Assembly: GCA_021734075.1 (NCBI GenBank)
Contig: JAIPJW010000017.1
Span: 1 to 38,386 of the forward strand
Origin: Cephaloticoccus sp.
GTDB taxonomy: Bacteria > Verrucomicrobiota > Verrucomicrobiia > Opitutales > Opitutaceae
Direction of reading: 5' to 3'
Length of the DNA stretch: 38,386 nt
Every line of letters begins with the position of its first letter. Within the stretch, counting starts at the first letter, position 1. Made by a program: the position numbers and the translations under genes. Positions 1 to 38,386 of this stretch are shown here, piece by piece. The notes under the pieces were generated by a model that was not told the origin of the DNA, ran no database searches, and saw nothing but the letters and a program-made list of their open reading frames with translations.

Positions 1-1430
1 CATTGCTCGGTGGTTTCCTTCCAGCGGCGCTCGGTCTCGGCGGCCGGCACGGCGGTGGCCTTGGGGCGGCCCAGATCCATCTTGAGCTTGCCGCCCTCGA
101 CAAAGATGCGGCTCCATACGATCTCGCCGGGTTTGGCGATGCCGCGCACGGTGCCTCCACCGAGCCGGAAATACATCTTGGGTTGTCGCATCGAGTCAGT
201 GCCCTTGTAACCATCGACGTGATGGGCCGGCGGGGCGCTGCCGGAGATGAGGAAAACCCACACGTAGGCGTCGGTGGTGCCGCTTTGATCATAGTCCCCC
301 CAGCGCAAATCGTGCAGGGTGTTCTCGACCGGTTGACCGAGGAGTTTGTGCACCCGGTTGGTCAGCAGGCCGTCGAGTCCGGCACATTCGTCCACCTCGT
401 TGAAGTGGGTGAGCGGTTCGCCCCGGCGGATGACCTTGCCCTGGGCGTTGGTGACCGGCGGACGATCCGAGTTGTTGAGGATGCCCTCGACCAGGTCGGA
501 GGCGGGCAGCAGATCCTTGAGGCCCTGTTGATACTGGATGCCGATGGTTTCACACCCGAACTCGTCGGCGATGCGCAGGGCGGCCACGTAGGTCTTGCAC
601 TGCCAGAGCACCTGTTCCTCGGTGAGTTCATTTTCCGGGTCGGTGCCAAAGTGAAACTTCATGCCCTTGGCCTTGAGCCAGTCGAAGACCGCGCGCCCCT
701 CGGCATCGCTGACCTGCGTGGCGCCGTAATAAAGCGCGGATTGGGAGAGGCGCTCCTTGTAGACCCCACACTGGAAGAGCAACTCGTCGGGAATGATCGC
801 ATTATACATGCCCATGCAACCCTCGTCGAAGACCCCCATGATGGACTTGCGGCGGCGCAGATCTTCGGCGACTTTTTTCGCAATGGTCCGGGCCTTCGCC
901 GGCACCGTGCAACGGGCGAGTGTCTTGACGTGCGAGGTGGCGTGCTTGACGACTCCGGTCTGGAGCCAGCCGGCGAGATTACTGAGGAAAAAGTCGTCGG
1001 TGAAATCCCGGCTCCAGAGGGTGGAATACTTGACCCCGGCCTTGGTCAGCGACCCGTTGAGGTTGAGCATGCCCACCAACCCGGGGGCACTGCCCGACCA
1101 ATTGGCGATGGTGAGAATCGGGGCCTGATGCGAGATCAACCCATGCAGAATATGATGTGAATACTGCCAGACGGCCTCGGCCACGATGATCGGGGTGGTG
1201 GGGTCGATGTGGGCAAAAATCTCCATGCCTTCCTTTTGCGAGCCGATGAAACCGTGCTTCAATTTGGGCTTGTAGGGGTGTGCGCGCACCAGCTGGTAGC
1301 CTAGCTTGGCCACGGCGGCGGTGAGCTGGCGTTCCATGGCCTTTTGGAATCCCCAGGTGGCCTCGTTGGCGGATTGGCGCAAATCGCCGTTGGCGATCAG
1401 CAGAATGGTTTTTTTTGCGGTGGTTTTCAT
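1..1430 (-). CDS. L-fucose isomerase-like protein, partial (C-terminus beyond left edge)
   Basis: The reading frame opens at the ATG at 1430 and stays open for 476 codons to the left edge, so the C-terminus is missing. The N-terminus has a beta-strand then IANGD, and the middle carries [14 protein letters not shown], an [10 protein letters not shown] stretch and [21 protein letters not shown]. This arrangement resembles proteins annotated as L-fucose/L-arabinose isomerase-like, which interconvert aldoses and ketoses; that is recognition by pattern, not a proven activity, and I could not match the catalytic residues of canonical FucI with confidence. No signal peptide is seen, so it is likely cytoplasmic. 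It is transcribed divergently from the AraC-type regulator at 1478, which probably controls it: a 12-base direct repeat lies 11 bases upstream of this start and again near the regulator's start. No clear ribosome binding site precedes the ATG. Confidence 0.55.
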
Positions 1431-1440
1431 GGTGGGGCTA

Positions 1441-1552
1441 GATAATATCGGCTCTCGGTTTTAAGTGGCCGAAAGTTATGGATTCGCCATTATGCACTGA
1501 AACATACCGGATCGGAATGGATAGTTTGCGAAAACACATGGATAATATCGGC
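1441..1552. promoter_or_regulatory. Divergent control region with a 12-bp direct repeat
   Basis: GATAATATCGGC occurs at 1441-1452 and again at 1541-1552, exactly 100 bases apart and in the same orientation. The first copy lies just upstream of the isomerase-like start; the second covers the bases right after an in-frame ATG at 1538 of the AraC-type gene. Paired direct half-sites bracketing a divergent promoter are common for AraC-family regulators. That this regulator binds them is inference. Confidence 0.5.
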
Positions 1553-2425
1553 AATAATAATCGTCGCACCCTCCTATCCCAGCAGGTCACGGGCACGCGT
1601 TATTTCTTTCTCAACCTGGCACCCGCCCGCGGCGGGCCACTTGCCCCGGCCCTTGGCGGCCGGGAACACTGCAACCCGGATTACGCCGTGGACCGTGAAA
1701 GCTACGCCTATGCCGGACTGGAGTATGTGGCGGAGGGGGCGGGTTGGGTGGAGTTGGATGGGACGCGGCATCCCTTGGCGGCCGGGGCGGTTTTTGCCTA
1801 CGACCGCAAAACCCATTGCGTGATTCGCACGGATCCGGCCCGGACCATGGTGAAATATTTTGTCTGCCTGACGGGGCAGGGGGCAACGCAACGTCTGGCC
1901 CGGGCCGGGGTGACTCCGGGGCAGGTGCGGGTGCTGGCCACCCATGCGGAAATGCGCGGCTTGTTTGAGGAACTCATCCACGAGGGCCAACGGCCCGGTC
2001 GGCTGGCCCGCTCTGTCAGTGCGGTGCGACTGGAACTCCTGCTCCTGAAGGTGGAGGAACACATCGCCCACGGCCCCCGCCGTGACGATCCGGCCCGTGA
2101 ACGTTATTTGCGTTGCAAGGCACTGATCGACGAACGTGCCCGGCGCATGACCACGTTGGAGGAGATTGCATCAGCCGCGACCATGGAAGTCTCGAGTGTT
2201 TGCCGCTTGTTCCGGCGGTTTCATGACTGCAGTCCCTACCGCTATCTCCTGCAGCGCAAGATGACGCTGGCGGCCGAGGATCTGGTGGAGAACGGCGGCA
2301 TGGTGAAAGAGGTCGCGCAGCGGGTGGGCTTTAGCGATCCCTTCCATTTTTCCCGCTGCTTCAAGTCCGTGCATGGGGTCGCCCCGCGGGACCTGTTGCG
2401 CTACCGGCGGACCGAGGCAACGTGA
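1478..2425 (+). CDS. AraC-family transcriptional regulator
   Basis: A 315-residue protein with the usual AraC layout. An N-terminal cupin-like sensing region includes [18 protein letters not shown] and [15 protein letters not shown]-terminal double helix-turn-helix covers roughly the last 100 residues, with [20 protein letters not shown] as the first motif and [20 protein letters not shown] as the second. Such proteins usually bind a sugar or related effector and activate neighbouring catabolic genes. Here the likely target is the divergent isomerase-like gene. The start is uncertain: ATGs at 1478, 1517 and 1538 are all in frame and none has a good ribosome binding site. The 1538 start would leave the fold intact and place a repeat copy right at the start codon. 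The short-chain dehydrogenase follows 73 bases downstream and may be co-transcribed. Confidence 0.85.
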
Positions 2426-2498
2426 TCGACCGGAGGATGCGCGGGATCGTGCAATTTGTTTTGAATGGTGGGGGCGGCTCGCTTTGTCTCCTAACCCT

Positions 2499-3281
2499 AT
2501 GGCCCAAAAATCAGCCCTTGTAACCGGAGCATCGCGCGGCATTGGCCGCGGTATCGCGATCGAACTGGCCCGTGCGGGTTACCGCGTGGCGATCAACTAC
2601 GCCGGCAATGCCGCGGCGGCGGCCGAGGCGCTCAAGCTCGTGCAGGAAGCCGGCAGTGACGGCTTCATCGTGCAGGGTGATGTGGCCGTGGCCGCGGACC
2701 GCGCGCGGTTGATCGCCGAGACGGTGGCGAATTTCGGCCGGCTCGACCTTTTGGTGAATAATGCCGGCGTGGCTCCCAATGTGCGCGCCGATGTGCTCGA
2801 CGCCGGGGAGGAAAGTTTTGACCGGCTCTTTGCCATCAACCTGAAGGGGCCGTTTTTTCTGACCCAACTTGCCGCCAAGCAGATGTTGCAGCAGGGGCAG
2901 GATGCCGAGGGATTCCGGGGCCGCATTGTCAACATCACCTCCATTTCCGTCTACACAGCCTCCACCAACCGGGGTGACTATTGCATGGTCAAGGCGGGGC
3001 TGGCGATGATGACCAAACTTTTTGCCGACCGGCTCGGCCACGACGGCATCAATGTTTACGAGATTCGCCCCGGGGTGATAGCCACCGACATGACCGGCGG
3101 GGTGAAGGAAAAATACGACAAGCTGATCATCCAAGACCAACCCGGCATCACCCCGATCAAGCGCTGGGGCAAACCCGAGGACATCGGTCGGGCGGTGCGG
3201 GCAATTGCCGAGGATCGCTTCCCCTTTTCCACGGGTGCCTGCTTCGACGTGGACGGGGGCTTTCATCTGCACCGGCTGTAG
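2499..3281 (+). CDS. Short-chain dehydrogenase/reductase (FabG-like)
   Basis: A 260-residue classical SDR that would use NAD(P)H to oxidise or reduce an alcohol/ketone. The Rossmann motif TGASRGIG is at residues 9-16, NNAG follows the LDLLV strand, and the catalytic Ser-Tyr-Lys set is visible in ITSIS and in YCMVK. The C-terminal region with RPGVIATDM and GACFDVDGG is typical of the family. Family members annotated as 3-oxoacyl-ACP reductase often act on sugars or other small molecules when they sit in catabolic loci, so the substrate cannot be named. The ATG at 2499 was chosen because the Rossmann strand starts directly after it; the reading frame is open further upstream without a convincing start. 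No Shine-Dalgarno motif precedes it. It lies 73 bases behind the AraC-type gene on the same strand. Confidence 0.85.
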
Positions 3282-3443
3282 GCGAGCGACGCAGATTTTG
3301 TTCGATGCGGGTGTGCATTTCTTGGCGGGGCCGGTTGGCGCCATGGGCGTGCTGTCCGGGTTGATTTATTATTACACTGAGAAGAGTCATTACTTCAGGT
3401 AATTTCTTTTCACCACAATCGGTAGTTGATTGACGCCGCGGGA

Positions 3444-3461
3444 ACCACTACCAGTAGTGGT
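3444..3461. promoter_or_regulatory. Perfect 8-bp inverted repeat upstream of nrdJ, candidate operator
   Basis: ACCACTAC and GTAGTGGT are perfect inverted arms separated by CA. A protein-binding palindrome of 16-18 bases upstream of a ribonucleotide reductase gene recalls NrdR boxes, which are palindromes with CACTA-like and TAGTG-like outer arms. The centre here (CCAG) is not the usual AT-rich core, and I did not find a clear second box at the usual spacing, so the NrdR assignment is only a suggestion. Confidence 0.45.
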
Positions 3462-3605
3462 CGGGCGCGGAAGTGTATCGTGGGTCAAAGGCGACCTTAC
3501 TTGCATTCTGCGTCCCTGTTTTACCCATGTCACCGGATCGCCAACCAGCCAACACCGCCACGATCACCGCGTCGCGGGGCAGGCCGGAGTTGTTGCCGGT
3601 CGCCT

Positions 3606-3630
3606 GAACCTGCTCCCCCCCCGCAGGTTC
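3606..3630 (+). promoter_or_regulatory. Stem-loop in the nrdJ leader
   Basis: GAACCTGC at 3606-3613 pairs perfectly with GCAGGTTC at 3623-3630 around a nine-base loop of T and eight C. The hairpin ends 19 bases before the ATG at 3650, in a region without a Shine-Dalgarno motif. There is no T-run behind it, so it is not a standard terminator; a role in translation control or RNA stability is possible. Confidence 0.5.
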
Positions 3631-3649
3631 CTTGCCCCCACTTATCGCC

Positions 3650-6184
3650 ATGAATTCCACTGTTTTGTCTGAAACCGAAATCGAAACCCCCTCATCCCTT
3701 GTGCCCGCGCCGCTTGAACCCAAGGTCGTGCGCCTGCTCAGTCGCGCCATCCCGGCGGCGGATCGTTTGGTGCTCAAGCGTGACGGCACCCGCGTGCGTT
3801 TTGATCTCAACAAAGTCACCCGCGCCATCGCCCTCGCCTTTCATGAAGTGCGCACCGACAACGCGGCGAACACCTACCGGGACGATGCGCTTGCCTGCTA
3901 TGGCTTGGAGAGCGCCGACTTTGCGGAGGTCACGCGCATTGCCACCGCCGTGTCCCAGATGCTCGAACTCTACTATCGTGACGGCAAACACCCCAGCATC
4001 GAGCAAGTCCAGGATGCGGTGGAAAAAGCCATTGCCGGGGGGAGTCACTGGGAAGTGGCCCGTGCCTACATGCTTTACCGGGCTCGTCGTTCGGAACGCC
4101 GCCTGACCCAGTATGCCAACAATGGCCTGGCGGACTACATCGCGATGGCGAAGTATGCGCGTTACCAGCCGGAGTTGGGCCGGCGCGAGATTTTCACCGA
4201 GGGGGTGGAGCGCGTGCGTGACATGCACCTGCAGTTTTTCGCCGAAAAACTGGCCCGAAAGATTCCCGCCCAGCTACCTGCGCTGGTGCGGGAACTGGCC
4301 GGCGCCAAGGCGGATTTGCTGGCCGAGACCTGGGCGGGGTCCGATCTCGAGACCATCATCCGCGACGCCTTTGCCATGGTGGCCGCCAAGAAGGTTTTGC
4401 CCAGCATGCGTTCCATGCAATTTGGCGGCGAAGCCATCCTCAAGAACCACAGCCGGATGTTCAATTGCAGTTTCTCGAACGTCGATCGCCTCGAGTTTTT
4501 CCGTGAATATTTCTACCTGCTGCTCAGCGGCTGCGGTGTGGGTTTTTCGGTGCAGAAGCACCATATTGCCCTGTTGCCGGCGCTGCCGGCCCGGAGTCCC
4601 GAGCATGATCTGCCGGTCACGCATTTCCATGTGCAGGACACGATCGAAGGCTGGGCGGACTCCCTGCACGCGCTCTTCGTCTCCTTTCTGGAAGGGCGCA
4701 AGGTTGAATTTGACTACTCGGTTATCCGGGCCAAGGGAGCTCCTCTCAAGACCTCGGGCGGCAAGGCACCGGGCCACCTGCCTTTGAAAAAGGCCCTCAA
4801 CCGGGTGGAACACATCCTCGAGGGTGCGGCGGGCCGTTCACTGCGGCCAATCGAGGTTTACGACATTTGCATGTTCATCGCCAAGGCGGTGCTGGCCGGT
4901 GGCATCCGACGCTCGGCGACGATCTGCCTGTTTTCGCCCAGCGACGAGGAGATGATGAACGCGAAGACGGGCAACTGGTTCGAGCAGAATCCGCACCGCT
5001 CGGCGTCCAACAACTCGGCCGTGCTGCCCCGGGGGGATCGCAACGAGGAGCATTTCCGCAAACTGTTCAAGGCCCAGAAGGAGTTCGGTGAACCGGGTTT
5101 CTATTTTTGCGACAACCCCGAGGCCGGCTGCAATCCCTGCGCCGAGATAAGTCTCCTGCCCGTGGTGGACTGGGAACTTTCCGCGGAGGAGCAGTCAGCC
5201 CTTTTCCGTTACGGTTACAAGGGGGACCTGCCGGGCACCACGCGCCTCTCGGGTTTTCAACATTGCAACCTCACCACGATCAATGGTCACGCGGCCGGCA
5301 GTGCCGCGGCCTTTTACCAGGCTTGTCTGGCGGCGACGGCCATTGGCACGTTGCAGGCCGCCTACACCGACATGCCCTACCTTGGGGCGGTCACCCGCCT
5401 GCTCAACGAGCACGATGCGTTGCTCGGCGTTTCCATCTGTGGCTTCATGGACAATCCGGGCGTGCTCTTCGATCAGGAGGTGCTCAAGCAAGGGGCTGAT
5501 CTTTGTCGGGCGGCAAACCGGCTCATGGCCGAATTGATCGGCATCCGTTCCGCCGCCAAGATTTGCACCTGCAAACCCGAGGGCACGGCCTCGTTGATCC
5601 TGAACGCCGCTTCCGGGATCCATCCGCACCATGCGCGGCGCTATTTCCGCCGGGTGCAGGCCAACCGCATGGAACCGGTCTACCGTTTCTTCAAAGCGGC
5701 CAATCCGCAGATGACCGAGGTTTCGGTCTACAATCCCGACACGGATGACGTGATCATCTTTCCCATCGAGGCGCCGAAAAAGGCCATCCTGCGCAAGGAC
5801 CTCAACGCGGTGCAGTTTTTGGAGCTGGTCAAGCTGGTGCAGCAATACTGGGTCATCGCCGGCGGCGACCCGCAGTCGCGCTCTCCCGACCTGCATCACA
5901 ATGTATCCAACACCTGCACCGTGCATCCGGATGAATGGGACCAGGTGGCGGATTTCATCTGGAGCAACCGCCGGTTTTTCACGGGGATATCCCTTTTGCA
6001 GGATGCGGGCGACAAGGCCTACGCCCAAGCGCCCCGCGAGGAAGTCACGGTGGAGGCCGACGTGCACAAGTGGAATCTCCTCCGGCCACACCGGGTGGAT
6101 TACACCCAGATGCGCGAGGCCACGGACGAGACGGACTTGAAGGCGGCACCGGCCTGCGCCGGCGGCGCCTGCGAACTGGTCTGA
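3650..6184 (+). CDS. nrdJ: Adenosylcobalamin-dependent (class II) ribonucleotide reductase
   Basis: An 844-residue enzyme that makes deoxyribonucleotides using adenosylcobalamin to generate a thiyl radical, so it needs no oxygen and no partner subunit. Residues about 45-155 form an ATP-cone (LKRDGTRVRFDLNKVTRAI), the allosteric module. The barrel carries the active-site NPCAEI with Cys497 and Glu499. Cys273 in FNCSF and Cys539 in QHCNLT fit the active-site disulfide pair, and Cys836/Cys841 in CAGGAC form the C-terminal Cx4C shuttle typical of this enzyme. KPEGTASLIL is also conserved. The Lactobacillus triphosphate reductase is about 740 residues; the extra length here is largely the N-terminal ATP-cone. 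The ATG at 3650 is preferred over an upstream TTG at 3632 in the same frame. No Shine-Dalgarno motif is present; two leader inverted repeats may regulate it. Confidence 0.93.
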   Translation: MNSTVLSETEIETPSSLVPAPLEPKVVRLLSRAIPAADRLVLKRDGTRVRFDLNKVTRAIALAFHEVRTDNAANTYRDDALACYGLESADFAEVTRIATAVSQMLELYYRDGKHPSIEQVQDAVEKAIAGGSHWEVARAYMLYRARRSERRLTQYANNGLADYIAMAKYARYQPELGRREIFTEGVERVRDMHLQFFAEKLARKIPAQLPALVRELAGAKADLLAETWAGSDLETIIRDAFAMVAAKKVLPSMRSMQFGGEAILKNHSRMFNCSFSNVDRLEFFREYFYLLLSGCGVGFSVQKHHIALLPALPARSPEHDLPVTHFHVQDTIEGWADSLHALFVSFLEGRKVEFDYSVIRAKGAPLKTSGGKAPGHLPLKKALNRVEHILEGAAGRSLRPIEVYDICMFIAKAVLAGGIRRSATICLFSPSDEEMMNAKTGNWFEQNPHRSASNNSAVLPRGDRNEEHFRKLFKAQKEFGEPGFYFCDNPEAGCNPCAEISLLPVVDWELSAEEQSALFRYGYKGDLPGTTRLSGFQHCNLTTINGHAAGSAAAFYQACLAATAIGTLQAAYTDMPYLGAVTRLLNEHDALLGVSICGFMDNPGVLFDQEVLKQGADLCRAANRLMAELIGIRSAAKICTCKPEGTASLILNAASGIHPHHARRYFRRVQANRMEPVYRFFKAANPQMTEVSVYNPDTDDVIIFPIEAPKKAILRKDLNAVQFLELVKLVQQYWVIAGGDPQSRSPDLHHNVSNTCTVHPDEWDQVADFIWSNRRFFTGISLLQDAGDKAYAQAPREEVTVEADVHKWNLLRPHRVDYTQMREATDETDLKAAPACAGGACELV

Positions 6185-6202
6185 TGGCTTCAATCCAAGC
6201 CA
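6185..6202 (+). terminator. Short hairpin between convergent genes
   Basis: TGGCTT at 6185-6190 and AAGCCA at 6197-6202 form a six-base stem directly behind the nrdJ stop codon. There is no T-run on either strand, so terminator activity is doubtful. Confidence 0.2.
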
Positions 6203-6215
6203 AGCGCGAATAACC

Positions 6216-6680
6216 TCAACGCTTCAGTCCCGGCAAAGGCACCAGCCAGTCTCCGTCAAACGGCACCTCGATGGTCTGCCAGCCACGCTGCAGGCTCCAT
6301 TTGGGAATCCCTTGGGAACGGGCTTGGCGGAGCATGGCGGCCACTTCGATCAAGGTCTTGCCCTTGAACGGCTCTCCGTTCAGCGCCGCAATACTGTCTC
6401 CGGTCAACAGTTCCGGTCCACTTTCCGCACTGCGTTGCACGACCGCAGAAATATAGGCCTTTACGATTTTGTCGTTGGTTGGATCGGTGAGGTTTTGCCC
6501 GGTCAAAACAAAGCGGACTTCAATGGCGGGAAACAAGGCGCTGACCGAGTAAGGGTCCATGGGCACCGGCGCTTCACCACTGGTTTCCGGCGGCGGGTTG
6601 GCCGAAACGGTCGCTGCGAAAATGCCGGTCAGCAGCGCGACCAAGCCAAGGCCTGGATTGATCAAGGGGAAACGATTCAT
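6216..6680 (-). CDS. Exported protein with PDZ-like segment
   Basis: A 154-residue protein with a hydrophobic N-terminal segment (LGLVALLTGIFAATVSA) ending in a likely signal peptidase site before NPPPE. The rest is predicted periplasmic. The stretch LLTGDSIAALNGEPFKGKTL followed by a helix rich in Ala/Arg looks like the core of a PDZ domain, which binds peptide termini, but the domain is short. The start at 6680 was chosen because it places the signal peptide at the N-terminus; the frame is open to 6746 and would overlap the upstream lipoprotein gene. It is the third gene of a minus-strand set with the lipoprotein at 6691-7344 and the large exported protein at 7341-9254. Its exact function is unknown. 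It is convergent with nrdJ. Confidence 0.65.
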   Translation of the reverse strand: MNRFPLINPGLGLVALLTGIFAATVSANPPPETSGEAPVPMDPYSVSALFPAIEVRFVLTGQNLTDPTNDKIVKAYISAVVQRSAESGPELLTGDSIAALNGEPFKGKTLIEVAAMLRQARSQGIPKWSLQRGWQTIEVPFDGDWLVPLPGLKR

Positions 6681-6690
6681 GACGCGGCAA

Positions 6691-7344
6691 TTATTGAGGT
6701 TCGCCTGTCTTGGTGGGTGGTGGAGAAAAGGCAGAGTCCGTTTCATTGATCACGGCGTCACTCACGACTTGGTTGATGAAACGGACATCGAGCCGCATGG
6801 AGACCACCTCCGGGGCCTCATTTTGAAACCTACGGGAGTTGCGATTGTTGTAAGTCCGGGTTTCCTGGGCATTGAGCAGGGCCTCGGACCCCTGGTGCGA
6901 CTTGGCATAGTCCTGCCAAGTTTCCCCGGGTTGTTTACGGTCTTGGTCGGGTTTGGACAACTGATCAAACTTGGACTGGTTGTTGAGAAACATCTCAATC
7001 GCCTCCTGAATCGGGTCGAGTTCCGGGATGTAGTAGAGCGACTCGGAGTTGACGGCGGGCGACGGGTAAAAATTCCGGTAGATCCAGACAAAACTCCGGC
7101 CATCCGCTGCGGTTTCAACCTCGTCGGGTCGACCCAGTGCCAGAAAAACCATGGCCGGGGTAAACCCCTTGGCGATGGAACCACGCGACACCTCCTGTTG
7201 CACGGCAGGCGTCAGTTGGGCAAAGGTTTCCGGGTGCGCGGCAATGCGGCTGGCCTGCGGAGTGGTTCCGCAACCACCCGCGAAAAAGGCAAGACAGAGC
7301 ATGCTCCCCCCGAGGGTGCATTTGAGATCCGGTTTAATCTTCAT
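6691..7344 (-). CDS. Putative outer-membrane-type lipoprotein
   Basis: A 217-residue protein starting with a lipoprotein signal peptide: positive start, hydrophobic LCLAFFAGG and a Cys at residue 25 (AGGC). It would be lipid-anchored in the cell envelope. A segment near residues 60-95 (SIAKGFTPAMVFLALGRPDEV, then FVWIYRNF) resembles the strand-helix pattern of small SmpA/BamE-like or similar envelope lipoproteins, but I do not claim that family. The C-terminal half is polar and rich in Gln, Asn and Ser. Its ATG overlaps the stop codon of the upstream exported protein (ATGA, 7341-7344), which implies translational coupling. The PDZ-like gene follows after 10 bases. Function unknown. Confidence 0.65.
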   Translation of the reverse strand: MKIKPDLKCTLGGSMLCLAFFAGGCGTTPQASRIAAHPETFAQLTPAVQQEVSRGSIAKGFTPAMVFLALGRPDEVETAADGRSFVWIYRNFYPSPAVNSESLYYIPELDPIQEAIEMFLNNQSKFDQLSKPDQDRKQPGETWQDYAKSHQGSEALLNAQETRTYNNRNSRRFQNEAPEVVSMRLDVRFINQVVSDAVINETDSAFSPPPTKTGEPQ

Positions 7345-9254
7345 GGTTTTGATGAGTGGAGCGTTTCCATCAGACGACCCAGTTTGTCCCGTTCAGTTTG
7401 ATCGGTGAGCCAACGCATGCCCAGTGTGCCGAGCCGCTCGGCTGATTTCACGTCACCCTGCGCGGTCTGCAGGAGCACGGCCGCATAGATGATACGAAAC
7501 TGTTCCGGGAAGCGGCGGGCGCCTTCATCCAGCAACGCCACCTGGGCTGCGGTGAGTCGCGCCATTTTACGCAACCACAATTCAAGGAGGAGCTTGTAAG
7601 CCTGAGCCAACGCAGGTTTTTGTCCCAACCCGGTCGTCAACTGTTGGGCGATGTCATCCAGCTCCGAACCCACGGTTTTCAAGTCTGGGTCCTTTTCCCG
7701 CAGGCGGACCATTTCAATGCGTGACAACTCGTAATAGGCTCGAGGATGCACCACTTTCCCTTGCACGGCAGCCACAAGCAGGGGCAGGGCAGTGGCATCA
7801 TTGCCGGCATCCACCTCGGCCAAGCCCAACTCGGCCAACTGCACAGGATCACTCTGGGCTGACTCAACCGCTCGCCGGTGATTGCGCCGGGCCTGTTCAA
7901 GATAGGAAGACAACACTTCAGGATAGTGCTGTCGCACGTAGCGGATGCTGAGGCGATTGAGCCGCCCCTTCAATCTGGCCAACTCTGCTGGGGTGGCATC
8001 ATGCAGGGGCAGTTCGTTCAGTGGGTGCACCATTTCATCGGAACCAATGCGGAACTCGCCCCGACCGAGGCAGGCATAGGGCAGATAAAAGCGCAGCATC
8101 ACATCCACTTCTGCTGGAGACCAAGCGAAGCACTCCACAAACAGTTTATCCGAAAATCCCTCCTGCGTCACCCGATCCAGAAAGCGCCACAATGCCTCGG
8201 CATCCGGTTTTCCCCCCGGCCGTAGAATCTGATCCGGATCCGGCATCACGGGGTGTGGATCTAAAATCCAGCGCAAAAACAATGCGCTCTGGAGTGTGGC
8301 CAGGGTTTGTTCCTCCCCGGTGAAGGCAGTGAAGGTCCGGGGGTTCAGCAACTTTTCCAGGGGCGTGAGGGCAAACGAATCGGGGAGCAAGGGGCGCCCC
8401 GAAATTCGGGCCTCCCGCTTGACCATGGCAATGATCTCGTCCGTCGACTTCTTGTTTCCCCAGACAAAGGGCAACACCGTCACTTCGTCATAAGGGTGCT
8501 TGGGATCCAGAAAGATGCGTGGGTCTGAAGCAAAGGTGATCTGGCGCGTGGCTGGGGGCACCGGCAGCATCAGCGTATCCTGCAATTGCAGCAAGCCGTC
8601 GATGAACCAGGAGGGTAGCGGAGGGTGGTTGGAATCGAGCAGAAAGCCCAAGTAGGAGGCTGACAGCGTGATCACATTCGAGGTCTGGACATACGGATCC
8701 AGCACCATGTAGAGCAGTTCGGTGTCATCATCCCGAAAATTGAAATTGGGCATGAAGCGGACGGCAGTATCCCCCGTGACATTCGTGATGCGTAGCTTCA
8801 ACGTAGCGGTCAACTCCTGCACCACCAGAGGCTCTGTCACGGCATCCTCAATGATCAAGGTGGTGGGCACGTCGTAAGAGGGGCGAAAGCGGGGGGGCAG
8901 GATGAAATCCAGCATGTGCATCAGTCGCTGATACCGGTCCACGACTGCCACGGTGATGTCATCCGGGGTGCGGGCCAATGCCTCGATGGCGCCAATCCTA
9001 GCATAGCGCCATGATTTGCCGCGATCAACTTCCACTTCGTAAGGTGGCAGCGTTATGATCTCAGCCTCCTGGCTCACGGGATTTACGTCCGGCGTGGAAG
9101 GTCGGGCTGGTTGGTCCGTGATCATGGCCAGCGAATGCCCAGTAAACCCAACGGGCAACACCCTGGAACCGGATGGTGACGCGTGGGCCCGGGTTTGGGG
9201 TAAACCGCAGAGGACCAATCCCAGAAGTATCTGAATGCTCAGATGCATTGCCAT
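7341..9254 (-). CDS. Large exported protein, possibly a degenerate peptidase MA-like protein
   Basis: A 637-residue protein with a cleavable signal peptide (LSIQILLGLVLCGLPQTRAHA). A central stretch, LPSWFIDGLLQL near residues 217-228, resembles the PxWxxEGL segment that follows the zinc site in peptidase MA-like gluzincins. The HExxH motif expected before it is absent; the matching place reads ITLSASYLGFLL, so if the relationship is real the protein has lost its zinc site. The C-terminal third is helical and could hold TPR-like repeats (AELGLAEVDAGNDATALPLL and the following helices). ATG codons at 9254 and 9248 are both possible starts. It heads a minus-strand operon and overlaps the lipoprotein gene by four bases. 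The function is unknown; an envelope role for the whole operon is inferred from the three export signals. Confidence 0.6.
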   Translation of the reverse strand: MAMHLSIQILLGLVLCGLPQTRAHASPSGSRVLPVGFTGHSLAMITDQPARPSTPDVNPVSQEAEIITLPPYEVEVDRGKSWRYARIGAIEALARTPDDITVAVVDRYQRLMHMLDFILPPRFRPSYDVPTTLIIEDAVTEPLVVQELTATLKLRITNVTGDTAVRFMPNFNFRDDDTELLYMVLDPYVQTSNVITLSASYLGFLLDSNHPPLPSWFIDGLLQLQDTLMLPVPPATRQITFASDPRIFLDPKHPYDEVTVLPFVWGNKKSTDEIIAMVKREARISGRPLLPDSFALTPLEKLLNPRTFTAFTGEEQTLATLQSALFLRWILDPHPVMPDPDQILRPGGKPDAEALWRFLDRVTQEGFSDKLFVECFAWSPAEVDVMLRFYLPYACLGRGEFRIGSDEMVHPLNELPLHDATPAELARLKGRLNRLSIRYVRQHYPEVLSSYLEQARRNHRRAVESAQSDPVQLAELGLAEVDAGNDATALPLLVAAVQGKVVHPRAYYELSRIEMVRLREKDPDLKTVGSELDDIAQQLTTGLGQKPALAQAYKLLLELWLRKMARLTAAQVALLDEGARRFPEQFRIIYAAVLLQTAQGDVKSAERLGTLGMRWLTDQTERDKLGRLMETLHSSKP

Positions 9255-9467
9255 GAATGTATTGTGCGTGACCTCAACTGATAGGGTGCACGAGTGAGTT
9301 TCGTGGTATGAAAATAATATATTCGGAATTACACAATCCAGTTACGGTTGATAGTAGTCTGGATGTTACTTCCTGTCACAGGGCCTACAAAGTTCATTGG
9401 TGCTGTCCGGAATAAAAGTGGAGTTTGGGTGGTGGTTTGACCGCCCGTAGGTTTGGGATGGACGCGG

Positions 9468-9487
9468 CCGTGGCAGATCCGCCACGG
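9468..9487 (+). promoter_or_regulatory. Stem-loop just upstream of rlmM-like gene
   Basis: CCGTGGC at 9468-9474 and GCCACGG at 9481-9487 form a perfect seven-base stem with a six-base loop, ending seven bases before the ATG at 9495. It sits where a ribosome would bind, so it could reduce translation of the gene. No function is proven. Confidence 0.35.
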
Positions 9488-9494
9488 TCGTTGG

Positions 9495-10499
9495 ATGTTG
9501 ATCACCTGCCAGGCCGGTTTTGAAACCATGCTCGCCCGCGAACTGGTAGTGGGTGGGGCGGTTCCCTCCGCGCAGGGTCCCGGCTGGGTATTGGCGGAGG
9601 GAGCCCCGGTGGAATTGGCCTTCGCCCATCTGGTGTTGCATGGGACCACTGAGGTGCGCGGCGAATCGGTCAATGCGCTGGCGCAACAGGTGGCGGATGT
9701 CTTTCTCAAGGGCATTCAGGGTCAGCGAATTGACGCGCCCTGGCCCTTGGTCTTTGCCGGGCCGGCGGAGCTGGTCGGCCTGGGTCGTCGGGTCGGTGCC
9801 GTGGAAAAAACCGTGCATGAATTGTTGCGGAAGCGGTTCTCCCGCGTCGCCAAACTGGCCGTGGCCGATGTGCCCCGGGGGGTGGGCGAGGCCACCGGCC
9901 TGTTCGTGTGGTTTACCGATTTCGGCTGCGCGCAGGTGGCCCGCCGGGCCTCGATCAATGGCCAGCGGCGCATGGCGGACGATGCCCAGGCGCCGTCGCG
10001 CAGTTATCTGAAGGTCGAGGAAGGTTACGTGGTGCTGGGACAGGAGCCGGCAGCCGGTGAAACCGTGGTGGACCTCGGTGCGGCCCCGGGCGGCTGGAGC
10101 TACAGTGCGGCCCGGCATGGTGCCCGGGTGCTCGCCCTCGACAATGGTCCGCTCAAGGGCGGGGCGTTGGATCACCCCCTGATCGAGCACCGGCATTTGG
10201 ACGCCTTTGGCTTTACCCCCACCGCGGGCACTACCTACGACTGGTTGTTTTGTGATCTGGTGGAAGAGCCACATCACGTGTTGCGGCACCTGATCGAGCC
10301 GTGGCTGGCGAACGGGTGGTGCCGGCAGTTTGTGGTGAATCTAAAATTTGGTCGCGTGGACGCGTTGGCCCTGTTGCAGGAACTGCGGGCGGCGGATTCA
10401 CCGCTCAGGCGCTTTGCGCCCGGAACGCGCATCCGGCACCTCTATCATGACCGCGAGGAATTCACCCTCGTAGGTAAAGTGATAACGTCGTCGGGCTGA
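9495..10499 (+). CDS. rlmM: RlmM-like 23S rRNA 2'-O-methyltransferase
   Basis: A 334-residue protein with an N-terminal THUMP-like region and a C-terminal FtsJ-type Rossmann methyltransferase. The N-terminus (LITCQAGFETMLARELV) matches the start of RlmM, which methylates cytidine 2498 of 23S rRNA in Escherichia coli. The SAM-binding motif VDLGAAPGGWS is near residue 190. Lys in SYLKVEE, Asp in FCDLVEEP, Lys in VVNLKFGR and a C-terminal Glu fit the K-D-K-E set of 2'-O-methyltransferases. The E. coli enzyme has 366 residues, so this one is slightly short. The ATG at 9495 was preferred to an upstream TTG at 9453 because the family motif begins there. It stands alone, divergent from the exported-protein operon. 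Confidence 0.75.
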   Translation: MLITCQAGFETMLARELVVGGAVPSAQGPGWVLAEGAPVELAFAHLVLHGTTEVRGESVNALAQQVADVFLKGIQGQRIDAPWPLVFAGPAELVGLGRRVGAVEKTVHELLRKRFSRVAKLAVADVPRGVGEATGLFVWFTDFGCAQVARRASINGQRRMADDAQAPSRSYLKVEEGYVVLGQEPAAGETVVDLGAAPGGWSYSAARHGARVLALDNGPLKGGALDHPLIEHRHLDAFGFTPTAGTTYDWLFCDLVEEPHHVLRHLIEPWLANGWCRQFVVNLKFGRVDALALLQELRAADSPLRRFAPGTRIRHLYHDREEFTLVGKVITSSG

Positions 10500-10568
10500 A
10501 TTTTCACGCGTTTAAACCTAGTGTTTCCGTCGACCCCGGCGTTGAAATGAGAGTCACCCTGAACTGCC

Positions 10569-11099
10569 ATGAATCCTAAATTGCTGCGTTTGGTGTTGTT
10601 GCTTCTCTGTGTGCCGTTGGCGGCTGTAGCCGCCGGCCCGGAGTTTTCCGGTCACTGGCGACTGGATACCGCCCGTAGTTCAGCCCTTGACGGGTGGAAT
10701 GCCATGGATCTGGTCATCGCCCGGCAAGGCACCCAAGTGCTGCTCACCCACCGCATGGAATGGCGCACCACAACCTTTACCGCGACCAACACCTATGACA
10801 CGGCCCGTGCAGTCGACCAGCAGGATTACTTCCGGGTCGAACAGCGGCACATGGCGGTTTACCCCGCCAAGGGCGGTCAGACGCACTCCACCGCCACTTG
10901 GATCGACGGTGGCGCCACGTTGCGTTTGGAAGTCGAAACACCGGTGGAGGTTTCACAGGGCAATGTCACCATGCGCATCTACAGCGAATACCGCGTCGAT
11001 GAAAGCGGCCAAAATCTCACGCTGATCGAATTGCACTCCAGTCGTGATCGCCCGCTGGTTTATGTGTTCCACCGAATTTCCGGGGAGGAAAAATCATGA
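10569..11099 (+). CDS. Small secreted protein of the GxGYxYP module, copy A
   Basis: A 176-residue protein with a signal peptide (LLRLVLLLLCVPLAAVAA). The mature part begins FSGHWRLDTARSS, the strand pattern seen at the start of small lipocalin-like or similar beta-barrel domains, and continues with alternating strands (MDLVIARQG, THRMEWR, FRVEQRHMAVYPAKGG, LTLIELHSSRDRPLVY). I know no assigned function. It overlaps the GxGYxYP gene by four bases (ATGA, 11096-11099), and the same pair recurs directly downstream at 12926-15123. That conserved pairing suggests the two products act together in the periplasm or outside the cell, perhaps on a glycan or its products. The two copies are identical at well over half of aligned positions by eye. 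Confidence 0.7.
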   Translation: MNPKLLRLVLLLLCVPLAAVAAGPEFSGHWRLDTARSSALDGWNAMDLVIARQGTQVLLTHRMEWRTTTFTATNTYDTARAVDQQDYFRVEQRHMAVYPAKGGQTHSTATWIDGGATLRLEVETPVEVSQGNVTMRIYSEYRVDESGQNLTLIELHSSRDRPLVYVFHRISGEEKS

Positions 11100-12766
11100 A
11101 ATTCCAACATCTTATTTTCCGCCTGCTGGCAGTCCTTGCCGGTGGATTTTCCGCCCAGACCCAAGCAGCTTCCCAGCCAGCTGATCCGGCCAATGACGGG
11201 CGGGAAGCATGGGTCATGCATTTCGACAGCGACTGGCGGATTGACGGCACCCTGCCCGAGAAGGCGATGTTGATCGGCCTGCAGGGGCTGGCCAATCGCA
11301 CGGCTCCGCAGCTCTATCTCATCCACGCGGCCGATTATCCGTGGGAGATCACCGGCCCGTTGGCCGATTTTTACACGCGCAAGCACGGCGTGAAATTCAC
11401 CGAGATCCAGACGGCCGACGAGGCGCTGGAATTGTTTGGGTCCTGCGCCAAGGGGTATGTCGTTTGGGATCCGGCCGTGATGCCGACGATGAACGTGGCT
11501 TACACCATTGCCGGTTTGGAGGATGGGGTAATTGTCACCCCGGCGCTGATCCCGATGGTGGTGAAGCACGGCCTGAAACAGATCGATGACCTGCGGGGCC
11601 GTTACACCGGCATGACCGATGCGCAAATTTACGCCGAGGCCAAGGCGCGCTACTGGTCGCGCTGCAACCACGACATGCTGATGCTCATGGGCGGGCATTC
11701 CGGCGACATCCGGATTCCCGGCATGGCCGACTGGGGCGTGCGCCAGCGGATGTTTTTCCACGACCTTTCGGCCAATCCGGAACATCCCGATGAAGTGGCG
11801 CTGGAAAAGGAGTTTTTCTCCGAGATGAATCCGGGGGCATTTGTCTTTGGCTGGCACTCCTATGCGAAGGACACCGAGGAGCAACACACCACGCTCACCT
11901 CGACCTATGGGCTCCGGATGGACGGCCTGCAGAGCCTGCCAAATCACAGCTTCAACTGCCAGTTCACCTTCACCCCGGGCTTCAAGTTCACCAACCAGCA
12001 CCACGTGAAGCCGGACACGCCACTCATCGCGGACAAGAAGGTCTACCTCGCCTTCGTGCAGTCGGACGGCATTGGCCTCGGGGTGTGGACCAAACCGGGC
12101 CGGGGACGACTGGAATTGTCGTGGGGCGCGATTCCCAGCTGGCTGGAGTTTGCGCCGGCGGCCCTGGAATATTTTCACGAGTCGGCCACGCCGGCGGATT
12201 ACTTCATCGGCGGGCTTTCCGGCCCCTCCTACATGTATCCCAACCATATCCCGGCGGACCGGTTCGCCGGACTCATGCAGGAAGCCGTCCGACAGATGGA
12301 GGTGCTCGACGAGAATGTCTTTGAGATTCTCGACAACTCGGCGGCCGACGGCAACGTGGGCAACGCCGACCTGACCCAGGAAACAGTCGATCGTTACTAC
12401 GAGGCTTTCCCGAATGTGATCGGGTTCATCAACGGTTACGGCCCGGCCCGGACGCGCGACCTGCGGAACGGTGTTCCGATGATTTCCTACGACTACTACA
12501 TCGATCCGAGGCGTCCCCGCGAGGAGGTGACGGCGGATTTGAACGAACTGATGTCGCTCAATGCCAAGCGGCCGTATTTCCTGCTGGTGCATGTGCGTGA
12601 AACCAACGATGTGAACAGTCTGGTGGAGGTGATCAAAAATCTGGCAGGTCCCGTCGAGGTCGTGCCGGTGGACACATTCATGAAACTGGCCGCGAGCAAA
12701 CCGACTTTTCTGAAACGCTACCAGGATCCCGAGGATCCGAAAAAATTCGAAGGTTACAGCCGATGA
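11096..12766 (+). CDS. GxGYxYP family protein, copy A (motif Gly changed to Ser)
   Basis: A 556-residue exported protein (signal peptide LIFRLLAVLAGGFSAQTQAA) of the GxGYxYP family, described as a putative glycoside hydrolase family with an N-terminal and a C-terminal domain. The domain order fits: LPEKAMLIGLQGLANRTAPQ near residues 52-71 in the N-terminal part, VYLAFVQSDGIGLGVW at the start of the C-terminal part, then the signature. In this copy the signature reads GPSYMYP, with Ser378 in place of the second Gly; copy B keeps Gly. Conserved acids and histidines such as HESATP and NGYGPAR are present in both. It is translationally coupled to the small protein before it, with a strong GGAGG ribosome site inside that gene. 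Enzymatic activity is not established for the family. Confidence 0.8.
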   Translation: MKFQHLIFRLLAVLAGGFSAQTQAASQPADPANDGREAWVMHFDSDWRIDGTLPEKAMLIGLQGLANRTAPQLYLIHAADYPWEITGPLADFYTRKHGVKFTEIQTADEALELFGSCAKGYVVWDPAVMPTMNVAYTIAGLEDGVIVTPALIPMVVKHGLKQIDDLRGRYTGMTDAQIYAEAKARYWSRCNHDMLMLMGGHSGDIRIPGMADWGVRQRMFFHDLSANPEHPDEVALEKEFFSEMNPGAFVFGWHSYAKDTEEQHTTLTSTYGLRMDGLQSLPNHSFNCQFTFTPGFKFTNQHHVKPDTPLIADKKVYLAFVQSDGIGLGVWTKPGRGRLELSWGAIPSWLEFAPAALEYFHESATPADYFIGGLSGPSYMYPNHIPADRFAGLMQEAVRQMEVLDENVFEILDNSAADGNVGNADLTQETVDRYYEAFPNVIGFINGYGPARTRDLRNGVPMISYDYYIDPRRPREEVTADLNELMSLNAKRPYFLLVHVRETNDVNSLVEVIKNLAGPVEVVPVDTFMKLAASKPTFLKRYQDPEDPKKFEGYSR

Positions 12767-12925
12767 TGGTTCTGGCCAACGCCGGCTGCCTCCGGGCGTC
12801 ATTGTCGTGACAACCGGACATTTCCCGTGGCGGGCTGAAATCCGATCAATGAATAATTGACTGAAAATCGAGGAAACGCGTGGACACGGCGAAGCTGTCG
12901 CCGGATATTACCTCCTGATTTTTCC

Positions 12926-13465
12926 ATGAAACTGACCGCAACAAAATTAACTCTTCTCGCAGGTCTTTTGACCTTGGGGACACTGACCCCCGCAGCAGCA
13001 AATCCTGAACTGTCCGGCCGCTGGCGAATGGATCCGGCCCTGAGCTCGGCGCTCGATGGCTGGAACATGATGGACCTGGTCATTGCCCAGGAGGGCTCGC
13101 AGATCCAGATCACGCACGAAATGCAATGGCGCGCCACGAAATACAAGGCCACCAATGTGGTGGATACCACCAAGGAGGTGGCTTCGGACAGGTTCTTCCG
13201 GATCGAGCAACGCCACATGGCGGTTTACCCGGCCAAGGGTGGCGTGACTCACTCCGTGGCCGAATGGATCGATGGGGACCGGACGCTGCGCACCGAAAGC
13301 ATGACCCCGGTCGAGGTTTCCCAGGGCGACGTGATGATGCGCATCACCAGCGAATATCGCATTGGGGAAGGTCGTGAAACCCTCACCCTGATCGAACTGC
13401 ATTCCAGCCGGCACCGACCGCTGGTCTATTATTTCCGCAGGGTGAAGGAGGAGGCGGCCAAATGA
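12926..13465 (+). CDS. Small secreted protein of the GxGYxYP module, copy B
   Basis: A 179-residue paralog of the protein at 10569-11099. It has a signal peptide (LTLLAGLLTLGTLTPAAA) and a mature part starting ELSGRWRMDPALSSALDGWN. The stretches EQRHMAVYPAKGG, TPVEVSQG and LTLIELHSSR are the same in both copies, while the signal peptides and some middle strands have diverged. The ATG at 12926 was selected because it places the signal peptide at the start; the frame is open to 12857. Its end overlaps the start of GxGYxYP copy B by four bases, exactly as in copy A. The 159-base gap before it holds no gene and may contain a separate promoter or simply be the duplication joint. Function unknown. 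Confidence 0.72.
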   Translation: MKLTATKLTLLAGLLTLGTLTPAAANPELSGRWRMDPALSSALDGWNMMDLVIAQEGSQIQITHEMQWRATKYKATNVVDTTKEVASDRFFRIEQRHMAVYPAKGGVTHSVAEWIDGDRTLRTESMTPVEVSQGDVMMRITSEYRIGEGRETLTLIELHSSRHRPLVYYFRRVKEEAAK

Positions 13466-15123
13466 ATATTTTCAAACGAATCACCGTGCTTTGCAGCCTG
13501 TTGGGCTTGCTGACCGCGCCTCTGACCCGGGCCGCGGATCAGCCGCGAGGCCTGAATGACGGCACCAATGCCTGGGTCATGAATTTTGACCTCGATTGGC
13601 GCAAGGACAGCGGACTGCCCGAAAAGGCCATGTTGATCAGCCTCCAAGGCTTGGCCAATCGCACGGCACCCCGGCTCTACATCGTGCACCCGCCGGAATT
13701 TCAATGGGAGATCACGGGACCGTTGTTCGAGTTCTACCAGCGCAAGCATTACATCAATTTCACCGAGGTGAAAACCGCCGATGAAGCGCTGGCCTTGTTT
13801 TCGCAATACACCAAGGGCTATGTGATCTGGGACAAGGCGGTCGGAGCCTCGCTCAATGTGGCCTTTACGATCGCCGGGTTGCAGGATGCCGTCGTCGTTT
13901 CCGAGGAATTGATCCCCCTGGTGGAAAAACACGGACTGAAGCAGCTCGACGACTTGCGCGGACGCTACACGGGCAAGAGCGACGCCGAGATCTATCAGGA
14001 CGCCTACGACAAGTATTGGGCGCAGTGCACGCACGAATCGGTCATGCTGATGGGCGGGCACCGCGGGGCGGTGATGATGCCGGGCATGGCTGACTGGGGC
14101 GTGCGCCAAAAGATGTTTTTCCACGATCTCTCGGCCAACCCGGAGCATCCGGCCGAACTCGCCCTGGAGAAGAAAATCTTTTCCGAACTCACTCCGGGCT
14201 CGATTGTTTTCGGCTGGCACCCCTACGGCAAGGACACCGAGGAACAGCATACCACCCTGCTCTCCAGTTACGGCCTCAAGATGGAGGGTCTGCACAATCT
14301 GCCCAACCTGAGCTACAACTGCCAGTTCACCTTCACCCCCGGTTTCAAGTTCACCAACAATCACCGGGTGGCGCGGGATGCCCAGCTCACAGCCGAGCCC
14401 AAGGTCTACCTTGCCTTTGTGCAATCGGACTCGATCGGCATCGGCGTGTGGACCAAGCCGGGGCGGGGCAAGCTGCCCTTCGGCTGGCAGGTGACGATGA
14501 ACTGGTCGAAGTTTTCCCCGGCGGCACTGGAGTATTTCCATGAATCGGCCACGCCGAACGATTACTTCATCGGCGGGCTTTCCGGTCCGGGCTATATGTA
14601 TCCCAATCACATCCCGGCGGACCGCTTCCCCCTGCTGATGGCGGAAGCGAATGAAATGATGAACCTGCTCGACGAGCGTATCATGGAGATCATGGACAAT
14701 TCCGCGGCCGACGGCAACGTGGGCAACACGGACCTGACCAAGGAAACGGTCGATCGTTACTACGAGGCCTTTCCCGACGTAATCGGTTTCATCAACGGTT
14801 ATGGACCGGCCCGCACTCGCGATTTGCGCGACACCCGGCCGATGATATCCTATGATTACTACATCGACCCGCGCCGGCCGCGGGATGCGGTGGCGGACGA
14901 TTTGAACGAGCTCATTTCACTCAACGCCAAGCGGCCCTATTTCCTGCTGGTGCATGTGCGTGAATCCAATGATGTGAACAGCCTGGTGGAGGTGACCAAA
15001 CAACTGGAGGGTCCGGTTGAGATCGTGCCCATCGATGTGTTCCTCAAGCTGGCGGCCAGCAACAAGACCTACACCACGCGATATCAGGACCCGGACGAAC
15101 CCAAGCACTTCGAAGGCTTCTGA
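13462..15123 (+). CDS. GxGYxYP family protein, copy B (intact signature)
   Basis: A 553-residue exported protein, paralogous to 11096-12766 over its whole length. The signal peptide spans about residues 8-25 (LCSLLGLLTAPLTRAA). The eponymous motif is intact as GPGYMYP at residues 375-381. Other shared blocks include MLISLQGLANRTAPRLYIVH, FFHDLSANPEHP, FVQSDSIGIGVW and YYEAFPDVIGFINGYGPARTR. The family is a putative glycoside hydrolase group, often exported, in Bacteroidota and Verrucomicrobiota; its substrate is not known to me. A strong GGAGGAGG ribosome site lies in the upstream gene just before the ATG. A rho-independent terminator begins 18 bases after the stop, so it closes the duplicated module. 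Confidence 0.82.
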   Translation: MNIFKRITVLCSLLGLLTAPLTRAADQPRGLNDGTNAWVMNFDLDWRKDSGLPEKAMLISLQGLANRTAPRLYIVHPPEFQWEITGPLFEFYQRKHYINFTEVKTADEALALFSQYTKGYVIWDKAVGASLNVAFTIAGLQDAVVVSEELIPLVEKHGLKQLDDLRGRYTGKSDAEIYQDAYDKYWAQCTHESVMLMGGHRGAVMMPGMADWGVRQKMFFHDLSANPEHPAELALEKKIFSELTPGSIVFGWHPYGKDTEEQHTTLLSSYGLKMEGLHNLPNLSYNCQFTFTPGFKFTNNHRVARDAQLTAEPKVYLAFVQSDSIGIGVWTKPGRGKLPFGWQVTMNWSKFSPAALEYFHESATPNDYFIGGLSGPGYMYPNHIPADRFPLLMAEANEMMNLLDERIMEIMDNSAADGNVGNTDLTKETVDRYYEAFPDVIGFINGYGPARTRDLRDTRPMISYDYYIDPRRPRDAVADDLNELISLNAKRPYFLLVHVRESNDVNSLVEVTKQLEGPVEIVPIDVFLKLAASNKTYTTRYQDPDEPKHFEGF

Positions 15124-15141
15124 GTCGCGGGCAACAATTCA

Positions 15142-15174
15142 CGCCCGGCTGAATTACGGCCGGGCGTTTTTTTT
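15142..15174 (+). terminator. Rho-independent terminator
   Basis: CGCCCGGC at 15142-15149 pairs perfectly with GCCGGGCG at 15159-15166 around a nine-base loop and is followed by eight T (15167-15174). It ends the transcript of the GxGYxYP module. Confidence 0.92.
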
Positions 15175-15212
15175 ACCTGCGGATCAACCTTTTCAGGAAG
15201 GGGTTTGCGAGG

Positions 15213-16016
15213 GTGGGGAAAGCAGATGTTTTCCAAGCTGGCGTGACCGCAGTTATTCGGCTCGGCTGGGCTGCGTTGAAGACCAAGGAACTTACCATCT
15301 GTGGATTGGCAGCGGTGCGGGCACGCTTTCATGGCGACCCGGGCTCGATCCTGCGGCTGTTTTTCGACCAGCCCACCGGGAAAAAAATCGGTCCCCTGTG
15401 CAAGGCCCTTGCGGCGACCCGCAAGGTCTATCGCTGCGTGGAGCCGGCGGAATTGGCGAAGATTTCCGGTTCAATTCATCACGGTGGCATCGTCGCGGTG
15501 GTGGTGGCGCCGTCCTTGCGCCGTCCCGGTCCGGCCGAGATAAAACTTTGGGCGGCCCGCCGACAGCCGTTGCTGATCCTCGATCGGGTGGGCAATGCGC
15601 ACAATCTCGGGGCCCTGGTGCGCACGGCAGCCTATTTGGGTGTCAACCAGATCGTGTTGGCGGATGCGCCGGAATCGGCCCGGCCCAACGACGCGGCGTA
15701 TCGGGTCGCGGAAGGGGGAATGGAGCAGGTGACGGTTTGGATCGCCCGGGACTTGCCGGGATTGATCGGGGCCTTGCGCACGGCCGGTTATGCCGTGCTG
15801 GCCGCCGCCACCCGGTGGGGCAGCCCGCGGGGTGCAGAGGATGCCAAATCGGCCATTGCACTGGTGCTGGGCAACGAGGAGCAAGGCATCGCGCCCAAGG
15901 TCGCGGCTGCCTGCTCGCGGCAAGTCACGATCCCGGGCACGGGCGCGGTCGAATCGCTCAATGTTTCCGTCGCCGGGGCTATCCTGATGTGGGAATGCTT
16001 CGGAGTGAAGCGCTAG
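15213..16016 (+). CDS. TrmH/SpoU family RNA 2'-O-methyltransferase
   Basis: A 267-residue SPOUT-class methyltransferase that would methylate a ribose in tRNA or rRNA. The three family motifs are clear: NAHNLGALVRTA near residue 130, VLGNEEQGI and IPGTGAVESLNVSVA near the C-terminus, which form the knotted SAM site. An N-terminal region with ICGLAAVRARF and the following strands corresponds to the substrate-binding domain of RlmB-like members. The GTG at 15213 is supported by an AGGAAGGGG ribosome site nine bases upstream; a TTG at 15276 would start nearer to the conserved ICGLAAV. Which RNA position it modifies cannot be told. It is convergent with the methyltransferase at 16013-16849; their stop codons overlap in a single CTAG. 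Confidence 0.85.
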   Translation: MGKADVFQAGVTAVIRLGWAALKTKELTICGLAAVRARFHGDPGSILRLFFDQPTGKKIGPLCKALAATRKVYRCVEPAELAKISGSIHHGGIVAVVVAPSLRRPGPAEIKLWAARRQPLLILDRVGNAHNLGALVRTAAYLGVNQIVLADAPESARPNDAAYRVAEGGMEQVTVWIARDLPGLIGALRTAGYAVLAAATRWGSPRGAEDAKSAIALVLGNEEQGIAPKVAAACSRQVTIPGTGAVESLNVSVAGAILMWECFGVKR

Positions 16017-16849
16017 CCTTTGCGGCCCAGCAGCGAGGTCAGCCAATTCCCCCGGGAACTGGTTTTTCTGGGCAACGGTTCCTCCGGCACGCTCAGCAGG
16101 GGCTCAAAATGACCGGCTTTTTTGTAAAGTATGACGACGTCCTGCATGCCCCAGGCTTCCTCGAGATAGGCCCGCATGATGATGTCGGGATAGCGCTGCA
16201 GCACCCGCATGAGCCATTCCGGTGAGGTCACGGTCAGGCCGTAGTCTTCACCGGGTTTGCATTCGAAATAACGCTGGTAGGCAAAGCCGGTGCGGCTGAA
16301 ATCATCCAGCAGGGCGGGTTTGTCGATATTCTCGGCGATGTTTTTTTGGCCCCGCATGAGCAAGCTCGCGACTGTCCGACTCTGGACACTGAAGACCAAT
16401 ACGCCGCACTCATTGGTCCAGCGAATGAAGGCGTCCAGTGCTGCGAGCCATTGAGGTTGGGGCAGGTGCGTGAGCAACGACCCGACCCAGATCAAGTCGA
16501 ACTGGGAGGTGAAGGGAACCTTGGACAGGTCGGGTTGCGAGTAAACCGGGATTGCGCCAAATTCCTGCGCACAAAAATCGACCCCTTCCCGGTCCAGATC
16601 ACAGGCCGTGATGCGGGCGTAATGATATTGGGCCCGCAACCACCGGGTCACCCGGCCATGTCCGCAGGGCAGGTCCAGAATCTCCGGGTAGTGGGGTTTG
16701 TCACAGAGTTGGGCCGAGAAATGGATCAACTCCAAGGCGCGTCGCCCGAGGTCAAAGTATTGCTCCTCGAGGCCGACCGAGACCATGCCATCCCGCGGGG
16801 AGACATGGCGCGAAGGGGTCAGATTACTGAAATCGTATAACTGGGGCAT
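16013..16849 (-). CDS. Class I SAM-dependent methyltransferase
   Basis: A 278-residue protein with a Rossmann-fold methyltransferase core. Motif I is ILDLPCGHGRVTRWL near residues 57-71, followed by the acidic residue in ITACDLDREG, and FDLIWVGSLLTHL as the post-motif strand. The N-terminus and the C-terminal tail (ending in basic residues) show no known substrate domain. Methyltransferases of this kind act on small molecules, lipids or sugars, and the target cannot be predicted. The gene stands alone and is divergent from the DUF1338 gene across a 136-base gap. It is convergent with the TrmH-like gene, sharing a four-base stop overlap. Confidence 0.75.
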   Translation of the reverse strand: MPQLYDFSNLTPSRHVSPRDGMVSVGLEEQYFDLGRRALELIHFSAQLCDKPHYPEILDLPCGHGRVTRWLRAQYHYARITACDLDREGVDFCAQEFGAIPVYSQPDLSKVPFTSQFDLIWVGSLLTHLPQPQWLAALDAFIRWTNECGVLVFSVQSRTVASLLMRGQKNIAENIDKPALLDDFSRTGFAYQRYFECKPGEDYGLTVTSPEWLMRVLQRYPDIIMRAYLEEAWGMQDVVILYKKAGHFEPLLSVPEEPLPRKTSSRGNWLTSLLGRKG

Positions 16850-16985
16850 GCCGCCGCCAAGCTGTTGGCAAGTTGACCCCTAGCGCAAGCGGAGAGTGCA
16901 TGTCATCCGGGCTTGATTAGGCCAGAGGGATGAGCGTTATCGCTTTGCCTGATCGCAGGGATGGGTTAATGTCATAAACACATTT

Positions 16986-18398
16986 ATGTCTGCTTTGCCC
17001 CACTCGCCCCAACCCTCTTCTGATGCAGCCAAGGAGCCGGCATTTGACTGGCCGCTGGCCTATGAGGCTGAACAGCTGCTTTACCGCCTCATCGAGTCGT
17101 TTTTGTCGCGTCACGCCTTCGCCCGCGCGCTCTCCGACCGCATGCGCGAGGCAACGGGCACGGATTTTTACGAGTGGGTGGATTACCTGACGTTGTCATC
17201 CGAGCACCAGGTCGAATTGACCGCGGTGGGACTGACCGTGGCACACACGCCGGCCCCGGCTGGGATCATTGTAATGCATCATCCCAAGGCAATGATGCCC
17301 CGGGTCCTCTTGAGCCCGGCAGGTAGTTGCGCTGGCGTGCCGGCGGCGGTAGCGGTCAAACCCGAGGTATTGACGGATTTTCTTTCTTTGCATGCTCCGA
17401 CCGCGAATATCGAAGCCGACATTGGCGCCCGTTATCGCCGGGCTTTGGTGGCTGAGGAATCGGGGCTCAGGTTGGAAGCGGTGGAGCGGCTGGGCTACCG
17501 GGATTTCCTGATGGAGAATCCACCTGCGGGATTTGTGGCGGCCTTGCATGAGGCGCAGACTTTGTTCAAGCAACGCCGCCGAGAGTTTGCTGATGATGCA
17601 GAGGGCATCCGGCACGCCCGGGATATCTTGGATCAAGTGCTCGCTCTGGTGCCGCGGGAAGTGGCCTGTGAGTTGTTTTTTGCGGAGGAGCGTCGTTACT
17701 GGGAGCAACGCAACCTTGCGGCCCGGGTGCAGAGGAAACGTCAGGATTCGCTGGGACTCGGTTGGGGAAACCACGATCACCATACCTTCCGCTGTTCACG
17801 GCGACTCTTCCCGGATGTGGTGCAATTTCTCGAACTGCTCGGTCTCCAGAAGCGCGAGCGCTTCTATGCCGGGGCGGAAGCAGGCTGGGGGGCCCAAGTC
17901 ATGGAGTCTTCCGAGGTTGGCATAGTCGTATTTGCCGATGTCGATCTGCGGCCTGATGAAGTCAACGAGGACTATGCGGCCAAGCGGTTGCCCGAGGGAG
18001 ACGAATTGGGCACGGTCGGTCTGTGGTGTGCCTTGCATGGCGACAGCTTTTTGCAGGCCGGCATGCATCATCTGGAGGCGCGTTTTGACTTTGTCCGTCT
18101 GCGGGACCAACTCGCCCAGGAGGGCGTGGCCACGATGAAGCCGTTTTCCGATTTCCCGTTTCTCAAACAGGCTTTCACCGAGGGAGAACGCTGGACCGTC
18201 AAGCCCGATCGCGTAGCCCGGTTGGTGGAACGCGGTGCCATCACGAAGGCCCAAGCGGAGGTGTTTCTGCGCGACGGCGCCATCGGCAGCCATCTCGAAA
18301 ACCTGCAACGCAAGGGCGGCTTCAAGGGCTTCAACCAGCAGGCAGTAAGTGCGATCATTGCGGAGACCGATCCGCGCCGGTCCCAAGCGACCACCTGA
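16986..18398 (+). CDS. DUF1338 / 2-oxoadipate dioxygenase-decarboxylase (HglS)-like protein
   Basis: A 470-residue protein with features of the DUF1338 family. NHDHHTFRCSRR around residues 262-273 matches the D-H-x-x-F-R metal-binding segment of that VOC-like fold, followed by a FLELLGLQKRERFYA stretch as in plant and bacterial members. HHLEARFDFVRLRDQL near the C-terminus is another family-like block. HglS of Pseudomonas putida converts 2-oxoadipate to D-2-hydroxyglutarate with an iron centre and oxygen, a late step of lysine breakdown. The next two genes encode saccharopine dehydrogenase and an ALDH7-type dehydrogenase, both earlier steps of the same route, which strongly supports this role. 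I could not map all three metal ligands. The start is the ATG at 16986, without a clear ribosome site. Confidence 0.62.
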   Translation: MSALPHSPQPSSDAAKEPAFDWPLAYEAEQLLYRLIESFLSRHAFARALSDRMREATGTDFYEWVDYLTLSSEHQVELTAVGLTVAHTPAPAGIIVMHHPKAMMPRVLLSPAGSCAGVPAAVAVKPEVLTDFLSLHAPTANIEADIGARYRRALVAEESGLRLEAVERLGYRDFLMENPPAGFVAALHEAQTLFKQRRREFADDAEGIRHARDILDQVLALVPREVACELFFAEERRYWEQRNLAARVQRKRQDSLGLGWGNHDHHTFRCSRRLFPDVVQFLELLGLQKRERFYAGAEAGWGAQVMESSEVGIVVFADVDLRPDEVNEDYAAKRLPEGDELGTVGLWCALHGDSFLQAGMHHLEARFDFVRLRDQLAQEGVATMKPFSDFPFLKQAFTEGERWTVKPDRVARLVERGAITKAQAEVFLRDGAIGSHLENLQRKGGFKGFNQQAVSAIIAETDPRRSQATT

Positions 18399-18429
18399 AA
18401 GTTCAGCCAACCCCAGCCCTTCCCTCATT

Positions 18430-19524
18430 ATGAAAATTGCCATCATCGGTGCCGGCAAAGTCGGCACCACCATTGCGACTCTTTTGGAGTCCTGCAAATT
18501 CTGCAAATCCGTCGCGTTGGTTGATACCCGCACGGACATTGACCTCAAAGGACTGCGCAAGTCCAAACTGGCCCGGATCGATGTCACCAAGCATGCCCAA
18601 TTGGACAAACTGGTGCGGGGCGTGGACACGGTTGTCAGTGCCGCCCCTTATTTTTTGAACAAGGGCATTGCCGAAGTCTGTGCCAAGGCCGGGGTGTCCT
18701 ACTTCGATCTGACCGAGGATGTGGTCACGACCAACTTCGTGCGCAAGCTGGCCGCCAAGAAAGGCAACAAGGCCACCTTCATGCCCCAGTGCGGTCTCGC
18801 CCCGGGCGCGATCAACATCGTGGGCGGGTCGCTGGCTGCTTCGCTTTCGTCCGTGCGCCACTGTCGGATGCGGGTCGGGGCCCTGCCGGACAATGCCAGC
18901 AACCAGATGAAGTATTACCTGAGCTGGAGCACCGCAGGTCTGATCAACGAATACTGCAAAGTGGGCGACGCGCTCTACGATGGCATCCCGGTGACGACCA
19001 TGCCGCTCGATGGCATGGAGCGCATCACCATCGATGGCACGGAATACGAGGCCTTCAACACCTCGGGCGGCGTTGCGACGATGTGCGAGACCTTCGCCGG
19101 CAAGGTGCAGGACCTGAATTACAAGACTATGCGCTATCCCGGTCACCGGGATCTGATGAAATTCTTGCTGTTTGATCTCAACCTGGCGCCGCGCCAGGAA
19201 CTGGTGACGCAGATTTTCGACCAGGAGGTTCCGCTCACCGAGTCCGACGTGGTCATCTTTTATGTCAGTGTGGTTGGCAACGAGCAGGACGGCCGGCTGA
19301 AGCAGCGCAGCTTCATCAAGAAAATGTATGGGGACACGATCGCGGGCTATAAGCTCAATGCGATCCAACTCACCACCGCAGCTGGCGTCTGTGCGGTCCT
19401 GGAACTGTTCGCCAAGGGCAAGCTTGGCCCCGGTTTCGTGAAACAGGAATCCGTGACGCTGAAGGATTTTTTGAGCACCCGCTGGGGGGGCAAGGTCTAC
19501 GGCGGCGTAAAAGTTAACTCATAG
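18430..19524 (+). CDS. Saccharopine dehydrogenase family protein
   Basis: A 364-residue protein with an N-terminal NAD(P)-binding domain (IAIIGAGKVGTTIATLL at residues 3-19) and the saccharopine dehydrogenase C-terminal domain. The patterns VDTVVSAAPYFLNKGIAEVC, YFDLTEDV and MPQCGLAPGAINIVGG are typical. The enzyme would split saccharopine to glutamate and 2-aminoadipate semialdehyde, or catalyse the related lysine-ketoglutarate reductase step; sequence alone does not settle which. It is a single-domain form, not the fused plant/animal type. It follows the HglS-like gene by 31 bases and precedes the ALDH7 gene by six bases, an operon for lysine catabolism. The ATG at 18430 begins directly at the Rossmann strand. 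Confidence 0.85.
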   Translation: MKIAIIGAGKVGTTIATLLESCKFCKSVALVDTRTDIDLKGLRKSKLARIDVTKHAQLDKLVRGVDTVVSAAPYFLNKGIAEVCAKAGVSYFDLTEDVVTTNFVRKLAAKKGNKATFMPQCGLAPGAINIVGGSLAASLSSVRHCRMRVGALPDNASNQMKYYLSWSTAGLINEYCKVGDALYDGIPVTTMPLDGMERITIDGTEYEAFNTSGGVATMCETFAGKVQDLNYKTMRYPGHRDLMKFLLFDLNLAPRQELVTQIFDQEVPLTESDVVIFYVSVVGNEQDGRLKQRSFIKKMYGDTIAGYKLNAIQLTTAAGVCAVLELFAKGKLGPGFVKQESVTLKDFLSTRWGGKVYGGVKVNS

Positions 19525-19530
19525 TCAATC

Positions 19531-21078
19531 ATGGCAGCAAAAAAATCTCCCACCTCTGTTTCGACTGTATCGCGTGCGATTTTCCGACAACTCGGCCTGT
19601 CGTCCACCACCATCAATGCCGGTGTGTTTTCCGGCGTTTGGGGCGGCCAGGGTCCGGTCATCGAGAAACATTCACCGATTGACGGCGCACTGCTCGGCCG
19701 CGTCGCCACCGCGAGTCCGGCCGATTACGAGCGCACGGTGCGGGCCGCACACAAGGCATTTCCGATCTGGCGGGACCTGCCCGGTCCCAAGCGGGGAGAA
19801 GTCGTGCGCCGGCTGGGTGTGGCCTTGCGTGAGTTGAAGGTGCCGCTGGCCCGTTTGGTCTCGCTCGAGGCGGGCAAGATTCTCGCGGAGGGTGAAGGCG
19901 AAGTGCAGGAGATGATCGACATCTGCGACTTTGCCGTCGGCATATCGCGACAGCTGCATGGGCTCACCATCGCCACGGAGCGACCGGGCCATCGCATGAT
20001 GGAGACCTGGCACCCGCTCGGGGTGGTGGGGATCATCTCGGCGTTTAATTTTCCCGTGGCCGTCTGGTCCTGGAACACAGCCCTGGCGGCCGTGTGCGGG
20101 GACACGACCCTGTGGAAACCCTCGGAGAAAACCCCCCTCACCGGCATTGCCTGCATCAAGATTGCCGAGCGCGTCTGCCGCGACTGCGGGGTGGATCCGG
20201 CCATCTTCAGTCTCGTGGTCGGGGATGGCCCGAAGGTGGGCGAATTGATGACGAAGGACAAACGCTTGCCCCTGATCTCGGCCACCGGCTCGACCCGCAT
20301 GGGTCGCCGCGTGGGCGAAGTCGTGGCGCAGCGTTTTGGCCGCTCGCTGCTGGAACTTGGCGGCAACAACGCGATCATTGTCGCGCCTTCCGCCGATTTG
20401 AAACTCGCCCTTGGTGGCATCCTCTTTGGTGCGGTGGGCACCGCCGGCCAGCGTTGCACCAGCACCCGTCGTTTGATCGTGCACGAGTCGGTGAAGCCCA
20501 AACTCGTGCAGTCGCTGGTGACGGGTTATCGCCACGTGAAGATCGGCAATCCTTTGCGTCCAGACACCTTGATGGGCCCGTTGATTGATCGTGCCGCCGT
20601 GGACCACATGATGACCGCCATCGCCGCGGCCCAGGCCGCCGGGGGCAAGGTCCTCTGCGGAGGCGAACGCAAGCGGGGCAATTACGTCACGCCTTGTATC
20701 ATCGAGGCGAAGAACCACTGGCCGGTCGTGCAAACGGAAACCTTTGCCCCGATCCTTTACGTGATGACCTACCGCACCCTGACGGAAGCGATTACGCTGC
20801 AGAATGCCGTGCCGCAGGGGTTGAGTTCCGCCATCTTCACCAATGACCTCAGGGAAGCGGAGACGTTTCTTGCGGCCCGGGGCAGCGATTGCGGCATCGC
20901 CAATGTCAACATCGGCACCAGTGGGGCGGAAATCGGTGGTGCCTTCGGCGGTGAGAAGGAAACTGGTGGCGGCCGCGAGAGCGGCAGCGACGCCTGGAAG
21001 GCCTACATGCGCCGGCAGACGGCCACGATCAACTACTCGAAGGACCTGCCGTTGGCCCAAGGCATCAAGTTCGGGTGA
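19531..21078 (+). CDS. ALDH7-type aldehyde dehydrogenase (2-aminoadipate semialdehyde dehydrogenase)
   Basis: A 515-residue aldehyde dehydrogenase closely resembling ALDH7A1 (antiquitin), which oxidises 2-aminoadipate 6-semialdehyde to 2-aminoadipate with NAD. The catalytic Cys309 lies in GTAGQRCTSTRR, and LELGGNNA carries the general base Glu. The C-terminal block with GTSGAEIGGAFGGEK, GGGRESGSDAWK and INYSKDLPLAQGIKF is nearly diagnostic for the ALDH7 group. The product feeds transamination to 2-oxoadipate, the substrate of the HglS-like enzyme two genes upstream. The gene begins six bases after the saccharopine dehydrogenase stop. About 25 residues precede the usual family start; no signal peptide is evident. 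Confidence 0.92.
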   Translation: MAAKKSPTSVSTVSRAIFRQLGLSSTTINAGVFSGVWGGQGPVIEKHSPIDGALLGRVATASPADYERTVRAAHKAFPIWRDLPGPKRGEVVRRLGVALRELKVPLARLVSLEAGKILAEGEGEVQEMIDICDFAVGISRQLHGLTIATERPGHRMMETWHPLGVVGIISAFNFPVAVWSWNTALAAVCGDTTLWKPSEKTPLTGIACIKIAERVCRDCGVDPAIFSLVVGDGPKVGELMTKDKRLPLISATGSTRMGRRVGEVVAQRFGRSLLELGGNNAIIVAPSADLKLALGGILFGAVGTAGQRCTSTRRLIVHESVKPKLVQSLVTGYRHVKIGNPLRPDTLMGPLIDRAAVDHMMTAIAAAQAAGGKVLCGGERKRGNYVTPCIIEAKNHWPVVQTETFAPILYVMTYRTLTEAITLQNAVPQGLSSAIFTNDLREAETFLAARGSDCGIANVNIGTSGAEIGGAFGGEKETGGGRESGSDAWKAYMRRQTATINYSKDLPLAQGIKFG

Positions 21079-21099
21079 CCTGCGCGCGACGATTCGCGG

Positions 21100-21552
21100 T
21101 CACAAGTCCAGCCGCAGCACCACTTCGCCATCATCAATCGCCCCGGTGGGACGAAAACCGGCGCGTTCATAAAAGGCCTGGGGACTGCCTTCACCGGGAA
21201 CGCAGGAAACGAGCACCGCAGTCGCGTTGGGCAGCGTCCGGACATGAGCCAGCACCAGTTCAAGGGCCCTCATGCCATAGCCGCGTTGCTGGTGCTTTGC
21301 ATCGATCATGAATCGCCAGAATGCGTATTCGGCGATGGTAGGGTCGAGGCTGAGCATGACAAAGCCAACCGGGGTATCACCGGCATGGATGGCGCGAAAC
21401 CACGCCTTGGGTTCGAAATAGGCCTGGGCGATGGAGACGGCGTTGCTGGCCACGAATTTTTCCTGGCCCGGGGCGACGACCAGGGTGCAGATCGAACGGA
21501 CTGTATCCGCGGTGATTTCACGCAAACTGACTTGGGGTGACGGGGAACTCAT
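21100..21552 (-). CDS. GNAT family N-acetyltransferase
   Basis: A 150-residue acetyltransferase that would move an acetyl group from acetyl-CoA to an amine. The CoA-binding motif is DAKHQQRGYGMRALELVL, with the Q/R-x-x-G-x-G signature, followed by SPQAFYERAGFRPTG as the usual C-terminal strand-helix-strand. The ATG at 21552 (MSSPSPQ) was chosen; the frame is open to 21687 but the added residues look like non-coding sequence. The substrate is unknown. It is convergent with ALDH7 and divergent from the cytochrome b562-like gene. Confidence 0.8.
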   Translation of the reverse strand: MSSPSPQVSLREITADTVRSICTLVVAPGQEKFVASNAVSIAQAYFEPKAWFRAIHAGDTPVGFVMLSLDPTIAEYAFWRFMIDAKHQQRGYGMRALELVLAHVRTLPNATAVLVSCVPGEGSPQAFYERAGFRPTGAIDDGEVVLRLDL

Positions 21553-21745
21553 GAGGTTGGGGCGTTTCAACTCAGGGTTGTCTGGGTGGATTTGCGGTCG
21601 GGGGGCCAAGATTTGACTGAGGCGGGAGTCAGTATTGTGATGCGACACTTTGACTTGGGGATCAAGGGAGAGTGAGTGGCTGACCATCCTGTTACAAAAA
21701 TGCCTTTGCAGAAATGCCGGGATTCATTCTCATGCCAAATTCTCC

Positions 21746-22207
21746 ATGACTATTCGTCCTTTTATTCTCCATTTATTGTTTTGCGCCACGATGGTGTGCA
21801 ATGTGCATGCAGCTGAGCCTGCGGGCAATGACGCCGCCACCAAGGTCGAAGTCACTCCCTTGGGCGAGCAGATGGACCGGATGAACGGGGCGTTTCGCAA
21901 GCTTCGGCGCCAGGCCGAGGATGTTACGAAGAACGAATCATCCCTCGCATATGTGGCCACGATGCAGGCCGCGGCCGAAGTGGCGGTGACGCTGACCCCG
22001 GTCTTGGCCGCCGATATCCCGGAAGCCAAGCGGGCGCAATTTATTGAGAGCTATCGGACACAGATCAGGAAACTGATCGCCGGACTGGAAGAGTTGGCGG
22101 CGGCGTTCAAGGCCGGGGACAACGCGGCGGCGGTGGCCGTGATCAGTGACTTGCGGGGCATCCAGAAAGACGGACATCACGACTACAAGAAACCTGATCA
22201 GGACTGA
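21746..22207 (+). CDS. Cytochrome b562-like periplasmic protein
   Basis: A 153-residue protein with a signal peptide (FILHLLFCATMVCNVHAA). The mature part is a predicted four-helix bundle: TPLGEQMDRMNGAFRKLRRQ, then YVATMQAAAEVAVTLTPV, AKRAQFIESYRTQIRKLIAGL and a last helix ending KDGHHDYKKPD. In Escherichia coli cytochrome b562 the haem is held by a Met in helix 1 and a His near the C-terminus; a Met in helix 1 and His residues at the same C-terminal place are present here. There is no CxxCH, so haem would be bound non-covalently. The electron-transfer partner is unknown. The start was chosen at the ATG that precedes the signal peptide. Confidence 0.7.
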   Translation: MTIRPFILHLLFCATMVCNVHAAEPAGNDAATKVEVTPLGEQMDRMNGAFRKLRRQAEDVTKNESSLAYVATMQAAAEVAVTLTPVLAADIPEAKRAQFIESYRTQIRKLIAGLEELAAAFKAGDNAAAVAVISDLRGIQKDGHHDYKKPDQD

Positions 22208-22223
22208 GCCGGCAGGACGCGGT

Positions 22224-23126
22224 TCAAATCACCCAGTCGATCTGCTCGGCACTTTCGCGGGCATCCTTGTTCAGGACCTTCAGGCTCTGTTCCTGCATCA
22301 GCACCAGCGAGCGTTTGGGCACGGTATTCGTGACGAATACATTGCCGGCAATGGTTGACCCGGCCCCGATCACGGTGTCCCCGCCCATGATGGTGGTGCT
22401 GGCATAAACCGTCACCCGGTCCTCGATGGAAGGGTGGCGTTTCTGGCCCCGCAGGGCCTGACCACCGGCGGTGGACCGCGCGATGAGCGCGACCCCCTGG
22501 TAAAGCTTTACGTGGGTGCCGATCTCGGAGGTTTCGCCGATGACGACGCCGGTGCCATGATCGATGAAAAAGTGGGAACCGATCTTGGCGCCGGGATGCA
22601 AATCGGATCCGGTGCGTTCATGGCCGTATTCGGTCAACATGCGGGGCAGCAAGGGCACGTCCAGGGTGTAGAGCACGTGGGCGAAACGCTGCAGTGAAAT
22701 CGAGAGGACGCAGGGGTAGGCGAGGATAATTTCCTCGATGCTGCCGGCCGCGGGATCGCCGGCAAAAGCGGCATCGACATCGGTCTTGATGATCTTGCGC
22801 AAGGCGGGCAGCTGATCGAGCGTCGCCATCGTCAATTCCTGCGCCCGCTGAGTGGCATTCTTTTCCCGGGCAAACCGCAGACTCTTTTCAATATCGGTCC
22901 TCAGTCGGAGTTCGACCCGCCGGAGCAGATCCTCAACCAGGTTGGGCACATCCTGCTTGGTGAGCCCACTGGCCTCGAAGAAGCCGGGGAAGATCAAATG
23001 CATGTAATCCGAGGCAAGTTGTTGCACCGAATCCTGGGTGGGCAGATTAACCCCGTCGAGATGGTTGATGCCGCCGTCCCGTTCGTAGGATTCCAGGAGG
23101 GCTTGCTTGATATCGTCGAGTTTCAT
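22224..23126 (-). CDS. cysE: Serine O-acetyltransferase
   Basis: A 300-residue enzyme that acetylates serine to O-acetylserine, the first step of cysteine synthesis. A long helical N-terminal region is followed by left-handed beta-helix hexapeptide repeats: HPGAKIGSHFFIDHGTGVVI, GETSEIGTHVKLYQGVAL and VTVYASTTIMGGDTVIGAGS. The length and N-terminal part resemble the EpsC-type subgroup more than the 273-residue Escherichia coli CysE. The chain ends in DWVI; a C-terminal Ile is what inserts into the CysK active site in known cysteine synthase complexes. The gene follows cysK on the minus strand, 94 bases downstream, in one probable operon behind the Rrf2 regulator. Confidence 0.9.
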   Translation of the reverse strand: MKLDDIKQALLESYERDGGINHLDGVNLPTQDSVQQLASDYMHLIFPGFFEASGLTKQDVPNLVEDLLRRVELRLRTDIEKSLRFAREKNATQRAQELTMATLDQLPALRKIIKTDVDAAFAGDPAAGSIEEIILAYPCVLSISLQRFAHVLYTLDVPLLPRMLTEYGHERTGSDLHPGAKIGSHFFIDHGTGVVIGETSEIGTHVKLYQGVALIARSTAGGQALRGQKRHPSIEDRVTVYASTTIMGGDTVIGAGSTIAGNVFVTNTVPKRSLVLMQEQSLKVLNKDARESAEQIDWVI

Positions 23127-23220
23127 GGCACGTCGGGGCGGTTACCTGCAAACGCCGGAAGGCGCGGGCAGGCGAGCCTTAAACGCGACATAGGAAAGCG
23201 ACGACGGACGCCGGCGCAAC

Positions 23221-24171
23221 TTACGAGGCAACTTCGAGCCGGGCTCTTTCCGCGAGGGCAGTCGACAGGTAGCGTTCACCGAAGCTGCAGGCCACCGTGA
23301 CGATGTTCTTGCCGGCGAACTCAGGCCGCTTGGCGATCTGCATCGCCGCCCAGATATTGGCGCCGGTGGAGATACCCCCGAGGATACCATCGAGGAGGGC
23401 GGCCTGACGGGAAGTTTCAAAGGCATCATCGTTGGTGACCTGAATCACCTCATCAATGATATCGACGTTGCAATTCTTGGGGACAAAGCCGGCGCCAATG
23501 CCCTGAATCTTGTGCGGGCCGGGTTTGCCCCCGGAGAGGACCGGGCTGGCGGTGGGCTCAACCGCGAAAGTCTTGATGGCTTTGCGCGATTTGATGACCT
23601 CCGAGACCCCGGTGATCGTGCCCCCGGTGCCGACACCGGCGACGAACGCATCGATGTTGCCTCCAGTGGCCCCCCAGATTTCCTCCGCCGTGGTGCGGCG
23701 GTGAATCTCGGGATTGGCGGGATTCTCAAATTGCTGGGGCATGAAGCCATTGGCGCCATGTTGGGCGAGAATTTCCCCAGCGCGGTTGATGGCGCCTTTC
23801 ATGCCCTCGGCTCCGGGAGTCAGCACAATCTCGGCCCCCAGCATGCGCAGCAGCACACGGCGTTCCTGCGACATCGTTTCGGGCATGGTGAGGATCAGCT
23901 TGTAGCCGCGGGAGGCGCAGACGAAAGCGAGGGCGATGCCGGTGTTGCCCGAGGTGGGCTCCACAATGACGGTGTCAGGTTTGATACTGCCGTCTTTTTC
24001 ACCGGCCTCGATCATGGCCTTGCCAATGCGATCTTTGACACTGGCGAGCGGATTGAAAAACTCGGCCTTGACGTAAATATTGGCAGCCAGGCCTGTGGCG
24101 ATCCGGTTGAGCTTGATCAACGGAGTATTGCCTACTGTGGCGACGACATCGGAAAAGATAAGTGAGGACAT
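23221..24171 (-). CDS. cysK: Cysteine synthase A (O-acetylserine sulfhydrylase)
   Basis: A 316-residue PLP enzyme that makes cysteine from O-acetylserine and sulfide. Lys46 in [11 protein letters not shown] is the PLP lysine, [12 protein letters not shown] forms the substrate loop, VGTGGTITG binds the PLP phosphate, and [13 protein letters not shown] is typical of the CysK branch. The length is that of the family. It is cytoplasmic. The 81 bases between the Rrf2 gene and this gene allow a separate promoter. With the downstream serine acetyltransferase it forms the last two steps of cysteine synthesis; the sulfide comes from the sulfate reduction operon at 32.9-37.9 kb. No Shine-Dalgarno motif is visible. 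Confidence 0.94.
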
Positions 24172-24252
24172 AGAGTATATGAAGTATTGATTGGGTTACG
24201 GGTCAAGTCTTGGCATGGGATTTAGTGTCATCAAAAATACGCTGGATTGATT

Positions 24253-24687
24253 TCAGATGTGATACATCTCCCCGTTTTCCTTCACAACAAAGGTATCAAG
24301 GGTATAACTTTTGGCTTTCTCATCCAAGGTGGTGCGCACATCGCCCCAGATTTCCTTCATCCGGGATCCACTGCGACCCTGGTAATTTCCACTGAATTCA
24401 ATCAGTTCTCCATCAATCACTTTCATAATATCGTAAAGTGAAATTTGGTCGGCGGGGCGGGCGAGGGCGTAACCCCCCTGAATGCCGCGTTTGCTGATGA
24501 TCAGTCCGCCGTTGCGCAGTTCACCCAGGATTTGCGCGAGAAAGTTTGCGGGAACCGCCTCCGCTTTGGACAGGTGGTCAATTTGCGCCAAATCCCCCGT
24601 GCCGTGGATTCGGGCCATTTCGGCCAGCACACGACAGGCATAATCGACTTTAACGGAAATCTTCACTAAAGAACTTATGTAAACCAT
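24253..24687 (-). CDS. Rrf2-family regulator, CymR-like
   Basis: A 144-residue winged-helix protein. VKISVKVDYACRVLAEMARI is the N-terminal helix and HLSKAEAVPANFLAQILGEL with the following GGLIISKRGIQGGYALAR is the Rrf2 helix-turn-helix and wing. The three cysteines that hold the iron-sulfur cluster in IscR and NsrR are absent, so it is not a cluster sensor of that kind. CymR, the Rrf2 repressor of cysteine metabolism in Firmicutes, also lacks them and acts with CysK. Placement directly upstream of cysK and cysE supports a similar role here (inference). The ATG at 24687 was used; a GTG at 24666 begins nearer the conserved start. It is divergent from the SulP permease. Confidence 0.8.
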   Translation of the reverse strand: MVYISSLVKISVKVDYACRVLAEMARIHGTGDLAQIDHLSKAEAVPANFLAQILGELRNGGLIISKRGIQGGYALARPADQISLYDIMKVIDGELIEFSGNYQGRSGSRMKEIWGDVRTTLDEKAKSYTLDTFVVKENGEMYHI

Positions 24688-24789
24688 TTGCTTGCCCAGC
24701 AATTCATTTATTGCCCCAAGTCATGGTTTCTAAGTTTCGGTCTGGAGACTGCCCGAGGTTTCTGGATGAACCCCTGATGGTTCCATTTT

Positions 24790-26724
24790 ATGCAACCGTG
24801 CCGATTGACGTGCCGCCCAAAATTGAGCCAATCTGATATTTGCTTCGTGAGCGATTCGACTCTCCCACCGACTTCACCAGTTGCCAGCCCTCCCGGGACG
24901 CGACGCCGCAAGCGTCATTGGGGCCGTATTGTGCGCTATTGGATGCGCAATATGTTGGGCACCATCCAATTGGATTGGTTTCCCGGCCGACGTTTGTTGC
25001 GCAAACCACCGCACACCACGCGTGCCGCCGATTCCCGGGCCGGGCTAAATGTTGCACTGCTCAGTTTCCCGCAAAGCATCGCTTATTCCCTGATCGCCGG
25101 GGTGCCCCCCTTGGCCGGGTTGATCAGCAGCGCAGCTGCCACCATTGTCGGTCCTTTTTTCAGTGGCACCCGATTTGTGGTATTGGGCCCAACCAATGCG
25201 ACGGCCATTCTGTTGCTGACGGGTCTGGCGTCATCCGGCCTGCATCCGGATCAACGCATCCTGGCCCTGCCCATTTTTATCCTGATGGTTGGAGGCTTCC
25301 TCCTGTTGGGCGCCCTGGCACACGCGTCACTGCTCATCAACTACATCTCCAGGACGGTCGTCACCGGTTATGTCACGGCGGCGGCCTGCTTCATCTTTGT
25401 CAACCAGATCCAAAATGTGCTTGGGTTCAAAATCGGTGATGCCTCAACATTTCTCGGCATTGTGGCTGACACCATCCGCGGACTACCGCTGACGCACTGG
25501 CCGGAATTGCTGATGGGGATTGCCACCTTGGTCATCCAAATGGGATTGACCCGCTGGGCGCCGCATTTGCCCAACATTGCGTTCACCTTGCTGCTGACCA
25601 GCCTGCTGGGTGCTGGATTCAGATACATTGATTGGTCGATTGCCAGTATTCAGAGCTTCAAGTTCGCGGAGCTTCGCCTTTTGCCCGGGATTTATGACTT
25701 CCAACTGGTGGGTAACCTGGCTGCACCGGCCCTGGCCCTGGCTTTCGTTTCCATCCTCGAGGCCACTTCCATCGGCAAGACCCTGGCCGCGCGGGCGGGA
25801 CAACGTTTTGATGTGAATCAGGAGATGTATGCGATGGGCCTGGCCAATTCCGCCAGTGCGGTGTTCGGGGGCATGAACGCGTCCGGCTCACTCACCCGTT
25901 CCATGCTGGGCGATATCTCGGGGGCCCGTTCCCCGCTGGCCAACGTTTACTCCGGTCTCATGGTGCTGGTCCTGCTCTTCACGATCGGCCCGTTGATCCA
26001 ATATATACCCAAGGCGGCGCTGGCCGTGCTCGTCATGGGCATCGCCACCTCGCTCTTCAACCGGCAAAATATCAGGCTGGCGCTGCGCACCACGCGGTCC
26101 GACACCATCGTCTTTACCGTCACCTGTAGTGCCGCCCTTTTGCTCACGATCGATGCCGCCATCTTTCTCGGCGCCTTCATCTCCATCCTGCTTTTCCTGC
26201 GCAAGGCTGGCACGCCTGATCTCGTGGAATACAACTTCAACCAGGAGGGTCAGCTGGCGAAATTGCCCGACCGGGAACGCCGCACGGTCCCCGGCATATC
26301 AATCATGCACGCGGAGGGGGACCTTTTCTTCGGATCCACGGATCTCTTTGATCAACAAATTCGAGAGGTCATCCGTGACCCTTCGCTCAAGATCATCATC
26401 CTCCGGCTCAAGAATGCCCGCAACCTTGATGCCACTGCCGCGGCCGCGATCGAAGAATTGCACAGTTTCCTGCGCAAATCGGAACGCCACCTGTTGATCT
26501 CCGGGGCCAACCGCGAGGTGACCCGCGTGCTCAGCAACTCCGGCTTCATCGCCAAGCTGGGGGCCGATAATTTCTTTCGTGAGTTTCCGGCCAATCCGAC
26601 CCTGTCGACCCGCGACGCCCTGAAACGTGCCACGCAAATCCTCGGCCGCCGCGATGCCGAGATTCGCATCTTTGTCGACCAGGCTCGCAAACACAAACCG
26701 GAGCAGAAAGAGGAGGATATTTGA
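24790..26724 (+). CDS. SulP family anion permease with STAS domain
   Basis: A 644-residue inner-membrane transporter of the SulP/SLC26 family, which carries sulfate, bicarbonate or similar anions. The first membrane block starts at ADSRAGLNVALLSFPQSIAYSLIAGVPP, the family signature, and about a dozen hydrophobic segments follow to near residue 475. The C-terminal part from about residue 490 is a STAS domain (ISIMHAEGDLFFGSTDLFD, IIILRLKNARNLDATAAAAIEEL). The position next to the Rrf2-cysK-cysE genes suggests sulfate uptake, but SulP substrates cannot be read from sequence. The start may be the ATG at 24790 or a GTG at 24847; the first 70 residues are basic and not conserved. The 102 bases shared with the divergent regulator likely hold both promoters. 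Confidence 0.88.
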   Translation: MQPCRLTCRPKLSQSDICFVSDSTLPPTSPVASPPGTRRRKRHWGRIVRYWMRNMLGTIQLDWFPGRRLLRKPPHTTRAADSRAGLNVALLSFPQSIAYSLIAGVPPLAGLISSAAATIVGPFFSGTRFVVLGPTNATAILLLTGLASSGLHPDQRILALPIFILMVGGFLLLGALAHASLLINYISRTVVTGYVTAAACFIFVNQIQNVLGFKIGDASTFLGIVADTIRGLPLTHWPELLMGIATLVIQMGLTRWAPHLPNIAFTLLLTSLLGAGFRYIDWSIASIQSFKFAELRLLPGIYDFQLVGNLAAPALALAFVSILEATSIGKTLAARAGQRFDVNQEMYAMGLANSASAVFGGMNASGSLTRSMLGDISGARSPLANVYSGLMVLVLLFTIGPLIQYIPKAALAVLVMGIATSLFNRQNIRLALRTTRSDTIVFTVTCSAALLLTIDAAIFLGAFISILLFLRKAGTPDLVEYNFNQEGQLAKLPDRERRTVPGISIMHAEGDLFFGSTDLFDQQIREVIRDPSLKIIILRLKNARNLDATAAAAIEELHSFLRKSERHLLISGANREVTRVLSNSGFIAKLGADNFFREFPANPTLSTRDALKRATQILGRRDAEIRIFVDQARKHKPEQKEEDI

Positions 26725-26789
26725 ACAATCGCGGTGCTGATTCGGCTTTCTTCCCGCCCACGATTGCTTAAGTCTGAGCGCACCACTTC

Positions 26790-28217
26790 ATGACCACTCC
26801 ATTGAAAATTGGACTCTTTGGCATCGGGCTGGACGCGTATTGGCCGCAATTTGCCGGTTTGAAGGAGCGGCTCGAGGGTTACGTCGGGCGGGTGGCGGAT
26901 AAGCTGGCGCGCACGGGAGTCGAGGTGGTCAACGTGGGGTTGGTGGATAACCCGGATCGCGCTTATGCGGCCGGGCGCGAGTTTCGAAGGGCCGATGTGG
27001 ACGTGATTTTTCTCCATGTCACGACGTATGCATTGTCATCGACCGTTTTGCCGGTGGTGCTGCGGGCCAAGGTGCCCGTGATCATCCTCAACCTGCAACC
27101 GACCGCGGCGATCGATTACGCGAGTTTCAACGCCATGGGTGACCGCACCAGGATGACCGGGGAATGGCTCGCCCATTGCTCGGCCTGTCCCGTCCCGGAA
27201 ATTGCCAACGTCTTCAAACGCGCCGGGGTGCGGTTTCACCAGATCACCGGAACGCTGGAGGACGATCCGTCATGCTGGCGCGAAGTGGATGCCTGGGTCG
27301 AGGCGGCCCGGGTGGGTGCCGCGATGTATGGTAACCGGCTGGGTTTGATGGGACACTACTACGGCGGGATGCTCGACATCTATTCGGACACCACGCTGCA
27401 GTGCACGACCTTTGGCACGCACCTTGAACTGCTTGAGGTGGACGAACTCTCCGCGCTGCGGCGTGCGGTGAAGGAGGGTGACATCAATGCCAAGCTGGCC
27501 GAGTTTCAGACCGCGTTTGACGTGCAATCCGATTGTCCGGCGGAGGATCTACGGGAGGCAGCGCGAACTTCGGTGGCGTTGGACCAGTTGGTCGCGCAAT
27601 ACCGTCTGGGTTCACTGGCCTACTTTTACAAGGGCACGGGGGTGCCGGAAAACGAGGCGACGATCGCCTCGATCATTCTCGGCACCTCGCTGTTGACGGC
27701 CCGCGGCATTCCGGTGGCGGGCGAATACGAGGTGAAAAACGTGCAGGCCATGAAGATCATGGACCTCTTCGGTGTGGGCGGATCCTTCACGGAATATTAT
27801 GCGATGGATTTCAAGGATGACGTGGTGCTGATGGGGCACGACGGTCCGGGCCATATTGCCATCGCGCAGGGCAAGACAAAGGTCCGTCCGCTGGAGGTTT
27901 ACCACGGCAAGGTGGGGCGCGGGGTTTCAGTGGAGATGGCGGTCAAGCACGGCCCGGTGACCCTGCTTTCGGTGATCGAAACCGCGGCGGGCAAGCTGGC
28001 CCTGCTCTGCGCCGAGGCCGAATCGGTGCCGGGGCCCATCATGGAGATTGGCAACACCAACAGTCGCTACCGTTTCGCCTGCGGGGCGCGCGAATTTGTC
28101 ACCCGTTGGAATCAGCATGGTCCCGCCCATCATTGCGCGGTCGGCGTGGGCCATATCACGGACAAGCTGGCCAAGTTGGGAGCCCTGCTCAACTTGGAGA
28201 CGATCCGGGTGGTCTGA
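26790..28217 (+). CDS. L-arabinose isomerase-like (AraA/FucI superfamily) sugar isomerase
   Basis: A 475-residue protein of the arabinose/fucose isomerase fold. Residues that fit the four metal ligands of AraA are present: Glu312 in AGEYEVKN, Glu335 in SFTEYYAMDF, His350 in LMGHDGPGH, and His447 or His448 in PAHHCAVG. AraA of Escherichia coli uses Glu306, Glu333, His350 and His450 at 500 residues total, so spacing is alike. The rest is divergent, so the sugar may not be L-arabinose; the neighbouring mutarotase suggests a deoxyhexose such as L-rhamnose or L-fucose. The start at 26790 has no Shine-Dalgarno motif. It follows the SulP gene by 65 bases but is functionally unrelated. Confidence 0.75.
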   Translation: MTTPLKIGLFGIGLDAYWPQFAGLKERLEGYVGRVADKLARTGVEVVNVGLVDNPDRAYAAGREFRRADVDVIFLHVTTYALSSTVLPVVLRAKVPVIILNLQPTAAIDYASFNAMGDRTRMTGEWLAHCSACPVPEIANVFKRAGVRFHQITGTLEDDPSCWREVDAWVEAARVGAAMYGNRLGLMGHYYGGMLDIYSDTTLQCTTFGTHLELLEVDELSALRRAVKEGDINAKLAEFQTAFDVQSDCPAEDLREAARTSVALDQLVAQYRLGSLAYFYKGTGVPENEATIASIILGTSLLTARGIPVAGEYEVKNVQAMKIMDLFGVGGSFTEYYAMDFKDDVVLMGHDGPGHIAIAQGKTKVRPLEVYHGKVGRGVSVEMAVKHGPVTLLSVIETAAGKLALLCAEAESVPGPIMEIGNTNSRYRFACGAREFVTRWNQHGPAHHCAVGVGHITDKLAKLGALLNLETIRVV

Positions 28218-28223
28218 TTATTG

Positions 28224-28330
28224 AATGTGGAAATCAGGAAACGGAAGGAAACAGACTTTCTGGATTCTGACTGGGAGATATTTTGATGAATTGGCCCGGT
28301 TTTATTTTCAGCTTTCCTGAGTTCCACATT
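28224..28330. repeat. Long inverted repeat, 18-bp arms, possible MITE or large hairpin
   Basis: The 18 bases at 28224-28241 (from AATGTGG to GGAAA) pair with those at 28313-28330 with one mismatch (A28233 against G28321). Outside the arms three further bases pair after one mismatch. The 71-base interior is AT-richer than the genes. It fills most of the gap between the isomerase and the mutarotase. It could be a miniature inverted-repeat element, or a long hairpin limiting read-through. Confidence 0.55.
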
Positions 28331-28368
28331 AAATCCCATCACCTAAACCCAAACCCAGATTTCTCATT

Positions 28369-28683
28369 ATGATCCGCCAAGCCTTTGTCATGTCCGTCAA
28401 CGCCGGTGCTGAAGCCGAATACGAAAAGCGGCACCGGCCGATCTGGCCCGAACTCGAACGTGTGCTCAAGTCACACGGCGTGCACAACTACAGCATCTTT
28501 CTGTTGGCGGAGACACGGCAGCTCTTCGCCTACGCGGAGATCGAGGACGAGGCGCGATGGAATGCGATTGCGCAAACCCCCGAGTGCCAGCGTTGGTGGG
28601 TGCACATGGGTGATGTCATGCCGTCCAACCCGGACCACAGCCCGGTGGCATCGCCCCTCAGAGAAGTGTTTCACCTGGACTGA
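28369..28683 (+). CDS. rhaM: L-rhamnose mutarotase
   Basis: A 104-residue protein of the expected family length. RhaM interconverts the alpha and beta anomers of L-rhamnose (and may act on related sugars) so that the isomerase receives its preferred form. Motifs: [21 protein letters not shown] with the catalytic His, [22 protein letters not shown], and [22 protein letters not shown] near the end. It lies 151 bases behind the AraA-like isomerase on the same strand, with a long inverted repeat between, and probably serves that enzyme. No ribosome binding site is evident at the ATG 28369. It is convergent with the lipoprotein gene. Confidence 0.9.
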
Positions 28684-28696
28684 ACGCCGCCCCGGA

Positions 28697-28714
28697 CGGT
28701 CCATGGTTGGACCG
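28697..28714 (+). terminator. Candidate hairpin terminator between convergent genes
   Basis: CGGTCCA at 28697-28703 pairs perfectly with TGGACCG at 28708-28714 around TGGT, in the 42-base gap between rhaM and the lipoprotein gene. The following bases alternate GG and TT instead of forming a clean T-run, so termination is plausible but not certain. Confidence 0.45.
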
Positions 28715-28725
28715 GGTTGGTTGGT

Positions 28726-29097
28726 TCACTGCGGGGCACTGCCACCGTCCTGACTGATGACGAAACTGGCGTAGCCCTCATTATCCGGGGTGATGGTGAT
28801 GAGGTAAACCACGGGGTTTTCACCATCGTGCAGCACCGTCCAGCGCTCAACGCCGGGATGATTTTCATGGAAATACTGGGCGTGCGCGATGGCCTCGACC
28901 TTTTGCAGGGTGCGCTGGGCAACTTCAGGGTATTGTCTCCGATCAATGCGCATCACGGCACCAAGAATATCGGCAAACAGGACATCACTGGTGACTGAGT
29001 TGCGCCGGACCTCCACAGTGTAGGGGATCTTCTGCACTAAGGCACAACCGGACAAACCGAGCAGGGCGACCAGGGCAAGGTGCAGGACTATTTTCAT
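28726..29097 (-). CDS. Small putative lipoprotein
   Basis: A 123-residue protein with a lipoprotein signal: MKIVLHLALVALLGLSGC, where LSGC is the lipobox. The mature part contains YTVEVRRNSVTSDVLFADIL and a strand-rich C-terminus (WTVLHDGENPVVYLITITPD) and has no family I recognise. The ATG at 29097 puts the signal peptide at the start. It lies one base behind the SGNH hydrolase stop codon, so it is the last gene of the operon PHP-SGNH-lipoprotein. Function unknown; an envelope location is inferred from the lipobox. Confidence 0.65.
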   Translation of the reverse strand: MKIVLHLALVALLGLSGCALVQKIPYTVEVRRNSVTSDVLFADILGAVMRIDRRQYPEVAQRTLQKVEAIAHAQYFHENHPGVERWTVLHDGENPVVYLITITPDNEGYASFVISQDGGSAPQ

Positions 29098-29098
29098 G

Positions 29099-29740
29099 TC
29101 AGCATGGTTTGTGGTTTTGTTGCGTATACGCCTGCAGCCACCCGGCAATGTAGGCGGCCTGTTTTTCACGAATGGATTCGTGGAAGTGGGCGTGGTCGCA
29201 GTAGAGGTCGGGGCCGAGGTTCAGGGTGAAACCGTGCAGGTCGATGACCGGCACCTCGGCCCCGCGCATGATGGCGTCGGCGATTGCATTGTAGGCTTCG
29301 AGGTCGGTGAGGTGGCGATGGAAGCCGACCCCGCGCGAGTTGTGCACCGCTTCGTCGAACGCTGTGCTCCTGATCCACACCAATTTTGGGGGCATTGTCG
29401 CGACGGTGGCGATGATGGCCCGCAGGTTCTCGGCGTAGTGCTCCGGCGTGATTTGCTTGGCGCCGGTCTGCGGATTGGTGCGGATGTCGTGCAGCCCGCA
29501 ATTCACCAGGATAACATCGGCATCAATGCCGCCGGCGCGGGACTTGGCCTCTAGAAATGTGAGGATGCGCATCGAATCTCCGCCGTTGGCCCCGGCGGGT
29601 TCATCAAGGTTGAGCCGGGCCTCATCCTCGCCCACCTTGCGGGCATAGTCCATCACGCCGCGCAGGTGTTGTTGCAGAAACGGTCCGTAGTGGATCGAGA
29701 TGCTGTCGCCGAGAACGTAAACCTTGGGTAATGGGCTCAT
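29099..29740 (-). CDS. SGNH/GDSL-type hydrolase
   Basis: A 213-residue esterase-like protein. GDSIS at residues 11-15 carries the nucleophile Ser13, CGLHDIR is the block III (normally GxND, here GLHD), and DHAHFHE near the end has the catalytic Asp and His. Such enzymes remove acyl groups from carbohydrates or lipids. No signal peptide is seen, so it may act in the cytoplasm on imported sugars. The ATG at 29740 overlaps the stop of the PHP gene (ATGA, 29737-29740). The lipoprotein starts one base after its stop. The change of Asn to His in block III is unusual and may affect the oxyanion hole. Confidence 0.75.
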   Translation of the reverse strand: MSPLPKVYVLGDSISIHYGPFLQQHLRGVMDYARKVGEDEARLNLDEPAGANGGDSMRILTFLEAKSRAGGIDADVILVNCGLHDIRTNPQTGAKQITPEHYAENLRAIIATVATMPPKLVWIRSTAFDEAVHNSRGVGFHRHLTDLEAYNAIADAIMRGAEVPVIDLHGFTLNLGPDLYCDHAHFHESIREKQAAYIAGWLQAYTQQNHKPC

Positions 29741-30615
29741 TCGGCCTCGAGGTAAAACGGTTGCGTCCAGGCCGCGCGTCCGCCCCGACCCAAACATTCA
29801 AAACGGACATAGCGGGCGCGGGTCGGAACTTCGATCTCGATGGCATTGGCATCAACCCGGGCAAATTCCATGCCGGTCTGGTGATAGGCCAGGATCCGGT
29901 CGGCATTTTCGGTTTCCACGCGGATGCGATTTCCCGTGACTGCGATCGCGGTGATGTTGACCCCCGTGGAACCGTAAAAACAGCCGCGCCGCATGGCGTC
30001 CATCAGCCCGGCCACACTGCGGTCGGTCGTTCCGACCATGTTCCAACCCAGACCGACATCCTCGACCGGCAAGTGGCTGTCGTCGTTGGCAAAGCCCCAG
30101 ATGCGTCGCCCGCGGGAGAGCAGGCGGTCCCACTTGTCCGTGGCATAGGGGGAACCGTCGAGCCGGCCGATGGTGCCGTTGAAGATCTCCATGCCCAGGT
30201 AGTTTTGCCACTCATCCAGCTGGTCGAAGGACCAGTGGTTGAAATCATGCTCCCAGTTGGGGTGGTTGATGACGGCGAAACCGGGGCCGGCATTGATGGC
30301 ATTGATGACGAGTTGCCGGTCGGCGTCGGGTTCGATTCGTTGGTCTGCTCCCACATGCAGCAGGTGGGGGCCGTTGCGCGTGACCTCGTTGCCGGGAATC
30401 AGGATCAAGCCCCGCGGGTCGAGTTTGGCGTAGTCGGCCGGGCCCGTCACGATGTCGTGATCGCTGATCATCAGGAAATCGTAGCCGAGGGTGGCGTAGG
30501 AATTGATCACGTCCTGGATGGGCTTGCGGCCATCACTGGCGGTGGTGTGGGCGTGCAGGTTGCCGCGCAACCATTGCCGGGTTTCCATGCCGGCGTAGGG
30601 ATTTTCAATGTTCAT
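29737..30615 (-). CDS. PHP domain metal-dependent hydrolase
   Basis: A 292-residue protein with a PHP domain, a metal-dependent phosphoesterase fold. The four family motifs are visible: HAHTTASDG at residues 19-27, ISDHD, an acidic residue in IPGNEVT with His in INHPNW, and DDSH in WGFANDDSHLP. The C-terminal 70 residues are strand-rich (VNITAIAVTGNRIRVETE, ARYVRFECLG) and may be a small carbohydrate-binding or dimerisation module. The natural substrate is unknown. The ATG at 30615 was chosen over the upstream extension. It is the first gene of a tightly coupled operon with the SGNH hydrolase and the lipoprotein. Confidence 0.82.
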   Translation of the reverse strand: MNIENPYAGMETRQWLRGNLHAHTTASDGRKPIQDVINSYATLGYDFLMISDHDIVTGPADYAKLDPRGLILIPGNEVTRNGPHLLHVGADQRIEPDADRQLVINAINAGPGFAVINHPNWEHDFNHWSFDQLDEWQNYLGMEIFNGTIGRLDGSPYATDKWDRLLSRGRRIWGFANDDSHLPVEDVGLGWNMVGTTDRSVAGLMDAMRRGCFYGSTGVNITAIAVTGNRIRVETENADRILAYHQTGMEFARVDANAIEIEVPTRARYVRFECLGRGGRAAWTQPFYLEAE

Positions 30616-30898
30616 CGGAGGGGAGGGCGAGGCTGAGAGGCCATGTTCGAAAACCACGTAAGGCGTTGGGGATAGTCATGTCCACCTCGTTACATGCGGA
30701 GCCCGATGGTCACGGGACGCGGGTTGCGAGCGAAAGGGGTATATGCGCATTAATTGGTGAGGGTTGGATGCATGCTACTAGCCGGGAATGGGTGGGTTAA
30801 TATCCGCGGGCGACCAGCACATTGGGATTGTGACGCAGGGCCAATTGGCGTCTGCCTTTTGTCACTGACCGCGTTGCCTATCAACTGCTGCCACCCCC

Positions 30899-31960
30899 AT
30901 GATGACCCCACGTGAACGTATTTTAACAGCCGCAAAATGCGGTCAACCGGATCGGATCCCCCTGGATATCTGGATGACCCCCGAGGTGCGCGACCGTTTG
31001 CTGGCGCATTGCGGGGTCGCGACCGAACCGGAGTTGTGGTCGCGGCTGCATCTCGACAAGATTGTCGGCGTGAGTCCGCGCTACGTGGGTCCGCCCGAGC
31101 GGACATTGGCGGACGGGGTCCGCCAAATTCCCCCGTGGTGGCTGAGCGTGCGCGAAGTGAATTACGGCACGGGGCGCTACAGCGAGGCGGTAGACTGGGC
31201 GCTCAAGGATGCCACGACCATAGCGGAATTGGAGGCCTTCGCGTGGCCCAGCGCCGACTGGTATGATTTCAGCACCATCGAGGCGCAGTGTGACGCGTGG
31301 CCCGAGCACGCCGTCGAGGGCTGCTACATCGCGCCTTTTTTCTGGCATAATCACATCCGTGGTTTGGAGCAGAGTTGCATGGATCTCATCGCGGAGCCCG
31401 AACTCACCGCCTACATGCTGGGCCGCATCACGGATTTTTGTTGGGACTACGCGAACCGTTTTTTTGAGGCGGGCCGCGGCAAGATTCAGATTACCCAAGT
31501 GACCGATGACTATGGATCACAGCATGACCTGATGATCAGCGCCGAGTGCTACCGGAAGTGGTTCAAGCCGCTGCAGAAAAAATTCATCGATCTGGCGCAT
31601 CAGGCCGGGGCACTGGTGATGCACCACGACGACGGAGCCATCCGGCGCATCATTCCTGATTTTGTGGAGCTGGGCGTGGATATCCTGAATCCCATCCAGC
31701 ACGTCTGCCCGGGCATGGCCATGTCCGAGCTCAAGCGTGACTTTGGTGACAAGCTGTGTTTCCACGGGGCAGTGGACAATCAGGACGTGCTACCGCACGG
31801 CAGCGTGGAGGACGTCCGACGTGAGGTGCGGGACTGCATGAGCCAGCTGGGTGCCCGGGGCGGATACATCCTTGCCCCCTGTCACAATATTCAGCCGGTC
31901 ACGCCGACCGAGAACATCATCGCCATGTATGAAACGGCGTGGGCCGAGGGTTGGTATTGA
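30899..31960 (+). CDS. Uroporphyrinogen decarboxylase (URO-D) family protein, not HemE
   Basis: A 353-residue protein with the URO-D barrel pattern: MTPRERILTAAKCGQPDRIPLDIW at the start, DDYGSQHDLMISAECYRKWFKPL in the middle and GVDILNPIQH near residue 265. The HemE signature residues are not seen, and the corrinoid methyltransferase (MtaA/CmuA) Zn motif HxCG is replaced by HHDDGA, so it is neither a typical haem enzyme nor a typical thiol methyltransferase. Proteins of this subgroup are frequent in sugar-catabolic clusters of Verrucomicrobiota and Lentisphaerota with unknown role. ATG codons at 30899 and 30902 are equivalent starts. The 283-base gap before it (30616-30898) shows no gene and no repeat I can name; it must hold the divergent promoters for this gene and the PHP operon. 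Confidence 0.75.
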   Translation: MMTPRERILTAAKCGQPDRIPLDIWMTPEVRDRLLAHCGVATEPELWSRLHLDKIVGVSPRYVGPPERTLADGVRQIPPWWLSVREVNYGTGRYSEAVDWALKDATTIAELEAFAWPSADWYDFSTIEAQCDAWPEHAVEGCYIAPFFWHNHIRGLEQSCMDLIAEPELTAYMLGRITDFCWDYANRFFEAGRGKIQITQVTDDYGSQHDLMISAECYRKWFKPLQKKFIDLAHQAGALVMHHDDGAIRRIIPDFVELGVDILNPIQHVCPGMAMSELKRDFGDKLCFHGAVDNQDVLPHGSVEDVRREVRDCMSQLGARGGYILAPCHNIQPVTPTENIIAMYETAWAEGWY

Positions 31961-32006
31961 ATGCCGGACGCGGGAAACGAATCATCTGCGAGATACACAT
32001 AGCGTG

Positions 32007-32075
32007 GTAGGGGCGGACCTTGGACCTTGTGTCCGCCCGGAACTGACCAGCGTGCGTGGTCAAGCTGCGCCCTAC
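32007..32075 (+). repeat. REP-like element, copy A (upstream of RAYT gene)
   Basis: It begins GTAGGGGCGGACC and ends GCGCCCTAC, with an inner GTGTCCGCC that folds back on GGCGGAC and a second fold GCGTGGTCAAGCTGCGC. Compared with copy B it has an extra seven bases, a duplication of GGACCTT. Paired with copies after the gene it forms the REP-RAYT arrangement. Confidence 0.75.
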
Positions 32076-32153
32076 GAGCCCACCGAGTGATATTGCGGGT
32101 TGACGCGATGCGAGTATTGACGAGTTACGTCGTTAAAATCGAACGACAGTTCC

Positions 32154-32711
32154 ATGCGGGGCATATTGCCTCAGCGCCGGACGGAGACATTGCACGCCGG
32201 TCGTGAATCGATTCCCGGCGCGCGCTATTTTGTCACCTTCGCAACGATCAAACGTGAACCGTGGCTCCAATCGACTTTTGCGATCAAGGCCATGTTAACT
32301 GCATTGCTCGCATGGCATGACGAAAATGAAGGTCTCTTATTGGCGGGTTGTGTCATGCCCGATCATGTGCACGTGCTGTTTCGACTAGGACCACAACTGA
32401 ATGTGGGACGTTGCGTTGCCCGATGGAAATCACAGGTGCGGCGTGCTTGTGGTTATACCGGCGGTTGGCAGCGTGATTTCTGGGAGCATCGAATTCGACC
32501 TGATGAAGAGTTTGAAGCCTACGGTTTGTATCTGTTTTAGAATCCTTATCGTGCCGGGTTGATCAATGCCGATCAGAGTTGGCCGGGATGGATTTGCCCG
32601 GAACCTGCTTTGTTTCAGTTTTCCAACGCCTTGCACGAAGGTGGCATTCCACCCAAGGAATGGTTGGACTGGCCGGAAGAACGGTTCGAAAATCTTAAAG
32701 TTGGTGGGTGA
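32154..32711 (+). pseudogene. REP-associated tyrosine transposase (RAYT), interrupted by an amber codon
   Basis: The frame from 32154 reads for 128 codons to a TAG at 32538-32540, then continues open in the same frame for a further 56 codons to TGA at 32709-32711. The first part has the Y1-transposase features: RYFVTFATIKREPW at the start and the HUH metal site in MPDHVHVLFRL. The stop falls in YLF-stop-NPYRAGL, where relatives have a Leu, Met or Gln before NP; a TTG-to-TAG change would explain it. The tail continues with family-like sequence (LINADQSWPGW, PPKEWLDWPEERFENLKVGG). The catalytic Tyr is before the stop but the protein is truncated, so it is probably inactive unless the codon is suppressed. 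REP-like repeats flank it on both sides. Confidence 0.8.
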
Positions 32712-32721
32712 ATTGAGTAAC

Positions 32722-32746
32722 GGGCGTGGTCAAGCCACGCCCCTAC
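32722..32746 (+). repeat. REP-like half element, copy C
   Basis: GGGCGTGG at 32722-32729 and CCACGCCC at 32735-32742 form a perfect eight-base stem with loop TCAAG, followed by CTAC. It matches the second half of copy A and starts 10 bases after the RAYT frame ends. Confidence 0.7.
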
Positions 32747-32763
32747 GAGGTGGGCACAATCCG

Positions 32764-32826
32764 GTAGGGGCGGACCTTGTGTCCGCCCGGAACTGACCGG
32801 CGGACGCGGTCGAGCCTCACCCCTAC
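32764..32826 (+). repeat. REP-like element, copy B
   Basis: It starts GTAGGGG and ends CCCCTAC, a seven-base terminal inverted repeat. Inside, GGCGGAC and GTCCGCC pair around CTTGT. It is nearly the same as copy A over its first half and in the same orientation, and lies between the RAYT gene and the end of cysN. Confidence 0.78.
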
Positions 32827-32857
32827 GGGCATGCTTGTTCCCGATTGGGCGTCGGCC

Positions 32858-34234
32858 TCAGATCACAAAATCCGCGTCGTCGGGTTTCACCACGGATTTG
32901 GCCGGGAGCAGCATGCCGGCGGCGACCGTCGCGTGGGTGCCCGGTTCAATCAGAATGAAGGAGCCGGTCAGGCGATTGGCGTGATACCCGTCGTAGACCA
33001 AGGGCTTGGCCGTGCGCAGGCGGATCTCCCCGATGTCATTGAGCTCGAGTCCGGCCGGAGCCGGACCTGGTTCAAGGGTCGTGATGTCGATGCGGTGCGT
33101 GATTTCGCTGACGATGGCCTGAGTGGTGAGGGTGGTGTGCTTGAGGAGAAACTTGCGGCCGGGAACAAGTGCCCGTGGATGCATCCAGCACACCTTGGCC
33201 AACAGATCGGATCCGGCGCCGGGCAGGTCATCCATGCCGATGATCATCTGCCCACGGCTGATGTCGATATCATGCTCCAAAAGCAACGTGACCGACTGCG
33301 GGCAAAAGGCTTCCTCGACCGGACCATTGAGCGTGTGGACTTCCTTCACCCGAGTGGTGAGCCCACCGGGCAGGACCATGACCTGTTGGCCGGGTCGCAC
33401 AATGCCGCCCGCGATCTGCCCGCTGAAGCCGCGGAAATCATGCAGGCTTGCGTCGGTGGGATTGTTGGGCCGGTTGACCCATTGCACGGGAAAGCGAAAC
33501 CCCTGCAGATTCCAATCGCTCGCAATGTGCACGGTTTCCAGATGACCGAGCAGCGAGGGTCCCACATACCAGGGGGTCTTGTCCGAGAGGGTCACCACGT
33601 TGTCGCCGTTGAGCGCGCTGATGGGGATGAACTTGACGTCCTTGATGGCCAGGCGGGGCAGAAACTTTTCAAACTCGGCGCGGATTTCATTGAAGCGGGC
33701 TTCGCTCCAACCCACGAGATCCATCTTGTTGATGGCGACGACGAGGTGGGGAATGCGCAGCAATGATGCGATGCAGGTATGGCGCCGGCTTTGCTCGATG
33801 ACCCCCGCCCGGGCATCCACCAGCACGATCGACAGATTGGCATTGGACGCCCCCGTGACCATGTTGCGCGTGTATTGCACGTGGCCGGGAGTGTCGGCGA
33901 TGATGAACTTGCGCCGCGGCGTGGCAAAGTAGCGGTAGGCGACGTCGATCGTGATGCCCTGCTCGCGCTCGGCGCGCAGCCCATCGGTCAAGTTGGCGAG
34001 ATTGATCTGCCCGCCCCCGGTGAGATCGGCGGAGCGCTGGAGCGCTTCCAGCTGATCCTCCATCAACGATTTGGAATCATAAAGCAGGCGCCCGATCAAG
34101 GTGGACTTGCCGTCATCCACACTGCCGCAGGTGTTGAAGCGCAGAATATCGATCGGCGGAACAGGCACGTCGGATGCGGATGAAATTGGGGAGACGACCG
34201 GTTCGGTCACGGAAGTGGCGAATGATGCAGACAT
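32858..34234 (-). CDS. cysN: Sulfate adenylyltransferase subunit 1 (GTPase)
   Basis: A 458-residue GTPase that drives the formation of APS by CysD. Translation-factor GTPase motifs are clear: GSVDDGKST near residue 40 (P-loop), DTPGHVQYTRNM and NKMDL. EREQGITIDVAYRYF is the switch I region and is characteristic of CysN. Domains II and III follow. There is no APS kinase (CysC) domain at the C-terminus, unlike the fused NodQ/CysNC type. The ATG at 34234 was chosen; an open extension upstream would run into cysD. It begins one base after cysD ends, with a weak AGGGA ribosome site ten bases away. It is the last gene of the cys operon; a REP-like element lies just behind. Confidence 0.93.
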   Translation of the reverse strand: MSASFATSVTEPVVSPISSASDVPVPPIDILRFNTCGSVDDGKSTLIGRLLYDSKSLMEDQLEALQRSADLTGGGQINLANLTDGLRAEREQGITIDVAYRYFATPRRKFIIADTPGHVQYTRNMVTGASNANLSIVLVDARAGVIEQSRRHTCIASLLRIPHLVVAINKMDLVGWSEARFNEIRAEFEKFLPRLAIKDVKFIPISALNGDNVVTLSDKTPWYVGPSLLGHLETVHIASDWNLQGFRFPVQWVNRPNNPTDASLHDFRGFSGQIAGGIVRPGQQVMVLPGGLTTRVKEVHTLNGPVEEAFCPQSVTLLLEHDIDISRGQMIIGMDDLPGAGSDLLAKVCWMHPRALVPGRKFLLKHTTLTTQAIVSEITHRIDITTLEPGPAPAGLELNDIGEIRLRTAKPLVYDGYHANRLTGSFILIEPGTHATVAAGMLLPAKSVVKPDDADFVI

Positions 34235-34235
34235 G

Positions 34236-35138
34236 TCAAAAGTATCCCTGTTTTTTCCGGTCTTCCATGGCCGCCTCGGAAGTGCGGTCATCGGCGCGTG
34301 AGCCGCGCTCCGTGACACGGGCGGCGGCGATTTCGGTGATGATGTCGTCCACATCGTTGGCGGGCGACTCGATCATCCCGGTGCTGATGATGTCACCGAT
34401 GGTGCGCACGCGCACAACCAGTTCCTTGATTTCCTCGTGGGGTTTGGGCGGCACGAGCTCGGTGACGGGCAACCACTGGTTTTGGCGGCGAACGCAGCGG
34501 CGGAGGTGGCTGAAATAGATTGAGGGCACTTCGAGTTCCTCGCGCTTGATGTATTCCCAGACGTCGGACTCCGTCCAATTACTGATGGGGAAGGCGCGCA
34601 TGTGTTCGCCGGGATTCACGCGGGTGTTGTAGAGGTTCCAGATTTCCGGCCGTTGGTTCTTGGGATCCCATTGGCCGAAGCTGTCGCGGAAACTGAAGAA
34701 ACGTTCCTTGGCCCGGGCCTTTTCCTCGTCCCGTCGGGCCCCGCCGATGAGGCAGTCGAAACGAAATTCCTCCGTCGCGGCCAGGAGGGTGGGGATTTGC
34801 AGACGATTGCGGCTGATTTCGCCCGGGGCCGGGGTGGCAATCCCGCTGGCGATCGCGTCCTCGACCTTGCGCACGATGAGTTTGGCGGCCAGTTGCGCGG
34901 CCCGGCGGTCCCGGAATTCATTGAGTTCCGGAAAATGGTGACCGGTGTCCACATTGAGCAGCGGCATCGGCAGGTCCGAGGGACGAAAGGCCTTTTCCGC
35001 GAGGCGCAATAGACAAATGGAATCCTTGCCGCCTGAGAATAGAATGGCCGGGCGTTCGAATTCGCCGGCGACCTCACGCATGATGTGAATGGCCTCGGTT
35101 TCGAGATACTGCAGATGATCGAGATGATAGTTGCTCAA
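34236..35138 (-). CDS. cysD: Sulfate adenylyltransferase subunit 2
   Basis: A 300-residue ATP pyrophosphatase-type enzyme, the usual family length, which joins ATP and sulfate to adenylyl sulfate. The PP-loop SGGKDSICLLRLAEKAF is near residues 35-51, followed by LLNVDTGHHFPELNEFRD, FDCLIGGARRDEEKARAKERFFSFRD and NWTESDVWEYIKREELEVP, all CysD features. It acts with CysN, whose gene follows after one base. It is separated from cysH by 137 bases that contain a double hairpin repeat. Confidence 0.95.
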   Translation of the reverse strand: MSNYHLDHLQYLETEAIHIMREVAGEFERPAILFSGGKDSICLLRLAEKAFRPSDLPMPLLNVDTGHHFPELNEFRDRRAAQLAAKLIVRKVEDAIASGIATPAPGEISRNRLQIPTLLAATEEFRFDCLIGGARRDEEKARAKERFFSFRDSFGQWDPKNQRPEIWNLYNTRVNPGEHMRAFPISNWTESDVWEYIKREELEVPSIYFSHLRRCVRRQNQWLPVTELVPPKPHEEIKELVVRVRTIGDIISTGMIESPANDVDDIITEIAAARVTERGSRADDRTSEAAMEDRKKQGYF

Positions 35139-35169
35139 GGTAAAAAGGGGAGTGTTTAAGGTCAGCTTT

Positions 35170-35242
35170 GTAGGGCAGGGTCGCTGACCCCGCCTTTCAT
35201 GCCGTTGATCGGCGAGGCGGGATCAGGCGATCCCGCCCCACA
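35170..35242 (-). repeat. REP-like double hairpin between cysH and cysD
   Basis: GGGTC/GACCC (35178-35190) and the perfect nine-base stem GGCGGGATC/GATCCCGCC (35216-35237, loop AGGC) stand side by side. The ends (GTAGGGC... and ...GCCCCACA) are nearly complementary. It sits inside the cys operon and could alter the ratio of cysH to cysD message. No T-run is present. Confidence 0.65.
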
Positions 35243-35275
35243 ATCTGGATTGGCGGTGCAGGCGGGCATCGATCC

Positions 35276-35962
35276 TCAAATCCCGGCGCCGTGGGCGACC
35301 GTATCGACAGCTTGTTTGCCCCAGGCGGCGTGCAACCCGCATTCGCGTTTTTCATCGGCCTTGGCCGGATCGAAGTAGTCCCACTCGTTGGGCAGGTCGT
35401 GTTCGGCGAGGTAGGCTTCCAGGTCCGCATCGCTCCAGTGAAACACCGGGCTGATCTTCAAGGCGCCGAAGTTTTTGTCGACGGAGACGATATCCAGTTC
35501 CGCCCGGTTCGGATTCTGGACCTTGCGCAGGGCCGTGATCCAGATTTTGGGCGCAAGTTCACTCATGCCGCGTTGAAACGGCTCGAGCTTCATCTGCGTG
35601 CTGAAGAGTTTGAGCGCGGTCTCGTTGGTGGTATCGGGCACCGGACCATGGATCGCGTCGCGATGGGCCACCGTGAGGCGCGGCAGAAAGGGATGGAGGT
35701 TGAGGTTCAGTTGTGTGCGCAGCGTCTCGGCGTGCCGGTAGGTGGCCGGACGATTATAACCGTGATCAACCCAGAGGACGGGGATTTCGGGCAGAGCCCG
35801 GGTGGCCAAGTGCAGCACCACGGCCTCGTAGGGGCGAAAATTGGTGGAGACGATGGCTTGATCCGGCGCCAGGGCGACGGCCCATTGCACGATCTCAAGC
35901 GGTGTCTTTTCGCGCAGTTCGGAGTTCCAGGCGGCTATTTGTTCGGGAGAATTGAGTGGCAT
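35276..35962 (-). CDS. cysH: Phosphoadenosine phosphosulfate reductase
   Basis: A 228-residue thiol-dependent reductase that converts PAPS to sulfite. The C-terminal ECGLHAAWG holds the catalytic Cys208. It is the only cysteine in the protein, so the CC...CxxC cluster residues of APS reductases are absent, which points to the PAPS type. The PP-loop region reads IVSTNFRPYEAVVLHL, changed from the usual SSSFG pattern; WVDHGYNRPATYRHAETL, KLEPFQRGMSEL and WITALRKVQNPNRAELD are the other family blocks. It follows the DUF2061 gene by 18 bases. A PAPS enzyme needs APS kinase, which I do not see in this window. Confidence 0.88.
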   Translation of the reverse strand: MPLNSPEQIAAWNSELREKTPLEIVQWAVALAPDQAIVSTNFRPYEAVVLHLATRALPEIPVLWVDHGYNRPATYRHAETLRTQLNLNLHPFLPRLTVAHRDAIHGPVPDTTNETALKLFSTQMKLEPFQRGMSELAPKIWITALRKVQNPNRAELDIVSVDKNFGALKISPVFHWSDADLEAYLAEHDLPNEWDYFDPAKADEKRECGLHAAWGKQAVDTVAHGAGI

Positions 35963-35980
35963 GAGCGTAATCCGGTGAAA

Positions 35981-36208
35981 TCAGCTGGCTGGGGTTGTGG
36001 TGAGTTTGATGCGGCCAAAGGCCACGCGGTCCCAAGCCCGTTCGTGCACGAAATAAAGGAAAACCTTCGTGAACAGTTCGACGAAACCAATGCTGAACGC
36101 CCAACGGGCCTGACCGGTGATGAGATACGATATCACAATCGTATCGATGGTGCCGGTGATGCGCCAGGAGATGGCCTTGAGCAGACTGCGGGAGCGTTTG
36201 TCCTTCAT
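35981..36208 (-). CDS. DUF2061 membrane protein
   Basis: A 75-residue protein with two hydrophobic segments: ISWRITGTIDTIVISYLITG and FSIGFVELFTKVFLYFVHERAWDRV. This pattern, with a conserved start KAISWRITGT and an end in HERxWDR, is the DUF2061 family of small predicted inner-membrane proteins, often found within sulfate assimilation operons. Its role is not established. The ATG at 36208 was used; it lies 19 bases after cysI and 18 bases before cysH in the same operon. Confidence 0.85.
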   Translation of the reverse strand: MKDKRSRSLLKAISWRITGTIDTIVISYLITGQARWAFSIGFVELFTKVFLYFVHERAWDRVAFGRIKLTTTPAS

Positions 36209-36227
36209 GGGCGGAGAAAAGGGAAGT

Positions 36228-37919
36228 TCAGTTTGCACCGGTAGCAGCGCCTTGCTCCGGCCAGAGGACCCGGGCGGCGAAATCGCCGAAACGCTCGCCA
36301 CTGGTGCGCTCGGCTTTCCATCGTTGCAGGAGAGGCGTCAACTCGGCCTCGACCTCCGCCTCCTTGATGACCTCCTTGTAAACGCGATTGAGGCGTGTGC
36401 CCGCCGCGTTGCCGCCGAGCCAGAGTTGATAGCGCCCGGGAGCTTTGCCAACGAAGGCGATTTCGGCCATGTAAGGACGGGCGCAACCGTTGGGGCAGCC
36501 GGTGGACCGGATGATGATCTCCTCGCCGCCCAGACCCAGCTCGCCGCCCAGTTTTTCAATGCGGTCGATCAGGCCGGGGAGCATGCGTTCGGACTCCGCC
36601 AGGCCCAGACCACACGTGGGCAGCGAAGGGCAGGCCATCGCGGCGCCGTGCAGGATGGAGGCTTGATGGTCCACCTTGACGCCGTGGGTGCCCAGCAGGT
36701 TGGTGATGCCGGGCCGGTCGGTGTCGGGCACGTTGGCGATGATGACATTCTGGTTGGCGGAGAGCCGGAATTCCACGTGGGGGAACTGCTCTGCGACCTG
36801 GCGCAAGGCGGTTTTTTGAGCATGGCCGGCCACGTCCTTGATGCGACCAGTCTCGACAAAGAGCGTGAGAAATTGACTGCCATCCACGGCGCGGTGCCAG
36901 CCATAGAGGTCGCCGGTGGTGGTGAATGTGTAATCGCGGGCCGCGGCCAAGGTGACCCCGGCGCGCTGGTTGATTTCACTGCGCAACCAAGCCACGCCCT
37001 TTTCCTCGACGACATACTTGAGACGGGCGTGTTTGCGGTCGGTGCGGTCGCCAAAGTCGCGGTGGATCGTGAGCACGGCCTTGGCGACGGCCACGACCTG
37101 ATCCGGCGTGATGAAGCCAACAACGTCGGCCAGCCGGGGAAAGGTTTGCACGTTGTTGTGACTGCGACCCATGCCACCGCCAACCGTGACGTTGTAGCCG
37201 AGCAAAGTGTCACCGTCCGTGATCGCGATGAAGCCAAGGTCATTGGTGAAGATGTCCATGTCGTTCACCGGGGGGATGACAAAGCTGGCCTTGAATTTGC
37301 GCGGCAGGTAGGTCTTGCCGTAGAGCGGATCGACGAAGTCCTTGTTGGCCGGGTCCTCGAGATTGAGCTGGGTGTTATCAATCCAGATGGCGTGATAGGC
37401 CTTGGTTTGTGGGGTGAGCGCATCAGCCAGTCGCACACTGTCCTGATAGACGAGTTCGCGCGCTCTGGTGGTGGCGGGGGTGGGCGAGGCGGTGACATTC
37501 CGGCTGACATCGCCGCAGGCCGCCAGCGTGGAGAGCAGCGACTCGTTGATTTTTTTAACCAAGGGTCCGAGGCCGGAAAGCACCACCCCGTGAAACTGAA
37601 TGCTCTGCCTCGTGGTCACGCGGAGGGTGTTGTTGCCGTATTGGGTGGCCAGATCGTCAAAGGTGACCCACTGGGCGGCCGTCATGACCCCGCCGGGGAT
37701 GCGTCCCCGGATCATCATCAGGTATTTTTTCCCGGTCTTGCGCAGGTCGCGGTCATCCTGCTGGTAGGCGCCGTGAAACTTGAGGAATTGGGTATCGTCG
37801 TCCGAAAAGCGGTCGGCCGTGGGATCAGCCATCGTGGCGGCGAGATTGCCGGCGAGCGTCGGGACGGCGTCCTTCAGGATTTCGTTGTGTGAGAGCTTGG
37901 CGGTGGTGGTTTCGGACAT
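36228..37919 (-). CDS. cysI: Assimilatory sulfite reductase, siroheme subunit
   Basis: A 563-residue enzyme that reduces sulfite to sulfide by six electrons, using siroheme and a 4Fe-4S cluster. The cluster ligands are Cys430 and Cys436 (ACPSLPTC) and Cys475 and Cys479 (GCPNGC); in Escherichia coli CysI they are 434, 440, 479 and 483, so spacing is the same. LRVTTRQSIQFHGV near residue 100 is a siroheme-contact block. The length fits CysI (570). No CysJ flavoprotein is seen, so the electron donor (ferredoxin or a distant flavoprotein) is open. It is the first gene of the operon cysI-DUF2061-cysH-cysD-cysN, and divergent from the SUMT gene. Confidence 0.94.
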   Translation of the reverse strand: MSETTTAKLSHNEILKDAVPTLAGNLAATMADPTADRFSDDDTQFLKFHGAYQQDDRDLRKTGKKYLMMIRGRIPGGVMTAAQWVTFDDLATQYGNNTLRVTTRQSIQFHGVVLSGLGPLVKKINESLLSTLAACGDVSRNVTASPTPATTRARELVYQDSVRLADALTPQTKAYHAIWIDNTQLNLEDPANKDFVDPLYGKTYLPRKFKASFVIPPVNDMDIFTNDLGFIAITDGDTLLGYNVTVGGGMGRSHNNVQTFPRLADVVGFITPDQVVAVAKAVLTIHRDFGDRTDRKHARLKYVVEEKGVAWLRSEINQRAGVTLAAARDYTFTTTGDLYGWHRAVDGSQFLTLFVETGRIKDVAGHAQKTALRQVAEQFPHVEFRLSANQNVIIANVPDTDRPGITNLLGTHGVKVDHQASILHGAAMACPSLPTCGLGLAESERMLPGLIDRIEKLGGELGLGGEEIIIRSTGCPNGCARPYMAEIAFVGKAPGRYQLWLGGNAAGTRLNRVYKEVIKEAEVEAELTPLLQRWKAERTSGERFGDFAARVLWPEQGAATGAN

Positions 37920-37928
37920 GACAGAAAA

Positions 37929-37958
37929 TTTAGTTGATTAATTAAGTGAAGAACTAAA
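37929..37958. promoter_or_regulatory. Inverted repeat in the cysI/SUMT divergent promoter
   Basis: TTTAGTT at 37929-37935 and AACTAAA at 37952-37958 are perfect inverted arms; an eight-base palindrome TTAATTAA (37938-37945) lies between. The 54-base intergenic region is strikingly AT-rich. It is a candidate operator controlling both directions, perhaps for the Rrf2/CymR-like protein (inference). Confidence 0.5.
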
Positions 37959-37973
37959 CAAAGAGCAATTCAG

Positions 37974-38386
37974 ATGAGTAAAGAACAAAAGCTTCCTTAT
38001 GACAGGACATCGCGAATTGGGCGGGTGACCCTTGTCGGGGCTGGTCCCGGCGCGGTGGATTTGCTGACCTTGCGTGGGCAACGTGTTCTCTCCGAGGCAG
38101 ATGTCGTCGTTTACGACGATTTGGTAAACCCCGAGTTGCTGGATATTTGCCCGCCCAATGCAAAACGCATCTATGTCGGCAAACGCGCCGGGGTGCATTA
38201 TGTGCCGCAGGAAAAAATATCCGCCATCCTCGTCGCGGAAGCCCGACTTGGGTGGCATGTGGTGCGTTTAAAAGGCGGCGATCCGCTCGTTTTTGGCCGG
38301 GGCGGCGAAGAAATGTCGGCCCTCGCCGCCGCAGGCATAGCCTGCGATGTGGTGCCCGGGGTCACCGCGGCCATCGCCGCCGGGGC
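37974..38386 (+). CDS. cobA: Uroporphyrinogen-III C-methyltransferase (SUMT), partial
   Basis: The frame begins at the ATG at 37974, which follows an AAGAG-like ribosome site, and runs 137 codons to the right edge. [19 protein letters not shown] at the start, [25 protein letters not shown] and [18 protein letters not shown], then [12 protein letters not shown], are the successive SUMT motifs. The enzyme methylates uroporphyrinogen III to precorrin-2, the precursor of siroheme (and of cobalamin). Its divergent placement beside the siroheme enzyme CysI points to siroheme supply. The 15 residues before RVTLVG are not conserved. The C-terminus is missing, so a fusion to other CysG domains cannot be excluded. 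Confidence 0.93.

Follow-up and report, generated by a model that had tools for sequence, protein, structure and literature searches.

The question raised by this locus is whether a small secreted protein and the GxGYxYP protein encoded directly behind it work together, what such a pair might act on, and whether two versions of the pair standing side by side perform different tasks. The window, the whole stretch of 38,386 nucleotides from Cephaloticoccus sp. analysed here, carries two consecutive small-protein/GxGYxYP units, as the initial annotation had described; the exact ATGA overlap of stop and start codon within each pair and the signatures GPSYMYP (Ser378) in copy A and GPGYMYP (Gly377) in copy B were equally found, in the following arrangement.

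9453 to 10499, plus strand: FtsJ-like methyltransferase, upstream flank, common to many clade-1 loci
10569 to 11099, plus strand: barrel (small) protein A, 176 aa, N-terminal signal-like sequence, one row of the 49-row barrel alignment A1
11096 to 11099, plus strand: ATGA stop/start overlap of unit A
11096 to 12766, plus strand: GxGYxYP protein A, 556 aa, signature GPSYMYP, PF16216, PF20957, PF20958 and PF14323
11870 to 11878, plus strand: copy A Asp259 (invariant in the subfamily) to Glu261 (BT2193 Glu272)
12065 to 12067, plus strand: copy A Asp324 (BT2193 Asp331), equivalents of Asp333 and Asn334 absent
12227 to 12229, plus strand: copy A Ser378, third residue of the signature (residues 376-382)
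12926 to 13465, plus strand: barrel (small) protein B, 179 aa, residues 23-178 modelled as a ten-stranded calycin/FABP-like barrel
13462 to 13465, plus strand: ATGA stop/start overlap of unit B
13462 to 15123, plus strand: GxGYxYP protein B, 553 aa, signature GPGYMYP, model matching 3sgg (BT2193) with Z 34.3
14233 to 14241, plus strand: copy B Asp258 (invariant in the subfamily) to Glu260 (Glu272)
14428 to 14430, plus strand: copy B Asp323 (Asp331)
14590 to 14592, plus strand: copy B Gly377, third residue of the signature (residues 375-381)
15213 to 16016, plus strand: SpoU/TrmH-type RNA methyltransferase, downstream flank, common to many clade-1 loci

For small protein B the ATG at 12926, which gives a normal signal-like N-terminus, was chosen as start, while the listed open reading frame opens at TTG 12857. 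Each large protein matches four GxGYxYP domains of Pfam above cut-off (best E 2.9e-60); neither small protein matched a Pfam family, and none of the four proteins of both units matched NCBIfam. The small proteins share 65% identity over 153 residues and the GxGYxYP proteins 70% over 552 columns, a homology that excludes chance as the origin of the paired layout.

The distribution of the small protein was addressed in the phylum of the window (overlapping samples of 120, 273 and 288 genomes) and in plasmids, among which tblastn with barrel P0003 gave no match. In the 273 Opitutales genomes, a GxGYxYP C-domain is located just downstream of the small-protein match or in the same gene in 56 of 58 cases; the small protein had been suggested as a partner of the GxGYxYP protein, and mostly unlinked homologs, the outcome that would speak against such a partnership, did not occur. 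The two remaining matches, both from the window's own genome, are unlinked because of contig ends, one having its GxGYxYP gene cut and the other with the barrel itself at the end. Collapsing 202 profile matches gave 134 distinct GxGYxYP genes, with the barrel gene upstream in 114, fused in 15 and the GxGYxYP gene starting at or near a contig edge in 5. Split pairs have a median intergenic gap of 3 nt with starts chosen mechanically, and the four-base overlap, present in 32/114, is hence not universal. Natural in-frame fusions amount to 18 genes, namely these 15 plus L216, L276 and L278. At all 15 junctions inspected the final barrel strand leads directly into the start of the GxGYxYP protein without a linker; a single hydrophobic signal-like N-terminus, assessed by eye as all signal sequences were, precedes 12 of these fusions, while L003 and L172 are cut by contig ends and L155 has no clear signal-like N-terminus. 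The linkage spans five families of the order Opitutales (f1, f4, f63, f65 and f68). As the small gene is found beside or fused to the large gene in the related genomes examined, the two proteins very probably work as one unit.

The evolutionary history of the two proteins supports the same partnership. In FastTree trees, each of the four GxGYxYP clades tested reappears in the barrel tree with a support of 96-100, and partner distances inside clades correlate at 0.68-0.94, with 0/2000 permutations as high in each clade. The small partners of A-type copies track the large ones untidily, small protein A of the window grouping with that of G039 and small protein A of G115 being placed elsewhere. 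Inter-protein mutual information was assessed over 125 pairs (effective number 77); the 50th-ranked score slightly exceeded all 30 within-clade shuffles and the top score fell within their range. Considering linkage, fusions and the main clades matching in both trees, separately secreted chains can with good confidence be expected to assemble as the fused ones do.

Each pair would be exported as one two-subunit protein, in which a ten-stranded calycin/FABP-like barrel is joined by a GxGYxYP protein; some Opitutales have both pieces as one polypeptide with the barrel N-terminal and no linker. The fold of the barrel is confidently predicted: the AlphaFold model (pLDDT 90.5, pTM 0.86) displays ten antiparallel strands, and its best structural matches are SAHS, group-13 allergen and FABP barrels with Z around 14 and rmsd 2.0-2.4 over 114-120 residues. 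The likeness to these FABP/lipocalin-like (calycin) barrels thus comprises the ten strands, the G-x-W of strand 1 and a Z of 14 across most of the domain. In contrast to them, the small protein is bacterial, starts with a signal-like N-terminus and is seen solely with GxGYxYP in the samples searched; equally, it has no significant sequence match to PDB chains or to Pfam lipocalin families. Of the 49 barrel members scanned, one matched a lipocalin in Pfam (VDE lipocalin, E 0.014), other members matching unrelated families with similar or better E, and the barrel profile retrieved from the PDB one FABP at E 1.2. Conservation is higher in the loops of the Gln133/Arg162 end than in those of the opposite end; the placing of loops on barrel ends follows strand order, and the shuffles treat neighbouring residues as independent.

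The large partner belongs to a little-studied family that probably acts on sugars. Its assignment as glycoside hydrolase is itself a prediction; the family is over-represented in gut metagenomes, and conservation of Glu272, Asp331 and Asp333 among its members is strong but not complete (Rigden et al., 2014; PMC4071793). A structure has been solved, and a demonstrated activity of any member was not found in the literature searched. The model of copy B (pLDDT 86.6) aligns with 3sgg over 464 residues and reproduces its fold of a three-repeat N-domain followed by a seven-stranded beta/alpha barrel. Along with the four Pfam domains, the subfamily shares with BT2193 the residues Glu272, Asp331 and Tyr394 and, in part of its members, Ser at the third signature position. 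It differs in having a barrel partner wherever upstream sequence was available, in lacking Asp333 and Asn334, in a shorter loop following Asp331, in an invariant Asp two residues ahead of Glu272 and, for the window, in a locus outside a polysaccharide-utilisation locus. Fusions of GxGYxYP to CBM6, CBM32, ricin-type and PA14 modules likewise provide an accessory domain (PMC4071793), whereas the accessory domain of the present cassette is a calycin-like barrel that mostly has its own gene.

Residue counts were taken after dropping domains below 470 residues, which kept 130 of the 134 genes and, with L216, gave 131 subfamily members. These include L073, L091 and L103, which start at or near contig edges with the partner out of sight, while L233 and L235 (no profile match) and L285 (shortened, with an in-frame stop and no readable loop) stand outside the counts. 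By contig number and length, L279 and L100 are one gene. The equivalents of Glu272 and Asp331 and the Asp two residues ahead of the former are present in 131/131 and that of Tyr394 in 130/131. Position 333, on the other hand, is I, M, L or V and position 334 Gly in 131/131, both window copies included, while Asp333 is kept in 19/19 barrel-less GxGYxYP proteins examined in the phylum. With Asp333 missing, the putative Glu272/Asp331/Asp333 triad (Rigden et al., 2014) is incomplete. In BT2193, Asp occupies the positions one and three before Glu272, so that the apparently new Asp of the subfamily may be an old one under a shifted alignment, and the alignment of the divergent barrel-less proteins is less sure near Glu272 than near Asp331. 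As the barrel and the altered active site mark one clade, they represent a single evolutionary event, and their association has no statistical weight of its own. The barrel as source of the missing acid is improbable, since alignment A1 has no invariant Asp/Glu column (highest 86%).

Taken together, each pair is rather likely to form an obligate, putative two-subunit secreted glycan-active complex. With chances close to even, the target of this complex would be a glycan lying in the cleft that separates the two GxGYxYP domains, and the conserved barrel end would help to hold this ligand. The window unit is flanked by FtsJ-like and SpoU methyltransferase genes, and among the five neighbours scanned, two of which matched nothing, the carbohydrate-active and transport genes of a polysaccharide-utilisation locus were not found. 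Other copies of the cassette have heparinase II/III-like, SSF symporter, sulfatase and TonB-receptor proteins among their neighbours.

Tentatively, hydrolysis by such a complex might survive with Glu260, Asp323 and the invariant Asp258 (copy B) replacing Glu272, Asp331 and Asp333. An equally tentative generalization would be a two-subunit class of glycan-active enzymes in which Asp333 of the C-domain loop is replaced by an N-domain Asp that precedes Glu272, the general acid, by two residues; the core would depend on a separate calycin-like barrel for ordering or closing the cleft, and the genes would have been joined or parted at the exact domain border. Absence of Asp333 and Asn334, together with the shortened loop, equally means that catalysis may be lost, and a complex which solely binds glycan for capture, sensing or envelope anchoring is an alternative to be given about one chance in four. 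The N-domain repeats would suit such a role, as they resemble C. difficile S-layer/Cwp8 chains (Z 8.7-9.1, rmsd 4.4-4.9 over 214-225 residues among the matches listed). The CWB2 repeats of those chains bind cell-wall polymer. The invariance of Glu272, Asp331 and the preceding Asp, however, suggests a rebuilt rather than an abandoned site, and low pairwise dN/dS within types (0.04-0.13; NG86, some dS near saturation, up to 2.6) equally argues against a loss of catalysis.

Alternatively, the barrel might be a dedicated chaperone, inhibitor or pro-domain that would hold its large partner in an inactive or folded state up to export, in analogy to secreted beta-barrel inhibitors and the proteases encoded alongside them. 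The upstream position of the barrel gene in split pairs, with a four-base overlap in 32/114, and the faster evolution of the barrel (mean within-clade distance 0.42 versus 0.24 for the large partner in clade 1), would agree with such a role; the 18 in-frame fusions with their 15 linkerless junctions, however, are more in keeping with a stable domain than with an inhibitor that dissociates, and such a role is improbable.

Equally improbable is that the Ser/Gly change of the signature has split the functions of the two copies and left copy A binding-only, as had been considered from the sequence. The tandem duplication stands with respect to adjacency but not as a recent origin of sister copies, as A and B are not sister on the protein tree; dS between them is about 1.1, and the copies are old. 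In favour of a split, three genomes retain an A-type copy next to a B-type one, dN/dS is a little higher for the A type (0.11-0.13 versus 0.04-0.09), and signature Ser goes with Gly after Asp331 in 9/131 members, signature Gly with Ser or Ala there in 111/131. A coupled swap of these two residues is suggestive at most, as each requires four changes on the tree with about three of four independent pairs concordant (p 0.25). BT2193, however, reads GSSYIFP with the motif almost wholly buried (PMC4071793), and the acidic positions are identical in Ser-type and Gly-type copies. Furthermore, among the sampled genomes, the Ser-type copy is the sole clade-1 copy in G107, G085 and G015 and an Ala-type copy in G094, and Ser-type copies are under purifying selection. 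The change was thus rejected as the mark of a dead copy, and more telling than Ser versus Gly is the absence of Asp333/Asn334, which is common to both copies. Copies A and B are versions of the unit that separated long ago, and a difference in fine specificity is more probable than the death of one of them. Finally, mere co-transcription of unrelated secreted proteins adjacent by history is very improbable, since, although bacterial neighbours can remain together by descent, the linkage extends across five families, fusions occur and no barrel match in the order sample, contig ends excepted, lacks an adjacent GxGYxYP gene.

For the GxGYxYP family, an obligate partner would be a concrete explanation should single-chain assays of this subfamily fail, and it identifies the two proteins to be expressed together. 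Since barrel-partnered members naturally differ from barrel-less ones in their acidic residues, the proposed triad can be tested by comparing the two groups. Furthermore, the small proteins make up an additional family of secreted calycin-like barrels, one that Pfam does not list and that has one apparent partner.

Two successive gene pairs on the forward strand of the window each couple a small protein to a GxGYxYP protein, the small and the large gene being joined in both by an ATGA overlap, as the initial annotation had described.

9453-10499, FtsJ-like RNA methyltransferase gene flanking the cassette
10569-11099, forward strand, small protein A (176 aa)
11096-12766, forward strand, GxGYxYP protein A (556 aa)
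12926-13465, forward strand, small protein B (179 aa)
13462-15123, forward strand, GxGYxYP protein B (553 aa)
13546-14280, forward strand, three-repeat GxGYxYP N-domain of copy B, residues 1-245 of the copy B model
15213-16016, SpoU-type RNA methyltransferase gene flanking the cassette

Both large proteins have the full set of four GxGYxYP Pfam domains, and neither small protein (hereafter the barrel, after its predicted fold) matches a family in Pfam or NCBIfam; identity between units A and B is 65% for the small and 70% for the large proteins. The genome of the window, a draft of 3.5 Mb in 212 contigs, holds further copies, namely a barrel gene adjoining a truncated GxGYxYP gene (contig C114), a truncated barrel-GxGYxYP fusion (contig C120) and a barrel fragment cut by the contig end (G000:C202:2-274), the GxGYxYP partner of which presumably lies on another, unjoined contig. 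Relatives of copy B (52 loci) carry the labels Opitutaceae, Opitutales, Opitutae or Verrucomicrobia, or else genus names such as Opitutus, Cephaloticoccus and Lacunisphaera.

The linkage of the two genes was assessed by separate whole-genome searches, one per partner. Among 273 genomes of the order, the barrel was found in 26 and GxGYxYP_C in 31, with GxGYxYP_C in the same gene or downstream for 56 of 58 barrel matches. Both exceptions belong to the window's own genome and sit at contig ends: on C114 the GxGYxYP gene is truncated ahead of its C-domain, and on C202 the barrel itself is terminal. Conversely, 56 of 63 GxGYxYP_C matches have a barrel upstream; the other seven are a contig-edge fragment (G533) and six divergent barrel-less proteins from four genomes (G096, G463, G490, G567). 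In a phylum sample of 288 genomes all 13 with the barrel also carry GxGYxYP_C, which occurs in 15 more genomes with no barrel detected, and a control search with PF14323 matched none of 14 well-known genomes. In the family sample (120 genomes) GxGYxYP occurs in 51 and the barrel in 47, the difference consisting of two genomes with partial GxGYxYP matches only (G087, G111) and two with divergent proteins (G011, G096). At the DNA level, 114 of 134 distinct GxGYxYP genes examined have a barrel gene directly upstream, 15 are fused to it and 5 start at or near a contig edge; with start codons chosen mechanically, the median gap of the 114 split pairs is 3 nt, and 32 show a 4-base overlap. That the small protein is a partner of the GxGYxYP protein is supported, and more strongly than the initial annotation stated, given these linked homologs elsewhere and the natural fusions. 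In three barrel-less proteins from elsewhere in the phylum (L219, L222, L223) the N-terminal 240 or so residues are of another kind; by eye they resemble one another, and the barrel profile does not match them.

Fused barrel-GxGYxYP genes number 18 (15 in the main set and L216, L276, L278). In the 15 junctions inspected, the final barrel strand is joined without a linker to the opening strand of GxGYxYP, at the same border where the window's split genes meet. As judged by eye, 12 of these 15 have a single hydrophobic signal-like N-terminus, two are cut by contig ends (L003, L172) and one has no clear signal-like N-terminus (L155); in the window's split pairs the second gene has a signal-like start of its own. 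In a FastTree phylogeny built from 131 subfamily members and 13 outgroup sequences, a single change accounts for the fused versus split character. The fused genes form a clade of 16 rows with support 100, nested among split lineages, which one fusion event explains most simply, some of the branches that place the clade being weakly supported (65 and 24). The barrel tree reproduces the four GxGYxYP clades tested (support 96-100).

The AlphaFold2 model of the small protein (51 rows, mean pLDDT 90.5) has ten strands, and its matches in Foldseek and VIA-align 2 are barrels like those of fatty-acid-binding proteins (SAHS, group 13 allergen, FABP5, myelin P2); both of the top VIA rows score Z 14.0, with 120 and 114 residues aligned. 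One hallmark of calycins is G-x-W in the first strand together with a late Arg; G31, W33, Q133 and R162 are invariant across 49 diverse barrel members. With loops allotted to ends by strand order, those at the Q133/R162 end are better conserved than those opposite, both in the second barrel alignment (3.26 vs 2.60 bits; 26 of 5000 shuffles as large) and in the 49-row alignment (2.35 vs 1.93 bits; 149 of 5000), and this end may be a ligand mouth or a docking face.

For BT2193, the solved family member (PDB 3sgg), the family description proposes Glu272, Asp331 and Asp333 as catalytic, with Asn334 nearby, and reports that all three are strongly conserved without being invariant (Rigden et al., 2014; PMC4071793). 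All 131 aligned subfamily members, of which 128 have the barrel in view and three begin at or near contig edges, keep the equivalents of Glu272 and Asp331, have I/M/L/V at position 333 and Gly at 334, and carry an Asp two residues ahead of Glu272; nine additional barrel-partnered rows, one of them (L279) the same gene as L100, agree. Asp333 is kept in all 19 compared proteins (13/13 outside the order, 6/6 barrel-less inside it), none of which has the Asp two before Glu272. BT2193 has Asp one and three residues ahead of Glu272, so the subfamily's Asp could be an old one, shifted. Because the barrel-partnered proteins on the tree form one clade (support 99), barrel and altered site count as a single coincident change and not as repeated evidence. 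The copy B model superposes on 3sgg with Z 34.3; among its less confident parts are the first 20 residues (block means 61-69), the stretch around and after Asp323 (67-73), model residues 171-180 (60) and the C-terminus. Low confidence of this kind would be expected where a stretch takes its order from the barrel, and may faintly hint at such ordering. The N-domain of this model also aligned, at a middling score, with C. difficile SlpA H/L and Cwp8 chains (Z 8.7-9.1, rmsd 4.4-4.9), which are made of CWB2 repeats. For this domain the 2014 account describes no clear homology (PMC4071793).

Copy A clusters (support 100) with the leading members of the G115 and G039 tandem pairs, within a seven-member group (support 91) whose residue at signature position 3 is Ser, or Ala in one member, and copy B with L066 (support 97), then L067-L069 (support 92); the order A then B is found in the window, G115 and G039. 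Genes related to both flanking RNA methyltransferases occur in 30 of 177 DNA records, several of which represent the same locus, and such loci carry one unit, or two in G115 and G039, which suggests an old tandem duplication with subsequent differential loss, transfer being a possible alternative origin of this distribution. Between A and B dS is 1.12, and dN/dS is 0.11-0.13 for three A-type and 0.04-0.09 for three B-type pairs, so by these estimates both types are under constraint, A slightly less. The earlier proposal that Ser versus Gly in the signature marks split functions or a binding-only copy A is not supported, given this constraint on A-type genes and the Ser at the same position in BT2193; on the tree, non-Gly at this position requires four changes.

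Neighbours were counted at 97 loci with sufficient flank, one representative per cluster being scanned for its family. They include heparinase II/III-like proteins (two clusters, 16 and 9 loci), periplasmic-binding-protein-like domains (12), TonB receptors (11 and 4), SSF symporters (11), S9 peptidases (11) and a sulfatase (4). The window's own unit sits outside any such glycan-type gene cluster. Its FtsJ-like and SpoU-type flanks recur at many relatives' loci, a shared non-PUL location, and a 637-aa protein at 7341-9254 on the reverse strand starts with a signal-like sequence and matched nothing in Pfam at E 1e-5.

In the accounts that name them, BT2193 is a table row, 'hypothetical protein', in an iron-response transcriptome study, and BT3859 is a primer name in another; a search of the open-licence literature combining lipocalin-like, glycoside hydrolase and Verrucomicrobi found no paper. 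For the cassette taken overall, the recurrent neighbours counted above make a role in glycan handling plausible. Within the known GxGYxYP family, the cassette represents a subfamily whose calycin-like barrel subunit appears to be obligate and whose acidic site, as judged from aligned residues, is altered.
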